Below are positions 1 through 64,000 of a stretch of DNA of 64,000 bases, piece by piece. The first letter of the stretch is position 1. Each line of letters begins with the position of its first letter. The notes below the pieces were generated by a model, which saw only the letters and a list, made by a program, of their open reading frames with translations, was not told the DNA's origin and did not search any database. The translations under genes were made by a program, and so were the position numbers. The stretch is from Thermoanaerobacteraceae bacterium (lineage in GTDB: Bacteria; Bacillota; JADQBR01). Location: positions 228,121 to 292,120 of the forward strand of contig JACDOG010000002.1 of assembly GCA_017656305.1 (NCBI GenBank), read 5' to 3'.

Positions 1-558
1 GCGTCAACTGTGGTAATGGTAAATAACAACCAGCCGGAGAAAACTAATAAGGACGTATTTCTGGATGACTTTTTCCGGGCTACCGGGTTGGAACGGGATT
101 TTCTCTGGCAGGAATTTTACAAATTTTATGCGGAGGAATTCAGCCAGTTCCGCAGGCTGGTAACCACCAATCCCCTGGGAAAAGAATTGGTTGCCACAGC
201 CAGAGAAAAAGGATGGAAAGTAGTTATTGCCAGTAACCCGGTACAGCCCAAAGTTGCCATGGAGGAAAGAATTCGCTGGGGCGGATTGGACCCGGAAGAG
301 GTGGATTTCATACCCTCCCTTGAAGAGATGCATTTCTGTAAGCCCAACCCCAGGTACTTTTTGGAACTGGCGGAAAGAGCGGGTGTGCATCCGCAGGACT
401 GCCTCATGGTGGGAAATGATGAAAGGGAGGACCTGGCTGCGGCAAAAGCGGGCATGCGTACTTTCCTGATAACCGAAGAGCCGGATAAAAATACTGAAGC
501 GGACTACTGTGGTCAGTTGGAAGACTTACTGGCAATGATAAAAACGGGAGAAATTTAA
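1..558 (+). CDS. HAD-superfamily phosphatase-like hydrolase, 5' end cut by window
   Basis: The reading frame is open from base 1, so the gene begins upstream and the DxD nucleophile motif is outside the window. The visible part holds HAD motif II (VVIASNP), motif III (lysine in CKPNPRYF) and motif IV (VGNDEREDLAAAKAGM), which place it with phosphoglycolate-phosphatase-like hydrolases acting on a small phosphorylated metabolite. The substrate cannot be read from the sequence. GTG at 10 is a possible internal start, but a protein without motif I would be inactive. It is followed 30 bp later by the flavin oxidoreductase on the same strand. Confidence 0.8.
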   Translation, partial: ASTVVMVNNNQPEKTNKDVFLDDFFRATGLERDFLWQEFYKFYAEEFSQFRRLVTTNPLGKELVATAREKGWKVVIASNPVQPKVAMEERIRWGGLDPEEVDFIPSLEEMHFCKPNPRYFLELAERAGVHPQDCLMVGNDEREDLAAAKAGMRTFLITEEPDKNTEADYCGQLEDLLAMIKTGEI

Positions 559-588
559 GATTATTTTTAACCAAAAGGAGGAGATGGG

Positions 589-1584
589 ATGGCAAGCTTG
601 TTATCCCCCATAACCATCAACGGCCTGACATTGAAGAACCGTATTGTCATGCCGCCCATGGCAACCAACAGTTCCACTCTTGAAGGGGAACTTACCGAGG
701 AAGGCATCAAGCATTACCTGGATAGAACCGAGGGGGTAGGCCTGGTAATAGCCGAACATGCCTACATAACACTGCAGGGCCGTTTTACCGAAAGACAGCT
801 GGGGATTTATGACGACAGCCTGCTGCCGCCGCTGACTGAACTTGTGGAAAAAGTACACCAGAAAGGAGCGAAAATCGGCATTCAAATTACCCATGCTGGC
901 AGCAGGGCAAAATCGGAAATTATCGGGGAAAGACCGGTTGCCCCTTCCCCCGTGGTACATCCCATGGGAGGGGAACCGCCTGTGGAGTTATCAGAAGATG
1001 ATTTAAACAGGCTGCAGGAGTTATTTGTCCGGGCAGCGGTTCGGGCGAAAAAAGCAGGTTTTGATATGGTGGAAATTCACGGGGCCCACGGGTATTTGCT
1101 GGGCCAGTTTATATCACCTTTGACCAACAAGCGTCAGGACCGGTACGGTGGCGACCTGGACGGCCGCTGCCGCTTTCCGGTGGCCGTGGTGCAAGCTGTG
1201 CGGCAGGCGTTGGGGGAAGATTTCCCTCTCTTTTACCGCTTAGGTGCCGATGACCGTATGGAGGGTGGACTGACACCCGCGGAGGCTGCAGAGGTAGCGG
1301 TCAGGTTGGTCCAGGCGGGAGTTGACTGCATCGACCTATCCGGCAATCATTGTGGCTATCTGGTAGATGGTGAGCAGGGTTATTTCGTCTATCTGGCGGA
1401 AGCAGTCAAGCCAAAGGTAAGTGTCCCGGTTCTGGTGACCGGGGGTATTTATGACCCGTATTTTGCCGATGAGCTTGTGCGGCAGGGAAAAACCGATTTG
1501 GTAGGAGTGGGCAGAACCATGCTGCGGGAGCCCAACTGGGCCCAGCAGGCGGTTTCCAAACTGGCAGGTGACAGCGATGGGTGA
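589..1584 (+). CDS. NADH:flavin oxidoreductase, old yellow enzyme family
   Basis: 331-aa FMN-binding TIM-barrel protein of the OYE/NemA type. The N-terminus (SPITINGLTLKNRIVMPPMA) is the family signature, with QITHAGS and EIHGAHGYLLGQFISPLTN in the middle carrying the histidine pair and FMN contacts. It ends with the phosphate-binding stretch VTGGIYDP...VGVGRTML. It is the single-domain form, without the C-terminal FeS/FAD domains of 2,4-dienoyl-CoA reductase. A strong ribosome site (AAGGAGGAG) precedes ATG 589. It probably reduces activated alkenes in the cytoplasm; the physiological substrate is unknown. It overlaps hslO by 8 bases, which suggests cotranscription. Confidence 0.85.
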   Translation: MASLLSPITINGLTLKNRIVMPPMATNSSTLEGELTEEGIKHYLDRTEGVGLVIAEHAYITLQGRFTERQLGIYDDSLLPPLTELVEKVHQKGAKIGIQITHAGSRAKSEIIGERPVAPSPVVHPMGGEPPVELSEDDLNRLQELFVRAAVRAKKAGFDMVEIHGAHGYLLGQFISPLTNKRQDRYGGDLDGRCRFPVAVVQAVRQALGEDFPLFYRLGADDRMEGGLTPAEAAEVAVRLVQAGVDCIDLSGNHCGYLVDGEQGYFVYLAEAVKPKVSVPVLVTGGIYDPYFADELVRQGKTDLVGVGRTMLREPNWAQQAVSKLAGDSDG

Positions 1585-2458
1585 CCATTTGCTGCGCGCT
1601 ACGGCCCAGGGTCAAATTAGAATGCTGGCGGCGGTGACCACTGACCTGGTTAATGAGGCCCAGCGGCGCCACAAAACATTACCCACGGCCACTGCTGCTC
1701 TGGGTAGGGTGCTGACGGCGGCAGTGATGATGGGGGCCACCTTAAAAGGAGAGGAAACGCTGACCCTGCGCGTCATGGGTGACGGGCCCCTGGGAACTCT
1801 GGTGGCTGTGGCTAATGCCCGTGGCAGGGTGAAGGGATATGTGCAGAATCCCCGGGTTCACCTGCCCCTGCGGGAAACGGACGGGAAATTGGATGTGGGC
1901 CGGGCAGTGGGTAAAAACGGCATGCTGCATGTTGCCAAGGATTTATCTCTGAAAGAGCCGTATACCGGCAGCGTGCCCCTGGTAAGCGGGGAAATAGGTG
2001 AGGACCTGGCCCGTTATTACCTGGACTCGGAGCAGACACCGTCAGCTGTAGCCCTGGGCGTCTTGGTGGATACGGACAATTCCGTAAAAGCCGCCGGGGG
2101 CTATATTGTACAGCTGCTGCCCGGTACCGACGAGGATATTATTAGCCGGTTGGAGGAAAACATAAAGTCTGCGCAAAATGTCAGCCGTCTCATTGATGGC
2201 GGTAAGGATGCCCGCCAGTTGATAGAAGAGGTTTTGAAAGGTTTTGCAATTAAAATTCATGAACGGTTGGATCTGCAATTTGCCTGTGATTGTTCCTTTG
2301 AGAGGTTGGAGGAATTGCTGGTTTCGCTGGGTTCTGAGGAAATAAAAAGTATGATTGAGGAGGAGCAGGGAGCGGAAGTACGCTGTCACTTCTGCAATGA
2401 GGAATATCATTTCTCAAAAACGGATCTGGAACGTCTGTTAAGGGAAATGAAGGAATAG
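1577..2458 (+). CDS. hslO: Redox-regulated chaperone Hsp33
   Basis: 293-aa cytosolic holdase activated by oxidation. The C-terminus has the redox zinc centre: a CxC pair (ACDCSFE, near residue 239) and a CxxC pair (CHFCNEEYHF, near 272), the four cysteines that bind zinc when reduced. The N-terminal domain (GDHLLRATAQGQIR) and the central GYVQNP block match the family. ATG 1577 is preferred over GTG 1568 because MGDHLLRA is the usual N-terminus. The start lies inside the preceding oxidoreductase gene, so the pair is probably translated from one mRNA. Confidence 0.93.
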   Translation: MGDHLLRATAQGQIRMLAAVTTDLVNEAQRRHKTLPTATAALGRVLTAAVMMGATLKGEETLTLRVMGDGPLGTLVAVANARGRVKGYVQNPRVHLPLRETDGKLDVGRAVGKNGMLHVAKDLSLKEPYTGSVPLVSGEIGEDLARYYLDSEQTPSAVALGVLVDTDNSVKAAGGYIVQLLPGTDEDIISRLEENIKSAQNVSRLIDGGKDARQLIEEVLKGFAIKIHERLDLQFACDCSFERLEELLVSLGSEEIKSMIEEEQGAEVRCHFCNEEYHFSKTDLERLLREMKE

Positions 2459-2475
2459 ATTTTGCCACTACATGC

Positions 2476-2498
2476 AGCGCGTCCTGCCGGGGCGCGCT
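2476..2498 (+). terminator. GC-rich hairpin after hslO
   Basis: A nine-pair stem (AGCGCGTCC against GGGCGCGCT, one G-T pair) starts 17 bases after the hslO stop. It has only a weak T run (AAGTTTCTG) behind it, so it may be a terminator or an mRNA-stabilising 3' hairpin. Confidence 0.4.
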
Positions 2499-2618
2499 AA
2501 GTTTCTGCAATGGCAAAGATTTTCAGAATATACCTCCACCGAGAACTTCATGGTGTTTCTCCCCTTAAGCAAATATCAGTTTATGATATTCACTTAACGG
2601 GGTTTTGTGACAGGGATT

Positions 2619-2975
2619 TTATTCCTGGTCTTGTTTGCGTTCCCAGCGTAAACGAGCGTACATGCCTGTTAATGAAAACAGCGTCACAATGATAAAGTCT
2701 CCTGTTAACTGCAGGTAGGGTGGGAGTTTTGCTCCCATACCCAAACTGAGCAGGTAAGTAACCAGGTTGAATGATAAGGTAGCCGAAAGCACGTGCATAA
2801 TGATATGAAAGCGGTCGCGGACCAGCATGGTGATCAGCCAGCCGCCGCTGAAAAACGTGAGAAAGTTCATCACAACGTTGGCAAACAGGGTTGGAGCACC
2901 GCCGGTTAGGTAAATACTAATAATAAATAATCCAAATAGCATACCCTGGATTACCAAAAACTGCTTTAAAGGCAT
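2619..2975 (-). CDS. Small four-helix membrane protein, function unknown
   Basis: 118 aa, nearly all hydrophobic, with four likely transmembrane helices (about residues 5-24, 30-50, 57-78 and 88-106). It ends in a charged tail (RLRWERKQDQE). The ribosome site AGGAAAGGA lies upstream of ATG 2975. I do not recognise the family. The spacing of the helices and a central R-D-R-F loop recall small DUF3021-like proteins, but I would not assign it. It is transcribed divergently from ychF. Confidence 0.6.
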   Translation of the reverse strand: MPLKQFLVIQGMLFGLFIISIYLTGGAPTLFANVVMNFLTFFSGGWLITMLVRDRFHIIMHVLSATLSFNLVTYLLSLGMGAKLPPYLQLTGDFIIVTLFSLTGMYARLRWERKQDQE

Positions 2976-3049
2976 GAAAACCGTCCTTTCCTGTCGAAAC
3001 TAATACATATTCTATCTTAAAATACCCCGGTTTGTCCAACGTTTCTCTG

Positions 3050-3078
3050 TTGCCAGACAGGTGCTGCTGGGATATAAT
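3050..3078 (+). promoter_or_regulatory. Sigma-A type promoter of ychF
   Basis: -35 TTGCCA (3050-3055), 17-bp spacer, and a perfect -10 TATAAT (3073-3078). It sits 37 bases before the ychF ATG. Confidence 0.8.
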
Positions 3079-3114
3079 AAATTTCGTGCATTCAAAGTAG
3101 AAAGGGTGTCACTG

Positions 3115-4182
3115 ATGGCTCTATCCTGTGGCATAGTAGGACTTCCTTCGGTGGGCAAATCTACGTTTTTCAAACTGCTAACCGGTGCAGATGTTGCCCT
3201 GGGAACATATGCCGAGCAGGCCAATATCAAAACGGCCGACATTCCTGACTGGCGGATTGACTGGTTTCAAAAGCTCTACCAACCCAAGAAGACGACCTAC
3301 GCGCAGCTGGAACTGATTGACATTCCGGGATTACAGCCGGAAGGCGGCAGCCGTGAGTTTTTATCCCATGTGGCTAAAACTGATGCACTGGTCCACGTGG
3401 TACGCGCTTTTGCTGATCCTCAGGTATTTCACGTGGAAGGGAGCATCAATCCCATGCGCGACCTGGAAAAGGTCAACTCCGAACTATTGCTTTCCGACCT
3501 GCAGCTGGTTGAAACACGCATTGACAGGATAACTTCCGGGAAAAAGCGTACCCCGGAAATGAACCGGGAACTGGCTGTCATGGAAAAACTGAGAGCTGTT
3601 TTGGAAGAAGCAAGGATGCTGACCACCGTCAACCTGCAGCCGGAGGAAGAGGAAGTAATTCAGCACATGAGTTTTTTAACAGACAAGCCAATGATTGTGG
3701 TGGTTAACGTTGATGAAAACCAGCTGGCAGAAGGTTACGTGCAGCAGGAAGCGGTGCAGCAATACTGCCGGGAAAACGACCTGGCTTTGCTGGAAATCTG
3801 TGCCCAGGTGGAAATGGAGATTAACGAGCTGCCTCAGGAGGAAAGAGAGGAGTTCATGGAGGATCTGGGGATTAAAGAACCGGGGATTTCCCGGCTGGCG
3901 AGAACCGTTTACGATACCCTGGGACTGATTTCCTTCATTACGGTGGGTAAGGATGAAGTGCGGGCCTGGCCCATTAAGAAAGGCTCAACAGCCAGAGAAG
4001 CCGCAGGAAAAATACATTCTGATATCGCCAGGGGTTTCATTCGTGCGGAAGTAGTTGGTTTTGAAGATTTCTACCGTGCCGGTTCCATGGAGGCAGTCAA
4101 GGAGCAGGATCTGTTGCGACTGGAAAACAAGGATTACATCGTTGAAGACGGGGATGTGATGAGTTTCCGGTTTAATGTTTAA
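3115..4182 (+). CDS. ychF: YchF/OLA1-family P-loop ATPase
   Basis: 355-aa Obg-related protein. The Walker A motif is GLPSVGKST at the N-terminus, followed by DIPGLQPEGG (switch II). The G4 position reads NVDE rather than NKxD, the change that gives YchF its ATP preference. A central coiled coil (about residues 130-200) and a C-terminal TGS domain complete the family layout. YchF binds ribosomes and is linked to stress and redox responses in other bacteria. ATG 3115 follows AAAGGGTG; the longer frame to 3061 would overlap the promoter. The gene is monocistronic, between its own promoter and a strong terminator. Confidence 0.9.
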   Translation: MALSCGIVGLPSVGKSTFFKLLTGADVALGTYAEQANIKTADIPDWRIDWFQKLYQPKKTTYAQLELIDIPGLQPEGGSREFLSHVAKTDALVHVVRAFADPQVFHVEGSINPMRDLEKVNSELLLSDLQLVETRIDRITSGKKRTPEMNRELAVMEKLRAVLEEARMLTTVNLQPEEEEVIQHMSFLTDKPMIVVVNVDENQLAEGYVQQEAVQQYCRENDLALLEICAQVEMEINELPQEEREEFMEDLGIKEPGISRLARTVYDTLGLISFITVGKDEVRAWPIKKGSTAREAAGKIHSDIARGFIRAEVVGFEDFYRAGSMEAVKEQDLLRLENKDYIVEDGDVMSFRFNV

Positions 4183-4196
4183 ACCCCATAAAGCAA

Positions 4197-4226
4197 CCCC
4201 TTAAAGTTTTCTTTAAGGGGTTTTTC
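4197..4226 (+). terminator. Intrinsic terminator after ychF
   Basis: A perfect 10-bp stem (CCCCTTAAAG / CTTTAAGGGG) with a TTTT loop, followed directly by TTTTTC, 14 bases past the stop. Confidence 0.92.
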
Positions 4227-4280
4227 TTATGTCGTTCGTATATATTAGAAGATGAGAATACGCGTGAAATGGGGGTGGCT

Positions 4281-4478
4281 TTATTTCTTGTATTCTGCAA
4301 TTGCCGTCTCTTCGTCGGCCAGCAGTGCCTTAATGGCGCTTTCCGTCTTTTTAGCCGTTTCTGTTTCCTTAAGCTCGGCGATGGCTTCCAAAGCTTCCAC
4401 CATCCGCAATCCCCGGGAACCCAAAAAGGGTTTCAAGCTCTGGATTAAATTCAGTAAATCGGTATTGACGTGAGCCAC
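4281..4478 (-). CDS. 65-aa acidic helical protein, unknown
   Basis: Starts at GTG 4478 with a strong AAGGAGG ribosome site 8 bases upstream. The product is soluble and helix-rich: MAHVNTDLLNLIQSLKPFLG, then an alanine/glutamate-rich second half with no cysteines. The pattern LKPFLGSRGLRMVEAL looks conserved and recalls short proteins next to housekeeping genes in Desulfotomaculum-type genomes, but I know no function. It faces the ychF terminator convergently. Confidence 0.6.
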   Translation of the reverse strand: MAHVNTDLLNLIQSLKPFLGSRGLRMVEALEAIAELKETETAKKTESAIKALLADEETAIAEYKK

Positions 4479-4662
4479 CTAGTCCACCTCCTTAAAGTCG
4501 CATATTTTCATAAACAAATTGGTTCGACCCGAAAATTGGTGAGTTCTACTTTACATTATGTAATGCCGGTAAAATTGGTGAAGGTCAATTGTCCCGATTG
4601 CCAAGCACGTAAAAAAAGGAAAAACGGTATTATTCGCGAAACAGTTTGTTGGGGTGAAAAAA

Positions 4663-6111
4663 ATGCATGATATTCTGTGGGTGCTGAGTAAAGTACGCAA
4701 CATGGCCGAGCAGCAGAATTTGGAGGTTTTTCTGGTTGGCGGCTTTGTGCGCGATCTTTATCTTAACGAATACAGCAGGGATATTGACCTGCTGTTAAAC
4801 GGCCCCTGTTTGGAGTTCAGCCAGCAGTTGGCCAGGGAAACGGAAGGCAGTTTTGTACCGTTGTCGCCTGAACACAACGTGTACCGGGTGATGGTCAAAC
4901 GCCTGGGAATTCAAATAGATATTACTAGCCCCGTGGATGGGCAGTTTACCAGAGATTTATTTGCCAGGGACTTTACCTGCAATGCCATTGCCTTAAATGT
5001 GAAAGATTATTTGGAGGAAAGAACCTGGTGGGAAAAGGCCCTGGACCCGACCAAAGGGTTGGAGGATCTAGGCAGGAGAAAACTGAGGCCTGTTACCAGG
5101 GACAGTTTTGTCAAGGATCCAGTGCGCATATTCCGCGGGTTGCGCCTGGCGGCGGAGCTGGGGTTGGACCTTGTTCCGGAATACGAAACATTGGCGAAAA
5201 AGGCGGCACCGCTTTTGCAAAAGGTTGCCGGGGAACGTATCAAGCAGGAATTATGGCTACTGTTTAAGCAGGAAGAAGCGTACCGTTACGTCAGGCTGCT
5301 GGACCAGTGGCGCGTTCTGGACCAGGTATTTCCGGAGTTGACGAAGCTGCGGGAGACGGAACAGAATTTTCACCATGGCGAAAACGCCTGGGCGCACAGC
5401 CTGCGAGTGCTGGAGACAATGGAAAAGGAGGACCTCGGGTATTTGCCTGGCCGTATCCGGGACGCTGCCAGGGAATACCTGTCCCAACAGCTGACTGTTG
5501 CCGGGACGCGCTGGCAGTTGCTGAAATTTGCCGCCTTGTTTCACGATATTGGCAAGATAGATACCTCCAGGAAAATGGAGAATGGCAGGATAACCTTTCA
5601 TGGCCACGACCGGGCCGGCGTGAAATATGGGGAACGATATGCCGGGTATCTTGGCTTCAGCAGGCGGGAGCGAAACAGTCTGGTCAATGTTATTAAACTG
5701 CACATGCGCCCGCTGGCATTGTTTGTGGACGACAATGTGACGGACAGAGCGGTTTACCGCTTGCTCAAAGATGCGGGAGAAGAAATGGGAATGCTGCTGC
5801 TGCTTTCCTATGCTGACATCATGGCCACCCGGCAGGCAACTGGTAGAAATTTGGAGCAGTCCTTTAGGGAATTTTTGCTTACGTTATGGAAGCGGTACCT
5901 GGAGTTTCGCAGCGAGGAAAAACCGCTGGTCACCGGTCAGGAACTGCTGGTGGAGCTGGGGCTGCAGCCCGGCCCCATAATCGGTGAACTGCTGGACGGT
6001 ATTGAAGAGGCCAGGTTGAGCGGTCGAGTGAAAAACAAACGGCAGGCTTTTGCGCGGGCCAAGGAGCTGTTGCAGGAATACGGTTACAATAATGGAAGCG
6101 GAGAGGAGTAA
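4663..6111 (+). CDS. cca: CCA-adding tRNA nucleotidyltransferase with HD domain
   Basis: 482-aa class II nucleotidyltransferase. Residues 20-60 hold GGFVRDLYL and DIDLLL, the metal-binding acidic pair. RDFTCNAIA and the head/neck region that binds tRNA follow (to about 220). From about 240 a metal-dependent HD phosphohydrolase domain appears (HGENAWAHSLRVLE, LFHDIGKID), as in poly(A)-polymerase-like enzymes of clostridia. It adds or repairs the tRNA 3' CCA, although the two tRNA genes in this window already encode CCA, so repair may dominate. ATG 4663 has GGGGTGA upstream; GTG 4654 lies inside that ribosome site. Confidence 0.88.
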   Translation: MHDILWVLSKVRNMAEQQNLEVFLVGGFVRDLYLNEYSRDIDLLLNGPCLEFSQQLARETEGSFVPLSPEHNVYRVMVKRLGIQIDITSPVDGQFTRDLFARDFTCNAIALNVKDYLEERTWWEKALDPTKGLEDLGRRKLRPVTRDSFVKDPVRIFRGLRLAAELGLDLVPEYETLAKKAAPLLQKVAGERIKQELWLLFKQEEAYRYVRLLDQWRVLDQVFPELTKLRETEQNFHHGENAWAHSLRVLETMEKEDLGYLPGRIRDAAREYLSQQLTVAGTRWQLLKFAALFHDIGKIDTSRKMENGRITFHGHDRAGVKYGERYAGYLGFSRRERNSLVNVIKLHMRPLALFVDDNVTDRAVYRLLKDAGEEMGMLLLLSYADIMATRQATGRNLEQSFREFLLTLWKRYLEFRSEEKPLVTGQELLVELGLQPGPIIGELLDGIEEARLSGRVKNKRQAFARAKELLQEYGYNNGSGEE

Positions 6112-6160
6112 TTATTTATGAAACAACTGCAGCCGTGCCTGGGTACAGGATTATACCACC

Positions 6161-6328
6161 ATGTGCTGTGCTGCTCTCAGCGAGTTTTTAGTGACCGTAG
6201 CTCTGGAAAATAGGGATACGTTGTTTGCAGAGAAGCGGTCACAGGCGGAAGAAAATATCAGGTGTTTTAAGCGGTTTGCAGAAGAATTTGCCGATATGCA
6301 AACCCAGCCGGCTGCAAAACTCAGTTGA
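6161..6328 (+). CDS. Possible 55-aa protein, or frameshifted remnant
   Basis: The 364 bases between cca and the next gene hold a coding-looking frame starting at ATG 6161. It gives a charged helical peptide (TVALENRDTLFAEKRSQAEE, then CFKRFAEEFADMQ). No ribosome site precedes it. A good site (GGAGAGGAG) instead precedes ATG 6118, whose frame (MKQLQPCLGTGLYHH) stops after 31 codons. One indel near 6160 would join the two into a peptide of about 70 aa, so this may be a broken small gene. No relatives recognised. Confidence 0.3.
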   Translation: MCCAALSEFLVTVALENRDTLFAEKRSQAEENIRCFKRFAEEFADMQTQPAAKLS

Positions 6329-6475
6329 ATCCGCGGCGTTCTGCAACCTGAAAAGCCACAAATTGTGTGTTGCCGGAATTGTTTGCTGAGGCGGATACCG
6401 GCATACCGGCAATAACAGTACATCTTCTTCCGCTACCGTTGGAAGATTTCTAACTAGTTTGAGGAGGTAAGCCCG

Positions 6476-6634
6476 GTGAAGGAAAAGTCCAAAGAACGGC
6501 AGTGCGCTAACTGTTTTGTCTGCGTGCGCAACACGGAACTGTGCCCGTTAAATGAAAACTACCAAGAACTGCCTTTAGACCAATGGCTCAAGCGAGTTCA
6601 AGAAATTAAAAAAGAAGAACAGAACGGAGACTAA
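6476..6634 (+). CDS. 52-aa cysteine-rich protein, possible metal binder
   Basis: GTG 6476 sits 7 bases after a strong GAGGAGGT ribosome site. The product has four clustered cysteines in the pattern CxxCxxC-x6-C (QCANCFVCVRNTELCPLN), then a charged helix (LPLDQWLKRVQEIKKEEQ). The spacing suits zinc or an FeS cluster. I do not recognise the family. It is convergent with the HD hydrolase, and its last codons share DNA with that gene's terminator stem. Confidence 0.6.
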   Translation: MKEKSKERQCANCFVCVRNTELCPLNENYQELPLDQWLKRVQEIKKEEQNGD

Positions 6635-6653
6635 ACTACAGGTTCTGTTCTTC
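6602..6653 (-). terminator. Terminator of the HD gene, lying inside the convergent small gene
   Basis: Perfect 12-bp inverted repeat, GAAGAACAGAAC (6614-6625) and GTTCTGTTCTTC (6642-6653). On the minus strand the stem is followed by TTTTTT, giving an intrinsic terminator for the HD gene. The arms encode the C-terminal EEQN of both convergent proteins. Confidence 0.75.
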
Positions 6654-7127
6654 CGGCAAATTGAGTTCTTTTTTCACTTTGGCAAGTCTTTTGCGGTGGG
6701 CGTCCTTGCTGATAACGTGCCCGTGAAGGTAGCAGTCAATGATATCACTGTCCTTGACAATTTCTTCCAGTGGTGTGCCTACTTCTTCCTTGGAACTGTG
6801 GTTTTTACATGCCAGGGCAATTGTTTCAATTTCTTCCTCGCTAAACAGCCCCGTTTCGGCCAGCCATTTTTTTACCGGCTCATATCCTGCCTCGGCGTGA
6901 TTTTCCTGAACTCCGGTGACAATGCGGCCAAAGTCATGTACTGCTGTGGCAATGGCAGCCAATTCCGGATCCACGCCCCGCTTCTCCGCCAGCAAGCGGG
7001 CAAACTGGGGAGCACTGGCAATGTGAACTATCTCCCAACTAAGCGGGTAAGCACGGTTGTTTTTTGTTTCCACCTCTTCAGTAATGTATTTTATCAGCAT
7101 GTCCTGTAATTTAGCCAACCGGTTCAT
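6636..7127 (-). CDS. HD-domain metal-dependent phosphohydrolase
   Basis: 163-aa cytosolic protein. It has the HD motif set: an upstream histidine (WEIVHIASAPQFA), the HD pair in TAVHDFGRI, a further histidine in ACKNHSS, and a late aspartate in VKDSDIID. The size fits small single-domain HD hydrolases that act on nucleotides or other phosphomonoesters; the substrate cannot be told. ATG 7127 follows GGAGGTGG; upstream in-frame starts lack a site. It is divergent from the coiled-coil gene at 7226. Confidence 0.78.
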   Translation of the reverse strand: MNRLAKLQDMLIKYITEEVETKNNRAYPLSWEIVHIASAPQFARLLAEKRGVDPELAAIATAVHDFGRIVTGVQENHAEAGYEPVKKWLAETGLFSEEEIETIALACKNHSSKEEVGTPLEEIVKDSDIIDCYLHGHVISKDAHRKRLAKVKKELNLPEEQNL

Positions 7128-7225
7128 TTGACCACCTCCAACTTTATTTTCCACTATATCGCTCCCAATTAAAAATGTCAATAACAGCAATTGTTTTGTA
7201 AATACTAATGTTGGGAGGTGATATT

Positions 7226-7414
7226 TTGCAGGACGACCATAAAAAATGGCGGGAACTGGTCCGGCAGCAGCAAGAAGAACTGGAAGCCGTTCGCGAACAG
7301 TTTGTGCGCAATGCCGCAAAAAGGGTGGACGGAATCAATGCCGATAGTGAAAAGTTTGCTGACGGCTACCATACCTTTAGTCCCAAAGTGCTCCCTCCGA
7401 ATAAAGAAGAGTAG
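7226..7414 (+). CDS. 62-aa coiled-coil protein, unknown
   Basis: TTG 7226 is chosen because GGGAGGTGA ends 6 bases before it; ATG 7208 lies ahead of that site. Residues 5-35 form an amphipathic, glutamine/glutamate-rich helix (DDHKKWRELVRQQQEELEA). The tail is polar (GYHTFSPKVLPPNKEE). No family recognised. It is followed by a clear terminator, so it is a single-gene transcript. Confidence 0.55.
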   Translation: MQDDHKKWRELVRQQQEELEAVREQFVRNAAKRVDGINADSEKFADGYHTFSPKVLPPNKEE

Positions 7415-7423
7415 TATTTACTC

Positions 7424-7449
7424 AGACCCTCTGGGGTCTAATTTTTTTA
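7424..7449 (+). terminator. Intrinsic terminator
   Basis: 6-bp stem AGACCC / GGGTCT with TCTG loop, followed by AATTTTTTT, 10 bases past the coiled-coil gene. Confidence 0.85.
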
Positions 7450-7520
7450 ATTCAATTTTTAAAAGGATGCCAAATACTTATATTGTCTATTTTAAAAGAA
7501 TATAAGTTTGTTTAATATTA

Positions 7521-7549
7521 TTGACTTGGTAAAATGAGGGACCTATAAT
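7521..7549 (+). promoter_or_regulatory. Promoter of the hbd-thl operon
   Basis: -35 TTGACT, exactly 17 bp, then a perfect -10 TATAAT (7544-7549). Transcription would start near 7556, inside the palindrome described next. Confidence 0.8.
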
Positions 7550-7550
7550 A

Positions 7551-7568
7551 GGAATGAACATTCATTCA
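7551..7568 (+). promoter_or_regulatory. FadR-like (TetR family) operator over the transcription start
   Basis: GGAATGAACATTCATTCA is a palindrome with perfect GAATGAA/TTCATTC arms around CA. It agrees at 16 of 18 positions with the Bacillus FadR consensus TGAATGAMTANTCATTCA as I know it. It begins one base after the -10 box, a position that would block initiation until a long-chain acyl-CoA releases the repressor. No fadR gene is in the window. Confidence 0.65.
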
Positions 7569-7874
7569 GCAAGGGCTTGTTGTATATGATGCACGGGACT
7601 GAAGAAATGTGTAAAGAAATGCAGACATAATAAGCGAAACTGTAAAGGGTTGTTTACAACACCCTCATTACTGCATTGCCGCAGGGAAAAGTGATTTTGC
7701 AAAAATGCAGTACTACATGATAAGCTGCATTTGTTTAGTTTAATATTTCTTAATTTTTCAAAGAGTAAAAAAACCGCTGTTGTTTGGTTTGTAGCCATTT
7801 TGGTTTCAGAGCAGTGTTGGTGGCATTAAAATTGCATTAATGTCAGTTGAAATCCAATCATGGGAGGGGTATGG
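7569..7874 (+). other. Long untranslated leader of the hbd operon
   Basis: About 300 bases separate the predicted transcription start from hbd. I see no conserved riboswitch, no convincing gene, and no U-tract terminator. Weak internal pairing occurs near 7648-7667 (GGGTTGT..ACAACACCC). The opposite-strand frame at 7562-7798 has no ribosome site. Confidence 0.4.
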
Positions 7875-8726
7875 ATGCAAATCAACACAATTATGGTTAT
7901 TGGGGCCGGCCAAATGGGCAGCGGTATTGCTCAGGTTGCTGCTCAAAGCGGGTATTCGGTCCTGTTAAATGATTTGGAACAAAAATTCATTGATAGAGGG
8001 ATGTCTGTTATTGAGAAAAATTTATCCCGTCTGGTGAAGAAAGAACGGCTCAGCGAGGCGGACAAGGAAGATATTATGGATCGCCTTCAGGGAACTACCA
8101 GCATGGAAGATGCTGCAAAGGCGGACCTGGTAATAGAAGCTGCAGTGGAAAACCTGGAGGTCAAGACCAATATTTTTAGACAGCTGGACGAAATCTGCGC
8201 ACCAGAGACGATTTTAGCGACCAACACCTCTTCGTTGTCCATCACGCAAATTGCCGCAGCGACCAAGAGACCGGACAGGGTTATCGGCATGCACTTTATG
8301 AATCCGGTTCCGGTCATGAAGCTTGTAGAGGTAATTCGCGGCCTGGCTACTGCGGATGAAGTTTTTGAAGTTATTAAGGAAACCAGTGAGAAAATGGGTA
8401 AGACTCCTGTTGAGGTTAACGATTTTCCGGGTTTTGCCTTAAATCGCATTTTGATTCCCATGATAAACGAGGCAATCTATGCCGTGTATGAAGGGGTGGC
8501 GACTCCCGAAGCGGTGGACAAAGTGATGACTCTGGGAGCCAACCAGCCAATGGGACCCCTGGCTTTGGCGGACTTGATCGGTCTCGATACCTGCCTGGCA
8601 ATCATGGAAGTATTGCATGAAGGTTTTGGAGATTCTAAATACCGCCCGTGCCCGCTGCTGCGGCAGTATGTTCAGAGCGGACGTTTGGGCCGCAAGACCG
8701 GACAGGGCTTTTATAACTACGAGTAA
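7875..8726 (+). CDS. hbd: 3-hydroxybutyryl-CoA dehydrogenase
   Basis: 283 aa, the usual length. It has an N-terminal NAD-binding Rossmann fold ([13 protein letters not shown]) and the catalytic histidine in [17 protein letters not shown]. The C-terminal dimerisation domain carries [18 protein letters not shown] and ends [12 protein letters not shown]. It interconverts acetoacetyl-CoA and 3-hydroxybutyryl-CoA. ATG 7875 follows GGGAGGGG; the earlier ATG 7860 lies before that site. First gene of an operon whose other members supply hydratase, CoA-transferase, electron transfer and thiolase functions; no acyl-CoA dehydrogenase is present here. Confidence 0.93.
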
Positions 8727-8743
8727 TAAGGGAGGGGAGTTTG

Positions 8744-9520
8744 GTGTACGAAAATCTGTTATGGGAAATCAAGGAAGGTATTGGATACCTGACGCTTAAC
8801 CGGCCGCAATCCCTAAATGCATTAAATAATGCAGTTTTGCAAGAATTGAGCGGCCTGTTGGATGAAATTGCGGAAAACAATGAAGTTGAAGTTGTTGTGG
8901 TGACCGGTGCCGGCAAGGCGTTCATTGCCGGGGCTGATATCAAGGAAATGGCGGAAAAAACTGCTTTGGAAGCCAGGGAGTTTTCCGCTTTAGGACATGA
9001 GGTCATGTTAAAACTGGAAAACCTGCCCCAGCCTACCATTGCTGCCGTTAACGGCTATGCTTTGGGCGGCGGTTTGGAATTGGCCATGGCATGCGACATG
9101 CGCGTTGCCTCAAAGAAGGCCAAGTTTGGGCAGCCGGAAGTGGGGCTGGGAGTTATTCCGGGATTTGGCGGTACACAGAGACTGCCAAGACTTATTGGCA
9201 AGGCTTTTGCAAGTGAAATGCTGTATACTGGCGGTATGTATGATGCCGAACAGGCTTATCAAATGGGGCTGGTCAACAGGGTAGTGGAGCCGGAAGAACT
9301 GATGGACAGCGTGGAAGAACTGGCCAGGCAAATCATGTCCAAAGGGAAGATTGCGGTACAGCTTGCCAAGAGCGCCGTGGTTAACGGCCTGGACATGGAC
9401 CTGGATAGCGCGTTGGCTTACGAAAAAGAAATTTTCGCCCTTTGTTTCGCAACAGAAGATCAAAAGGAAGGAATGCGGGCATTCATAAATAAAGAAAAGC
9501 CGCAATTTAAGGGGAAATAG
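8744..9520 (+). CDS. crt: Enoyl-CoA hydratase / crotonase
   Basis: 258-aa crotonase-fold protein. The oxyanion-hole segments are AFIAGADIKEMAE and NGYALGGGLELAMACD. The catalytic glutamate lies in GQPEVGLGVIPGFGGTQRLPR. It hydrates crotonyl-CoA to 3-hydroxybutyryl-CoA, feeding or drawing from Hbd encoded just upstream. GTG 8744 is favoured over TTG 8741 because it leaves 6 bases from the GGAGGGG site. The gap to hbd is 17 bases. Confidence 0.93.
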   Translation: MYENLLWEIKEGIGYLTLNRPQSLNALNNAVLQELSGLLDEIAENNEVEVVVVTGAGKAFIAGADIKEMAEKTALEAREFSALGHEVMLKLENLPQPTIAAVNGYALGGGLELAMACDMRVASKKAKFGQPEVGLGVIPGFGGTQRLPRLIGKAFASEMLYTGGMYDAEQAYQMGLVNRVVEPEELMDSVEELARQIMSKGKIAVQLAKSAVVNGLDMDLDSALAYEKEIFALCFATEDQKEGMRAFINKEKPQFKGK

Positions 9521-9544
9521 TTTAAGACCAAAGAGGTGAACCGG

Positions 9545-10921
9545 ATGAGCAAAGCAGCTGATGACTTGCACCAGAGTACGGCAAGGCCGCTGGGGACAGA
9601 GAGAAGAGAGTTTCCCACAACTGCCAAGGCAGTAAAGGAACTTTACCGCCAGAAGTTGGTATCTCCTGAAGAAGCGGTGAAAGCAGTCAAGTCGGGAGAT
9701 AGGGTGGCTTTGCCGTTGGGATGTGGGGAGCCGGCAGGTTTGCTGAGGGCGCTATTTGCAAGACGCGAAGAACTATCTGGTGTAATAATAGACCAGATGC
9801 TGCCCTTCAGACAAGCCGAGTACTTAAAAAGCCCGGAATATGCCAGGCATATCCGGCACAACTCCTGGTTTACCAGCGCACATAACAGGCAGGGTGTTAA
9901 TGAAGGTTGGGCGGATTACACGCCGGGATACTTTCACGAGTATCCCAAGTACTTTCAAAAGTATGTAGACGTAGCGGTGTTTATGGGTACGGTTTCACCA
10001 ATGGATGAACGGGGCTACTTTAGTTTTGGCACGTCAGTGGACTATACAAGTACTGCAGCGGCTGAAGCAAAAATTGTCATTCTCGAAGTAAATGAAACTA
10101 TGCCGTACACCCACGGCAACAGTCTCATTCACGTCTCCGAAGTGGACTATATAGTAGAAAACAACGAGCCCATACCTGAACTGCCCAACCCGCCTCTTAC
10201 CGAGACTGACATTAAGATCGGCCAGCTGATTGCAGAAAGAATAGAAGATGGCTCTACTATTCAGTTAGGTATTGGCGCCATGCCCAATGCGGTGGCCCAA
10301 TTACTGCTGGACAAAAAGGACTTGGGCATTCATTCGGAGATGATTACGGACGGCATGGTGGACCTGGTAGAAAGCGGTGCCGTGACGGGCCGCAAGAAAA
10401 CCATCAACCGGGGTAAGATTATCGGGACTTTTGCCGGCGGTTCCAGGAGGCTTTACGATTTTCTCCACGACAATCCGATGGTGGAGATGCACCCGGTTTC
10501 CTACGTTAATGACCCTTATGTTATCGGCCAGAATTACAAAATGATATCTATTAACTCTTCTATTGAAGTAGACCTGTTTGGACAGTGTGCTTCCGAAACC
10601 ATAGGAACCTACCAGTTCAGCGGTACGGGAGGGCAGACGGATTTTGCTCGGGGCTGTGTGCGTTCCCCGGGAGGGAAGGGCTTCATTGCTCTCCATTCAA
10701 CAGCCAAGAACGGAACTATATCTAAGATAGTGCCTACGTTGAAACCGGGAGCGATTGTCACAACTACCAAAAATGACGTAGACCACGTGGTGACGGAGTA
10801 CGGGGTGGCGGAACTACGAGGTAAAACAGCAAGAGAACGGGCGTTGGCGCTAATTAACATAGCACATCCCGATTTCCGTGATGAACTCCGGTATCACGCT
10901 AGGAAAATGAATTTAATTTAA
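9545..10921 (+). CDS. Acyl-CoA:acetate CoA-transferase (4-hydroxybutyrate/butyrate type)
   Basis: 458-aa member of the acetyl-CoA hydrolase/transferase family. Both halves are present: the N-terminal VKSGDRVALPLGCGEP, and the C-terminal domain with IQLGIGAMPNAVA and SETIGTYQFSGTGGQTDFARG. The glutamate in the SET motif is the likely thioester-forming residue, and GGQxDFxRG is typical of butyryl-CoA:acetate and 4-hydroxybutyrate CoA-transferases. It would swap CoA between short acyl groups and acetate. The operon favours butyrate or crotonate, but specificity cannot be read from the sequence. ATG 9545 follows AGAGGTGA. Confidence 0.85.
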   Translation: MSKAADDLHQSTARPLGTERREFPTTAKAVKELYRQKLVSPEEAVKAVKSGDRVALPLGCGEPAGLLRALFARREELSGVIIDQMLPFRQAEYLKSPEYARHIRHNSWFTSAHNRQGVNEGWADYTPGYFHEYPKYFQKYVDVAVFMGTVSPMDERGYFSFGTSVDYTSTAAAEAKIVILEVNETMPYTHGNSLIHVSEVDYIVENNEPIPELPNPPLTETDIKIGQLIAERIEDGSTIQLGIGAMPNAVAQLLLDKKDLGIHSEMITDGMVDLVESGAVTGRKKTINRGKIIGTFAGGSRRLYDFLHDNPMVEMHPVSYVNDPYVIGQNYKMISINSSIEVDLFGQCASETIGTYQFSGTGGQTDFARGCVRSPGGKGFIALHSTAKNGTISKIVPTLKPGAIVTTTKNDVDHVVTEYGVAELRGKTARERALALINIAHPDFRDELRYHARKMNLI

Positions 10922-10957
10922 CTTATTAAAAATAAAATTCAGAAGGAGGTAATTTTG

Positions 10958-11710
10958 TTGAACATTTTAGTATGTCTTAAGCAAACTTTTGATACTGAAG
11001 CCAAGATCGAACTGAAAGATGGCGAAATTTCCACCCAGGGGATTAAGTACATTGTCAATCCCTACGATGAATTTGCAGTTGAGGAAGCGCTGAAATTGAA
11101 AGAAGCTCACGGTGGAGAAGTGACAGTAATCAGTGTCGGTCCCGAGCGTGTTCAGGAAGCACTGCGTCAAGCGCTGGCAATGGGTGCTGACAAGGCTGTT
11201 TTGATTGAGACTGAACAGGACGATGCTTATGCTACGGCAAAATTACTGGCCAAAGCTATTGAAGGTATGGATTACGACCTGATACTCGGCGGGCAGGTAG
11301 CTATTGACGATAATTCCAGTCAGGTGGCTACCAGGTTGGCGGAGGAACTGGATTTACCGCAGGTTACTATCGTGACCAAGTTGGACATTGACGGTGACAA
11401 GGCTATTTGTACCAGGGAAATTGAAGGCGGCAGCCAGATTGTAGAAACTTCACTCCCCGCCGTGATCACGGCACAAAAAGGTTTGAACGAACCGAGATAT
11501 CCCAGTCTGAAGGGTATCATGCAGGCGAAGAAAAAGGAACTGAAGAAAATTACTCCGGAAGAACTGGGCGTAGAGGTGGAAAGCAAGGTAGAGACTTTGG
11601 AAGTATTCTTACCGCCCAAGAAGGAAGCTGGCAAGATAATTGAAGGTGAAGCTGAGGAGGCGGCTAGAGAGTTAGTAAGATTACTGAAGGAAGAAGCTAA
11701 AGTGGTTTAA
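10958..11710 (+). CDS. etfB: Electron transfer flavoprotein, beta subunit
   Basis: 250 aa, with the family opening MNILVCLKQTFDTEAKIEL and the nucleotide-binding fold through GADKAVLIE and LILGGQVAIDDNSSQV. It pairs with EtfA to carry electrons from acyl-CoA dehydrogenases. TTG 10958 is chosen because AGGAGGT ends 7 bases upstream; TTG 10955 is too close. Whether this EtfBA bifurcates cannot be decided by eye, but the adjacent membrane FeS protein suggests delivery to a quinone pool. Confidence 0.9.
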   Translation: MNILVCLKQTFDTEAKIELKDGEISTQGIKYIVNPYDEFAVEEALKLKEAHGGEVTVISVGPERVQEALRQALAMGADKAVLIETEQDDAYATAKLLAKAIEGMDYDLILGGQVAIDDNSSQVATRLAEELDLPQVTIVTKLDIDGDKAICTREIEGGSQIVETSLPAVITAQKGLNEPRYPSLKGIMQAKKKELKKITPEELGVEVESKVETLEVFLPPKKEAGKIIEGEAEEAARELVRLLKEEAKVV

Positions 11711-11787
11711 AGCCTGAGTACTCGTTTTTCCCAGGGGAAACTGCTTACCAATTCAAATTAATACAACCAATTGGAGGGGAGATAACT

Positions 11788-12759
11788 ATGGCCATATGGG
11801 TAGTTGCTGAACAGCAAGATGGTGAAATTAAAAAGGTTAGCCTGGAGATATTGAGCAAAGGGCAAGAACTGGCGGAAGAGTTAGGCGTGGAATTAGAGGC
11901 GGTACTTCTGGGGGAGGGCGTGGCAGATTTAGCCGATACCCTGGCTGCTTACGGAGCAAGCAAGGTGTACCTGGCAGATGATGAGCAACTGGCTGACTAT
12001 AGCACCGAGGCCTACAGCCAGGTAATTGCTGAACTGATTGAAGATAAAGAGCCGGACGCCGTGTTCTTCGGTCATACTGCGTTTGGTAAAGACCTGGCGC
12101 CCCGGGTAGCACAAAAGGTGGAAACGGGTATGCTCAGTGATATCACTGCTGTGGAAGTTGATGGTGACGAGTTGATATTTACCCGTCCTATTTATGCAGG
12201 CAAGGCCTTTACCAAGAGTAAGGTTCTCTCCAGTCCTGTGATGGCTACATTCAGACCCAACGTTCAGGAATTGGCCGAGCCGCAAGAAGCCTCCGCCAGT
12301 GTAGAGGAAGTGGATGTAGACATAGATGAAGTTCGGGCCAAAGTTACTGACGTGAGGAAACAAAGCGGCGGCCGCGTGCTGTTGACTGAAGCGGATATTA
12401 TCGTCAGCGGCGGTCGCGGCATGAAAGGACCGGAAAACTATAAAATACTAGAAGAACTGGCTGACGTCCTGGGTGCAGCAGTAGGGGCTTCCCGTGCTGC
12501 CGTAGATGCCGGCTGGCGGCCGCATTCGGACCAGGTAGGCCAGACAGGAAAAACCGTCTCGCCCAACCTATACATTGCCTGCGGTATCAGCGGTGCAATC
12601 CAGCACCTGGCCGGCATGAGTTCTTCCAAGTATATCGTTGCCATTAACAAAGATGAAGAGGCAAACATCTTCAACGTGGCTGACTACGGAATTGTTAATG
12701 ATTTGTTCAAGGTAGTTCCGGTAATGACTGAAGAGTTTAAAAAAGTACTGGATAAATAG
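11788..12759 (+). CDS. etfA: Electron transfer flavoprotein, alpha subunit
   Basis: 323 aa. The C-terminal FAD domain is well preserved: [42 protein letters not shown] and [11 protein letters not shown]. It forms the EtfAB heterodimer with the protein encoded 77 bases upstream. ATG 11788 follows GGAGGGGAG. The hairpin after the gene separates it from the membrane FeS protein without a clear U tract. Confidence 0.93.
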
Positions 12760-12773
12760 TGTGGCATTGTAGT

Positions 12774-12799
12774 GGCGCGGGTTCCCGGTAACCCGTGCC
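12774..12799 (+). terminator. Hairpin between etfA and the membrane FeS gene
   Basis: The stem GGCGCGGGTT / AACCCGTGCC (one mismatch) with a CCCGGT loop has no run of T directly behind it. It is more likely a partial terminator or a processing/stability hairpin inside the operon. Confidence 0.4.
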
Positions 12800-12874
12800 T
12801 TCCACTAAATTAAAACTTTTTCGGGAGCAGCGCCTAGCTGTGAACTTCCAAAATGATTTAGGGGGCTGAGTATT

Positions 12875-14884
12875 ATGACCGCAAGTCGCGAAATTTACTG
12901 GAACATTCATGGTCATAGCCTGATGTACCTGCTATTTATCGTGGCCCTGGTTATCTTCGGTTACGGTTTTTACGGCAAGTATAAACTGTGGCGGATCGGT
13001 TTGCCCGAAAAACGGACGGATGATATTCCCACCCGTATTTATAACGTTCTCTATCATACTTTTGCTCACCGCCGCATTTTCCGGGAAGGCTATCCCGGCA
13101 GCATGCACGGATTCATTTTTTACGGCTTTGTGATTTTTGTAATCGGCACGGCTGTAGTTGCCATCCAGGCAGACCTGGGACTGCAGATCTTTCACGGTAA
13201 CTTCTACCTGTGGCTTTCCTTATTAATGGATTTAGGTGGTTTGGCTGCCATAATTGGCATTTTAATGGCATATTACCGTAGGTATGTGTTGAAACCCGAG
13301 CGTCTGGACAACCAGCGCGATGACGCTTACAGCCTGCATTTATTACTTTTAATAGTGGTAACCGGTTTTATTATCGAGGGATTGCGCATTGCGGCAACAC
13401 AGGACCCGTGGGCAGCCTGGTCACCGGTAGGTATGGTAGTGGGCAGTATTCTGGGCGGCTTGTCTCCGGAGACAATCAAAGGCATTCACAAGGTATTCTG
13501 GTGGGGACATTTGCTGCTGGCTTTTGGTTTCATTGCCTACCTGCCTTATGCCAAACTGTTCCACATTATCACTACGCCGCTGAACCAGTTTTTCAGCAGC
13601 CTGAAGCCCGCAGGAGCCTTACAAACCATTAATTTTGAAGATGAGGATTTGGAGCACTACGGTATTTCCGAGCTGGAGCACTTTACCTGGAAGCAACTCT
13701 TTGATACCGATGCCTGCACCCGCTGCGGCAGGTGTCAGGACAACTGCCCGGCGTACCTGACGGAAAAGCCTTTGTCTCCCAAGCAGATGACTCAGGACTT
13801 AAAAGCCTATCTGGCAAGCAGGGGGACTGCAGCATCCGGGGTTTCTGCCGGTGAAGGAGAAGCAGCGGAAGTGGCAGCTGCGGCAGAACAACAGCCTTTG
13901 GTCGGGGGATTATTTAGTGAGGATACTATCTGGAGCTGCACCACGTGCAGGTCCTGCCAGGAACAATGCCCCGCAATGATTGAGCATATAGACAAGACCA
14001 TTGGCATGCGGCGCTATCTGGTCCTGGAAGAGAGTAAGTTCCCGTCCGAAGTACAGACAACATTCCGTAACGTGGAAAACAACGGCAACCCCTGGGGTGT
14101 TGGTTTTGCCGACAGGGCCAAGTGGGCCGAAGGTCTGGGTGTGAAAATTCTTTCCGAAGACGGTGACGTGGACATTCTTTACTGGCCTGGCTGTGCGGGC
14201 GCATTTGACGACCGTAACAAGAAAGTTGCTACAGCAGTGGTTAAGGTGTTGCAGGCGGCAGGCGTTAATTTTGGTATTCTCGGTACGGAGGAAAAATGCT
14301 GCGGCGATTCCATCCGCAGGATCGGAAACGAGTACTTGTTCCAAATGACTGCTGAAGAAAATATTGAGACCATTAAGTCTTACGGCATCAAGAAGGTTGT
14401 AACCCAATGTCCGCACTGCTACAACACCTTAAAGAATGAATACCCTGAGTTCGGTGCCGATTTTGAAGTGGTACACCACACGCAGTTCATTCAGGAATTA
14501 ATCGATACGGGCAAACTTTACATCGAGAAACCGGAAGCACTGGATGTAACCTATCACGATTCCTGCTACCTGGGGCGTTACAATAACGAGTACAGGGCAC
14601 CGCGGAACGTGCTGCAGCGTATCGGGGCTAGTATCAGGGAAATGGAGAGGAACCTGGAAAAGAGCTTCTGCTGTGGTGCCGGCGGTGGCCGCATGTGGAT
14701 GGAGGAAACCCTGGGTACCAGGATTAACGAGGAACGCACCAAGCAGGCTGTTGCCACGGGTGCCTCCACCGTAGTAACCAACTGCCCGTTCTGCCTGACC
14801 ATGATTGAAGACGGCCTGAAGGAGTATGAAGAGAAAGGTATTAAGGCCTATGATATTGCGGAACTGGTAGCAAAGACGCTCTAG
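12875..14884 (+). CDS. Membrane-bound FeS oxidoreductase (FadF / Etf:menaquinone oxidoreductase type)
   Basis: 669 aa. The first 240 residues hold about five to six transmembrane helices with histidines placed as in nitrate-reductase gamma (cytochrome b) subunits. Two [4Fe-4S] motifs follow: CTRCGRCQDNCP (about 287) and CTTCRSCQEQCP (about 357). Next come two CCG domains of the HdrD/GlpC type (CCGDSIRR, CPHCYNTL; FCCGAGGGRMW, CPFCLTM). Its place beside etfBA matches the proposed route by which reduced Etf passes electrons to menaquinone in Bacillus (FadF) and Syntrophomonas. It acts at the inner face of the cytoplasmic membrane. Confidence 0.85.
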   Translation: MTASREIYWNIHGHSLMYLLFIVALVIFGYGFYGKYKLWRIGLPEKRTDDIPTRIYNVLYHTFAHRRIFREGYPGSMHGFIFYGFVIFVIGTAVVAIQADLGLQIFHGNFYLWLSLLMDLGGLAAIIGILMAYYRRYVLKPERLDNQRDDAYSLHLLLLIVVTGFIIEGLRIAATQDPWAAWSPVGMVVGSILGGLSPETIKGIHKVFWWGHLLLAFGFIAYLPYAKLFHIITTPLNQFFSSLKPAGALQTINFEDEDLEHYGISELEHFTWKQLFDTDACTRCGRCQDNCPAYLTEKPLSPKQMTQDLKAYLASRGTAASGVSAGEGEAAEVAAAAEQQPLVGGLFSEDTIWSCTTCRSCQEQCPAMIEHIDKTIGMRRYLVLEESKFPSEVQTTFRNVENNGNPWGVGFADRAKWAEGLGVKILSEDGDVDILYWPGCAGAFDDRNKKVATAVVKVLQAAGVNFGILGTEEKCCGDSIRRIGNEYLFQMTAEENIETIKSYGIKKVVTQCPHCYNTLKNEYPEFGADFEVVHHTQFIQELIDTGKLYIEKPEALDVTYHDSCYLGRYNNEYRAPRNVLQRIGASIREMERNLEKSFCCGAGGGRMWMEETLGTRINEERTKQAVATGASTVVTNCPFCLTMIEDGLKEYEEKGIKAYDIAELVAKTL

Positions 14885-14928
14885 GGACATCCGGTTACTA
14901 ATATCAAATTTAGAAAGGAATGGTTATC

Positions 14929-16107
14929 ATGACTGAAGCTGTTATAGTGAGCGCTGTGCGTACGGCTGTCGGTAGTTACGGGAAGAGTTTGGCCAACTAC
15001 CCGGCTGTTGACCTGGGCGCTGTGGTCATAAAGGAAGCCTTGAACAGGATTAATTTGAATCCTGAAGAGGTTGACGAAGTAATTATGGGTAACGTTCTCC
15101 AGGCCGGACTGGGCCAAAACCCGGCCCGGCAGGCTGCCGTTAAGGCGGGAATACCCGTGGAAGTACCGGCTTACACGCTGAATAAGGTCTGCGGTTCCGG
15201 TTTGAAAACCGTCGGGCAGGCAGCCCAGGCTATCAAAGCCGGCGATGCTGACGTTATAGTGGCAGGCGGTATGGAAAACATGAGTATGGCTCCGTATCTT
15301 ATTGATAAGGCACGCTGGGGCTACCGCATGGGCGACGGCAAATTAATGGACACAATGATTAAAGACGGGCTTTGGTGCGCATTTAACGACTACCACATGG
15401 GTATTACGGCGGAAAATGTAGCCGAAAAATATGGCATTAGCCGTGAAGAACAGGACGAATTTGCTTTGGAAAGTCAGACACGTGCTGCCAGGGCCATTGT
15501 CGAGGGCAAATTTAAAGATGAGATTGTGCCTCTGTCCATCCCCCAGCGGAAGGGTGACCCGATCATATTTGATACTGACGAACACCCGCGGGAAACTTCA
15601 ATGGAAAAGCTGGCCGCACTAAAACCGGCATTTAAGAAAGATGGTACCGTTACGGCGGGCAATGCCTCCGGTATCAATGACGGTGCTGCTGCGGTGGTGG
15701 TCATGAGCAAAGAAAAGGCGGACAGTTTGGGTTTGACGCCCATGGCCTACATTAGAAGTGCTGCTACTGCCGGTGTGGACCCGTCCATTATGGGCATGGG
15801 CCCGGTACCGGCCTCCCGTAAAGCCCTGGAAAAGGCCGGGTTGACTGCTCGGGACATGGACCTGGTGGAAGCCAACGAAGCATTTGCTTCCCAGGCTATT
15901 GCCGTGTGCCGTGAACTGGAACTGGATCGAGAAAAGGTAAACGTCAACGGTGGTGCCATTGCTCTCGGTCACCCCATTGGCGCCAGCGGCACCCGCATTT
16001 TAATTACCCTGCTTTATGAAATGATTAAGCGAGACAGCGAACTGGGCCTGGCAACTCTCTGCATCGGCGGTGGCCAGGGAGCGGCCATGGTAATACAGCG
16101 GAAATAA
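14929..16107 (+). CDS. thlA: Acetyl-CoA acetyltransferase (thiolase)
   Basis: 392 aa, standard length. Catalytic residues are visible: Cys88 in [11 protein letters not shown], His348 in [10 protein letters not shown], and Cys378 in TLCIGGGQG. It condenses two acetyl-CoA or cleaves acetoacetyl-CoA, closing the pathway with Hbd and Crt. ATG 14929 is chosen over ATG 14920 because AAAGGA lies 9 bases upstream. Last gene of the operon, ended by a terminator. Confidence 0.94.
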
Positions 16108-16120
16108 CTATTAATACTAG

Positions 16121-16144
16121 GGGCACCCGCCAGGGTGCCTTTTC
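16121..16144 (+). terminator. Terminator of the hbd-thl operon
   Basis: 7-bp stem GGCACCC / GGGTGCC with a GCCA loop, then TTTTCTG. Confidence 0.85.
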
Positions 16145-16354
16145 TGATTTTCTGAATATTAGTTTTGACTAGTGGAATCCGGTCAGTGTAGAAACATGAA
16201 AATTTATCAGGTATTTTGACAACAATTAAAAAAAGGACTCTCCCCCGGTGCTGTCGAATACAAATTAAAATTGCTGAGTTTGTTATGAATGTCACAAGAA
16301 GCGTATCTTTTTTGTTTTCCCAAAGCATAGTTTAAAATTTAGGGGGGCGACTTT

Positions 16355-17386
16355 ATGCAAAATGATGTATTTTTAAGGGCGTGCCGGCGTGAGGAAGTAG
16401 AATACACGCCTGTTTGGTTGATGAGGCAAGCCGGTCGTTATATGGAAGAGTACATGGCTATACGCAGAAAATACTCGTTTTTAGAAATGTGTAAAACCCC
16501 GGAATTGGCTGCTGAAGTTACCTTGCAGCCGGTCAACCGGTTAGGCGTAGATGCGGCGATACTGTTTGCAGACATTCTCTTGCCGCTGGAAGGTATGGGT
16601 ATTGATTTGGAATTTGCTAAAGGGGAAGGACCGGTAATTCATAACCCGGTGTGTTCGGAAGAGGATGTTAAGAGGCTGAGATTGATAGAACCGGAAGAAG
16701 ATGTTCCGTATGTGCTGGAGGCAGTAAGACTTGTACGGAAAGAGCTGGATGGAAGGGTTCCGCTCATTGGTTTTTCCGGTGCACCGTTTACGCTGGCCAG
16801 CTACATGATTGAAGGCGGCGGTTCCAGGAACTATGTTAACTGTAAGCGCATGATGTGGCAGGCTCCGGAAGTATGGCATGCATTAATGGAAAAAATATCA
16901 AAGGTAGTTGTCAGCTACCTGAAGGCACAGGTTGCCGCTGGTGCCCAGGCCGTACAGGTATTTGATTCCTGGGTTGGGACACTGGCGCCCGAGGATTACC
17001 GCGATTACGTCCTACCCCATTCCCGCTATGTCATGGAACAGCTGAAAGATGTGGGCGTACCGGTCATTCACTTTGCCAATAATGCCTCCACGTTGCTGGA
17101 ACTGGTCAGAGAAGCGGGCGGCGATGTTATAGGGGTTGACTGGCGGATTGATCTAGACGAAGCCTGGAGGCGCATCGGGTATGACGTGGCTATTCAGGGC
17201 AACCTGGATCCTATTGCCCTGATGGCACCGCCGAAGGTTATAGAGGAGAAGGTGAAGAGCATTTTGGAAAAGGCCGGTAATCGTCCGGGTCACATTTTTA
17301 ACCTGGGTCACGGTATCAACAAGGAAACACCTGTAGAGCATGTTATCGCTCTGGTAGAGGCTGTGCACAAGTACAGCAAAAGATAA
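16355..17386 (+). CDS. hemE: Uroporphyrinogen decarboxylase
   Basis: 343-aa cytosolic TIM-barrel enzyme that turns uroporphyrinogen III into coproporphyrinogen III. The signature PVWLMRQAGRYMEEY near residue 20 holds the substrate-binding arginines. The aspartate of FADILLPLEGMGIDL and the histidine of NLGHGINKETPVEHV are in place. The start follows AGGGGGGC. First gene of hemE-hemH-hemY, the order known from Bacillus. Confidence 0.95.
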   Translation: MQNDVFLRACRREEVEYTPVWLMRQAGRYMEEYMAIRRKYSFLEMCKTPELAAEVTLQPVNRLGVDAAILFADILLPLEGMGIDLEFAKGEGPVIHNPVCSEEDVKRLRLIEPEEDVPYVLEAVRLVRKELDGRVPLIGFSGAPFTLASYMIEGGGSRNYVNCKRMMWQAPEVWHALMEKISKVVVSYLKAQVAAGAQAVQVFDSWVGTLAPEDYRDYVLPHSRYVMEQLKDVGVPVIHFANNASTLLELVREAGGDVIGVDWRIDLDEAWRRIGYDVAIQGNLDPIALMAPPKVIEEKVKSILEKAGNRPGHIFNLGHGINKETPVEHVIALVEAVHKYSKR

Positions 17387-17405
17387 TGTCTGAAAATAAA
17401 AAAAC

Positions 17406-17465
17406 AGCAAAATAGTACTACTGCCTTCGCTTTGTTGCTTGGCTTTTTGGTGGTACTATTTTGCT
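17406..17465 (+). repeat. Long inverted repeat between hemE and hemH
   Basis: Perfect 13-bp arms, AGCAAAATAGTAC (17406-17418) and GTACTATTTTGCT (17453-17465), with a 34-base loop rich in T and G. It ends 21 bases before the hemH start. It could be an intercistronic processing or attenuation hairpin; no clean T tract follows. Confidence 0.7.
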
Positions 17466-17486
17466 TAAATTTTGAGGAGGCAATTT

Positions 17487-18404
17487 ATGCAGGATAAATA
17501 TGGTGTGATGTTAATGGCGTTTGGCGGCCCGGCTTCTCCGCAAGCTGTAGAGCCGTTTGTGACCAGGCTGTTGGGAGGCAAAAAAGTGCCGCAGCCGGTA
17601 ATGGAAAGCATAAAAGCCCGTTACCGGAAGATTGGCGGCAGTTCGCCACTGGTGGATATAACCAGGTCCCAGGCAGGGGTGCTACAAAATATTTTAGGAG
17701 AGGAAGCCGCTGTAGTTGTGGGTATGTGTTACTCGGAGCCCACCATTGCCCAAGCGGTTAAACAGCTGGTGGACAGCGGAATCACGGAAATTATTGCTGT
17801 AAGTATGTCGCCTCACTATTCCCGAGTTTCCACCGGGGCGTACCGGAAGGAAGCCCGGCGGGTGGTGGAAAGGTTGGGATACCCGGTAAAACTTCGGTTT
17901 GCCGGGGATTGGTATGACCATCCATTGTATCTGGAAGCTGTTTTTGATAAAGTAAATGAAGCCATGGCCAAGTTTTCTGATCAAGAAAGAGAAGACGTGG
18001 AAATTATCTTTAGTGCTCATAGCTTACCCCTATCTTATATTGAAGAAGGTGAGCCCTATTTAGATCAGCTTAAGGAGACGGTGAGCGGTGTTGCGGCCAA
18101 ATTGACCCAGTCCTGGCAACTGGCATTTCAAAGCAAGGGAAGAGGTCAAGGTGAGTGGCTGGGTCCCCAGGTGGAAAATGTTCTAGATCAACTAGCGGAG
18201 CAGGGAAGAACCAGTGTTTTGGTGGTTCCCGTAAGTTTTGTTGCAGAACACGTGGAAACCTTATATGATATTGATATTGAGATTAAGGAGCACGCGCAAA
18301 AGCTTGGACTGAACTTTCACCGGTCAGCGGCTTTAAATGATAACCTAAAGTTTATGCAAGCGCTGGCAGAAAAGGTACAGGAAACTGTCCGTACATTTTC
18401 GTAG
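17487..18404 (+). CDS. hemH: Ferrochelatase (coproporphyrin type likely)
   Basis: 305 aa. The N-terminus GVMLMAFGGPASPQAVEPF and the blocks YRKIGGSSPL and MSPHYSRVSTGAY match ferrochelatases. The catalytic histidine lies in FSAHSLPLSYIEEGEPY, and the conserved glutamate in FVAEHVETLYDID. Monoderm Firmicutes usually insert iron into coproporphyrin III (CpfC), so that substrate is inferred. ATG 17487 follows GAGGAGG. Followed by hemY after 11 bases. Confidence 0.9.
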   Translation: MQDKYGVMLMAFGGPASPQAVEPFVTRLLGGKKVPQPVMESIKARYRKIGGSSPLVDITRSQAGVLQNILGEEAAVVVGMCYSEPTIAQAVKQLVDSGITEIIAVSMSPHYSRVSTGAYRKEARRVVERLGYPVKLRFAGDWYDHPLYLEAVFDKVNEAMAKFSDQEREDVEIIFSAHSLPLSYIEEGEPYLDQLKETVSGVAAKLTQSWQLAFQSKGRGQGEWLGPQVENVLDQLAEQGRTSVLVVPVSFVAEHVETLYDIDIEIKEHAQKLGLNFHRSAALNDNLKFMQALAEKVQETVRTFS

Positions 18405-18415
18405 GAGTGGTGGCA

Positions 18416-19816
18416 ATGAAGAATGTTACCATAATTGGCGGCGGTATTGCCGGTTTATCGGCAGCCTATTATTTGGAACAACATAAAACAGAGGATTTAT
18501 CTGTCACTGTGGTGGAAGCAGCTGAAAAGACAGGGGGGAAATTGCAGACTGCCTATGAAAACGGCTTTACCATTGAAGGGGGGCCGGATTGTTTTCTTTC
18601 GCAAAAGCCCGCTGTTGCCAGGCTCAGCAGGCAGCTAGGAATTTATGACCGGTTAATTGGAACCAGTGAGGGAAATAATGGGACGTACATTCTTTCAGGG
18701 GGCAGGCTGCACGAGCTGCCCGAAGGTCTGATGCTGATGGTTCCCACCAAAATACTGCCTTTTGCCATGAGCTCACTGATTTCCTGGCCCGGAAAGCTGC
18801 GTATGGGATTGGACCTGGTCCTGCCGCGGAGAAATAGCAGCGGTGATGAGAGCCTGGCCAGTTTTGTCACCAGGCGCCTGGGAAAAGAGGCCCTGGATAA
18901 GATTGCCGAACCTTTAATTGGTGGTATTCATGCCGGTGATCCGGAAACCATGAGTCTCAAGGCCAGTTTTCCCAGGTTTTTGGAGATGGAGCGCAAACAC
19001 CGCAGTCTTATTAAAGCCATGCTGGCGGCCAAAAAAAAGGTGCCGGCTACTGCCCAAAAAGATAACAAGACCACGTATTTCATGTCCTTTGTGGGCGGTA
19101 TGGGTGAACTGGCGCAAACGGTTACCGATAGGCTGCAGGATACGGAGATTAAAACCGGAACCTGTGTTAAAAGTATTGATTATCATGGTGACAAATATAC
19201 AGTAGTTACGGCTACCGGGGAACAGTGGGAAACGGATGCGGTAATTCTAGCAGTGCCGGCTTATGCTGCGGCCGATATCATACAGGAGATGGACAAGCAG
19301 ATAGCCCAGACCTTGCGGGGCATAAATTTTGTCAATTCAGCTACCGTTTCCCTTGCTTATGACCGGCAGGACTTGAACCGGTCTATGGCCGGATTTGGTT
19401 TCGTAATTCCCTCCAAAGAAAAGCGGGACATCATGGCGGTAACTTACAGCTCGCAAAAGTGGAAGCACCGGGTACCTGATGATCGTTACCTGCTTATTCG
19501 CTGCTTTGTCGGCGGTCCCAAAAATCAGGAAATGGTATTGTTGAATGACCGCGAGATGCTGGACAAAGTGCATGCGGAGCTGGAAGATATCCTGGGAATT
19601 ACGACGCAGCCGGTGCTGACAAAAATATTCCGTTGGGTTAACGGCATGCCCCAGTATTCATTAGGGCATCTGGAAAGGGTGGAAAGTATCGAGCAACGCC
19701 TGGAACGTTTCCCCGGCTTTGCCATTGCCGGCAACTCCTACCGCGGGATAGGAGTGCCCGATTGCATCGAATCCGGGGAAAGAGCCGCGCAAAAAATACT
19801 GGACGTGATAAAATAA
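18416..19816 (+). CDS. hemY: Protoporphyrinogen/coproporphyrinogen III oxidase
   Basis: 466-aa FAD enzyme. The dinucleotide-binding motif IIGGGIAGLSAAYYLE opens the protein, then EGGPDCFLSQKP. The C-terminal FAD contact FAIAGNSYRGIGVPDCIESG is typical. In Firmicutes this family oxidises coproporphyrinogen III (CgoX). ATG 18416 is the natural start before the FAD motif. The third enzyme of that route, HemQ/ChdC, is not in the window. The downstream TtcA-like gene starts 50 bases after it. Confidence 0.9.
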   Translation: MKNVTIIGGGIAGLSAAYYLEQHKTEDLSVTVVEAAEKTGGKLQTAYENGFTIEGGPDCFLSQKPAVARLSRQLGIYDRLIGTSEGNNGTYILSGGRLHELPEGLMLMVPTKILPFAMSSLISWPGKLRMGLDLVLPRRNSSGDESLASFVTRRLGKEALDKIAEPLIGGIHAGDPETMSLKASFPRFLEMERKHRSLIKAMLAAKKKVPATAQKDNKTTYFMSFVGGMGELAQTVTDRLQDTEIKTGTCVKSIDYHGDKYTVVTATGEQWETDAVILAVPAYAAADIIQEMDKQIAQTLRGINFVNSATVSLAYDRQDLNRSMAGFGFVIPSKEKRDIMAVTYSSQKWKHRVPDDRYLLIRCFVGGPKNQEMVLLNDREMLDKVHAELEDILGITTQPVLTKIFRWVNGMPQYSLGHLERVESIEQRLERFPGFAIAGNSYRGIGVPDCIESGERAAQKILDVIK

Positions 19817-19866
19817 AACGGCGCCTCCTGGTACTGCCAGCAGATTTTTGGGAAGTGGTGATAGTT

Positions 19867-20643
19867 ATGGCTTATTTGGAGCAAAAGATACTGCGCAAAA
19901 TCTGGCGAGCATGCATGGAGTTCGACCTAGTGCTGCCCGGGGACCGGATACTGGTAGGACTGTCCGGGGGGAAGGATAGCAGTTTTTTGCTTTATGCCCT
20001 GGCAACCATGCAAAAATTTGCGCCCTTTAAGTTTGCGGTGGGCGCGGTGACAATAGATTTGGGTTTTGAAACTCCCATGGATGAGAAATATCTAAAGAAT
20101 TTCTGTAATGCTTTAAACGTACCTTTTTACTTTAAAAATACCAATATTGCTCAAAAAGCCTTCAATCATAAAAAACAGAACCCTTGCCCGCTATGTGCCT
20201 ACTTTCGCCGGGGTGCCGTTGCCAACATTGCCGTAGCTCATGGATATAATAAGATAGCGTTTGCCCACCACCTGGATGATGCCGTGGAGACTTTTCTCAT
20301 GAGCCAGATATATTCCGGGCAGGTGCGGACCTTTGCTCCCAAAACTCCCTGGGAAAACAATAACCTGGAGGTAATTCGCCCGCTGGTTTACTTGAGAGAA
20401 AAGGAGATTAAGGGTGCCGTGAAAAAGTTACCCGTTAAAGTGCTGGAAAGCAGCTGCCCGTTAAATGGTAAAACCAAGCGGGAGGAAGTAAAACAGCTGA
20501 TAAGAGAATTGACCGGACGCAACCGCCAGGTCTTCGACAACCTGGTGGCAGCCATGAGGGACAACCATCCGGAGATGTGGCCGCAGCCCATGGGTAAGGA
20601 GGAGCTGCGGGAAAAATACCGGGCGTTGGGATTTATTAATTAG
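19867..20643 (+). CDS. TtcA-like PP-loop ATPase (tRNA thiolation)
   Basis: 258 aa. The PP-loop VGLSGGKDSSF near residue 37 binds ATP. A CPLC motif (QNPCPLCAYFRRGA) and AFAHHLDDAVETFLM follow, as in the FeS-dependent TtcA/TtuA group that puts sulfur on tRNA bases. TtcA from Proteobacteria modifies C32; the target here is not certain. ATG 19867 (MAYLEQKILRKIWRACMEF) follows GGGAAGTGGTG; the longer frame to 19762 overlaps hemY. Confidence 0.82.
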   Translation: MAYLEQKILRKIWRACMEFDLVLPGDRILVGLSGGKDSSFLLYALATMQKFAPFKFAVGAVTIDLGFETPMDEKYLKNFCNALNVPFYFKNTNIAQKAFNHKKQNPCPLCAYFRRGAVANIAVAHGYNKIAFAHHLDDAVETFLMSQIYSGQVRTFAPKTPWENNNLEVIRPLVYLREKEIKGAVKKLPVKVLESSCPLNGKTKREEVKQLIRELTGRNRQVFDNLVAAMRDNHPEMWPQPMGKEELREKYRALGFIN

Positions 20644-20667
20644 AATACAGAAGCCAGAAGACAGGTG

Positions 20668-20690
20668 CCCATGCCGCATTGTGGCATGGG
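20668..20690. terminator. Hairpin between convergent genes
   Basis: The stem CCCATGCC / GGCATGGG lies between the TtcA-like gene and the minus-strand gene ending at 20698. There is no T run on either side, so termination is possible but unproven. Confidence 0.4.
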
Positions 20691-20697
20691 TGTCTAA

Positions 20698-20919
20698 CTA
20701 CTTATTGTTCAATAGTTCTTTGATATGGTCCATTCGCTGCTGGATTACTTTCAGCTGCTGTTCGTATTTGGCCCGGGTGTTGCCGGGAAGGTGGCAGTTG
20801 GAATACTTCAGCACAAAATGCATTTCCTCTTCAATTTCTTCGTACAGTTCCTTTTGTTCTTCATAAAGTTTTTGTAGTTCTTCTTTTGAAAGTTCCTCCC
20901 ATGGTCTTGCGGGTTCCAT
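20698..20919 (-). CDS. 73-aa coiled-coil protein, unknown
   Basis: ATG 20919 lies 7 bases after GGGGGTGGG. The product is highly charged and helical: a Glu/Lys-rich segment (ELQKLYEEQKELYEEIEEE) and a second helix with VIQQRMDHIKELL. A single cysteine falls in a loop (SNCHLPGNT). No family known to me. It is divergent from the deoxyribonucleotidase-like gene. Confidence 0.6.
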   Translation of the reverse strand: MEPARPWEELSKEELQKLYEEQKELYEEIEEEMHFVLKYSNCHLPGNTRAKYEQQLKVIQQRMDHIKELLNNK

Positions 20920-21024
20920 AATTTACCCACCCCCTGCGAATTCTCTATTATTTGCGAACTTTTTAGAAATTATCTATGTAAAATTATAATATGGATTGGA
21001 ATTATTTTAAAGGGGAGATATGGT

Positions 21025-21591
21025 ATGCGCATAGGTGTGGATATTGATGGGGTAATCAACGATATTCTTTCAATTTGTGTAGATAGATTGAATACGTTTT
21101 TTGGGGCCAACTTGACTACTGATGATATCACTGATTATGAGTTTGCCCAATCATATAACGTATCACGAGAAAAAATAGTAGAATTTTTTATTAAGGAGGA
21201 AAACAATATTTTGCGAGAAGTACAGCCGCAACAGGAAGCGGCAGCAGTTCTTGGACGGTTGACGGCAAGGCACGAGGTAATACTGATCACTGCCCGGACG
21301 GCAGCTCAGCGTTTAATAACCGAGGAATGGCTCAAGGAACACCACATTTCCTATGACAGACTGGTGACTGTGGGCTCCAATGACAAAAGAGAGGCCTGTC
21401 TCCGGGAGGGTATCGACATTTTGATTGAAGACCGGTTGGAAAACGCTTTAATGATTAATTCTCTTGGAATACCGGTATTGCTGATGGATGCACCTTATAA
21501 CCAGGGGGAACTGCCGGACGGTATTGTCAGGGTGACTGGCTGGCAGGATATTGCGGCAAAATTACAAAGTGACATTGGCATGGTACTATAG
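21025..21591 (+). CDS. 5'(3')-deoxyribonucleotidase-like HAD hydrolase
   Basis: 188 aa. HAD motif I reads GVDIDGVIND at the N-terminus, motif II is VILITARTA, motif III is probably K in NDKREACLREG, and motif IV is IDILIEDRLENA. This arrangement matches the NT5C/YorS group, which dephosphorylates nucleotides, but the substrate is inferred. A TATAAT with weak -35 (TTTAGA, 17 bp) lies at about 20987. It has its own terminator and stands just ahead of the pyr operon. Confidence 0.75.
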   Translation: MRIGVDIDGVINDILSICVDRLNTFFGANLTTDDITDYEFAQSYNVSREKIVEFFIKEENNILREVQPQQEAAAVLGRLTARHEVILITARTAAQRLITEEWLKEHHISYDRLVTVGSNDKREACLREGIDILIEDRLENALMINSLGIPVLLMDAPYNQGELPDGIVRVTGWQDIAAKLQSDIGMVL

Positions 21592-21617
21592 GACCACCGC
21601 TGGTGGCCTTTTTATTT
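21592..21617 (+). terminator. Intrinsic terminator
   Basis: Stem CCACC/GGTGG extended by outer GG..CC pairs, followed by TTTTTATTTT, directly after the nucleotidase stop. Confidence 0.85.
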
Positions 21618-21783
21618 TGCCTCGGGTACATATCCGGCAAAAAAGCCGGGGACTATATGTTTATGGGGGATGAACTTGAAACCAAGAAACCCCGGTGGAC
21701 TTTAACGTTGCTGTGAATGCCACTATAGAAAGGACAGGGGTTTTAAGATAAAATAAAACTGCATATAACCTGTGTTTTTCTTG

Positions 21784-21812
21784 TTGACAAATTGTTTTTC
21801 CTTGGATAAACT
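21784..21812 (+). promoter_or_regulatory. Promoter of the pyr operon
   Basis: -35 TTGACA (perfect), 17-bp spacer, -10 TAAACT. Transcription would start near 21819, giving a leader of about 140 bases with the first PyrR attenuator. The 166 bases upstream of it (21618-21783) show only a CCGGC/GCCGG hairpin and no gene. Confidence 0.7.
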
Positions 21813-21833
21813 ATATGTGGCAGTAAAAGTATT

Positions 21834-22510
<677 letters not shown>

Positions 22511-22520
22511 CCATAAGTTT

Positions 22521-22619
22521 GTCCTTTAAATCGGTCCCGTGAGGCTGATAAGGACGGTAACGGACGGTTGACTTATGCCTGTCTGCAACCTCCTGAGCCT
22601 TAAGGGCCGGGAGGTTTTT
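22521..22619 (+). promoter_or_regulatory. PyrR-dependent attenuator 2
   Basis: GGTCCCGTGAGGCT (22533-22546) matches the PyrR loop consensus except for its first base. It sits inside a perfect GTCCTT/AAGGAC stem (22521-22556). The terminator AACCTCC..GGGAGGTTTTTG (22587-22619) follows. It controls read-through from pyrR into the permease gene. Confidence 0.9.
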
Positions 22620-22763
22620 GTTTATAGATTTGGGAAAGGAGTGACACCAGAAAACTTTAGGAGTTACAGGAATTTTTAAAGAGATTTTTTGCCACTATAG
22701 TTAATGAACTGTTAGATGGTTTGTGTTCAACGGAGATTATAAATGCCAAAGGGGGACTTATTC

Positions 22764-24053
22764 ATGCGTAATTTTATTCTGGCTTTACAACATGTGCTGG
22801 CGATGTTCGGTGCTACCGTACTGGTTCCTTTAATTACCGGGCTTAATCCCGCTGTCGCCCTGTTTACGGCCGGTGCCGGTACGTTGACGTTCCACTTGAT
22901 TACCGGCGGTCAGGTTCCCGTATTCCTGGGTTCTTCTTTTGCCTTTATTGCCGGAATTTTAGCTGTTGACGCCATTCCCGGCTTGAGTTTGGCCCATGCA
23001 ACCGGGGCGTTTTTGGGAGTGGGTGTTGTCTACCTGCTTATGGCTATTCTGGTGTACTTTGTGGGACCCGATCGGGTGAAAAAGGTGTTTCCGCCGATAG
23101 TTACCGGACCCATTATTATTGTCATTGGTTTGATTCTGGCTCCTGTTGCCATCGATATGGCCTCCAATCACTGGCCGGTAGCATTGATTACCATGGCGGC
23201 AATAATCCTGGTTGGCATTGTTTCCAAAGGTTTCTTCCGCTTTATCCCTATTCTCAGTGGAGTCATTATCGGCTATATTGCCGCCGCGGTTTTCGGCCTG
23301 GTGGATTTGACTCCCGTATACGAAACTGCCTGGTTACGTTTTCCGGATTTCATGGCTCCCAAGTTCTCCCTGGAGGCTTTCAGCATCATTGTACCTATTG
23401 CCCTGGTGACCATGATTGAGCATATTGGTGACATTACCACCAACGGTGCGGTTGTGGGCAAGAACTTTTTTGAAAGACCAGGCCTGCACCGTACCTTGCT
23501 TGGTGACGGTGTGGCAACTGCTTTGGCTGGCTTACTTGGCGGCCCCGCAAATACCACTTACGGCGAAAACACCGGTGTGCTGGCTGTCACCAAGAACTAT
23601 AACCCGGCTATTTTGCGATATGCAGCCGTAATTGCTATTATCCTCAGTTTTATCGGTAAATTTGGCGCCTTAATTCAAACCATCCCTGTTGCTGTCATGG
23701 GCGGTGTCAGTTTCATCCTCTTTGGTATGATTGCCAGTATCGGTGTGAAGACCCTGATTGACAGCGGTCCGGACTTGGCCAACCTGCGTAATTCCAGCGT
23801 GGTCTTTATCATCCTTATTACTGGTATCCTGGGTATTTTGGACCAGGGAGTACTGGGTTTGGACAAGGTACAGAATCCGCTTACTATCAGCATTACTTCC
23901 CAGGCCAGTCTATCCGGGTTGAGTCTGGCGGCTCTGTTGGGCGTGATTCTGAACTGGGTACTTGGGTTAATACCCGACCGGGTAGGTGAGGAAGCTGCTG
24001 CTCACAATTACTCGGGCAGCCCGGCAGCAGCGAAAAAAATAAAGGAAGAATAG
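22764..24053 (+). CDS. pyrP: Uracil permease
   Basis: 429-aa NCS2/UraA-family transporter with about 14 hydrophobic segments. The start FILALQHVLAMFGATVLVP is the family signature. The conserved glutamates of the substrate site lie in MIEHIGDITT and in TYGENTGVLAVTKNYNP. It imports uracil across the cytoplasmic membrane. ATG 22764 follows AAGGGGGA. Its place after pyrR is as in Bacillus. Confidence 0.93.
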   Translation: MRNFILALQHVLAMFGATVLVPLITGLNPAVALFTAGAGTLTFHLITGGQVPVFLGSSFAFIAGILAVDAIPGLSLAHATGAFLGVGVVYLLMAILVYFVGPDRVKKVFPPIVTGPIIIVIGLILAPVAIDMASNHWPVALITMAAIILVGIVSKGFFRFIPILSGVIIGYIAAAVFGLVDLTPVYETAWLRFPDFMAPKFSLEAFSIIVPIALVTMIEHIGDITTNGAVVGKNFFERPGLHRTLLGDGVATALAGLLGGPANTTYGENTGVLAVTKNYNPAILRYAAVIAIILSFIGKFGALIQTIPVAVMGGVSFILFGMIASIGVKTLIDSGPDLANLRNSSVVFIILITGILGILDQGVLGLDKVQNPLTISITSQASLSGLSLAALLGVILNWVLGLIPDRVGEEAAAHNYSGSPAAAKKIKEE

Positions 24054-24061
24054 TTACTTGG

Positions 24062-24135
24062 CTCCTCCGGTTGGCTATTAATAGCTGGGGGAGATGGTTA
24101 ACCTCCCTAACTTTGAATGGTTGGGAGGTTTTTTT
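24062..24135 (+). promoter_or_regulatory. Attenuator 3, without a recognisable PyrR loop
   Basis: Four segments can pair in turn: CTCCTCC (24062-24068), GGGGGAG (24087-24093), CCTCCC (24102-24107) and GGGAGG (24123-24128), the last followed by seven or more T. Pairing 1:2 leaves the 3:4 terminator; pairing 2:3 removes it. The 1:2 hairpin is topped by GCTATTAATAGC instead of the ARUCCNGNGAGGYU loop. Confidence 0.7.
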
Positions 24136-24170
24136 CAAAGCACTTTTAAGGCTTTAAAAGGGGTGAGAGC

Positions 24171-25118
24171 ATGAACTGGTGGCGTAAAGACCTGTTGGGT
24201 TTAGAACAGCTGTCGCGCGAAGAGATTAATCTGATTTTGGATACTGCCATTCCCATGAAGGATATTGTCCAAAGAGATATTAAAAAGGTGCCTACCTTAC
24301 GCGGGCGTACCGTGGTAAACCTCTTTTACGAGCCCAGCACCCGTACCAGGACCTCTTTTGAACTGGCAGGCAAGTACATGGGGGCAAACACCGTAAATAT
24401 TTCCACCGGCAGCAGCAGTGTTGTCAAGGGAGAAAGTCTCAAGGACACGGCCAAAATCCTGGAAGTAATGGGTGCGGATGTGGTGGTGATACGCCATAGT
24501 ATGGCCGGCGCGGCGCAGATACTGGCGGAAACAGTATCTGCCAGTGTCATTAACGCCGGTGACGGCATCCATGAGCATCCTACCCAGGCCTTGCTGGACA
24601 TGTTTACCATCCGGGAGGAAAAAGGAAATATCAGCGGCCTCACGGTTACCATCGTTGGCGACATCCTGCACAGCCGTGTGGTGCGCTCAAATATTTGGGG
24701 ATTGACTAAGCTGGGGGCCCGTGTGCGGGTAGTGGGTCCGCCGACGCTGATACCCTGCGGTATAGAAAACCTGGGAGTGGAAGTGTACTATTCACTGGAG
24801 GAGGCTCTTGTTGGAAGTGACGTGGTTATGGCCCTGCGCATCCAGAAGGAAAGGCAGAAAAAGGGTCTGTTCCCGAGTTTGCGGGAATATGCCAGGCTGT
24901 ACGGCATAACCCGGGAAAGGTTGGCACTGGCCAAGCCCGACTGCCTGCTGCTGCACCCGGGCCCGGTTAACCGGGGCGTGGAGTTGAGCAGTGAAGTGGC
25001 GGACGGAGCCCAATCCATGATTAACAGGCAGGTAACCAACGGAGTTGCAGTGAGAATGGCACTGCTGTTCCTGTTAACGGGAGGTGCTAAAGGTGAAGCT
25101 ATTGATACGGGGCGGTAG
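24171..25118 (+). CDS. pyrB: Aspartate carbamoyltransferase catalytic subunit
   Basis: 315 aa. The carbamoyl-phosphate motif is [13 protein letters not shown], with HPTQALLD in the middle and [11 protein letters not shown] near the C-terminus. It makes N-carbamoyl-aspartate, the first committed step of UMP synthesis. No pyrI follows, as usual in Firmicutes. Its end overlaps pyrC by 26 bases. Confidence 0.96.
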
Positions 25119-26385
25119 AATTGTGGACCCGGCCCAGGATATGGACCGGGTTGGCGATGTTTTGGTGGACCATGGAAAAATAGCTGCGGTGGGGGATGTT
25201 ATTGAACCCGCAGGTGATATGCAGGTTATTGATGCCAAGGGTATGGTTGTTACACCCGGTTTGATCGATATGCACGTCCACCTGCGCGAACCAGGGCAGG
25301 AACACAAGGAAACCATTGAGACCGGAACCAGGGCTGCGGCAGCCGGCGGTTTCACTGCTGTTTGTGCTATGCCCAACACCGAACCGGTAATGGATAACTA
25401 TTCAGTGGTGCATTACGTCCGGGAAAAGGGAAGGCAGGCGGGATACGCGCGAGTTTACCCCGTGGGGGCCATTACCAAGGGTTTACAGGGAAAGGAATTG
25501 ACGGAACTGGCTGACTTGATATCTGCAGGTGTCGTGGCCGTATCGGACGACGGCCGGCCCGTAAGTAATGCGGCAGTGATGCGCCGTGCATTGGAATATG
25601 CGAAACCGTTTAAATTACCGATTGTGTCACATGCTGAAGACAGGGACCTGTCCGGTGACGGTGTCATGCACGAGGGTACCGTATCTACAAAACTGGGCTT
25701 GAATGGCATTCCCGCGGCGGCAGAAAATGTGGCGGTCGCTCGGGATATTCTCCTGGCTGAGGCCACCGGGGGGAAATTGCACCTGGCGCATATCAGCACG
25801 GCCCGGGCGGTGGAACTGGTACGGCAGGCGAAGCAAAGAGGGGTACCTGTGACAGCGGAAGCGACACCACACCACTTTACGTTAACCCATGAAGCTGTAG
25901 TTGGCTACGATACCAGCACAAAAGTGAACCCTCCCCTGCGTTCCCAGGAGGATGTGGAAGCTGTGATTGCAGGACTGAAAGACGGTACCATAGATGCCAT
26001 TGCCACGGACCACGCGCCCCATGCGGAGGAAGAAAAGGATGTGGAGTATGACCTGGCTCCTTTTGGATTGATTGGCCTGGAAACGGCGCTGCCGCTGGTG
26101 GTAACCAAACTTATTGAACCGGGCATTTTAAGCTGGAAGCAGGCCGTGAGTTTGATGAGTACCAATCCGGCACGTATTCTAAACCTGCCGGGAGGTACGC
26201 TAAAAGTAGGCAGTCCTGCAGATATAACGGTGATTAACCCGGAACTGCGGCAGGTGGTAAGCAGGGACAAACTGGTGTCAAAAGCGAAAAACACGCCGTT
26301 TGCAGGTTGGAGTTTGCAAGGTTGGACCGAATATACCATTGTTGGTGGTAGTATTGTGTACCGGCGCCAGAGAAAGGAGGATTAG
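25093..26385 (+). CDS. pyrC: Dihydroorotase
   Basis: 430-aa class I dihydroorotase. Metal ligands are visible in [10 protein letters not shown], in the histidines of IVSHAED and LAHIST, and in [13 protein letters not shown] (catalytic aspartate). It cyclises carbamoyl-aspartate to dihydroorotate. GTG 25093 is chosen because GGGAGG ends 7 bases upstream; the earlier GTG 25084 lies within that site. Confidence 0.94.
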
Positions 26386-26386
26386 C

Positions 26387-27475
26387 ATGGAAGCTTACCT
26401 GGTTTTGGAAGACGGCACCGTGTTTCAAGGTAAGGGTTTTGGCGCTGAGGGAATGCGCCATGGTGAGGTGGTGTTTAATACCAGCATGACGGGGTACCAG
26501 GAAATTTTGACTGATCCGTCTTACTGCGGGCAGATCGTCACCATGACCTACCCGTTGATCGGTAACTACGGTTTAAATAAAGAGGACTTTGAAGCAGCGC
26601 GCCCGTACGTCATGGGATACGTGGTTAGGGAACGATGCCGGGTACCCAGCAACTGGCGCTCCCTGGAAACTTTAGAGGAGTTTTTGAAACGTTATGATAT
26701 CTGTGGCATGGAAAATATCGATACGCGGGCGCTTACCAGGAGACTGCGCACTAGGGGAACTATGCGTGGCGTACTTGCGGTAGGCGACTGGGATGTCGGC
26801 GAATTGCGGAAGATTGCCAGTGAGGAACCGGAACTTTCCGGGGACCGGCTGGTTCCCCACGTCACGACAAAGGAAAGATATACTGTTGAGGGTGATAAGT
26901 ATCACGTGGTGCTGATAGATTTCGGTGTCAAACACAATATTATTCGCTGGTTGTCCAAAATAGGCTGTACGGTTACCGTGGTGCCGGCAAATACAACTGG
27001 GGAAGAAGTGCTAGCGCTTCAGCCCGATGGCATCATGCTTTCCAACGGTCCGGGAGATCCCAAAGACGTTCCCTACGGTGTGGAAACTGTAAGGGCCCTG
27101 CTGGGGAAAGTGCCCATATTTGGCATCTGCCTGGGCCACCAACTGCTGGGCCTGGCATTAGGGGCCGATACCTATAAACTGCCGTTCGGACACCGGGGTG
27201 CCAATCACCCGGTAAAGGATTTGCAAAGCGGCAGAGTTTACATTACCTCGCAGAATCACGGTTATGCCATTGACCCGGATACGGTTGACGAGCGTGTGGC
27301 TAAAGTTACTCACCTCAATTTAAATGATGAAACGGTAGAAGGCCTCCGGGTACTGGATTGCCCGGCATTCAGCGTGCAGTACCACCCGGAGTCTTCTCCC
27401 GGTCCTACGGATAATGAGTACCTGTTTTACCAGTTTTTCGATTTGATCGAGCAGCATAAAGGGGGGAGAACATGA
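26387..27475 (+). CDS. carA: Carbamoyl-phosphate synthase, small (glutaminase) subunit
   Basis: 362 aa. The class I glutamine amidotransferase domain has its nucleophile in [15 protein letters not shown] and the His-Glu pair in [11 protein letters not shown]. The N-terminal domain opens [18 protein letters not shown]. It feeds ammonia to CarB. ATG 26387 follows AAAGGAGG directly after pyrC, and its stop overlaps the carB start (ATGA). Confidence 0.96.
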
Positions 27476-30400
27476 AAATTCAGGGGTTGAAAAAAGTACT
27501 GGTAATCGGTTCCGGACCCATTATTATCGGTCAGGCGGCAGAGTTCGATTATGCCGGGACCCAGGCCTGCCGGGCTTTAAAGGAGGAAGGCCTGGAGGTG
27601 GTGCTGGTCAACAGCAATCCGGCCACTATTATGACCGATGCCAATATTGCCGACAGGGTGTATATCGAGCCGCTGACAGCAGAGTTTGTGGCCAAAATCA
27701 TCAGAAAGGAAAAACCACAGGGATTACTGCCTACTTTAGGCGGGCAGATTGGGCTGAACATTGCGTCCGAGCTGGCCCGGCAGGGGGTACTGGAAGAGGA
27801 AGGAGTGACCTTGCTGGGAACCCCGCTGGAGGCAATTGAAAAAGCGGAAGACCGGGAAAAATTTAAGCAGATGATGCAGGAAATAGGGGAACCCATACCC
27901 GAAAGCCGTATCGTTTCTTCCGTGGAGGACGCCTTGGATTTTGCCCGGGAAATCGGTTACCCGGTGATAGTGCGCCCGGCCTATACCCTGGGAGGTACCG
28001 GCGGTGGCGTGGCTTACAACCCCGAGCAATTGAGAGATATTGCCGCGCGTGGGCTGAAGCACAGCTTGATAAAACAGATTTTGGTTGAGTTTTCTGTCAA
28101 AGGATGGAAGGAAATAGAGTACGAAGTGGTCAGGGACAGCAACGACAACTGTATCACTGTCTGCAATATGGAGAATATCGACCCGGTAGGAATTCATACG
28201 GGAGACAGTATTGTGGTGGCACCTTCCCAGACGCTGTCGGACAGGGAATACCACATGCTGCGCCGGGCATCCCTGAAAATAATTCGTGCTCTGGGTATTG
28301 AGGGCGGCTGTAACATTCAGTTTGCCCTGGATCCCAACAGTTTTCGCTATTATGTAATAGAAGTTAACCCGCGGGTGAGCCGCTCCAGTGCTCTGGCTTC
28401 CAAGGCCACCGGTTACCCTATTGCCAAGGTGGCGGCGAAAATTGCCATCGGCCTGACTTTGGACGAAATCCCCAATGCCGTGACGCAAAAGACGTATGCC
28501 TGCTTTGAACCGGCGCTGGACTACGTAGTGGTTAAAATTCCGCGGTTTCCTTTTGACAAATTTGCCCTGGCAGACCGCACTTTAAACACGCAGATGAAAG
28601 CCACCGGTGAAGTAATGGCCATTGACCGTACCTTTGAAGGCGCCTTGTTAAAAGCGGTCCGCTCCCTGGAAATTGATATTACCGGCTTGTGGAATGAACG
28701 GTTTGCCGGAATCAGTGATGACCGGCTGCGGGAAGCGCTTGTCAATCCCGATGATCAGCGTCTGTTTGTGGTGTCTGAAGCGTTGAGGCGCGGCTTTTCC
28801 GTAGCAGCCATCAATGAACTGACCGGAATTGACCCGTTTTTCCTGGAAAAAATTCGCTTTATTATGGAAAAACTTCAGGAACTGTCCTGTACTGGTTTGA
28901 ACGAACTAACCCGGGAACAGCTTCTGGAGGCCAAGAAGCTGGGCATCGGCGATAAAGACCTGGCAGAGCTGCTGGGTACTACCGAGTCATACATCCGGAA
29001 AAAGAGGCAGGAACTGGGCGTCAGGCCGGTGTTTAAAATGGTTGATACCTGTGCTGCCGAGTTTGAAGCGGAAACTCCATACTTTTACTCCAGCTATGAC
29101 AGTGAGGATGAGGCCCGTCCCGAAAAGCGGCCGAAAGTCGTCGTTCTGGGTTCCGGCCCCATTCGCATCGGCCAGGGTATCGAATTTGATTACTGTTCCG
29201 TGCATTCCGTATGGGCTCTAGCCGAGGCCGGTATTGAGTCAATTATTATCAACAACAACCCGGAAACGGTCAGCACCGACTTTGATACCGCCGACCGGCT
29301 GTATTTTGAGCCCCTGGTGCCGGAAGAAGTGTTAAATATCCTGGAACACGAGCAGCCGGACGGTGTCATTGTTCAGTTTGGCGGTCAGACAGCCATAAAC
29401 CTGGCGGAAACCGTGGCCAATGCCGGGTGGAAGATACTGGGGACATCAGTGGAGGATATTGACCGGGCGGAAGATCGGGACAAGTTCGAGCGGCTTTTGA
29501 ACCGGCTGGATATTCCGCGGCCGCGAGGAAAAACGGCAACTTCGGTTGAGGAGGCTGTGGACATTGCTAGGGATTTGGGATTTCCGGTTCTGGTACGCCC
29601 CTCGTATGTACTTGGTGGGCGGGCCATGGAAATCGTGTACAGCCGGGAGGAATTGCTGCAGTACATGAATTCAGCCGTGGAAGTATCCCCAAACCACCCG
29701 GTACTGATTGATCAGTATTTGCTGGGAACGGAAATGGAAGTGGATGCCATCGCCGATGGTACGGACGTGTTAATTCCGGGGGTCATGGAGCATGTGGAGA
29801 GAGCCGGGGTGCATTCCGGCGACAGTATTGCGGTGTATCCCGCCCACAGCATTAGCCGGTATGTCCGTGAGCAAATAGTGGATTACACTACCCGCCTGGC
29901 CAAGGCTTTAAACGTGAAGGGTCTGCTCAATATTCAATACGTGGTGCACGAAGGACAGGTTTACGTGCTGGAGGTCAACCCCCGGTCCAGCAGGACAGTA
30001 CCGTATCTCAGTAAAGTGACCGGTGTGCCCATGATCAAACTGGCGACCAAAGTTATTCTGGGTGCCAAACTCAGGGACCTGGGTTTCGGTACGGGGCTGG
30101 TGGACCCACCGGAACACGTGGCGGTGAAGGTGCCGGTCTTTTCCTTTGCCAAACTGCTGAAAGTAGATACTTCCCTGGGACCGGAAATGAAGTCCACCGG
30201 TGAAGTGATGGGAATTGATTACAATTTTGCCCGGGCCCTCTATAAAGGCCTGGTGGCTGCCGGCTGTGAAATACCCCGGGAAGGCATTATTTTGGCTACC
30301 ATAGCTGACAAGGATAAAGAGGAAGCATTGCCCCTGTTCCAGGCATTTACCGCCCTGGGCTACAGCCTGGTAGCCACGGAGGGAACGGCCAGATACCTAC

Positions 30401-30699
30401 GGGAACACGGCGGCTTGAAGGTGGAAGCTGTAAAGAAAATCCGTGAGGGGTCTCCCAATATTGTGGACCTGATACGTGACGGGGCAATTCATTTCGTGGT
30501 TAATACCTTGACCAAAGGGAAAATGCCGGAACGGGACGGTTTCAAAATCCGGAGGGCAGCTGTGGAGCACGGCATTCCCTGCCTGACCTCTTTGGATACG
30601 GTTAAAGTCCTGCTGCACGTGCTGACAGCATTCCAACGCGGCGAACGGCTTGAGCTGAAGGCCATGCAGGATTACGTTCCGCTGAAGGAGGAAGACTGA
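27472..30699 (+). CDS. carB: Carbamoyl-phosphate synthase, large subunit
   Basis: 1075 aa, full length with the internal duplication. Each half has an ATP-grasp synthetase module ([20 protein letters not shown] near the start; [20 protein letters not shown] near 560). A C-terminal MGS-like allosteric domain follows from about 935 ([19 protein letters not shown]). It makes carbamoyl phosphate from bicarbonate, ATP and CarA-derived ammonia. Tightly coupled to carA and pyrK. Confidence 0.97.
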
Positions 30700-31487
30700 T
30701 GCAGCGGCAGTACGTGGAAATAAAGAACCTCAAACAGCTAACCGGGCGCTACTACCTGCTAACCCTGGCTGCGCCCCTGGTGGCACGAAGCGTGAAACCA
30801 GGCCAGTTTGTGCAGCTTAAGGTCAGCGCGCAGCTGGACCCGCTGCTCAGGCGTCCGTTCAGCATTCATGACTGGTGTGATGCGCAGGGGAATGTTGAGA
30901 TTTTATTTCAGGTTAGAGGCAAAGGAACCAGGCTGCTGGCTGACCGGAAACAGGGTGATTACCTGGATATGTTGGGTCCGTTGGGAAACGGTTTTTCCAT
31001 TCCCCGGGCCCCGGGTAAGGCGCTGTTAATCGGCGGCGGCATCGGTGCAGCACCGCTCTGGGGACTGGCAAAAAGCTTGCATGCCCGCAACTGGCAGGTG
31101 ACGGTTTTACTGGGCGGTGCCGGCGAGCAATTTTTGGTCCGGCCTGAGGAATTTTCCCGGTGGGGCAGGACGATTATTACTACCGATGACGGTTCCCGGG
31201 GTATTAGCGGCCGGGTGACCGAAGCGCTGCCGCTGGTAGCGGCACAGGAGTTTGACCAGATTTACGCCTGCGGGCCCAAACCCATGCTGGCGGCAATATA
31301 TGATTGGGCACGTATAACGGGGTTACCGTTGCAGGTTTCGCTGGACGAGGTAATGGCCTGCGGCATGGGAGTGTGCCTGGGCTGTGCGCACCCGGTGCGG
31401 AAAGGAAAGGAAACGGTCTATGCCAAGGTATGCAGCCAGGGACCCGTGTTTGACGCCCGGGAGGTGGTATGGCATGACCAGGCCTGA
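30699..31487 (+). CDS. pyrK: Dihydroorotate dehydrogenase electron-transfer subunit
   Basis: 262 aa. The FAD domain contains [11 protein letters not shown] and a KGTRLLA motif, and the NAD domain [15 protein letters not shown]. The [2Fe-2S] cluster cysteines lie in [13 protein letters not shown] and VCSQGP at the C-terminus. It passes electrons from dihydroorotate via PyrD to NAD+. Start and stop overlap carB (TGATG) and pyrD (14 bases). Confidence 0.95.
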
Positions 31488-32406
31488 TCTCACCACGCAC
31501 ATCGGTCCACTGACCTTAAAAAATCCCGTCATGACTGCATCGGGAACCTTTGGCTATGGGTTGGAATTTGCGCCCCTGCTGGATTTACATGCTCTGGGTG
31601 CTGTTGTTGTCAAGGGACTGACCCTGGCTCCCCGCCGGGGCAACCCGCCGCCGCGGGTGGTGGAGACTGCTTCGGGATTGTTAAATGCCATCGGTCTGGA
31701 AAACCCCGGGGTGGAAAGCTTCCTCAAAGAGATTCTGCCGCAACTGGAAAAATACGCAGTACCTGTGATTGTCAATATTTCCGGTAACACACTGGACGAG
31801 TATGCGCTGCTGGCGGCGCGGTTGAACGATACAGCCGTGAGTGCCGTTGAGGTTAACATTTCTTGTCCCAATGTCAAACAGGGAGGACTGGTCTTTGGAA
31901 CGGTACCCGAACAGGCTGCCGAGGTGGTGGCGGCGGTCCGTGCCAATACCAGTTTGCCGGTGATAGTGAAGCTGTCGCCCAATGTTACAGACATTGTTGG
32001 CATTGCCAGAAGCGTGGCGGCAGCTGGAGCTGATGCCCTGTCGCTGATAAATACATTGCTGGGTATGGCTATAGATATTAAACGGCGCAGGCCCGTCCTG
32101 GGCAATGTTTTCGGGGGCCTGTCTGGACCTGCCGTCAAACCCGTGGCTATACGCATGGTGTGGCAGGTTTCCCAGGCGGTGGATATTCCGGTCATTGGGA
32201 TGGGTGGTATTGTATCCACTGAGGACGCACTGGAGTTTATCATGGCCGGAGCCACTGCGGTGGCGGTGGGGACGGGTAATTTTATCAATCCCCAGGCTAC
32301 GGTGGAAATAATCAAAGGTCTGGAGGAATACTGCATTAAGGAAAATATTGCAAAAATTGACGATTTGGTCGGTATTGCTTGGAAGGATGGTCAGAATGGA
32401 AAATAA
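31474..32406 (+). CDS. pyrD: Dihydroorotate dehydrogenase, class 1B
   Basis: 310-aa FMN-binding TIM barrel. The catalytic cysteine lies in [12 protein letters not shown] and FMN contacts in ASGTFGYG and [14 protein letters not shown]. The presence of pyrK upstream identifies the NAD-linked class 1B form. ATG 31474 follows GGAGGTGG. Confidence 0.95.
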
Positions 32407-33130
32407 GAAAACCGGTTTAATAGTTGCGCTGGATACCAGTGACAGGCAGCAGGTGGAGAGTTTGGTTACGGCATTGCGGGATAAAGTGGCTTACTTCAAG
32501 GTCGGTTTGCAGTTATTTAGCACCTTCGGGCCGGAAATTGTTACATGGATCAAGAGCACGGGAGGTAAAGTATTTGCTGACTTGAAATTACACGATATTC
32601 CCAATACTGTTGCCCGGGCCGCGGTTGCTTTGACCGGGCACCGTGTCGATATGTTAAACGTGCACCTGTCCGGCGGTCCTACCATGGTGGAAACAATGGT
32701 GACCGAAGTCAGAAAATACGCTGCCGCCCATGACCTTCCGGTGCCCGTTCTGCTGGGAGTAACGGTGCTTACCAGTACGTCCGAAACGGAATATTTACAG
32801 CTGGGTTACAATGAGTCGCTGAATGAAAGGGTGGTACGCCTAGCCAAAATGGGCAGGGAATGCGGCCTGGACGGAGTGGTGGCTTCACCCAGAGAGGCCG
32901 TACTGATTAGAGAAGCCTGTGGTTCCGAATTTATCATTGTCACACCTGGCATTCGCCCCCGGTGGGCTGCCAAGAACGACCAGCGGCGGATAACCACTCC
33001 CGGGGAAGCACTGAACCTCGGGGCGAATTACCTGGTTGTCGGCAGGCCAATAGTTCAAGCCGGCGACCCTGCGGCTGCTGCCGATAAAATACTGGCGGAA
33101 ATGGAGGGAGATTGCGATGCAGCCTCTTGA
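32396..33130 (+). CDS. pyrF: Orotidine 5'-phosphate decarboxylase
   Basis: 244 aa. The catalytic Asp-Lys array is in [14 protein letters not shown], and the phosphate-binding end is TPGIRP...[14 protein letters not shown]. It makes UMP from OMP. ATG 32396 lies inside the end of pyrD after GGAAGGATGG, and the gene overlaps pyrE by 14 bases. Confidence 0.95.
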
Positions 33131-33686
33131 TATGTTTAAAGAGAGCGGAGCTTTGTTGGAAGGCCATTTTATATTGACTTCAGGTAAACATTCCGACAGG
33201 TACATTCAGTGTGCCAAAGTGCTGCAGTATCCCTGGTACGCTGAAGAACTGGCTGAACAGTTGGTAAGTAAGATTAAGGAAACTGATATTTCCCAGGTTA
33301 TTGGTCCGGCCATGGGTGGTGTGGTGCTGGCTCAGGAAGTGGCACGAATTTTAAAGGTACCTGCCGTTTTCAGCGAACGCGAGCAGGGTGTAATGACATT
33401 GCGGCGCGGGTTTGCCATTAAACCCGGCAGTCGGGTACTGGTGGTGGAAGACGTAATTACTACCGGTGGTTCTGTTCAGGAGGTAATAGATTTGGTGAGG
33501 AATGCCGGAGGCCACCCGGCAGCAGTTGCCGTGCTGGTCAACCGCAGCAGGGGCAAGGCCCGTTTTTCCGTTCCGCTTTATCAACTGCTGACCATTGAGG
33601 CCAACGCATATGAACCTGCCGCATGCCCGCTGTGCCGGAAAGGCATTCCGGCGGAAAAACCGGGTAGCCGAAATTTATCACGCTAG
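33117..33686 (+). CDS. pyrE: Orotate phosphoribosyltransferase
   Basis: 189 aa. It has the PRPP motif VLVVEDVITTGGSVQEVI, a LTSGKHSDRYIQCAK N-terminal segment, and GPAMGGVVLAQEVA. It converts orotate to OMP. Last gene of the pyr operon. A CRKG segment near the C-terminus (CPLCRKGIPAEKPGS) is the common Firmicutes tail. No terminator is seen before the next gene. Confidence 0.95.
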   Translation: MQPLDMFKESGALLEGHFILTSGKHSDRYIQCAKVLQYPWYAEELAEQLVSKIKETDISQVIGPAMGGVVLAQEVARILKVPAVFSEREQGVMTLRRGFAIKPGSRVLVVEDVITTGGSVQEVIDLVRNAGGHPAAVAVLVNRSRGKARFSVPLYQLLTIEANAYEPAACPLCRKGIPAEKPGSRNLSR

Positions 33687-33736
33687 TGCTTGTGGAAAGG
33701 GGCTCGGTTTGTATAAAATAGGTACAGGTGATTAAT

Positions 33737-35233
33737 ATGTCTAAAAAAATAATTTTATGCGTGATAGATTCCCTACATCCGCAAGCGTTAAGTGATTGCT
33801 TCAGCCGGGGCTGGATACCAGCTTTAAACTTTTTACGAAATCGTGGATTTTATCACAAGGATTGCGTGTCCGTCTTTCCCACCATGACGCCTACGGCTGC
33901 TGCTGCTATTACCACGGGAACACACCCGGATGCCCATGGTGTCCGGGGATTTATTTGGTATGACGAAAGGGAACGGCGCATCGTCAATTACGGCGCGACG
34001 CCAATGGCTATCTACAGCATAGGCGTTAAAACTGTTTTGGAGGAACTGGTTTATAATTTGAACGGCAAACACCTTAATCCCCAGGTGCCTACCATTTATG
34101 AAATACTGTCAGCGGCTGGAATCAGTTCAGCCTGTATCAACTTTTTTATTCACCGGGGCAAGAAACAGTACCGGCCGGCACTGCCCTTTACGCTGCGGCT
34201 ATTTTCCAGATTTAAATGGACTGACAGGTTAATTCAGGGGCCGGACGAACTGGTGCTGGGGAGAGTGGTTTGTCCCTCTTGGTTGGACCCGGCAGGTGCC
34301 CCAGCCACCCCCTGGAGCAAATTTGGGATAAATGACCTGTTTACTGGGTATGCCTTGCGGCAGATGATACGTCAGGGTAGATTACCCCAGTTTACCCTGG
34401 CATACTTTCCCGACACCGATGCCATGGCTCATGACCACGGTCCCCTGCGCACGCAGAAAAGCCTCCGCAGGGTGGATAAGCAGCTGGCTTCCATACTGGA
34501 TTTGTATCCCAGCTGGGACAAGGCGCTGGAGGAACTAACATTTATCATTGTGGGGGACCATTCCCAGACACTGGTCGGCCGCAGCCGCCGTTATCTTATA
34601 GATTTACAGAACATATTAAGTGATTTTACGCAGCTAAGCCTGGGTGCGACTCACAGCAACGAACTGGTGGCAATCAGTCCTAACGAGAGAATGGCGGTTT
34701 TAAATTTCCCGCAGGACCTGGCGGTGCGTGACAAGGTTATTAAAAGGCTGGCCCGTGACTACCGGATCACGCAGATCATGTGGAAGCAGGGTGAAGAGTA
34801 CCGGGTGGTCCAGGGCGGCAGGCAGGCTGAACTGGTATTTAAGCTGGGAGGCCCGTACTGGGACCGCTACGGCAACAGCTGGTCATGGGACGGGGACCTG
34901 CGTGTTGTGGACATGCGGCTTCAGGGTACACAGCTGGTTGACGGTGATTATCCCGATGCACTTTACCGTATCAAAACTGCTTTGGACGGCAACCCCGGTG
35001 CAGTACTGCTGTCAGCCATGCCGGGTTACGAGTTTCAGGGGGAACATGCCCCGTTGCACCCCGGCGGCGGCAGCCATGGTTCGCTGCATAAAGAGGATTC
35101 CCTGGTGCCGCTGATAATTGCCGGTGCGGACAGGGATATTCCCAATCCTAGAATTACCTCCTTTGTACCTTACCTGGAGGAATATTTTAATATTAATACA
35201 ATCTTCCGGCCCAAAGCGGTGAATAGCAAATAA
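33737..35233 (+). CDS. Alkaline-phosphatase-superfamily phosphodiesterase
   Basis: 498 aa, soluble, with no signal peptide. Metal sites of the type I phosphodiesterase/nucleotide pyrophosphatase fold are visible: VIDSLHP, FPTMTPTAAAAITTGTHPD (nucleophilic threonine), YFPDTDAMAHDHGP, and VGDHSQTL, with a late histidine in HGSLHKED. The substrate is unknown. ATG 33737 has only a weak AGGTGAT site. A TTGTGG-16-TATAAA pair (33688-33715) may give it its own promoter after pyrE. Confidence 0.8.
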   Translation: MSKKIILCVIDSLHPQALSDCFSRGWIPALNFLRNRGFYHKDCVSVFPTMTPTAAAAITTGTHPDAHGVRGFIWYDERERRIVNYGATPMAIYSIGVKTVLEELVYNLNGKHLNPQVPTIYEILSAAGISSACINFFIHRGKKQYRPALPFTLRLFSRFKWTDRLIQGPDELVLGRVVCPSWLDPAGAPATPWSKFGINDLFTGYALRQMIRQGRLPQFTLAYFPDTDAMAHDHGPLRTQKSLRRVDKQLASILDLYPSWDKALEELTFIIVGDHSQTLVGRSRRYLIDLQNILSDFTQLSLGATHSNELVAISPNERMAVLNFPQDLAVRDKVIKRLARDYRITQIMWKQGEEYRVVQGGRQAELVFKLGGPYWDRYGNSWSWDGDLRVVDMRLQGTQLVDGDYPDALYRIKTALDGNPGAVLLSAMPGYEFQGEHAPLHPGGGSHGSLHKEDSLVPLIIAGADRDIPNPRITSFVPYLEEYFNINTIFRPKAVNSK

Positions 35234-35242
35234 ATATAAAAC

Positions 35243-35274
35243 CTAGCCCGGTTTTTACCAGGCTAGTTTTTTTT
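35243..35274. terminator. Bidirectional terminator
   Basis: 9-bp stem CTAGCCCGG / CCAGGCTAG (one mismatch), followed by eight T on the plus strand and a TTTTATATTT run on the minus strand. It serves the phosphodiesterase gene and the convergent rqcH, whose stop lies inside it. Confidence 0.85.
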
Positions 35275-37008
35275 CAGGTCTTGGATTAAGGTTTCATCCG
35301 GGGTTACAAAAACCGTTTTTTGATGGTCGTAGATTACCATGCCCGGTTTGGCACCCCTGGGCTTACGGACGTGTTTAACCAACGTGTAATCAACGGGTAC
35401 GTTGGCGGAATTCCTGGCTTTGCTGTAATAGGCTGCCAGGACTGCCGCCTCTTCAAGGGTTTTTTGCGAAAAGTCCTCTGCCAGGATAACCACGTGTGAA
35501 CCGGGAATGTCCTTGACGTGTAACCAGGTATGGTCCTGCTTTGCCGTTTTTAAAGTAATCTGGTCGTTTTGCCTGTTATTTTTGCCCACCAGAATGGTGA
35601 TGCCTTCGCTGGAGAGGAAACACCGCGGTTCCGACTGCGGTTGTTTATCTTTTTTCCTCTTATCCTGCTGTTTTTGTTCCAGGATACCGGCAGAAATCAA
35701 CTCCTGCCAGATTTCCTCCAGGTCGGACAGGCTGTCGGCGCTAGTCACGGACTGCTGCACGCTTTCCAGGTAATGCAGCTGGTTTTGTGTCTGTTCCAGA
35801 AACTGTTCCGCCAGCTTGCCCCCTTTTTTTATCTTCTGGTAGCGCTTGAAATAGTGCTGGGCGTTTTCTGCCGGTGTCAGTTCTGGTTTGAGAGGTATGG
35901 TTACCGTCTCGCCAGTGTAGAAATTTTCCGTGGTTAACTCCTTTTGTCCCTGTTTGAGGCGGTAGATGTTGGCCGTGATCAGTTCGCCGAAAATTCGCAG
36001 TTCCTGGGCGTCAGCCGCCTGCTGCAGTTTTTGGTGGTTGATGGCTATTTTTTTCTTCAGGCGTTCTATTTCATTGATTAATTTCGTATTTAACCGGCTG
36101 CGCAGTTCCTGCACGCGCTGCTCGTTGCGCTTGGCGGTAAAAAACTTATCCAGTGCTTCATTTAACGTGGGGTAATGTTCTTTTGGCAAGCCGGTGGTCA
36201 GGTCAAACACGCTGAACTGTTTATAGCGCTCGCCGGCTTTTACCAGGGTAGGCTGGTAGGTTGCCTGCTCAATTTCGGCGAGCATTTCTTTTAGGGTTTG
36301 CCACAGCCGGGTGAAATCGTACTGACCGCACTGTTCAATTTTTAAACTGGGTGAGAATCCGGCTCTTAAAACAACTTCCGTACAGCTCTGGGGACTGAAG
36401 CCGCTGAGAATTGCCAGCAGCGCCCGGTCTATCTTTTTGTTTAATGGCTGGTCTAACAACAGGGCTACAAAGTTATCTTCCGTCAACGTAAAGGGATTGA
36501 CCTTGTCCTGGGCCGGTGGGGGGGTATAAGGTAGTCCGGGTAGGATTTCGCGGTACTCGTTGACAGCTCCCCCGAAACGTTTCAAGGCATCAATTATCTT
36601 CATATTTTCTGTGAGCAGTAGCACGTTGCTGTGTTTTCCCATCAGCTCGCAGAGCAGCTTTCTCGTGGTGGGTTCTCCCAGTTCATCGTAAGTTTCAATT
36701 TCCAGCGAGACAATACGGTCCAAACCCTGCTGGCGCAATCCGGCGATACGCCCGCCTTCCAGGTGCTTGCGCAGTGCCATGCAGAAAGAAGGCGGATGCA
36801 GTGGGTTGCTAAAATTATCATTTGTTAAATGCAGGCGTGCTGCATCGGGTTTGGTGGTGATTAACAACTTATGATTGTGCCGGTTGTTACGAATGTGCAG
36901 GATTAGCAGTTCCTTTTCCGGCTGGTAAACCCGGTCGATGCGGCCACCGGCCAGCTCATTGTTTAATTCAGTTGTCAGTGCATGTAATAGCAAGCCGTCA
37001 AATGCCAT
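35263..37008 (-). CDS. rqcH: Rqc2/RqcH ribosome quality control protein (NFACT family)
   Basis: 581 aa, often called fibronectin-binding protein. The N-terminal NFACT-N domain starts MAFDGLLLHALTTELNNELA with GRIDRVYQPEKELL. A coiled-coil region (about 290-430) and a C-terminal NFACT-R domain (WLHVKDIPGSHVVI, AAYYSKARNS, VDYTLVKHVRKPRGAKPG) follow. RqcH binds stalled large ribosomal subunits and directs C-terminal alanine tailing in Bacillus. ATG 37008 is the family start. Confidence 0.92.
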   Translation of the reverse strand: MAFDGLLLHALTTELNNELAGGRIDRVYQPEKELLILHIRNNRHNHKLLITTKPDAARLHLTNDNFSNPLHPPSFCMALRKHLEGGRIAGLRQQGLDRIVSLEIETYDELGEPTTRKLLCELMGKHSNVLLLTENMKIIDALKRFGGAVNEYREILPGLPYTPPPAQDKVNPFTLTEDNFVALLLDQPLNKKIDRALLAILSGFSPQSCTEVVLRAGFSPSLKIEQCGQYDFTRLWQTLKEMLAEIEQATYQPTLVKAGERYKQFSVFDLTTGLPKEHYPTLNEALDKFFTAKRNEQRVQELRSRLNTKLINEIERLKKKIAINHQKLQQAADAQELRIFGELITANIYRLKQGQKELTTENFYTGETVTIPLKPELTPAENAQHYFKRYQKIKKGGKLAEQFLEQTQNQLHYLESVQQSVTSADSLSDLEEIWQELISAGILEQKQQDKRKKDKQPQSEPRCFLSSEGITILVGKNNRQNDQITLKTAKQDHTWLHVKDIPGSHVVILAEDFSQKTLEEAAVLAAYYSKARNSANVPVDYTLVKHVRKPRGAKPGMVIYDHQKTVFVTPDETLIQDLKKN

Positions 37009-37051
37009 TATTTTCCCTCGCAAACTTTTATTTGATTTGTTTCTGTGCTTA

Positions 37052-37080
37052 AGTATAGCTGTTTTTTTGGTGCCGTGCAA
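37052..37080 (-). promoter_or_regulatory. Promoter of rqcH
   Basis: On the minus strand: -35 TTGCAC (37080-37075), 17-bp spacer, -10 TATACT (37057-37052), 44 bases before the start codon. Confidence 0.7.
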
Positions 37081-37154
37081 TTTTGCCCGGTGTCATTTTT
37101 CTGTCAAGCCTTGAATATCAATGTGTAAGGGAAAAAACATGTGGAGGGAACCTG

Positions 37155-39878
37155 ATGGCAGACAAATGGTATAACTACACGGCTGAAGAATGCTTGAAGC
37201 GGCTCAATTCGCGACCGGAAGGTCTTACGGAAAAAGAAGCAAAAAAACGCCTGGAAAGGTACGGTTTTAATAAACTACAAGAGCAGAAAAAGAAATCTTC
37301 CTGGAAAATGTTTATCAGCCAATTTACGGATTTTATGGTACTGGTGCTCATTGGCGCCACCGTTATTTCTTTTTTTCTGGGGGAAATCGCCGATGCTATT
37401 ACTATTCTGGCCATTATCGTTCTCAACGCGATTCTCGGGTTCGTCCAGGAGTTTCGGGCAGAAAAATCACTGGAAGCCTTAAAAAAACTCACAGCCCCCG
37501 AAGCAACCGTAATGCGCCAGGGGCGGGAGAAAAAGGTGCCGGCGGACCGGTTGGTGCCGGGGGACGTGGTCTTGTTGGATACGGGAGATAAGGTGCCGGC
37601 AGACTGCCGTTTGCTGGAAGCTGCAAGCCTGAATGTGGAGGAAGCCGCCTTAACCGGTGAATCCGTTCCGGTGAAGAAAAACGTGGAAGCAATTGGGAAA
37701 GCCCGGGTTTCCCTGGGAGACAGAAAAAACATGGTCTTTATGGGAACCAGTGTCACCCGGGGACGCGGCAGGGCGGTGGTGGTAGCTACCGGAATGAACA
37801 CCGAAATGGGTAATATTGCCGGAATGATGCAGGAAGTAGGTGATACGGAAACACCGCTCCAGCGGCGCCTGGCAGGATTGGGCCGTTGGCTGGTAATTTT
37901 CTGCCTGCTTATCTGTGCCCTGGTGGTGGTTACCGGGGTGATGCGGGGTGAGGCACCGTACCGCATGTTTCTAGCCGGCGTCAGCCTGGCGGTGGCAGCT
38001 ATTCCCGAAGGGTTACCGGCTATTGTAACGGTGGCTCTGGCTATCGGTGTGCAGAAAATGATTCGCCGACAGGCGGTAATCAAAAGGCTGCCGGCTGTAG
38101 AAACCCTGGGGTGTGCAACGGTCATCTGCTCAGATAAAACCGGCACGCTGACACAGAACCAGATGACCGTGCGCCAATTATGGTTGGGCAAGACTGTCAG
38201 TGTTAGCGGCGAGGGATACACGCCTCACGGCGACTTCACTGAAGATGGGAAAAAGGTAAAGGTTTCCGGTCAACTGGAGCAGGCCTTAAAAATAGCGGCC
38301 GTGTGCAACAATGCCAAGCTGTACAGGAATGACATCAAAATAGGCGGGTTGCTGCGGAAAAAAGAATCCTCCTGGCATATTTCCGGCGATCCCACGGAAG
38401 GTGCCCTGTTGGTATTGGCATCCAAGGGAGGAATCTGGAGGGAAAATGTAGAAAAGAAAGAGCAACGTGTCTATGAACTGCCCTTTGACTCCGACAGGAA
38501 ACGCATGACCGTAGTCGGCAGGGATGAAACAGGGAAACTGACAGCATATACCAAGGGTGCTCCAGATGTCATATTAAAACTGTGCAGTTATTATATGGAA
38601 CAGGGAGAGATAAAACCGCTGACGCCGGAAATGCGTTTGCGTATCAGTGCAGAGAACCGGGCCATGGCAGAACAGGCGCTGCGTGTCCTGGCCCTAGCTT
38701 ACCGCCCGGTGGATGTTATCAATGAGGAAAAATTGGAGACCGATTTAATTTTTGTTGGTTTGGTGGGTATGATAGACCCGCCCCGGCCTGCAGCTGTGAA
38801 GGCAATCAAGACTTGCAGGCAGGCAGGAATTATGCCAGTTATGATTACGGGGGACCACCAGGCAACCGCCGAGGCTATTGCCCGGGAAATGGGGTTGCTC
38901 TCCGCTGGTAAGAAAGTCATGACCGGTACGCAGTTGGATATGTTATCCGATAAGGAACTGGCAGAGGCAGTAGAGCGTGTGGCAGTATATGCCCGGGTGT
39001 CTCCCCAGCACAAGCTGCGCATCGTGCGCGCGCTAAAAGCCAGGGGACACGTGGTGGCTATGACCGGTGACGGCGTCAACGATGCACCGGCTGTTAAAGA
39101 GGCGGATATCGGGGTGGCCATGGGTAAAACCGGTACCGATGTCACCAAAGAGGCTTCGGCCATGATACTTGCGGATGACAATTTTGCCACCATAGTGGCA
39201 GCCGTTGAAGAGGGCCGGGCTATTTACGATAATATCCGCAAGTTTATCAGGTACTTGCTGTCCTGCAACGTCGGCGAAGTGCTGACCATGTTTTTGGCTG
39301 CCCTGGCCGGCCTGCCGCTGCCGTTACTGCCTATACAGATTCTATGGGTTAACCTGGTAACCGACGGTTTGCCGGCCATGGCGCTGGGCGTTGACAATGC
39401 CGATAAGGATGTTATGCTGCGGCCGCCGCGCCACCCAAAGGAAAGTGTTTTTTCTCACGGTCTGGCAAGAAAGATTTTGTCCCGAGGCTTTCAAATCGGC
39501 TTGGGGACGTTATTGGTATTTACCCTGGGTGTCTGGCTTGGTGACGGACAGCTTGCCACTGCCAGAACCATGGCTTTTTCCACTTTGGTATTTTCCCAGC
39601 TGTTTCACGTATTTGACTGCAAGTCCGAGCGGTACTCTTTGTTTGAAGTAGGGTTGTTTTCCAACCCGTTTTTGGTGGCTGCCGTCACTATGTCCACAAT
39701 TATGCAGTTATCGGTCATCTACTTGCCCTTTTTCCAGCCCGTATTTAAAACGGTACCGCTGAACGCATTTCACTGGGCAGTTGTCTTTCTCGTCGCAGGT
39801 TGGCGTACCTTTGGCCTGGCAGTTTATCATTATGGCTGGCGGCCCATTGCCAGACGTTTGGTATACTTGAGGGCATAA
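37155..39878 (+). CDS. Cation-transporting P-type ATPase, Ca2+ (PMR1/SERCA-like) group
   Basis: 907-aa type IIA P-ATPase. The phosphorylated aspartate is in CSDKTGTLTQNQ, the actuator motif in LTGESVPV, and the ion-site motif in AIPEGLPAIVTVAL. The hinge reads MTGDGVNDAPAVKEADIG. Four transmembrane helices precede the large cytoplasmic loop and six follow, with NLVTDGLPAMALG in TM6 as in calcium pumps. It most likely exports Ca2+. ATG 37155 follows GTGGAGGGAA. It is divergent from rqcH. Confidence 0.9.
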   Translation: MADKWYNYTAEECLKRLNSRPEGLTEKEAKKRLERYGFNKLQEQKKKSSWKMFISQFTDFMVLVLIGATVISFFLGEIADAITILAIIVLNAILGFVQEFRAEKSLEALKKLTAPEATVMRQGREKKVPADRLVPGDVVLLDTGDKVPADCRLLEAASLNVEEAALTGESVPVKKNVEAIGKARVSLGDRKNMVFMGTSVTRGRGRAVVVATGMNTEMGNIAGMMQEVGDTETPLQRRLAGLGRWLVIFCLLICALVVVTGVMRGEAPYRMFLAGVSLAVAAIPEGLPAIVTVALAIGVQKMIRRQAVIKRLPAVETLGCATVICSDKTGTLTQNQMTVRQLWLGKTVSVSGEGYTPHGDFTEDGKKVKVSGQLEQALKIAAVCNNAKLYRNDIKIGGLLRKKESSWHISGDPTEGALLVLASKGGIWRENVEKKEQRVYELPFDSDRKRMTVVGRDETGKLTAYTKGAPDVILKLCSYYMEQGEIKPLTPEMRLRISAENRAMAEQALRVLALAYRPVDVINEEKLETDLIFVGLVGMIDPPRPAAVKAIKTCRQAGIMPVMITGDHQATAEAIAREMGLLSAGKKVMTGTQLDMLSDKELAEAVERVAVYARVSPQHKLRIVRALKARGHVVAMTGDGVNDAPAVKEADIGVAMGKTGTDVTKEASAMILADDNFATIVAAVEEGRAIYDNIRKFIRYLLSCNVGEVLTMFLAALAGLPLPLLPIQILWVNLVTDGLPAMALGVDNADKDVMLRPPRHPKESVFSHGLARKILSRGFQIGLGTLLVFTLGVWLGDGQLATARTMAFSTLVFSQLFHVFDCKSERYSLFEVGLFSNPFLVAAVTMSTIMQLSVIYLPFFQPVFKTVPLNAFHWAVVFLVAGWRTFGLAVYHYGWRPIARRLVYLRA

Positions 39879-39954
39879 ATATATTTGTTTGATAAAGGTA
39901 ATAATGATTGTGATGGAGTATTTCTCTAGAAATAATATCAAGGAGGTTAAATAT

Positions 39955-40803
39955 GTGTTGGACTTTGTAAAAATGCATGGCCTGGGAAATGATTTTATTA
40001 TGGTAAAGGATATGGACGAAAAACTGCCCGAAGACCAGCTGCCGGGTTTGGCGCTGCAGCTTTGTGACCGCAAATTCGGCATTGGGGCTGACGGGCTGGT
40101 TTTGATGCTTCCTTCGGCAAAAGCGGATATCCGCATGCGCATCTTTAATCCCGATGGTTCAGAACCGGAGATGTGCGGCAATGCTATCCGCTGTTTTGCT
40201 AAGCTTGCCTGGGAAGAAGGAGTGGTGAAGAAGGAAAGCATAGCCGTGGAAACTTTAGCGGGCATCATTAAGCCGCAGCTGATTATCAAGGATGGTGCCA
40301 TTGAAGCGGTGAAGGTGGACATGGGAGAACCCATACTGGAGAGGGAGAAAATCCCCATGTCCGGTGCCGGGACAAGCCCGGTGGTTAATGAGACCATTCA
40401 ACTAGATACGGGGGAGAGCTTTCAGTTTACCGCGGTGTCCATGGGCAACCCGCACTGTGTGATTTTTGTCGATGCTGTGGATAAGGTACCTTTATCCCAG
40501 TGGGGCCCCGCGCTGGAGAAACATCCGTTATTTCCCCGCAAGACCAACGTGGAGTTTGTGGAAGTGATATCTTCGGACCATGTGAAAATGCGGGTGTGGG
40601 AGAGAGGTGCCGGAGAGACTTTGGCCTGTGGTACCGGCGCGTGCGCTACGGCTGTGGCATGCGTGCTTAACCGGAAAACTGATCGTGCGGTGACGGTATC
40701 TCTAGCCGGCGGCGATTTGCATATTCAGTGGTCTGAAGAGAACAACAGGGTTTATATGACCGGCCCGGCAACTAAAGTTTTTGTGGGCCAGGTAGACATA
40801 TAA
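39955..40803 (+). CDS. dapF: Diaminopimelate epimerase
   Basis: 282 aa. The two catalytic cysteines are in [11 protein letters not shown] (about residue 75) and [12 protein letters not shown] (about 224), with the opening [14 protein letters not shown]. It converts LL- to meso-diaminopimelate for lysine and peptidoglycan. GTG 39955 is chosen because AGGAGG ends 8 bases upstream; the ATG at 39953 is out of frame. Paired with dapL 17 bases later. Confidence 0.95.
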
Positions 40804-40820
40804 AGGAGGCGAATAAAGAA

Positions 40821-41993
40821 ATGCAAGAAGCAAAAAGATTACGCTCATTACCACCGTACTTATTTGCGCGTATTGAAAAAAAGATTGAGGAAAAGAAGGC
40901 ACAAGGGGTGGACATTATTAGCCTGGGTATTGGTGACCCGGACAGACCCACTCCGGAGCACATTATTGACAAGTTGGTGGAACAGGCGCACAATCCGGAA
41001 AACCACCGTTATCCCACTTCGGTTGGTATGCTTGAATACCGCCGGGCAGTAGCCGACTGGTATAAGAAGCGGTTTAACGTTGACCTGGACCCGGCGGAAG
41101 AAATTGTGACGCTTATCGGTTCCAAGGAGGGAATTGGTCACATTTCCTTCTGCTATGTTGACCCGGGAGACATAAACCTGGTGCCTGACCCGGGATACCC
41201 GGTATACGGCATCGGCACTCTTTTGGCTGGCGGCGAACCTTACTACATGCCGCTGAAGGAAGAAAACGGTTTCTTGCCTGATTTGGATGCCATACCGGAA
41301 GAAGTGGCTGACAGGGCGAAAATCATGTTTATCAACTATCCCAACAACCCCACTGGTGCTTTGGCTGATGTAGACTTCTTCAACAAGGTGGTTGCCTTTG
41401 CCAAGAAACATGACATAATTGTCTGCCACGATGCAGCCTACAGTGAGATTGCTTTTGACGGTTATCAGCCGCCCAGTTTCCTGGAAGCGGAAGGGGCGAA
41501 GGATGTTGGTATTGAGTTCAACTCGCTTTCCAAGCCCTTTAACATGACCGGCTGGCGTATCGGTTGGGCTGCGGGTAACAGGAAAGTTATCGAAGCACTG
41601 GGAAGAATTAAATCCAACTTGGATTCCGGTGTTTTCCAGGCGATTCAGTATGCCGGTATTGCCGGCTTAACGGGACCGCAGGACGCGGTGAAGGAAATGC
41701 AGCAGGTTTACAAAGAGCGGCGGGATGCGGTTATTAACGGGCTGAACAGCATGGGCTGGCAGCTTGAACCGCCTAAGGCCACATTCTATGTGTGGGCTCC
41801 GGTACCCAAAGGGTATACTTCCAGTGAGTTTGCCGAACTGGTTCTGGAAAAGGCGGGTGTCATCATCACTCCCGGTATTGGTTACGGCGAAAACGGTGAG
41901 GGGTATTTCCGGATTGCCCTGACGGTAGAAAAGGAGCGCATCGAAGAGGCATTGCAGCGCATGAAAGATGCTATCGGTAAAGTAGAATTTTAA
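40821..41993 (+). CDS. dapL: LL-diaminopimelate aminotransferase
   Basis: 390-aa PLP enzyme, class I/II aminotransferase fold. The PLP lysine is in [16 protein letters not shown], with NYPNNPTGA and FRIALTV as family blocks. The LARIEKK...[16 protein letters not shown]-terminus identifies DapL. It makes LL-DAP directly from tetrahydrodipicolinate, so this organism uses the DapL route. Ends in a strong terminator. Confidence 0.95.
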
Positions 41994-42010
41994 AGAGATA
42001 TGTGGTATAA

Positions 42011-42053
42011 AATAGCAAGAAGCACAAATTTTGTGCTTCTTGCTATTTTTCTT
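42011..42053 (+). terminator. Terminator of dapF-dapL
   Basis: Perfect 17-bp stem (AATAGCAAGAAGCACAA and its complement) with a 3-base loop, followed by TTTTTCTTT. Confidence 0.95.
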
Positions 42054-42187
42054 TGTATAGAAGAGGATTTCTTCAATTTTCGGGAAGGATTTTATTAAAT
42101 CGGGTAGAAGTTATGTTTGTTAAAAAAGATGTTAATAATAAGTAAATGGAAGTATTTGCGAGTTAGTAGCAGTATGGAGGCTTTAAT

Positions 42188-43063
42188 ATGGCAAAAAGCA
42201 TGACAGGTTACGGACAGGGCCAGGGCAGCAGTGCGGGCAAAGCAATCACTGTGGAACTGAAGTCAGTTAACCATCGCTTTTTGGATATTTCTGTGCGATT
42301 GCCGCGCCAGTACTCTATTTTGGAGGAGCGTTTCCGGCGCCAGGTAAAAGAGAAGGTTGCCCGGGGCAGAATAGATATTTACGTAAAGATGGAAGATGAA
42401 TTGGAAGCGGAAAAGGAAATCATTGTGGACAAGGCGCTGGCGGAGGCGTATCTCAAGTCGCTTCGGGAACTGGCTGATGCCCTGGAAATTGACGGAACCG
42501 TTTCCGCCTATGAGTTAAGCCGGTTGGATGACGTGCTTCGTCTAAACGAAGAGGAGGACCTGGATGCAATCTGGGTCGGTATGGAGGAAGCGTTGACACA
42601 GGCGTTGGACCAGTTAATAGAGATGCGGCACCTGGAAGGGGAAAAATTAAAGGCGGATGTGATGCGGCGTAAACACACTATTGAACGGTTAACCGGGGAG
42701 ATAGCAGGTAGGACTTCCCTGGTAGTGGCCCAGTACCAAAAGAAACTGACCGAACGGGTTAAGGAGCTGCTGGGGGATACGCCGGTTGATGAGGAGCGTA
42801 TCGCTCAGGAAGTAGCCATAATGGCGGAAAAAAGCGATATCAGCGAGGAACTGGTACGCCTGAAAAGCCATTTGGAGCAGTTGGAAGAAACGCTGCTGCT
42901 CGACCAGCCCATTGGGCGTAAGCTGGATTTTATCGTGCAGGAGATGCACCGGGAGATTAATACTATTGGATCTAAAAATATAGATGTCACCATTGGCCGC
43001 TTGGTGGTGGAAATTAAAAGTGAAATAGAAAAAATTCGCGAACAGGTGCAAAATATCGAATAG
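42188..43063 (+). CDS. yicC: YicC-family endoribonuclease
   Basis: 291 aa. N-terminal AKSMTGYGQGQG and VELKSVNHRFLDISVRLPR, and C-terminal GRKLDFIVQEMHREINTIGSK with a final coiled coil, are diagnostic. Family members cleave RNA in E. coli and Bacillus (YloC). ATG 42188 follows ATGGAGG. First of the yicC-remA-gmk-rpoZ-coaBC run found across Firmicutes. Confidence 0.93.
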   Translation: MAKSMTGYGQGQGSSAGKAITVELKSVNHRFLDISVRLPRQYSILEERFRRQVKEKVARGRIDIYVKMEDELEAEKEIIVDKALAEAYLKSLRELADALEIDGTVSAYELSRLDDVLRLNEEEDLDAIWVGMEEALTQALDQLIEMRHLEGEKLKADVMRRKHTIERLTGEIAGRTSLVVAQYQKKLTERVKELLGDTPVDEERIAQEVAIMAEKSDISEELVRLKSHLEQLEETLLLDQPIGRKLDFIVQEMHREINTIGSKNIDVTIGRLVVEIKSEIEKIREQVQNIE

Positions 43064-43151
43064 GAGGTGCCTGAAAAAGTATTTTTTTAATGCCCGATAT
43101 TAATTATGTGCATATTATTTACTTTGGGAAATTAACAAGGAGGAAAACAGC

Positions 43152-43421
43152 ATGTCCATAAAATTGATTAACATCGGTTTCGGCAACATAGTATCTGCCA
43201 ACAGGATTGTTGCCATTGTCAGTCCTGAGTCTGCGCCGATAAAGAGAACTATTCAGGAAACCAGGGACAAGGGTATGCTGATAGACGCTACATACGGCCG
43301 GCGCACCCGGGCGGTGATTATCACTGATAGTGACCACATTATTTTATCAGCGGTACAACCGGAGACTGTGGCTCATAGACTTTCCAGTAAGGACAGCACT
43401 AAAGAAGAAAAAGACGAATAG
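43152..43421 (+). CDS. remA: DNA-binding regulator RemA
   Basis: 89-aa DUF370 protein. It opens [21 protein letters not shown] and has the basic DNA-contact region [23 protein letters not shown]. In Bacillus RemA assembles into rings on DNA and activates matrix and osmoprotection genes. Start after AAGGAGG. The next gene's ribosome site begins at its stop codon. Confidence 0.94.
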
Positions 43422-43441
43422 TGAGGGGGAGCGAGATAACT

Positions 43442-44035
43442 TTGGCTAAAAAAGGACTATTGATTGTTATTTCGGGTCCTTCCGGAGCGGGTAAAGGCAC
43501 TATTTGCAAACAACTGCTAGCAGAAGAATCCCAGCTGCGTTATTCCATATCCGCAACTACCCGGCCGCCGCGCAAAGGCGAAACCAACGGGAAAGACTAT
43601 ATTTTTTTGGATGAAGAACAATTCATGAAGATGCGTGACCGGGGTGAGTTTCTCGAATGGGCCGAAGTTTACGGCAACTTTTACGGTACCCCCAAAAAAA
43701 ATGTTGAAGAACAGCTTAATCAGGGGTATGATGTTATTTTAGAAATTGATATTCAAGGAGCCTTGCAAATTAAACGCAAGTTTCCGGAAGGGGTATTTAT
43801 TTTTATTGTACCGCCCTCCCTGGAAGAATTGGAATCGCGCATCACCAAGCGCGGTACGGATTCTCAAGAAGTTATTGCCAGGCGATTGAATTCTGCAGCA
43901 AAAGAGTTAGAATATGTATGTGAGTACGATTATGTGGTGGTCAATGACGAGGTGGACAAAGCGGTACAGCGGGTTAAAGCCATTATCACGGCGGAAAAAT
44001 GTCGCCCGCATCGAAGAGAAATCAATATACAATAG
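43442..44035 (+). CDS. gmk: Guanylate kinase
   Basis: 197 aa. P-loop ISGPSGAGKGTICK, the GMP-binding block SATTRPPRKGETNGKDYIF, and the lid with RLNSAAKELEY. It converts GMP to GDP. TTG 43442 follows GAGGGGGAG by 10 bases and gives the normal N-terminus (AKKGLLIVISGPSG). GTG 43421 would overlap the remA stop and lacks a site. Confidence 0.93.
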   Translation: MAKKGLLIVISGPSGAGKGTICKQLLAEESQLRYSISATTRPPRKGETNGKDYIFLDEEQFMKMRDRGEFLEWAEVYGNFYGTPKKNVEEQLNQGYDVILEIDIQGALQIKRKFPEGVFIFIVPPSLEELESRITKRGTDSQEVIARRLNSAAKELEYVCEYDYVVVNDEVDKAVQRVKAIITAEKCRPHRREINIQ

Positions 44036-44055
44036 CAAGTTGAGGTGAGGGAAAC

Positions 44056-44262
44056 ATGAACCAACCGCCATTGGATAAATTGACTGAGAGGATAGACAGC
44101 AAGTACACACTGGTAGTGCTGGCGGCGAAAAGAGCCCGGATGTTAACGGAAAGCGGGAAACTGGACAGCGAAAATCTTATCAAACCGGTAAGTCAGGCAT
44201 TACACGAAATTGCTGCCGGTAAAATTACATATGAGCGGCCCAAAACGAATGGCATCAAGTAG
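44056..44262 (+). CDS. rpoZ: RNA polymerase omega subunit
   Basis: 68 aa. [20 protein letters not shown] followed by AKRARML and [15 protein letters not shown] is the family pattern. It helps assemble RNA polymerase. ATG 44056 follows GAGGTGAGG. Its stop is 8 bases before the chosen coaBC start. Confidence 0.95.
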
Positions 44263-44269
44263 TAAGCCC

Positions 44270-45481
44270 ATGCTAAAAGATAAAACTATCATAGTGGGAG
44301 TAAGCGGAGGGATTGCTGCTTATAAAGTTGCGGATTTGGTCAGCCGCCTGCGCAAGCAGGAAGCGCGCATCCACGTCATTATGACCGAGGCCGCCAAGCA
44401 GTTTATCACTCCTATTACCATGAGTACGCTTTCCGGTAATCCCGTGCTCGATGATATGTTTTCCAATCAGGGAATAGTGAATCATATTGACCTGGCCTTA
44501 AAGGCTGACGCTATGGTGGTGGCGCCGGCAACTGCCAATATCATCGGCAAAATGGCTCACGGGATAGCCGATGATTTTTTGAGCACTACCGTGCTGGCCA
44601 TGCGCTGTCCTATTATCCTGGCACCGGCTATGAATGACAGGATGTATTTGAACTCCGTGGTGCAGGAAAATCTGGCACTACTGCAGCGACGGGGCTTTGT
44701 CATTGTTCAGCCGGAAAGTGGCGCTTTGGCTTGCGGTACGGAGGGCCCCGGCCGGCTGGCACCGGTGGAGCAGATACTGAAGGTTTTATGGACAAGCCTC
44801 CAGCGGCAGCAGGACTTAAAAGGGAAAAAAGTACTGGTTACCGCCGGTGGTACCAGAGAACCTTTAGACCCGGTACGTTTTCTAGGTAATCGCAGTTCCG
44901 GGAAAATGGGGTTTGCCGTGGCTAAGGTGGCAGCAGAAAGAGGTGCAGAGGTGGTTCTGGTTCATGCCAATACACACTTGCCGTTGCCGCCACAAGTAAG
45001 GGCGGTACCCGTGACAACGGCAGAAGAAATGTACCATGCGGTTATCAAGGAATTTTCTGATTGTGACGTGGTGGTGAAGGCTGCTGCCGTTGCCGATTTC
45101 CGTCCGAAAATGCATGCCGAGAAGTTGAAAAAGCAGGGTAATCAGCTCACTATTACTCTTGAGCCGACGGTGGATATTTTGGCTCAACTGGGGCGCAAGA
45201 AGAAAAAACAAGTGCTGGTCGGGTTTGCTGCCGAGACAAACGACCTGCTGGCCAATGCCAGGGACAAGATAGAAAAGAAAAATTTGGATTTAATCGTGGC
45301 AAATGACGTGAGCCGTCCTGATATAGGATTTGCCAGTGATGACAACCAGGTAACCTTTTTGTATCCCGACGGCAGGCATGAGCCATTGGGTAAGATGACC
45401 AAGGAAGCAGTGGCCCAAGAAATTTTGGACCGCGTTGTCCATATATTGAACAATAAACTGTCAACGGAAAATGAGGAGTGA
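44270..45481 (+). CDS. coaBC: Bifunctional phosphopantothenoylcysteine decarboxylase / PPC synthetase
   Basis: 403 aa. The CoaC half starts LKDKTIIVGVSGGIAAYKVADLV and has the decarboxylase signature APAMNDRMY. The CoaB half starts near 185 (KKVLVTAGGTREPLDPVRFLGN) with KAAAVADFRP. It performs two consecutive steps of coenzyme A synthesis. ATG 44270 gives the family N-terminus; ATG 44249 inside rpoZ is an alternative, and neither has a clear ribosome site, which suggests translational coupling. Confidence 0.92.
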   Translation: MLKDKTIIVGVSGGIAAYKVADLVSRLRKQEARIHVIMTEAAKQFITPITMSTLSGNPVLDDMFSNQGIVNHIDLALKADAMVVAPATANIIGKMAHGIADDFLSTTVLAMRCPIILAPAMNDRMYLNSVVQENLALLQRRGFVIVQPESGALACGTEGPGRLAPVEQILKVLWTSLQRQQDLKGKKVLVTAGGTREPLDPVRFLGNRSSGKMGFAVAKVAAERGAEVVLVHANTHLPLPPQVRAVPVTTAEEMYHAVIKEFSDCDVVVKAAAVADFRPKMHAEKLKKQGNQLTITLEPTVDILAQLGRKKKKQVLVGFAAETNDLLANARDKIEKKNLDLIVANDVSRPDIGFASDDNQVTFLYPDGRHEPLGKMTKEAVAQEILDRVVHILNNKLSTENEE

Positions 45482-45487
45482 TTGAGA

Positions 45488-46678
45488 TTGGTTAGAAAGC
45501 TGTTTACTTCCGAATCTGTAACAGAAGGACACCCGGATAAAATAGCAGACCAGATTTCCGATGCTATCCTGGATGCCATTTACGCTCAGGACCCTATGGC
45601 TAGGGTGGCCTGTGAAACTGCTATTACTACCGGGTTGGTACTGGTGACCGGTGAGATTACCACCGCTTGCTACGTAGATATCCCCAAAGTTGTGCGTGAA
45701 ACAATCAGGGAAATCGGTTACACCCGGGCTAAATTTGGTTTTGACTGCGACACCTGTGCGGTGCTGACTGCCATAGACGAGCAGTCGCCTGACATCGCTA
45801 TGGGCGTAAATCAGGCTTTGGAAGCGAGAGAAGGAAATATAACCGAGGAAGAACTTGACGCCATTGGGGCTGGAGACCAGGGAATGATGTTTGGCTATGC
45901 CAGCAATGAAACCGATGAATTTATGCCGCTTCCCATATCCCTGGCTCACAAGTTGGCCCGGCGCCTGGCCGAAGTACGCAAAAACAGAGAAGTGCCTTAT
46001 TTAAGGCCGGATGGAAAATCCCAGGTGACTGTGGAGTATGAAGATGACCGTCCGGTACGAGTGGATACGGTGGTTATTTCCAGCCAGCACAGGCCGGATG
46101 TATCTTTGGAAACATTAAAAGAAGATATTATCGAGCATGTCATCAAACCAGTTATCCCCGAACATCTAATGGATGAGAACACCAAATACTTTATCAACCC
46201 GACAGGTCGCTTCGTCATCGGCGGCCCGCAGGGAGATGCGGGATTAACCGGAAGAAAAATTATTGTTGATACATACGGTGGTATGGCCCGCCACGGTGGC
46301 GGTGCGTTTAGCGGTAAGGATCCCACAAAAGTGGACCGTTCGGCGGCTTATGCTGCACGTTATGTGGCGAAAAATATAGTTGCCGCGCAGCTTGCCGACC
46401 GCTGCGAAGTACAGCTGGCGTATGCCATCGGTGTTGCCCGACCGGTATCCATTAGAGTGGATACCTTTGGCACCGGTAGGGTAGACGACGAGACACTGGT
46501 AAAACTGATTAAGAAGCACTTTGACCTGCGTCCCGCAGGCATCATTAAGGAACTTGACCTGCGGAGACCAATTTACAAGCAAACTGCTGCTTACGGTCAT
46601 TTTGGTCGCAATGACCTGGACCTGCCTTGGGAGCGCACGGATAAGGCCGATATTCTCAAAAAGGAAGCAGGAGTATAA
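45488..46678 (+). CDS. metK: S-adenosylmethionine synthetase
   Basis: 396 aa. [32 protein letters not shown] and [22 protein letters not shown] are the ATP/methionine signatures. TTG 45488 fits a GAGGAG site about 9 bases upstream; TTG 45482 is too close. Its start nearly touches the coaBC stop. No SAM riboswitch is possible in this spacing, so regulation would come from the upstream operon. Confidence 0.95.
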
Positions 46679-46683
46679 GTACG

Positions 46684-46712
46684 AAAGACACCTTGGCCGG
46701 GTGTCTTTTCAT
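46684..46712 (+). terminator. Terminator after metK
   Basis: Stem AAGACACC / GGGTGTCTT with a short loop, followed by TTTTC. Confidence 0.85.
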
Positions 46713-46770
46713 TTATTACCTGATAAACGCATAATTATGCTTACTGGAAATAATACCGGAAAGGAAGAGG

Positions 46771-47733
46771 GTGAAGCAGGTAATGACAAACGTACTGATA
46801 AATGTAAAATTAAAATCCAAGTACCTGGAACCGCTACGGGAAGCTTTTCCCAATGTTAATTTTGTTGTGCAGGAGGAACTGGGCTCGGAACCGGAAATTT
46901 TGGAACAGGCCGAGGTTCTTGTGACTTTTGGGTGGACATTTACTCCGGAGCTGGCACGTCAGGCGAAGAATCTGAAATGGGTTCAAGCTTTACGGGCGGG
47001 TGTGGACAATTTTCCCATTAAGGAGCTAAAAAAACGTGGTATTATCATCACCACGGTTAAAGGAATTCACGGCACTCCCATGGCGGAACATGCCATGGGT
47101 ATGATACTGGCTTTCAGCCGCGGCTTGATGGCATTTCGCAAAAATCAGTTTAACAGGGTTTGGGACCGGAGCATCAAAGTTTATGAAATATACGATCAGA
47201 CCATGGGGATAGTCGGTGTGGGAAACATCGGCCGGGAAATTGCCAAAAGAGCTAAGGCATTTGGCATGAAAACGCTGGGAATTAATACCAGCGGCAGTCC
47301 GGTTACAGGTGTGGAACGAATGATGACGCTGAATGACCTGCCGGAACTGCTCAGGGAAAGTGATTACGTAATTGTCACGCTACCGTTAACCGACAGGACC
47401 AATCATCTTTTCAAGGACAAGGAATTTCAGCAGATGAAATCTTCTGCATATTTTATTAACCTGGCCAGGGGGGATGTAGTGGACGAAACGGCCCTGATCC
47501 GTGCGTTGCGGAATAAGGAAATTGCCGGCGCGGCGCTGGATGTATTTTCTACCGAACCGCTGCCGGAAGACAGCCCGCTGTGGGAGATGGAAAACGTCAT
47601 TATTACGCCTCACCTGGCAGCCCTGTCACCTCGCTACATGGAACGGGCAATGAAAGTTTTCCGGAAGAACCTGGAGGCATACCTGCAGGGTCAGACCTTA
47701 AATAACGTAATGGACTGGGAGAAAGGATATTAG
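46771..47733 (+). CDS. D-isomer-specific 2-hydroxyacid dehydrogenase
   Basis: 320 aa. The NAD-binding motif is GVGNIGREIAKRAKAFGMKT. Catalytic Arg, Glu and His lie in NLARGDVVDE, FSTEPLPEDSPLW and ITPHLAALSP. It is a short form, without the ACT domain of 3-phosphoglycerate dehydrogenase, closest in layout to YoaD/glyoxylate-reductase-like proteins. The substrate is unknown. GTG 46771 has AAGGA 5 bases upstream; ATG 46783 is a possible alternative. Confidence 0.85.
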   Translation: MKQVMTNVLINVKLKSKYLEPLREAFPNVNFVVQEELGSEPEILEQAEVLVTFGWTFTPELARQAKNLKWVQALRAGVDNFPIKELKKRGIIITTVKGIHGTPMAEHAMGMILAFSRGLMAFRKNQFNRVWDRSIKVYEIYDQTMGIVGVGNIGREIAKRAKAFGMKTLGINTSGSPVTGVERMMTLNDLPELLRESDYVIVTLPLTDRTNHLFKDKEFQQMKSSAYFINLARGDVVDETALIRALRNKEIAGAALDVFSTEPLPEDSPLWEMENVIITPHLAALSPRYMERAMKVFRKNLEAYLQGQTLNNVMDWEKGY

Positions 47734-47759
47734 AAACAAAAAACATTTACCAGGTCATC

Positions 47760-47788
47760 TTGACAGCGAAAAAGATAGGTAGTATCCT
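47760..47788 (+). promoter_or_regulatory. Promoter of the selenoprotein gene
   Basis: -35 TTGACA, 17-bp spacer, -10 TATCCT. With the terminator at 48175 it makes the selenoprotein gene a one-gene transcript. Confidence 0.6.
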
Positions 47789-47819
47789 AGAATATAGTAA
47801 ATTGGAGGAGGCACCAATC

Positions 47820-48140
47820 ATGGAACAAAAAATACACATTCAAGTTTTCGGTTCCCGAGCATACGATGCTTGCAATACCGGCGGCTGAGGCCCCAGGCAG
47901 ACCCAGGAGGAGCTCACCGGTTTGGTGAGAAAAATGATTATCGACAAGTATGACAACGTGGAAATCACCTACATTGATATATCCGACCCTGAAGTAAAGG
48001 ATTATCCCAAGGTGCAGCCGCACATCAAGCATCCGGGTACACCGCTGCCCATTGTGGCTTTCAATGGTGAACCCAAATGGGCCGGCTCCATTTCCTTTCA
48101 CCACATCATTCAAGAACTCCAACGGCTGGGAGTAGTTTAA
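47820..48140 (+). CDS. Thioredoxin-fold-like selenoprotein with in-frame UGA (Sec23)
   Basis: ATG 47820 follows a strong GGAGGAGG site. The frame runs 22 codons to TGA (47886-47888) and stays open in the same frame for 83 more codons to TAA, giving 106 aa with selenocysteine at 23. The start is HIQVFGSRAYDACNTGGU, with Cys18 and Sec23 in one loop. The rest reads ITYIDISDPEV and GTPLPIVAFNGEPKWAGSIS (beta strands and a cis-Pro-like TPLP). This follows the pattern of the YuzD/DUF1462 thioredoxin-like family, where a CxxC sits in the same place. A redox role is inferred. A SECIS-like hairpin lies 24 bases after the UGA. Confidence 0.8.
47886..47929 (+). promoter_or_regulatory. Sec UGA codon and bacterial SECIS-like hairpin
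   Basis: UGA at 47886-47888. A perfect 6-bp stem CTCACC/GGTGAG (47913-47929) carries the loop GGTTT. The loop begins 30 bases after the UGA, inside the window I recall for bacterial SECIS elements, and has G in its first two positions, as SelB recognition needs. The hairpin is also coding sequence. Confidence 0.7.
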
Positions 48141-48174
48141 AAACTGTACCTGTGGATTATACTTTCTTTATATT

Positions 48175-48209
48175 GGGACCGTCAAACATGGACGGTCCCT
48201 TTAATTTTT
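48175..48209 (+). terminator. Terminator after the selenoprotein gene
   Basis: Perfect 9-bp stem GGGACCGTC / GACGGTCCC with a 7-base loop, followed by TTTAATTTTT. Confidence 0.92.
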
Positions 48210-48332
48210 AGAAAACATTGATCAAATACCTATACCTAAAAAACATAAACATGGTATAAAAATTGAAGACCAGGCTATTGCAGTGTATTTTCAGGTCAGG
48301 GTTTTCCCGGTGAAAAAAGTTTGGCATGCGGT

Positions 48333-48361
48333 TTGCCTTGAGCAGGCGGTTGTATTATACT
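48333..48361 (+). promoter_or_regulatory. Promoter of mtaB
   Basis: -35 TTGCCT, 17-bp spacer, -10 TATACT, 50 bases before the start codon. Confidence 0.6.
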
Positions 48362-48410
48362 GTGATAGGAAAGCGGAACAAGCTTTGTCATGAACTGATG
48401 AGGTGATTGA

Positions 48411-49757
48411 ATGCCGGGTTATTCGATGGAAAAACCTGTTACATATAAAATAATTACTCTGGGTTGTCCGGTAAATCAGGCGGAGAGTGCCGCCATGGAG
48501 GGAGCGTTACAGGAAGCCGGCTTTCAACCTGCGGAAGAAACAGCTGATATCTATATCATTAACAGCTGTGCCGTAACCAAAGTGGCTGCCCGAAAATCCC
48601 GCAAGGAAGCCCGCCAGGCACGCCGGGAGAACCCACATGCCCTGGTAATCTTAGTCGGCTGTTACGGTCAGGTAGAACATGAGGAGATAAAGGAACTGGT
48701 TCCCGAGGTGGATGTTATCATCGGTACCACAGGCAGGTCGCGGCTCCCGCAAATTATTGACGAATACCTAAAGACAGGTACCAGACAGAGAGAAGTGCGC
48801 GTGCAAAAACATTTTCGTGTTGAACAGTACGAAGAAATGGGACTATCCCGTTACTCCCGCCAGCGGCCGGTGGTCAAAATCCAGGAAGGGTGTGATGAAT
48901 TCTGTACTTACTGCGTTGTGGTGCTTGCCCGGGGCACTCCCCGCAGCAGGGATCCCGAGCTGGTGGAAAAAGAAGTGGCGCAACTGGTAGCTGCCGGTCA
49001 CAGGGAAATTATCCTGGCGGGAACCCACCTGGGAATTTACGGCCGGGACCTGGGCGATACCAGCTTGGCTCAGCTGTTAAAACGCTTGAGTAATCTGGAG
49101 TATCCTTTTCGCATCCGGCTTAGTTCCTTGGAACCCATGGGTGTAACGGACGAGTTACTGGAGGTTATGGCGGAAAGCCCCCGCATCTGCCCCCACCTGT
49201 ACTTGCCGTTGCAGAGCGGCTGTAACCGTACTTTGAAAAGGATGGGTAGGCGTTATACTATAGAGGAGTTTTCAGCCATAGTGGAAAAAGCTCGTGCTTT
49301 AATGCCCGAGGTGTCTGTCATTTCCGACATAATAGTAGGCTTCCCCGGGGAAACGGAGGAAGACCACCGGGAAAGCATGGAGGCAGTTCGCCGTCTCAGG
49401 CTGAGCGGCCTGCATGTGTTTCCCTATTCTCCCCGGCCCAAAACACCGGCAGCACGCTATCCCAATCAAGTGCGTCCGGATATTAAAAAGCGCCGGGTGG
49501 AAGAAATGAAAGCTTTGGGGGAAGAGCTTGCTTTTCAATTTTACCAGGAACAGATGGGTAAGGAACTGCAGGTGCTGGTGGAAAAGGTCAAGCAGCAAGA
49601 CGGCGTTGCCCGGGGTGAAGGATTCTCCGAAAATTATACTTTGGTACGTTTTCTCATGGACAGACGGGAAGCTGCTAAAGGAAGCTTTGTTCCGGTAAAG
49701 GCCGAAAAGGCGTACCGCTGGGGAGTGGAAGGAAGCATAAAGCGAGTAGGGCAATGA
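48411..49757 (+). CDS. mtaB: MtaB-type tRNA methylthiotransferase (radical SAM)
   Basis: 448 aa. The N-terminal UPF0004 domain supplies three cysteines (TLGCPVNQAES, NSCAVTKVAARKSRKEARQA, VGCYGQ). The radical-SAM triad is CDEFCTYC, followed by RGTPRSR. A C-terminal TRAM domain starts near 375. The VTxxAxRKSR signature points to MtaB, which makes ms2t6A at tRNA position 37. ATG 48411 follows GAGGTGATT. It ends 61 bases before the tRNA-Thr gene. Confidence 0.9.
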   Translation: MPGYSMEKPVTYKIITLGCPVNQAESAAMEGALQEAGFQPAEETADIYIINSCAVTKVAARKSRKEARQARRENPHALVILVGCYGQVEHEEIKELVPEVDVIIGTTGRSRLPQIIDEYLKTGTRQREVRVQKHFRVEQYEEMGLSRYSRQRPVVKIQEGCDEFCTYCVVVLARGTPRSRDPELVEKEVAQLVAAGHREIILAGTHLGIYGRDLGDTSLAQLLKRLSNLEYPFRIRLSSLEPMGVTDELLEVMAESPRICPHLYLPLQSGCNRTLKRMGRRYTIEEFSAIVEKARALMPEVSVISDIIVGFPGETEEDHRESMEAVRRLRLSGLHVFPYSPRPKTPAARYPNQVRPDIKKRRVEEMKALGEELAFQFYQEQMGKELQVLVEKVKQQDGVARGEGFSENYTLVRFLMDRREAAKGSFVPVKAEKAYRWGVEGSIKRVGQ

Positions 49758-49818
49758 AGGAGACCAAATTTGCCCTTGACTAAAGCGGGTTAAAGGAGTA
49801 AAATATCATTTGCAAAAC

Positions 49819-49893
49819 GCTGATGTGGCTCAGTGGTAGAGCAGCGCACTCGTAATGCGCAGGTCGCCGGTTCGAATCCGGCCATCAGCTCCA
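49819..49893 (+). tRNA. tRNA-Thr (CGT), CCA encoded
   Basis: 75 bases. The acceptor arms GCTGATG / CATCAGC pair fully. D-arm GCTC..GAGC, anticodon stem GCGCA/TGCGC around loop CTCGTAA, T-arm GCCGG-TTCGAAT-CCGGC, discriminator T, then CCA. A tyrosine integrase remnant lies directly beyond its 3' end, so this gene is the probable attachment site of the island. Confidence 0.95.
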
Positions 49894-49901
49894 GTAATAT
49901 C

Positions 49902-49935
49902 AAGGGTTTCAGCGATTGGCTGAAACCCTTATTCT
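49902..49935 (+). terminator. Terminator of tRNA-Thr
   Basis: Perfect 12-bp stem AAGGGTTTCAGC / GCTGAAACCCTT with a GATTG loop, followed by ATTCTT. Confidence 0.8.
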
Positions 49936-49940
49936 TCGAA

Positions 49941-49962
49941 AGTAATGCAACGGTAATGCAAC
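49941..49962. repeat. Tandem 11-bp repeat beside the integrase gene
   Basis: Two back-to-back copies of (A/G)GTAATGCAAC lie between the tRNA terminator and the integrase stop. A partial inverted copy (GGGTTGC) follows. Short direct repeats here are typical of integrase arm-binding sites. Confidence 0.5.
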
Positions 49963-49978
49963 CGGGTTGCAAAAAAAT

Positions 49979-51006
49979 TTAAGACATCTTTTTCCCTAAA
50001 ATGCTGTCCATTCGGTGGGCAGCTTTTTTCTTCTTTTTCGCTGTTACATGAGAATAAATGTTTGCGGTAGTTCTTATGTCAGAGTGGCGAAGTAATTCTT
50101 GAATGGTTCTCAGGTCTTCTCCGTCTTCCAGGAGCCTGGTTGCAAAAGTATGCCGAAGACCATGCAAGTTCACACTCTCATCCACTCCGGCCTTCTTACG
50201 CAATGAATAATATTTTCTTTCGAAGTTTCTGGGATAAATATAGGTTCCTACATCTGTAGCAAATACTATATTTTTATTCTTATATTTCGGGCCCTGGAGC
50301 ATGATAATTTCTAATTGGCTTTTTCGATGCTGCCTAATAGCCTGTGAAACTATTTCTGGCATAGGCACAACACTTTTGGATTTTTCCGTTTTAGGTTCCT
50401 CAGTAATAAGTCCTTTTGCCTTTGCTTTAGATAAAGTTCTACGAACATGTATTAAGTCATTTTCAAAGTCTATATCATCCCACTCAAGGGCCAGGAGCTC
50501 CCCAATCCTTAAGCCGGTCCCGAGTAGAGTTAAAAAAGCAGCCCTCCACTTGTCGCTCTCTTTATTGATCACCTTTAGGAACTTGTCCATATCTTCCTCA
50601 CTAAGTACTTTAGCTTCCTTTGGTTTTAGGGAAGGCCTTTCGGTAGCTTTGCTGGGGTTCCAGGCAATTAACCTTTTTTCAACGGCCTTTTCAAGACATG
50701 AGTGAATAATGCAGTGAATTTTATGAATGGTAGCAGGTGCCTTCCCGTCATCTTTAAGCTTATTGTAAAGTGTCTGAATATGATCACTATTCAACTCACT
50801 GAGAAGGATATCCCCTAAAGCAGGGTAAATGTGATGTCGTGAATACATATAATAATTTTCAAGTGTTGATAACCGTAACTTTTGGGCTTCCCTGTTTCCG
50901 GGTCTTTTCCAATAGTTATTTGCCCAACCCATTTACCCTTGTGTTTTCCGCTTTTGACCTGATAGATAGTACCTTCACCATTAGCGTTTTTCCGCTTTTT
51001 TGGCAT
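49979..51006 (-). pseudogene. int: Tyrosine integrase with internal deletion and frameshift
   Basis: The N-terminus from ATG 51006 (AAAGGGGGAG site) is a normal AP2-like arm-binding domain (NGEGTIYQVKSGKHKGKWVG..GKDPETGKPK). The catalytic part lies in another frame (49979-50932), beginning with a core-binding domain (STLENYYMYSRHHIYPALGD). It retains R (GTGLRIGELLAL), HxxR (HGLRHTFATRL), H and Y (LRHSDIRTTANIYSHV). Intact relatives have some 50 residues between these parts; here they are missing and the frames do not match. The integrase is therefore probably dead unless the catalytic part is made alone. Confidence 0.75.
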
Positions 51007-51109
51007 TATTCTCCCCCTTTCATAGAATATATGTTCGGTGAGAATTGAAAAAAGAAGAAAATTTTTAAGTAGTAACTTTTATTCTTTTCTTTCTTTATCA
51101 GATTTTATA

Positions 51110-51514
51110 TTAGTCATTCTCATAAAGGGTTATAATTTCCCAGCATTTTTTAGGAATATGAATAACTGCATTTTTATTCACAGATTTATCATAACGACTT
51201 AATAGTGAACGTAATTTTTGTAAAAGATACTCACTTACTTTTGATTCTGAGGGAAGCTCAACAAACCATTTTTGTAAAGTATTTACTGCATATCCTCCAT
51301 TTTTATTCATTCCTCGAGCATATTTTGAAGTGTCCATATTGGAGTATCCAATAAATTTTGCAGGCCCGAAATAATTTAAGGTAGGAATATAGTACCAGTG
51401 TCTAAATTGAGATAACTGATCAACAATTTCCGTTTCTTCTTCTAAGTCTTTATTAAATTGAATTACATTATTTATCACTTCATAAATATTGTTCACTAAC
51501 CCATAATTAAACAT
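51110..51514 (-). CDS. 134-aa hypothetical protein of the island
   Basis: ATG 51514 follows AAGAGGTG. The protein is soluble with a helical N-terminus (FNYGLVNNIYEVINNVIQFN). A central block, FRHWYYIPTLNYFGPAKFIGY, recalls short domains next to nucleases in defence loci. The C-terminal half is basic. I cannot assign a function. It lies downstream of the PD-(D/E)XK-like gene with an attC-like element between them. Confidence 0.55.
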   Translation of the reverse strand: MFNYGLVNNIYEVINNVIQFNKDLEEETEIVDQLSQFRHWYYIPTLNYFGPAKFIGYSNMDTSKYARGMNKNGGYAVNTLQKWFVELPSESKVSEYLLQKLRSLLSRYDKSVNKNAVIHIPKKCWEIITLYEND

Positions 51515-51608
51515 AATTATACACCTCTTTTTAATTATTAAAGCGATGCTAAGATTGTGTCATTTTTAATTTTTTGGCCATTTAATTTCTCACCGATAAG
51601 CTGATTTT

Positions 51609-51688
51609 ACCTAACGTTTTGCGGATAAAAGAAGTTGCCGAAGGCAATTGGGGGGAATTTTTGATTTCCCTTTTATCAGCTGTTATCT
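51609..51688 (-). repeat. attC-like element D
   Basis: On the minus strand AGATAAC (51688-51682) overlaps the end of the upstream gene and GTTAGGT (51615-51609) closes the element. Inner arms GATAAAAG / CTTTTATC and a TTGCC-TTC-GGCAA tip give a long imperfect hairpin. The layout resembles integron attC sites (RYYYAAC...GTTRRRY). It needs a covariance-model test. Confidence 0.35.
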
Positions 51689-53052
51689 GCTGTTGCGGCG
51701 ACTTTTTCTCTAGATGATTCATTTTTTGTATTTATCCAGTATTCTACAATGGGCCATAAGTCAAAACCCATTCTGAAGGAGAAGGGCCGGATCACTCTGC
51801 GCACTTGTAATAAAGCGCTGTCTTCTACTATTTTTGTAATGCCCTTCCGAATGTTTTCAGGTCCTTCCAGGTATTGTATCCGATTCTTTCGACGACGGTT
51901 TTCCTCTTCAAAAAATTTTTTAGCATCAGTTGAAACTTTATCCATTGTCATAACTATTCCAAGTTTTCCTCCATACCTAGTTATCCTAAAAACAAAAGGA
52001 TAAGCATCTCCCAATCCAAATTCTCTGTCCTTGAGTTCGAGGAAAAAACGGGAACCAAAATCTTCCACCATTATGTCAAGCTCCTCTCCGCTCGCCTCAA
52101 TATTCCATTTTATATTTTCTTTTTTCACTCCACTCTCTTTAAGAAGCTCTGTAATCCAAATATGCATCCATAAACTTCCATCAATTAGTCTCTTTCCTTT
52201 GTCAGTTAGGGTATAGATTACTTGGAGATTTTCTTCGGGAAATGAACGCTCACAAGTATTACAACGGAGAGAAGCCATAGGCTCTTGGGTGAGATGATCT
52301 TTAGAAGGAACAATACAGATAGTGTGCTGATCTTGTTTACATGTTAGCAAATACTCTTCTGCTATTAAATCCAATGCGAGAAGGCGTTCAAGAGTGTCTG
52401 GTTCTTTCGCAAGGTTAGTAGCATCTCTACTTGTCATCTTTCTTACCTGAGCTAGTTTCAAAACAAATTGCCTTATATTAACATCTACCAGGAGATTGGC
52501 TGCTTTAATGTCCTCATAGCTGTAATTTGGCTCGCTGAGCCCGCTGACTTGAAGATCCGTTACCTCCTGTGCAGGTTCCTCCTCAATTAACACACCAAAA
52601 GGAGTAGTGTATCTTAAAGGAAGAAAACTTAATGGTTTCCAGTCAAAATCCATTTCTTTTACTCTTTTACCGTCAAATTTAGTTTTGATGCCTTCTTGCA
52701 CATCTGTACAAAACTTCTGCAAAGCTTCTTTCTGTTTGCCATACCCAATGGCCGAAGCCTGCAATACTCCTTTTTCGGTTGTATTCAAAACATAAATTAT
52801 ATCATTGGTGATAAAGAGGTCACCCAGGAAATCTTCTCTTTCTGTCATAAATCGGTATTTAGGAGTTACAGTGATCATATTTGTGATTAGCTGCTCATCT
52901 GGCTCTGGCAATTTAGCTTGCCTGAACATACCTGTGAACATACCACGTATCACAGCCAAATATCCCTTGTTTCTCAAATATGATATGAGATTCTCCATTT
53001 CGGTCTGGTCACGAATAGCTGTTTTTGCTTCAAAAGTAAGAACCCGAAGCAT
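51676..53052 (-). CDS. PD-(D/E)XK-like nuclease protein with zinc motif, putative defence
   Basis: 458 aa; ATG 53052 follows GAGGAGGGATAG. Three parts can be seen. The N-terminal ~170 residues are a mixed fold opening LRVLTFEAKTAIRD. A middle region has a helix-turn-helix-like segment (about 200-250) and a possible metal site (LRCNTCERSFP). From about 310 there is EELDIMVEDFGSRFFLELKDREF, the D-(x)n-E-x-K pattern of PD-(D/E)XK and Mrr-like nucleases, followed by the strand KLGIVMTM. A DNA- or RNA-cleaving defence role is inference. No helicase or methylase is adjacent. Confidence 0.55.
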   Translation of the reverse strand: MLRVLTFEAKTAIRDQTEMENLISYLRNKGYLAVIRGMFTGMFRQAKLPEPDEQLITNMITVTPKYRFMTEREDFLGDLFITNDIIYVLNTTEKGVLQASAIGYGKQKEALQKFCTDVQEGIKTKFDGKRVKEMDFDWKPLSFLPLRYTTPFGVLIEEEPAQEVTDLQVSGLSEPNYSYEDIKAANLLVDVNIRQFVLKLAQVRKMTSRDATNLAKEPDTLERLLALDLIAEEYLLTCKQDQHTICIVPSKDHLTQEPMASLRCNTCERSFPEENLQVIYTLTDKGKRLIDGSLWMHIWITELLKESGVKKENIKWNIEASGEELDIMVEDFGSRFFLELKDREFGLGDAYPFVFRITRYGGKLGIVMTMDKVSTDAKKFFEEENRRRKNRIQYLEGPENIRKGITKIVEDSALLQVRRVIRPFSFRMGFDLWPIVEYWINTKNESSREKVAATADNS

Positions 53053-53268
53053 TCTATCCCTCCTCTAAGGTCACATGTTCGCAATTTTCAATTTTCCTAT
53101 TGTCCGTTTTTCCTTGCTCATTGGGGACATCCCCACATCCCCTTCCACTTTTCCCGAATAAACCGATCTTCATACCCTTGGTCCTGATTTTTTCGAATAT
53201 GACAATCATGCCAAGTATAGATGTTTCATAAATCCCCTCAGTGGTGTTCACATTCCTTATGAACCAAA

Positions 53269-53775
53269 TTACAAGTCTATCCCAATTACATAAATAGGCA
53301 CCTGTATCGCGCTCTTAAAATGTGGAAGATATCTTACAACTTTTTCAAAGGTTAAAGAACCTTCCCAATTTTTGTTATAATCTGCTTTTATCTTTCGCTG
53401 GAAATTTCGTGTGGTGACAATATAAACACCTACGTCAATTTTATCCAAGCCGGAGTAAGAGGCAACTTGAAATTTGAGTAGATCTATTCCTAGGAATGAA
53501 GAATGCCCGAATTCGACTTCTATTCCAATTCTTTCTTTTAGGAAATCCATTTTAGCAGAAGGATCGCCGGGTTCATTAAAGATGGAAGGTTGGCTCTCCC
53601 ATCCTTTCGCAACGAATAATTGTTCAAGTATGCGATTAAATTCAGGGCGTGATAAAGTAGAGACTTCAATATTAGGGTCCATAAGAATGGTTTCTATCTC
53701 TTCTTTAAGAGATAATTTACTGTTAAGGACTTGCTCGGCAAAACGATATGAAAATTTAAGCAGTCGGAACGACAT
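53269..53775 (-). CDS. BglII-fold restriction endonuclease-like protein
   Basis: 168 aa. It reads like a short BglII/BstYI relative: N-terminal SYRFAEQVLNSKLSLKEEIET, then AKMDFLKERIGIEVEFGHSSF, where D, E and E sit where BglII has its D, E and Q catalytic residues. IDVGVYIVTT and VPIYVIGIDL form the closing strands. BglII has 223 aa, so the C-terminal part is missing or never existed. No DNA methylase is in the neighbourhood. ATG 53775 follows GAGGTG by 10 bases, 48 bases after the HEPN gene. Confidence 0.7.
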   Translation of the reverse strand: MSFRLLKFSYRFAEQVLNSKLSLKEEIETILMDPNIEVSTLSRPEFNRILEQLFVAKGWESQPSIFNEPGDPSAKMDFLKERIGIEVEFGHSSFLGIDLLKFQVASYSGLDKIDVGVYIVTTRNFQRKIKADYNKNWEGSLTFEKVVRYLPHFKSAIQVPIYVIGIDL

Positions 53776-53823
53776 TCTGCTTTTTCACCTCACTTATTTT
53801 TTAGGACATTAATTTCCATAGCC

Positions 53824-55152
53824 TTATTTTCTCGAGAATTTCTTGACATATTTATCGCTGAAATGCTGTTTCAATTCTTCTATATCGAGCTTTGAATATC
53901 TCTTGAGGCTTCTATCCGTTTTTTCGTCTCGAGGTATCTTCGATACCATTTCAAGAACTTTCTTAAACCTTTTGACAGGAAAACTGTAATCTAAGCGGCC
54001 AATAACGGTGAGATCGTTATCGAGAATTTCAACCAAAGCTGATAAGTTAGATGAGTTCCATTTTTGAATCATTTTTTCGTTATATTCGGCTGCTTCCCAA
54101 GAATGACCGAATTGATTACCAATATAGGACAGAAAAACTGCCCGAGTACAGCTAGGTATGGCTGATGAAGGAATTCTACTTCCCAGTTCATAAAGTTCTT
54201 TAGCTGGTGTTACTTCATTAAAGAAATTATTTGCGGATCGACAAGCCTCATAAAGTTTATTAGCAGTACTAGTAAACATTGCTACCCGGATTGATTCAGG
54301 AACGTACTTCATACCATCAACTTTTTTAATGAAAGTCATAGCTTTTACATTAGTGTCAGCATTAGCTTCCATTCTGAGCTTGCCAATCCTGTTACCAATT
54401 CTCTCTTTGACACTAGTTTCGGCCATTGACCAAAGGATAGGAGCTACAGCAAGAATATTACTTAAATAAGTATTATTATCTTCTTCTGCTACGAAGTCGT
54501 CGAAAAGCCGATTCAGTGTAATATTAACAATTTTAGCAGCTTGGTCACGATAAATAGCTTCAAACTCTGCTAATTGATCTGTAATATCTTCTGATTTAAG
54601 CTTTTGAAGTAATTCTTTAAGGCTAATCCCTGGAGCGGGGGTTTGATGGGCGAGGACATATTTTATGCAATTCTTAATAATATTGAAGGCTTCAAAAGGG
54701 TCAATCGGTGCATCGAATTGATGAGCTAATGAGTAATGATTACGAACGTCTCGTGCTTTGTGTAGGAAAAACCAAGCTTCCTCGGAAATTATACCAAGCT
54801 CGAAGCAGTGATCAATTAACTCCTTGTCAGTTAGCAGATGAACCAGGTCGCGTTCACCTTTTATTTCTCGTTTTATTATTGCTTCAAGATGTTCCTTTCC
54901 ATAGGCCATTATTTTGGTTCTAAGGTCGGCCATGGCCCGGTTCCAAAAATATAAACATGATGCGTCGTAAGCTCCGATTTTCCAAACATTCAAAGCTTTT
55001 GTCATCCAATCTCCATGACACTCCGGACGTATAGCAGCCTTGATTTTTGAAAGGTTTTGCTGCTGGGGAGTTAATTGTTCTAATACTAATAGACGGTCTT
55101 TTTGCTCTGGGTCATCTATAGGTATAGCAGGTAAAACTTTACCAACCATCAT
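53824..55152 (-). CDS. HEPN-motif protein, putative defence
   Basis: 442 aa, soluble and helical; start after AAAGAGGGATAT. Residues ~75-165 look like a HEPN domain: a long helix pair ending in KARDVRNHYSLAH, which carries the Rx4H motif of HEPN ribonucleases. The C-terminal 250 residues have no motif I recognise and may be a sensor or helical repeat region. HEPN proteins often act as RNases in abortive infection. It is the first gene of a minus-strand run with the BglII-like and PD-(D/E)XK-like genes. Confidence 0.55.
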   Translation of the reverse strand: MMVGKVLPAIPIDDPEQKDRLLVLEQLTPQQQNLSKIKAAIRPECHGDWMTKALNVWKIGAYDASCLYFWNRAMADLRTKIMAYGKEHLEAIIKREIKGERDLVHLLTDKELIDHCFELGIISEEAWFFLHKARDVRNHYSLAHQFDAPIDPFEAFNIIKNCIKYVLAHQTPAPGISLKELLQKLKSEDITDQLAEFEAIYRDQAAKIVNITLNRLFDDFVAEEDNNTYLSNILAVAPILWSMAETSVKERIGNRIGKLRMEANADTNVKAMTFIKKVDGMKYVPESIRVAMFTSTANKLYEACRSANNFFNEVTPAKELYELGSRIPSSAIPSCTRAVFLSYIGNQFGHSWEAAEYNEKMIQKWNSSNLSALVEILDNDLTVIGRLDYSFPVKRFKKVLEMVSKIPRDEKTDRSLKRYSKLDIEELKQHFSDKYVKKFSRK

Positions 55153-55208
55153 ATATCCCTCTTTTCTTTAAATTAGGTGCTTTTTATTAAACAACAGTTC
55201 AGAGGAAT

Positions 55209-55265
55209 TTAGGCCAATAGTCCCCACACCCTCACCAGCTCCACCGGCACTTGCTCATCAACCAT
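55209..55265 (-). pseudogene. Fragment matching the C-terminus of the ImmA gene
   Basis: After an AGAGGGGGTG site, an 18-codon frame reads MVDEQVPVELVRVWGLLA. VPVELVRVW corresponds to VPVELLRIW near the end of the ImmA-like protein at 57167. The DNA also matches around CTCCACCGGCAC. Rest of the 55153-55505 gap: the attC-like element and no gene. Confidence 0.45.
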
Positions 55266-55311
55266 ATTACACCCCCTCTTCCGCCACAAATCCGTATGGC
55301 ACCATCTGCAC

Positions 55312-55465
55312 GTTAAACAACTCTCATCCCTTGACCTTCAGCCCTTTCCGCCCGAAACACGCCTTCAAAAACTCCAACTTCTTTGCGCTTGTCCCAGGCT
55401 ATGACAGCCGAGGGCAGGCAAAGTTGGGTCGGAGTGTAGCGGAGCCGTTTAGCCTGTTGTTAGGT
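55312..55465 (-). repeat. attC-like element A
   Basis: On the minus strand it begins CACCTAACAACAGGC and continues with an ACGGCTCCGCT segment close to that of element B. The far end is GAGTTGTTTAACGTG, roughly complementary to the start. It follows the TIR-like gene by 40 bases. It resembles the ends of an integron cassette recombination site, but the inner arms are degenerate. Confidence 0.35.
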
Positions 55466-55505
55466 GTTGTTGGGTCTCCTACGTAAGTTTTGTGATTAAG
55501 GGTTG

Positions 55506-56258
55506 TTAAGATGATGCTTTGGTTATAGCTACTGGGTCAAGTTCAAACCCAGCCTGACGAAGCCTGTCTACTAAACGGGGGACACACTCTTTCACGTGGT
55601 CGTTAAATGGTATGTATATAATTCCTTGAGCATCAGAAGGAACTTCAATATGCCCTTTCTTTAAAATAGCAACATTTGGCCTTTTTAGTGCAGCAATCAA
55701 CATCCCCATTTCTAATACAACGTTCTGACGTGCCCGAGGCTCTGCTTTCTCAGGCCCATCTACTTTGGAATATCCAACATCATCTGGTGTCATTAGAACA
55801 ATACCAAACCGCGCTCTACCTGGTCCAGGGCCAACTTCTGCCTCCAATGCCTCGATGAGTGTCATGCCTCCACCACCAGTGTTGGCAAGAACAAATGGTT
55901 CCAAACCAAGTCTATGAAGGATAAGCTCTAACTGCTCACGTGCTACAGTATCATGCCCGTGTACTACAAAAACCTTTTCCTTATCTGCTGGTCGTTTACC
56001 AACCGCCATGTTAGTATCCTGGTGTTGTATTTGATAAGTCCCAGAAGATAGACGTGTCTCAACTGCTTGTTCCAGTGTAGCTTTGATTTCAGCTTTTCCT
56101 TGATACCAAATCCGCCCTGTTCCTGGGGACCAGTTTAAAATTGCACCATCAGGAGTTTTAAACTGAAACCCAGTTGTAGTTTTTCTCCATGTTCCTGTGA
56201 AACCTATTTCTGTAACCATTAACTTAAGTTCCTCAATTGACCCTTTAAAATATCCCAT
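55506..56258 (-). CDS. Nucleotide-binding TIR-like (PCTIR/CAP12) protein
   Basis: 250 aa; ATG 56258 follows AAAGGAGGAATA. The C-terminal ~145 residues open VFVVHGHDTVAREQLELILH and contain FVLANTGGGGMTLIEALE, FGIVLMTPDDVGY and ARQNVVLEMGML. The last segment bears the TIR-like NADase glutamate. This is the predicted-nucleotide-binding TIR-like family seen in CBASS effectors (Cap12) and other immune proteins. The first 90 residues (GYFKGSIEELKLMVTEIGFT) form an accessory domain. NAD+ depletion on phage infection is inferred; no cyclase gene lies beside it. Confidence 0.8.
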   Translation of the reverse strand: MGYFKGSIEELKLMVTEIGFTGTWRKTTTGFQFKTPDGAILNWSPGTGRIWYQGKAEIKATLEQAVETRLSSGTYQIQHQDTNMAVGKRPADKEKVFVVHGHDTVAREQLELILHRLGLEPFVLANTGGGGMTLIEALEAEVGPGPGRARFGIVLMTPDDVGYSKVDGPEKAEPRARQNVVLEMGMLIAALKRPNVAILKKGHIEVPSDAQGIIYIPFNDHVKECVPRLVDRLRQAGFELDPVAITKASS

Positions 56259-56327
56259 TATTATTCCTCCTTTTCTGATGCACAATTAATCTATCTCCAT
56301 GTCCTCAAAAACGAGAGACCCAATGGC

Positions 56328-56468
56328 ACCTAACACAGACCTAAACGAACACTAACCTCAAACCACCAGTATAGAACATTCCGATGTCTTTCCCGCTCTT
56401 TGTTTTCGCATGAAGCGTAACAAGGGAGTAGGGTAAAGCAGCCGGAGCCGTTTCTCCCGTTGTTAGGC
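56328..56468 (-). repeat. attC-like element B
   Basis: On the minus strand GCCTAAC (56468-56462) starts the element and GTTAGGT (56334-56328) ends it. The flanks TCGCCTAACAACGG..AAACGG and GTTCGTTTAGG..TGTGTTAGGTGCC are inverted to each other over about 20 bases. This is the best of the four attC-like elements. It sits between the 224-aa gene and the TIR gene, as a cassette junction would. Confidence 0.45.
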
Positions 56469-56491
56469 GATGTTGCGCGCCGGACCTTAAG

Positions 56492-57165
56492 TTACTTCAC
56501 CTTATAAATATTATTGTCAATAAAATCTACGGGATCAGTATTCTTTACTAAAAGGTAAACCTCGTTTGCCTTGAATTGAAGTTGCCTGAGCTCCCCAATT
56601 AATCGTTCAATAAAACTCTTACTGTCGCGTCCCCAAAAGTCTAGTATTTCAAAAGTACTTATTATAAAAATGAGTGTAACGCCTAGATAGTCTTTTTGAC
56701 TTTTGTTCTTTGCATTCGACACAACCTTACTCAAGTAATCATCACACTTTTGATCCAAGTCTCTGATGTCGCCACAACGAATAACGCCATAACCTCTTTC
56801 ATTTAGCTTAATGGCGTCCTGATATTCTTCTTGTCCGTAAATGTATTCAGTAAACTCAAGTTTCTTTTCATCGCCATTGGCAAACCGAATAATCGCATCG
56901 TAACCCTGATTACCAATGACAACCCGCATCATAGCATCGTCAGGGCAATAGCAAGACTGACTAAAGCAATAAAGTGGATAGAATTCTGCAAGAAATTTTC
57001 TAGCTATGCCCTTCTTGAGTCTAACCAGCTTCGTTAAATTTTCGTCGGCGACAATCGCTTCTTTCTTACTCTCAAAATAATCTTTCATTTGAGAAGGAGT
57101 TCTAAATTCACCCAAGTCGTGTAACAAATCATCTATTGCTTTTTCAATGTTTTTTTATTAGCCAT
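56492..57165 (-). CDS. Hypothetical protein with N-terminal frameshift at an A7 tract
   Basis: The open frame from 57127 down gives 211 aa, but its proper start seems to be ATG 57165, which has a GGAGG site supplied by the end of the ImmA gene. That start (MANKK) loses frame at seven A (57156-57150). One more A would join it to NIEKAIDDLLHDLGEFRTPS and give a 224-aa protein. Motifs: LVRLKKGIARKFLAEFYPLY, a Cys pair (SQSCYCPDD) and IIRFANGDEKKLEFTEY. No family recognised. The tract could be a true mutation, a sequencing error or a slippage site. Confidence 0.55.
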
Positions 57166-57166
57166 T

Positions 57167-57625
57167 TCATTCAACCTCCATCCTGAAATTGAAAGATTGA
57201 CTTTCTTTAACCCATATCCTTAATAACTCCACCGGCACCTCCTTCCGCTTCGCATAATCTTCAATGCTTTCCCCGTAGGCAGGCTTGTCCGCCGCCAGAA
57301 GCAGTTCCGCCGCAAACTGATGGGCCTGGCGCTCATATTTGCCGTTGACAAAAAACGTTTCCTTGATCATGAAAAAGTATCCCATCCCCTGGGGGTGTAG
57401 CTGGTTGTGGCCAATTTCATGGGCTACTATGACCCGCTGGAACTGCTCCGGAAGCCGGCTGTTGAGGCCTATTATCTTGTGGCCGAAGAGGCTTATCGCC
57501 AGGCCTTTTATCTTTTTAAACGGAAAGCGAATGATGGTAATGCCAAGGTGATCTGCAAGTTCAAAAGGGTCACGGGTGCCGTATTGCTCTACCAGGTTAT
57601 TGACGGCAGTTTTGATGAAACTCAT
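57167..57625 (-). CDS. ImmA/IrrE-type zinc metallopeptidase
   Basis: 152 aa from ATG 57625. The zinc site is VIVAHEIGHNQLHP near residue 70, with a downstream acidic segment (ERQAHQFAAELLL) as third-ligand region. ImmA cleaves phage-type repressors in ICEBs1 and related elements. It lies downstream of an Xre repressor gene, its likely substrate. Its last codons form the ribosome site of the next gene. A start further upstream (57694) would read through the terminator stem. Confidence 0.85.
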   Translation of the reverse strand: MSFIKTAVNNLVEQYGTRDPFELADHLGITIIRFPFKKIKGLAISLFGHKIIGLNSRLPEQFQRVIVAHEIGHNQLHPQGMGYFFMIKETFFVNGKYERQAHQFAAELLLAADKPAYGESIEDYAKRKEVPVELLRIWVKESQSFNFRMEVE

Positions 57626-57693
57626 ACTGCTTACACCACCACTGCTCCTTTGTCTAAGGTTGTCTATTTTTGTCGAAACTCCATAATAAAGCA

Positions 57694-57725
57694 AAAACTA
57701 CTACCGGTTGTTGGTAGTAGTTTTT
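57694..57725. terminator. Hairpin terminator between xre and immA
   Basis: AAAACTACTACC / GGTAGTAGTTTTT gives a perfect stem flanked by A and T runs, so it can end transcripts from either strand. It may lower immA expression relative to the repressor gene. Confidence 0.75.
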
Positions 57726-58092
57726 ATTTCCGCTTTTTCTTCCGTATCGTTTTCCATGCCACTTTCAGGAACTCTATGATGTCTTGCTTGTCTTCTTCGT
57801 CTAAGGGCTCGCCGTTGAACTTGATGTTGGAGTGTTTGAGGAGTTCTTCCAACTCCATGTCCGAAGGAGGCTCGTCCGAATAGCCTTTGGGGTTGTCGGT
57901 TAAGCCTAACAAATAATCCGTCGTTACATCGAAATATTTGGCTATTTTTTGGAGCGTTTCGTAGTCTGGCTGACGCTTGCCAAGTTCATAAAGAGACAAG
58001 GCAGAACGTGATATTTTGAGACGTTCAGCTAGTTCATTTTGAGTTAAACCTTTTTCTTGTCGAAGCGCTATAATTCGCTGAGGAAGTATCAT
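57724..58092 (-). CDS. Xre-family repressor with C-terminal extension
   Basis: 122 aa. The helix-turn-helix lies at residues ~8-63 (RIIALRQEKGLTQNELAERL; SRSALSLYELGKRQPDYETL). A charged C-terminal tail follows (EELLKHSNIKFNGEPLDEED), likely the ImmA cleavage or dimerisation part. It is divergent from a second Xre gene across a region with palindromic operators, so it probably acts as the immunity repressor of the element. Confidence 0.85.
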   Translation of the reverse strand: MILPQRIIALRQEKGLTQNELAERLKISRSALSLYELGKRQPDYETLQKIAKYFDVTTDYLLGLTDNPKGYSDEPPSDMELEELLKHSNIKFNGEPLDEEDKQDIIEFLKVAWKTIRKKKRK

Positions 58093-58118
58093 GTTTAATC
58101 ACCTAGCTTTATTCTACT

Positions 58119-58228
58119 CTACAGTTCGTAGCATAAACAATATACTGCTACGAAATGTAGATTTTTTTTATAAATTAGGGGTTGACGGCTTCATAATGTA
58201 GCATTATAATTAAAAATGAAAATGCTAC
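58119..58228. promoter_or_regulatory. Operator array between divergent Xre genes
   Basis: Two inverted-repeat pairs share the core GTAGCA. The first is CTACAGTTCGTAGCA (58119-58133) with TGCTACGAAATGTAG (58146-58160), 14 of 15 bases complementary. The second is GTAGCAT (58198-58204) with ATGCTAC (58222-58228), which frames the -10 box of the rightward gene. Confidence 0.75.
58182..58210 (+). promoter_or_regulatory. Promoter of the rightward Xre gene
   Basis: -35 TTGACG, 17-bp spacer, perfect -10 TATAAT. The -10 lies between the two halves of the second operator, so repressor binding would block it. Confidence 0.8.
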
Positions 58229-58255
58229 AAGATGAAGCGAAAGGGGGTGGATTAA

Positions 58256-58513
58256 TTGAGGGAGAAACTAATTAAGCTTAGAGAAAAGGCAAATCTTACT
58301 CAAGAAGAAGTAGCAAGGCAGCTTGGAATTTCTAGAAGTTTTTATGGACATATTGAAACTGGTCAACGAAACCCAACTTATGGATTGGCTAAGAAAATAG
58401 CTAAGCTATTTAACGTGGAGGTAGAGAACATTTTTTTTGATGCAGAAAGCTACAGAATGAAGCAATTAGACGAATTATCCAACAAAGAAAACCCCGACCG
58501 CGCCGCCAGTTAA
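58256..58513 (+). CDS. Small Xre-family regulator (Cro-like)
   Basis: 85 aa, mostly one helix-turn-helix domain (KLIKLREKANLTQEEVARQL, GISRSFYGHIETGQRNPTYG) and a short tail. TTG 58256 follows AAAGGGGGTGG. It is the divergent partner of the longer repressor, as Cro is to CI. Small phage-like genes follow on the same strand. Confidence 0.82.
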   Translation: MREKLIKLREKANLTQEEVARQLGISRSFYGHIETGQRNPTYGLAKKIAKLFNVEVENIFFDAESYRMKQLDELSNKENPDRAAS

Positions 58514-58568
58514 TATTCTTCCCCGGGAGCGGGGTTGTAAGTCAGGAAAGTGGAGGGAGGTGAGGAGG

Positions 58569-58697
58569 GTGGAAACAACAGCAAAAGAGGAAATTATCGA
58601 AATCGTTAAAGGACAGATAAAGATATTATCAGATTGGAACGAGAGTCATAAAGACGATAATGATGTTGATATTGCTTGTTACTTAAGTGGGGCCTGA
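58569..58697 (+). CDS. 42-aa acidic peptide, unknown
   Basis: GTG 58569 overlaps the end of a GGAGGTGAGGAGG ribosome site. The peptide is helical and acidic (TTAKEEIIEIVKGQIKILSD) and ends CYLSGA. Its place after the Cro-like gene suits an early phage gene. No homologue recognised. Confidence 0.45.
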   Translation: METTAKEEIIEIVKGQIKILSDWNESHKDDNDVDIACYLSGA

Positions 58698-58801
58698 TAA
58701 CGTCTGCCCGGGAGAAGGTTACGGAGCACGGCGGCAAGTTCGACCTGAGCGGGCTGACCATAGAGGAACTGGAGATGCTGCGGAGGGAGGGGACGGAGTG
58801 A
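58676..58801 (+). CDS. 41-aa peptide, phage-like, uncertain start
   Basis: The frame from TTG 58676 gives TSAREKVTEHGGKFDLSGLT then IEELEMLRREGTE, a natural-looking short helix-rich peptide. It overlaps the previous gene and has no clear ribosome site, so it could be translationally coupled or a remnant. Confidence 0.35.
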   Translation: MLLKWGLITSAREKVTEHGGKFDLSGLTIEELEMLRREGTE

Positions 58802-58803
58802 GA

Positions 58804-59217
58804 ATGGTATCGGTTGACATGGCCCGAAGGTTAAAAGGAGCGGGGTTGCGGTGGGAACCGAAACTTGGTGATTGGGCAGTGTGGCAAAAAGATATAGGAT
58901 TAGTTGACATCGAATTGTCAAATGGCATAGTACGGATTAATCATGGCAGTGGGTACACTTATGAAACAGTGGAAAAATGCCTTTGGTTCCCCACCCTCTC
59001 CGACCTGCTGGGGTGGTTGGAGGGGCGAGTAAACAGACTGACAGGTGGAAATGGGTACTAGTGGAATGCTTATCAAGACGCAAATAACAAATGGCGGTAT
59101 TCTTTATCTCTTAGCGAAGGCCCCCAGTTTCATGCCGAAACCCCCGAAGATGCCGCCGCCAAAGCGGTGCTTTGGGTGCTGGAGAACGAAAAGCGGAGGA
59201 ATGGTCATGGAGAATAG
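58804..59217 (+). pseudogene. Phage-type gene interrupted by an in-frame amber codon
   Basis: ATG 58804 follows a GGAGGGAGGGG site. Codons 1-85 end at TAG (59059-59061), then the same frame stays open to TAG 59215-59217. The tail is WNAYQDANNKWRYSLSLSEG and ETPEDAAAKAVLWVLENEK. The two parts look like one 137-aa protein. A nonsense mutation is the simplest reading. The intact relatives I recall are small phage-associated proteins of unknown role. Confidence 0.55.
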
Positions 59218-59235
59218 GTGAGTAGGGAGGGGACG

Positions 59236-59325
59236 GAGTGATGGGGACATCTGCTTGACCTGTTTCCGGGTGTGCAAGCAGGAGCTGGAACAGTGCCGGT
59301 ACTACGAGCCAATGAGTGTTAAATG
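59236..59325 (+). other. Coding-like cysteine-rich stretch without a start
   Basis: One frame reads GDICLTCFRVCKQELEQCRY followed by YEPMSVKC, with a zinc-like C-x2-C-x3-C spacing. No ATG, GTG or TTG precedes it in frame after the stop at about 59220. It is probably a remnant of a small phage gene. Confidence 0.3.
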
Positions 59326-59534
59326 TGGGGTGGTTATCTTTTGGGAAAAAGCGAAAGAAAAAGCGTCAGCGAGAGACAAGGCCAGAAATAAACGAACGGC
59401 ATATTGTCGAAGTTCCCGAAGCACATAAAGAACCGGCCGCCGAGGCCCAGCCGGCCCAGGAGACTACAAAAAATTATAAGAGTTGGCTGGACGCGATACT
59501 CAGGAGGGCACGGGAAAAGACATTGCAGCAATGA
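59316..59534 (+). CDS. 72-aa basic/acidic low-complexity protein, unknown
   Basis: GTG start with a weak site. The N-terminus is strongly basic (FGKKRKKKRQRETRP), the middle rich in Ala/Pro/Glu, and the end a helix (YKSWLDAILRRAREKTL). It may be a phage or plasmid DNA-binding accessory protein, but nothing decides this. Confidence 0.35.
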   Translation: MLNVGWLSFGKKRKKKRQRETRPEINERHIVEVPEAHKEPAAEAQPAQETTKNYKSWLDAILRRAREKTLQQ

Positions 59535-59571
59535 GGGAACAGGATAGGGCTGGGATAGTGGAGGTATAAAC

Positions 59572-59712
59572 ATGGCCCTGGTGGACATCTTGAAAGAGGT
59601 TGTACTTAACCAGACAGAGGATAAATGGGACAAGTTATGCCCTCACCACTATGGGCTGTCTGAACCATCCAACGGGAGGTGCCTTGCAATGTTACTTGTC
59701 GGGAGCTGGTAA
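59572..59712 (+). CDS. 46-aa peptide, unknown
   Basis: ATG 59572 has a good GGAGG site 8 bases upstream. The product reads ALVDILKEVVLNQTEDKWDK then CPHHYGLSEPSNGRC, with two Cys and two His that could bind zinc. It may be the truncated start of a longer gene, because the following DNA looks unrelated. Confidence 0.4.
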   Translation: MALVDILKEVVLNQTEDKWDKLCPHHYGLSEPSNGRCLAMLLVGSW

Positions 59713-59919
59713 TTGTTGCTGAATAGTAAAGTTGTAAACTGGATAATAAAGTTGTGCAGTTGGGTTGACAAAGATATGGGCGAGGAACAATTGGATTGGC
59801 CTCACCCTTTTGTTTTTGCAGGTGTGTTCGGTAATAGAAAAGTTGACTAGTTAAACTGATCTGAAAATTCTCGGAACACCAGCAAAGGGAAAGTTTTTTC
59901 AAAAGTTTGGTCCAACCAC
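59713..59919 (+). repeat. Gene-free stretch with repeated TAAAGTTGT motif
   Basis: TAAAGTTGT occurs at 59727-59735 and 59747-59755, 20 bases apart, and a near copy (GAAAAGTTGA) at 59837-59846. Spaced copies of this kind are found at the ends of some insertion sequences (IS21 type), but no transposase frame is present. No gene seen before the tetR promoter. Confidence 0.35.
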
Positions 59920-59948
59920 TTGACAGGGTTTAGACTGGGGGATATTAT
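59920..59948 (+). promoter_or_regulatory. Promoter of the tetR-amidohydrolase pair
   Basis: -35 TTGACA, 17-bp spacer, -10 TATTAT. The operator palindromes start at the next base. Confidence 0.75.
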
Positions 59949-59982
59949 TAGACCAGGTGGTCTAGACCGCATGGTCTAGACC
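59949..59982. promoter_or_regulatory. Overlapping TetR-type operators
   Basis: TAGACCAGGTGGTCTA (59949-59964) is a perfect palindrome with 7-bp arms. TAGACCGCATGGTCTA (59963-59978) shares its first TA and has 6-bp arms. A further GACC half-site follows. The array covers the transcription start, so the adjacent TetR protein probably represses its own operon. Confidence 0.75.
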
Positions 59983-60026
59983 GGGCAGTTTGCTCTGCTC
60001 CCAATATATTCTCGAGGAGGAGTTCG

Positions 60027-60791
60027 ATGGTCAAACAAGGGTTTCTTAATCTCCCCGATGAGGAAAAGCAGCGGATTATCGACGCGGCTTTGGATGAGTT
60101 TGCCGAGAACGATTTCTTTTCGGCTTCGTTGAACCGGATCATTCAAAAGGCTGGCATTTCCAAGGGCAGTATGTACCACTATTTTCACGATAAAGAAGAT
60201 CTTTACCTTTACGTACTTCAGCTGGGAATGGAGAAAAAAAGGAAATTCCTCACCGCTGCCCTGGCCCAACTGGACAAACCGGTGGAGGAAATGGGGTTCT
60301 TCGAATCTCTGGAGTTTCAGTTAAAGGTGAGCATTGACTTCGCCCTGGAGAATCTTCGACTGCACATGTTGATCGAAAACCTCGAGCATTGTGATAACAG
60401 GCAATTCCGCGCGAAAATCATGGAGCGGCTGGGTGGAGAATTGGAAAATTACATGGGTGCACTGGTCGATAGGGCTATTGAATCGGGTGAATTGCGGAAT
60501 GACCTGGACAGAGATTTCATCATGCACCTGTTTAGACTCATCTTCATTAGCTACACCCAGCTCTTCCCGGACGCCCGCCATCCCGAAAAGGTCGGGCGGG
60601 ATAGGCTGGAGCAGGAAATGACACAGTTGGTAAGCTTCTTGAAGACGGGGCTGCAGGCTAGAGAGCAAAACCAGCGTAAGGGGAAAAATGTAATGCGAGG
60701 GGTTGAGCAGCTACCGGACGTGAGTCAGCGTGGATCAGCGGAAACAGGTGCGAACCGAGAGGTGTGGATCTCGCGCGAGCTAAACGAATAA
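60027..60791 (+). CDS. TetR/AcrR-family transcriptional regulator
   Basis: 254 aa. The N-terminal helix-turn-helix (residues ~12-55) reads EKQRIIDAALDEFAEN, then IIQKAGISKGSMYHYFHDKE. The ligand domain is helical (FQLKVSIDFALENLRLHMLI). The last ~35 residues (after AREQNQ) are polar and unusual for the family. ATG 60027 follows GAGGAGGAG. It is likely autorepressed through the palindromes just upstream. The effector is unknown and may be a substrate of the amidohydrolase encoded 13 bases later. Confidence 0.9.
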   Translation: MVKQGFLNLPDEEKQRIIDAALDEFAENDFFSASLNRIIQKAGISKGSMYHYFHDKEDLYLYVLQLGMEKKRKFLTAALAQLDKPVEEMGFFESLEFQLKVSIDFALENLRLHMLIENLEHCDNRQFRAKIMERLGGELENYMGALVDRAIESGELRNDLDRDFIMHLFRLIFISYTQLFPDARHPEKVGRDRLEQEMTQLVSFLKTGLQAREQNQRKGKNVMRGVEQLPDVSQRGSAETGANREVWISRELNE

Positions 60792-60804
60792 GGGGGATCG
60801 TGCA

Positions 60805-61839
60805 ATGTATCGATCACATGAAGAGGTAGTTGCCAGGGAAAAGTTCCTCAAACTGAACAGCCGGGGAGAATTCGTTATCGACTATCCCGAACGTTTGAAG
60901 GTCATCGATTTCCATACACACTTATGTAATGTGCTTCCCCTGCGGGTGGGGGACCCGGAAAGAACGGGACAACGGTTAACGTATCCAACGCTGCCACCGC
61001 TTGAGAGATTTAACCTTCATGTACCCTACTGGACGGAGTACCCGGATGGCTTCAAGATGAAGGGAGTAATCGCACTTTGCAAATTCTCCATCAACGGGCT
61101 CAACATCTTTAAAGATATTATCCGGGGTGGCACTTTCGAAAACTGCTTCCGTTCCCAGGATGAGAACATGATCAGCCGGAACGTGCTTTTGCCGCTCAGC
61201 ACGCCCAGAGCAGACCGGACGCCAGAGGCCCTGAAGGTTGCCCGGGAGTACCCCGACAGGTTCATAGCTTTTTGTTCCGTTCACCCCCGGGACAAAGGTG
61301 TGGCAACTAAGATTTTTAGGTACAAGGAACTGGGAGCCAAAGGATTCAAACTGAAAATAACGGATATGGAGCTAAAAAACGACTTCAAACCTCTGATCGA
61401 GGTCTTCAAGCTGTGTCACGAAGCAAAACTCCCTGTTCTGCTCCATACTGGAGCCATCACCGCCATAAAGCGGGAAAACGTATCCCCCACCCTTTGGGAG
61501 CTCCTGCAATCTACCAGGGTCGAACTCTTCGGAGAGCTGTTGCCGAAACTTCCCCGGGACTTCGTCTTCATCTTCGGACACAGCGGAATCCAGGAGTTCG
61601 AACGGGTCGCCGAATACATGAAGGAATACCCGGCGACTTACGCCGAGATTTCCTGTCAGTCCGCGGAAAGCATCAAATACCTGATACGGGAGGTAGGTTC
61701 CGAGCGACTCCTTTTTGGCAGTGACTGGCCTGCCCTGCCGCAGGCTCTTACCCTATCTAGAGTTCTCCTGGCTACCGAGGGTGACCCAGAGGCCAGAGAC
61801 AACATTCTGTACCGAAACGCTGAACGGATTTTACGGTGA
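60805..61839 (+). CDS. Amidohydrolase-2 (ACMSD-like) metal hydrolase/decarboxylase
   Basis: 344 aa, TIM-barrel metal enzyme. The first metal motif is VIDFHTHLCN (HxH), then histidines in LLHTGAI and FGHSGIQEF, and the aspartate in LFGSDWPALP. This is the layout of the ACMSD/amidohydrolase_2 family, which decarboxylates or hydrolyses aromatic and carboxylic compounds. The substrate is unknown. ATG 60805 has a weak GGGGGATCG site and is probably coupled to tetR. Confidence 0.8.
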   Translation: MYRSHEEVVAREKFLKLNSRGEFVIDYPERLKVIDFHTHLCNVLPLRVGDPERTGQRLTYPTLPPLERFNLHVPYWTEYPDGFKMKGVIALCKFSINGLNIFKDIIRGGTFENCFRSQDENMISRNVLLPLSTPRADRTPEALKVAREYPDRFIAFCSVHPRDKGVATKIFRYKELGAKGFKLKITDMELKNDFKPLIEVFKLCHEAKLPVLLHTGAITAIKRENVSPTLWELLQSTRVELFGELLPKLPRDFVFIFGHSGIQEFERVAEYMKEYPATYAEISCQSAESIKYLIREVGSERLLFGSDWPALPQALTLSRVLLATEGDPEARDNILYRNAERILR

Positions 61840-62129
61840 CCGGGCCCGAGACTCAGAGATGTTTATTTTTAGGGGTGTGAAGGATCCAAGAACAGTAATT
61901 AACCAGGGCGAGTATGACCCATACGTTTAATGCAAGGAAAGGATGCGCGATTATTGCTCCGTAGGCAGGTCAAAAAAGTTCGCTGGTTATCTTTCGAATG
62001 GAGAAAGCGGGTATATGTTTACTGCTATCCTGAAAACCATATTTTGACAAAGTAATACCCTCCTAGAACCTCGACTTGGCTTTTAAACGAGGCCTTTTAA
62101 AGTTAAGGTGTGAGATTATGAAAATTAAT
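61840..62129. other. Intergenic stretch with no supported gene
   Basis: A 23-codon frame at 61859-61930 lacks a ribosome site. I see no terminator with a clear stem after the amidohydrolase and no RNA gene. Confidence 0.4.
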
Positions 62130-62483
62130 TTATGCCACCACCTCTTCCAAGCTTACTTTATACCCTAAAGACTCGAGTTTTTTCACTGCTTGCTTGACTG
62201 TCCTGTCTTTTTTCCGACGGTCAAAATAATCGGCACCAAGGTCCTGATAAGGTTGGCGTGTTTTTAAAATGTGATAAGCTATTACCAATATTGTGTGACC
62301 AACTGCTACTGCAGCACGGTTCGCACCTCGACGTGCAGCAATTCGGTGGTACTGGGCAGAAAGATAACTGTTTTTCGTACGGGCGGCAGCGCGGGCAGCT
62401 TCTACGAGTGTGGCGCGTAAGTGCTTGTTTCCTTTTGTAGTTTTTCCAGATTTACGTTTACCTGCGCTCTCGTTATTACAACA
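62130..62483 (-). pseudogene. IS110-family transposase, C-terminal fragment
   Basis: About 115 C-terminal residues are readable on the minus strand: NNESAGKRKSGKTTKGNK, HLRATLVEAARAAARTKNSY, AARRGANRAAVAVGHTIL and DLGADYFDRRKKDRTVKQAV, ending LEEVVA. This is the serine-recombinase-like end of IS110/IS116 transposases. The catalytic DEDD N-terminus is absent, replaced by the unrelated start of another gene at 62533. Confidence 0.8.
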
Positions 62484-62533
62484 AGCACTGGATTTTGATT
62501 GGTTAGACCTAATTTTTTCAAAATTGGATTCAT
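62402..62533 (-). CDS. Start of a gene truncated at the IS110 fragment
   Basis: ATG 62533 has a strong AGGAGGT site and reads MNPILKKLGLTNQNPVLVV, then enters DNA of the transposase in another frame and stops after 43 codons. It looks like the 5' end of a gene whose remainder was lost when the IS110 piece was joined. Confidence 0.45.
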   Translation of the reverse strand: MNPILKKLGLTNQNPVLVVITRAQVNVNLEKLQKETSTYAPHS

Positions 62534-62666
62534 AAAACTACCTCCTATTTGCGCATTTACTGATGTATATTTTACCGTTTTGAATAATTCTATCAATTAT
62601 TTTGATAATTATTGCGTAGTAAACAGAGACTGCGCAGGAGATGTCTGAATACAAGGAGGTTATGTG

Positions 62667-62879
62667 ATGGGACACCCCTGGCCTTTCTCAGTTTCCAAAG
62701 CTGGTGGAAGCATGCGTGATAAATATAAGATATCTACTGTACAAAATAATTTTGCTTTAATAGTTGCAGATGAATATAATGATGCGACTTGGACTATAAC
62801 TGCCTTCGATAAAGAGGGCAAGCTAGTAGCAGACAAACTCCCCGGCGCAGAAGAAAGAATAATTACCCAAAATGAATGA
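62667..62879 (+). CDS. 70-aa hypothetical protein
   Basis: ATG 62667 lies 6 bases after AAGGAGGT. The first residues are GHPWPFSVSKAGG, followed by a strand-rich segment (NNFALIVADEYNDATWTITA) that reads like a small beta protein. No family recognised. It stands alone before tRNA-Gln. Confidence 0.5.
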   Translation: MGHPWPFSVSKAGGSMRDKYKISTVQNNFALIVADEYNDATWTITAFDKEGKLVADKLPGAEERIITQNE

Positions 62880-63017
62880 CATAACTGCAAATTTTCTTTA
62901 AAATGCAAAGGAGGTTAAAGATTTTAAAGAAAATGTTAAGGTGCAGAATTTGTGCAGAAATCATGCAGTTTTGGCCGTTATTTTCGTGGTAATATGGTAC
63001 TGAGCAAAACTATATGC

Positions 63018-63093
63018 TGGGGCGTAGCCGAGGGGTAAGGCAGTGGGCTTTGGATTCTCTATTTCGCTGGTTCGAATCCGGCTGCCCCAGCCA
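63018..63093 (+). tRNA. tRNA-Gln (TTG) with a weak anticodon stem
   Basis: 76 bases. Acceptor TGGGGCG / TGCCCCA, D-stem GCC/GGC, T-arm GCTGG-TTCGAAT-CCGGC, discriminator G and encoded CCA are all sound. The anticodon loop CTTTGGA gives TTG. The anticodon stem GTGGG/TTCTC has a T-T mismatch and two G-T pairs, and the variable loop is one base long, so this may be a diverged second copy. Confidence 0.8.
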
Positions 63094-63199
63094 GGAAAAG
63101 AGCACCTTGAAAGAGTTGCTTTGTCGTTATCTGTCGAAATTTTTGCCAAGGATTTTGCCCCTTTCTGCCGAATTTTGGAGGTGGAAGGGGGGGATTCTT

Positions 63200-63570
63200 A
63201 TGTCTGATGTAATATCTGCAAAATATTGTTTTTATAATGAAATACCCATTCCTGAACATCTAACTAAAATGTTAACAGAAAAAGAAAAACCTTATTTGGT
63301 TTCTTTATCAAAGAACAACCCAAGGGAATTCCGCTCAAACGTAATGCAAAAGGCAAAAAGGCAATCTTGGTAACTGCTTGTAGCACGCCTTGGCCATTTA
63401 ATTGGATTTTTAACCAGTCCCGATCTTGTCTTGGTCGAATGCGTGAGATATGCAAATACAGTGGGCAGGAGATAGTTAGCACCTTCGTATTGCCAGGCAC
63501 CTTAATAATGAAAGAAATACCGGATAAATATCTCATAAAAGCAAGAGAGATTGGTAGGAGGATTAAATAA
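63200..63570 (+). pseudogene. NAD(P)H-dependent FMN reductase fragment with frameshift
   Basis: ATG 63200 starts a 57-codon frame (CFYNEIPIPEHLTKMLTEKE). From about 63280 a second frame carries on: FGFFIKEQPKGIPLKR, then GKKAILVTACSTPWPFNWIF and NQSRSCLGRMREICKYSG. The GKKAILVTACSTPWPFNW block belongs to the C-terminal half of flavodoxin-fold FMN reductases. The frame changes at the A-rich run near 63276-63289. The N-terminal FMN domain is missing. Confidence 0.6.
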
Positions 63571-63582
63571 TGACGTGACATT

Positions 63583-63664
63583 GCCTAACACGGGCTTCGC
63601 GGCTTCGCTACGCTTCGACTAAACCGTCTCTGTGGCGGCTTCGCAAAGCTCGAAAATGTTATAC
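63583..63664 (+). repeat. attC-like element C
   Basis: Begins TTGCCTAACACGGGC and ends AAAATGTTATACGCC, so RYYYAAC and GTTA-type ends face each other 82 bases apart. Repeated GGCTTCGC segments lie between. It resembles the start of elements A and B but is on the opposite strand, between a decayed reductase and the GH5-like gene. Confidence 0.45.
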
Positions 63665-63687
63665 GCCATCACTAAATAGGAGGGAAA

Positions 63688-64000
63688 ATGAAGATTAGAA
63701 GGATATTAAAAGGCTTATCCATTTTTCTGGTGGTAATTGTTTTCTTGTTTGCTATATTGGTTTTGGTAGCAATCCGCTCCGAACACGGTAAAATACTCCT
63801 TCCCGTAAAGCATACAAGCCGATTTGAAAGTGACAACATCTCCTTTTTCCCAACCAGGCTACAAGCTCAAGGCAATCAAATCATTAACGCTGTAGGCACA
63901 CCTGTCTTGCTTAAGGGTCTTATGCCGCCTGACCCCGCAAAACTGCACAGCAAAAATAGATTCAATCATGACTTTTTTATCAAGATAAGCGAAACCGGCG
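63688..64000 (+). CDS. Membrane-anchored GH5-like glycoside hydrolase, 3' end outside window
   Basis: ATG 63688 follows TAGGAGGG. The first 104 residues are visible: a basic start, a transmembrane anchor (LSIFLVVIVFLFAILVLVAI), then RLQAQGNQIINAVGTPVLLK GLMPPD read in two pieces. The Gly-x-x-Ile-x-x-x-x-Gly-x-Pro-Val-x-Leu-(K/R)-Gly pattern is the usual opening of GH5 cellulase-fold domains. The catalytic glutamates lie beyond the window. It is expected outside the membrane; the substrate is unknown. Confidence 0.65.
   Translation, partial: MKIRRILKGLSIFLVVIVFLFAILVLVAIRSEHGKILLPVKHTSRFESDNISFFPTRLQAQGNQIINAVGTPVLLKGLMPPDPAKLHSKNRFNHDFFIKISETG

Follow-up and report, generated by a model that had tools for sequence, protein, structure and literature searches.

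The closest described counterparts of the protein analysed here are small proteins with a thioredoxin-like fold. The nearest solved structure is that of YuzD from Staphylococcus aureus (1xg8, SA0798; Pfam DUF1462, PF07315), which possesses a C-x2-C motif and no selenocysteine (Sec, U). The metallochaperone ArsD (NF033727/PF06953) shows a similar fold, and several members of the family described below have weak profile similarity to it. Sec-containing thioredoxins, glutaredoxins and the HUIPC thioredoxin-like selenoproteins are likewise small and thioredoxin-like with a presumed thiol/selenol redox site. SELENOW-like selenoproteins and those with the CC/Se motif (NF041239) are small and of the CxxU type.

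The window, i.e., the whole stretch of 64,000 nucleotides that was analysed, encodes a protein with the motif C-x4-U, in which Sec comes second, in contrast to the UxxC used by the catalogued Sec thioredoxin, glutaredoxin and HUIPC proteins. None of 29 members of its family matched NF041239 or the SELENOW domain PF10262. The fold of the window protein is predicted to be thioredoxin-like: an AlphaFold2 model built with 29 sequences reached a pLDDT of 88.9, the active-site loop being its least confident part (pLDDT about 73), and the best Foldseek matches in the PDB were 1xg8, thioredoxin and ArsD. Beside the fold, the protein shares with YuzD a similar length and a conserved YID...P...G pattern; 1xg8 was matched with a Foldseek probability of 1.00 (TM about 0.6) and in a profile comparison with E 1.9e-7, with Sec23 placed over the second Cys of the CxxC. 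Against DUF1462 the protein scored 16.6 bits at a gathering cut-off of 25, and ten other members scanned singly also stayed below 25 bits, so that by the Pfam test it falls outside DUF1462 and is related to YuzD only distantly. The YuzD-like thioredoxin fold claimed in a preliminary description of this DNA is thus borne out by the 1xg8 profile and by Foldseek, with the relation being a distant one.

The gene and its reading frame

The frame begins with ATG at 47820, ends with TAA at 48138-48140 and encodes 106 residues with a single in-frame TGA. Translation confirmed that it continues in phase through the UGA at codon 23, as had been proposed, and the good ribosome site, the promoter-like site and the terminator-like hairpin that had been described around it were all located. 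Under translation table 11 without recoding, a 72-codon tail started by TTG is the sole open reading frame of this stretch and frame. The features are as follows.

47760..47788, + strand: promoter-like TTGACA-17-TATCCT (consensus scan, 10/12; such a match is not proof of function)
47804..47811, + strand: ribosome-binding site GGAGGAGG (read from the sequence)
47820..48140, + strand: selenoprotein gene of 106 codons including the TGA, closed by TAA (translation and TGA-containing homologues)
47871..47873, + strand: codon of Cys18, the presumed partner of Sec23 (C-x4-U); Cys in 13/13 true matches of a DNA pattern
47886..47888, + strand: TGA codon 23, almost certainly read as Sec; motif CNTGGU-GP, Sec(TGA)/Cys column in 29/29 homologues
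48175..48199, + strand: intrinsic-terminator-like hairpin, 9 bp with a T tail (consensus scan)

Upstream in the window lie gmk, coaBC, metK and a D-2-hydroxyacid dehydrogenase gene, as they do in the nearest relative (G002), a genome of the same family as the source. On the other side, a tRNA-Thr(CGT) gene at 49819-49893 precedes a minus-strand gene that resembles an integrase (together 49819-51006 of the window); this pair probably marks the border of an integrated element, which would start 1.7 kb from the selenoprotein gene.

Conservation of the TGA codon in relatives

Among a sample of 398 Bacillota genomes, 64 contain a homologue; phyla beyond Bacillota were covered solely by a DNA pattern scan of named genomes. 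The protein of G002 is 72% identical and has its TGA in the identical codon. Including the window gene, 21 distinct genes carry a TGA at the site of codon 23. They come from bins labelled Thermincola ferriacetica and Carboxydocella thermautotrophica and from unclassified Bacillota/Eubacteriales MAGs. Similarity extends to both sides of the TGA. Every aligned homologue that has no TGA in the column of codon 23 has Cys there, so that each of the 29 alignment rows shows either Sec or Cys at this position, and the Gly that follows is invariant. Members with Cys, e.g., L020 and L024, are uninterrupted open reading frames.

The DNA pattern demanded the TGA and left codon 18 unconstrained. It returned 15 loci, of which 13 were true relatives by their translations, and each of these 13 has a Cys five codons 5' of the TGA. 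The remaining matches, in Herbidospora (L057) and in an Anaerolineae genome (L065), were judged from their translations to be due to chance. A scan of viral contigs for relatives gave no match, and an exact 8-residue peptide search with the single protein, in which U was back-translated as Cys and which was probably too strict, retrieved no relatives. Two checks named in the preliminary description are answered by these comparisons: aligned relatives have Cys or Sec at codon 23 and never another residue, and independent genomes carry the same TGA, which speaks against a sequencing error.

SECIS hairpins

The bSECIS model describes a loop of 3-9 nt with a G in the first two loop positions at a distance of 16-37 nt from the UGA (PMC13188914). 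Two sites downstream of codon 23 are of relevance.

47898..47916, + strand: where other family members form the proximal hairpin; the window has a degenerate version, and base pairs are disrupted both here and in G002
47913..47929, + strand: candidate bSECIS hairpin CTCACC-GGTTT-GGTGAG, 6 bp, loop 30 nt after the UGA

The hairpin of the window agrees with the model (6 bp, loop GGUUU, spacing 30), and G002 possesses the same hairpin with the loop GGTCT at identical spacing. A hairpin with a GGTTT loop at SECIS distance had been described before; its existence and spacing stand, but by itself it would be weak evidence. It is unexceptional compared to shuffles (z = -0.77), 2.3% of all TGA triplets of the window precede a hairpin about as good, and its position is common to one relative only, namely G002. 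Synonymous codons are identical between the window and G002 at 5/6 sites in the hairpin vs. 35/66 elsewhere, a difference that, with two sequences, is not significant.

Most relatives have their hairpin closer to the UGA, by 13-14 nt. This proximal hairpin was found in 19 relatives as TCTC-(5 nt)-GAGA, starting ~10 nt and spaced 16-17 nt after the UGA, a position that fits the bSECIS model too; several of these hairpins alone are weaker than the -7.5 kcal/mol of the model (PMC13188914). The core TCTC...GAG(A/G) is invariant in the 19 relatives, and the outer pairs covary: pair 15-29 is GC in 10, AU in 7 and GU in 2 of them, and pair 14-30 occurs as AU, GC, GU or UA. Changes on both sides of a pair were counted in 13 cells, where shuffles gave 5.2 +/- 2.1, and far lower scores resulted when the pairing was slid. 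The Ser encoded within the hairpin is written TCT in 19/19 relatives out of six possible codons, as is expected under a base-pairing constraint.

Selenocysteine machinery and genetic code of the source genome

The source genome (G000; 2.7 Mb, 99.95% complete) encodes selA, selB, selC and selD, the absence of which had been named as a refutation. The selC gene lies at C5:133349 (75.9 bits; anticodon TCA, UCA in RNA) and is adjoined by selA (632.8 bits) and selB (398.4 bits). The selD gene (382.6 bits) is itself interrupted by a TGA at the classic GU active-site motif (CASAAGU) and itself needs UGA to be read as Sec. As TGA still terminates 10 of the 46 long open reading frames of the window, a reassignment of this codon was rejected; UGA continues to end ordinary genes, which argues for Sec insertion and not for a change of the code. 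That TGA ends other genes of the window is also what can be said for codon 23 being a real stop, be it through a pseudogene, a sequencing error or two separate open reading frames. This explanation is extremely improbable, given that 20 other distinct genes, from many genera, share the TGA, that the hairpin covaries and that the Sec system is complete. The recurrence of the TGA and the full machinery of the genome are also what lifts the window hairpin above chance. Judged by comparison of the sequences, it is nearly certain that UGA codon 23 is decoded as Sec.

A sister clade with Sec at a second position

In the tree, the Sec genes of the type found in the window, with Sec in a GGUGP motif, are split by one branch (support 92/79) from genes with an upstream Sec. 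Seven of these sister genes (L026, L030, L031, L034, L038, L087, L088) have the TGA upstream and Cys in the column of the GGUGP Sec. Separately, a divergent member (L081, G170:C83) was observed with C-x2-U and not C-x4-U; its genome also has paralogs without a TGA.

Gene neighbourhoods and proposed function

In our assessment, with a probability of roughly 0.6, the gene encodes a small thioredoxin-like selenoprotein with a Sec-decoded UGA that works as a selenol-dependent oxidoreductase with a Cys-x4-Sec site. Comparison supports well that the in-frame UGA would be decoded as Sec by SelB and tRNA-Sec, aided by the hairpin just downstream. According to the alignment, Sec23 and Cys18 would form the active site, with C-x4-U where YuzD has C-x2-C. 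From fold, motif and gene neighbours it may be proposed that the selenol attacks a disulfide or another oxidised substrate, that a Sec-Cys selenenylsulfide then forms, and that thioredoxin reductase and thioredoxin would return this to the reduced state.

The trxB gene adjoins the family gene in Thermincola and in the genomes G210, G059 and G019 (both trxB neighbours that were tested exceed 400 bits against TIGR01292), and trxA adjoins it at two loci (L055, L067). The trxB-linked loci often add a 4Fe-4S ferredoxin, a PAHS[VL]xP protein, an FmdB zinc ribbon and a response regulator/kinase pair. Against this reading, the selenoprotein gene is not adjacent to trxB in its own genome, C-x4-U is wider than the typical CxxU/UxxC redox motif, and the neighbourhoods vary (trxB, queDC, yedE-tusA). 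In G000, genes for FmdB, PAHS, rhodanese and kinase form a cluster that lies ~58 kb ahead of the start of the window and does not include the selenoprotein gene described here.

A different explanation is that the selenoprotein is a metal(loid)- or selenium/sulfur-binding carrier, such as an ArsD-like chaperone or a persulfide/selenide carrier, with Cys18 and Sec23 holding the cargo. The top fold matches include ArsD structures, and 10 of the 29 members have a weak Pfam match to ArsD (e.g., L013, E 1.8e-5). The genes of the upstream-Sec sister proteins L087-L089 lie directly after arsR-arsD-arsA-arsA, and other sister genes were read from translations to stand beside an ACR3-like transporter (L030) and selD (L038). 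Furthermore, YedE/TusA-like genes are located 3' of the Carboxydocella copy. However, the window protein scores below the curated cut-off for ArsD (13.8 vs. 90 bits), the ars linkage is found in the sister clade and not in the GGUGP clade, and it is the latter next to which trxB and trxA recur. We regard a carrier role as rather unlikely.

A role in tRNA modification or sulfur transfer, e.g., as reductase for queuosine or thiolation enzymes, appears less likely still. A subclade in Thermincola and relatives (L060, L061, L066, L069, L072, L083) is held in a queD-queC operon, miaB-like genes lie 3' of three sister-clade members (L026, L028, L031), and in the window itself a MiaB/MtaB-like gene is located 3' of the selenoprotein gene. 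Against this, the downstream MtaB-like gene is not kept in G002, and most GGUGP members are found in other contexts. Taken over all gene contexts, the comparison favours a redox role linked to the thioredoxin system over metalloid or sulfur carriers, and the neighbour genes suggest that the substrate belongs to the redox chemistry of thiols, sulfur, selenium or metalloids.

Two of the neighbouring families were looked at in their own right. FmdB zinc-ribbon genes that end in FG-TGA-G(x)-stop, or in a variant of it, were observed at eight loci (L058, L062, L063, L071, L079, L118, L119, L120). The copy of the source genome (L118 4151-4351, i.e., G000:C2:168650-168850, outside the window) ends in FG-TGA-A-stop and that of G002 in FT-TGA-G-stop. 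About 17-21 nt separate the TGA from a hairpin (loop GGU, GUU, GGA or AGGAG) that in most cases lies past the next stop codon. FmdB is thereby a candidate second selenoprotein, whose Sec would sit in a C-terminal tail and whose SECIS would lie in the 3' UTR. The PAHS[VL]xP family comprises small coiled-coil proteins with an invariant PAHS motif and occurs in 49 of the 398 genomes (alignment A4), with no Pfam match above its cut-off. Its gene is repeatedly found beside the selenoprotein gene; one copy (L064) is fused to DUF302, and in the source genome it lies at about 6000-6200 of L118.

In a broader reading, these genes would belong to an uncatalogued and widespread superfamily of Bacillota with Sec at two active-site positions in sister clades, often within a redox module of thioredoxin reductase, ferredoxin, PAHSVKP protein and FmdB with a C-terminal FG-Sec-G tail, the last being a second selenoprotein with its SECIS after the stop codon. 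The odds for this reading seem to us evenly balanced.

Novelty and implications

That no described selenoprotein family has this motif, as had been surmised, agrees with the resources compared. No selenoprotein model of NCBIfam 20.0 matches the window protein, and the sole such match among the 29 members is NF047660, which is weak and found in 4 of them (best E 0.0013). The table of 119 prokaryotic selenoprotein families of May 2026 has no DUF1462 or C-x4-U entry (PMC13188914). No described DUF1462/YuzD or Thermincola selenoprotein matching the family was found in the literature, as far as this was covered, with Haft and Tolstoy (2025) judged through the 2026 catalogue. In the scope of NCBIfam 20.0 and the 119-family table, the selenoprotein family thus appears to have been missed by catalogues and annotation models.

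With this finding, the catalogue of about 119 families gains one whose Cys-x4-Sec site is uncommon, and the GGUGP-type family is not contained in the curated annotation models tested. As the position of the SECIS differs by 13-14 nt among relatives of one gene, the tolerance of SelB for the position of the hairpin becomes testable. The uncharacterised fold of YuzD/DUF1462 also gains a hypothesis of redox function that can be tested.
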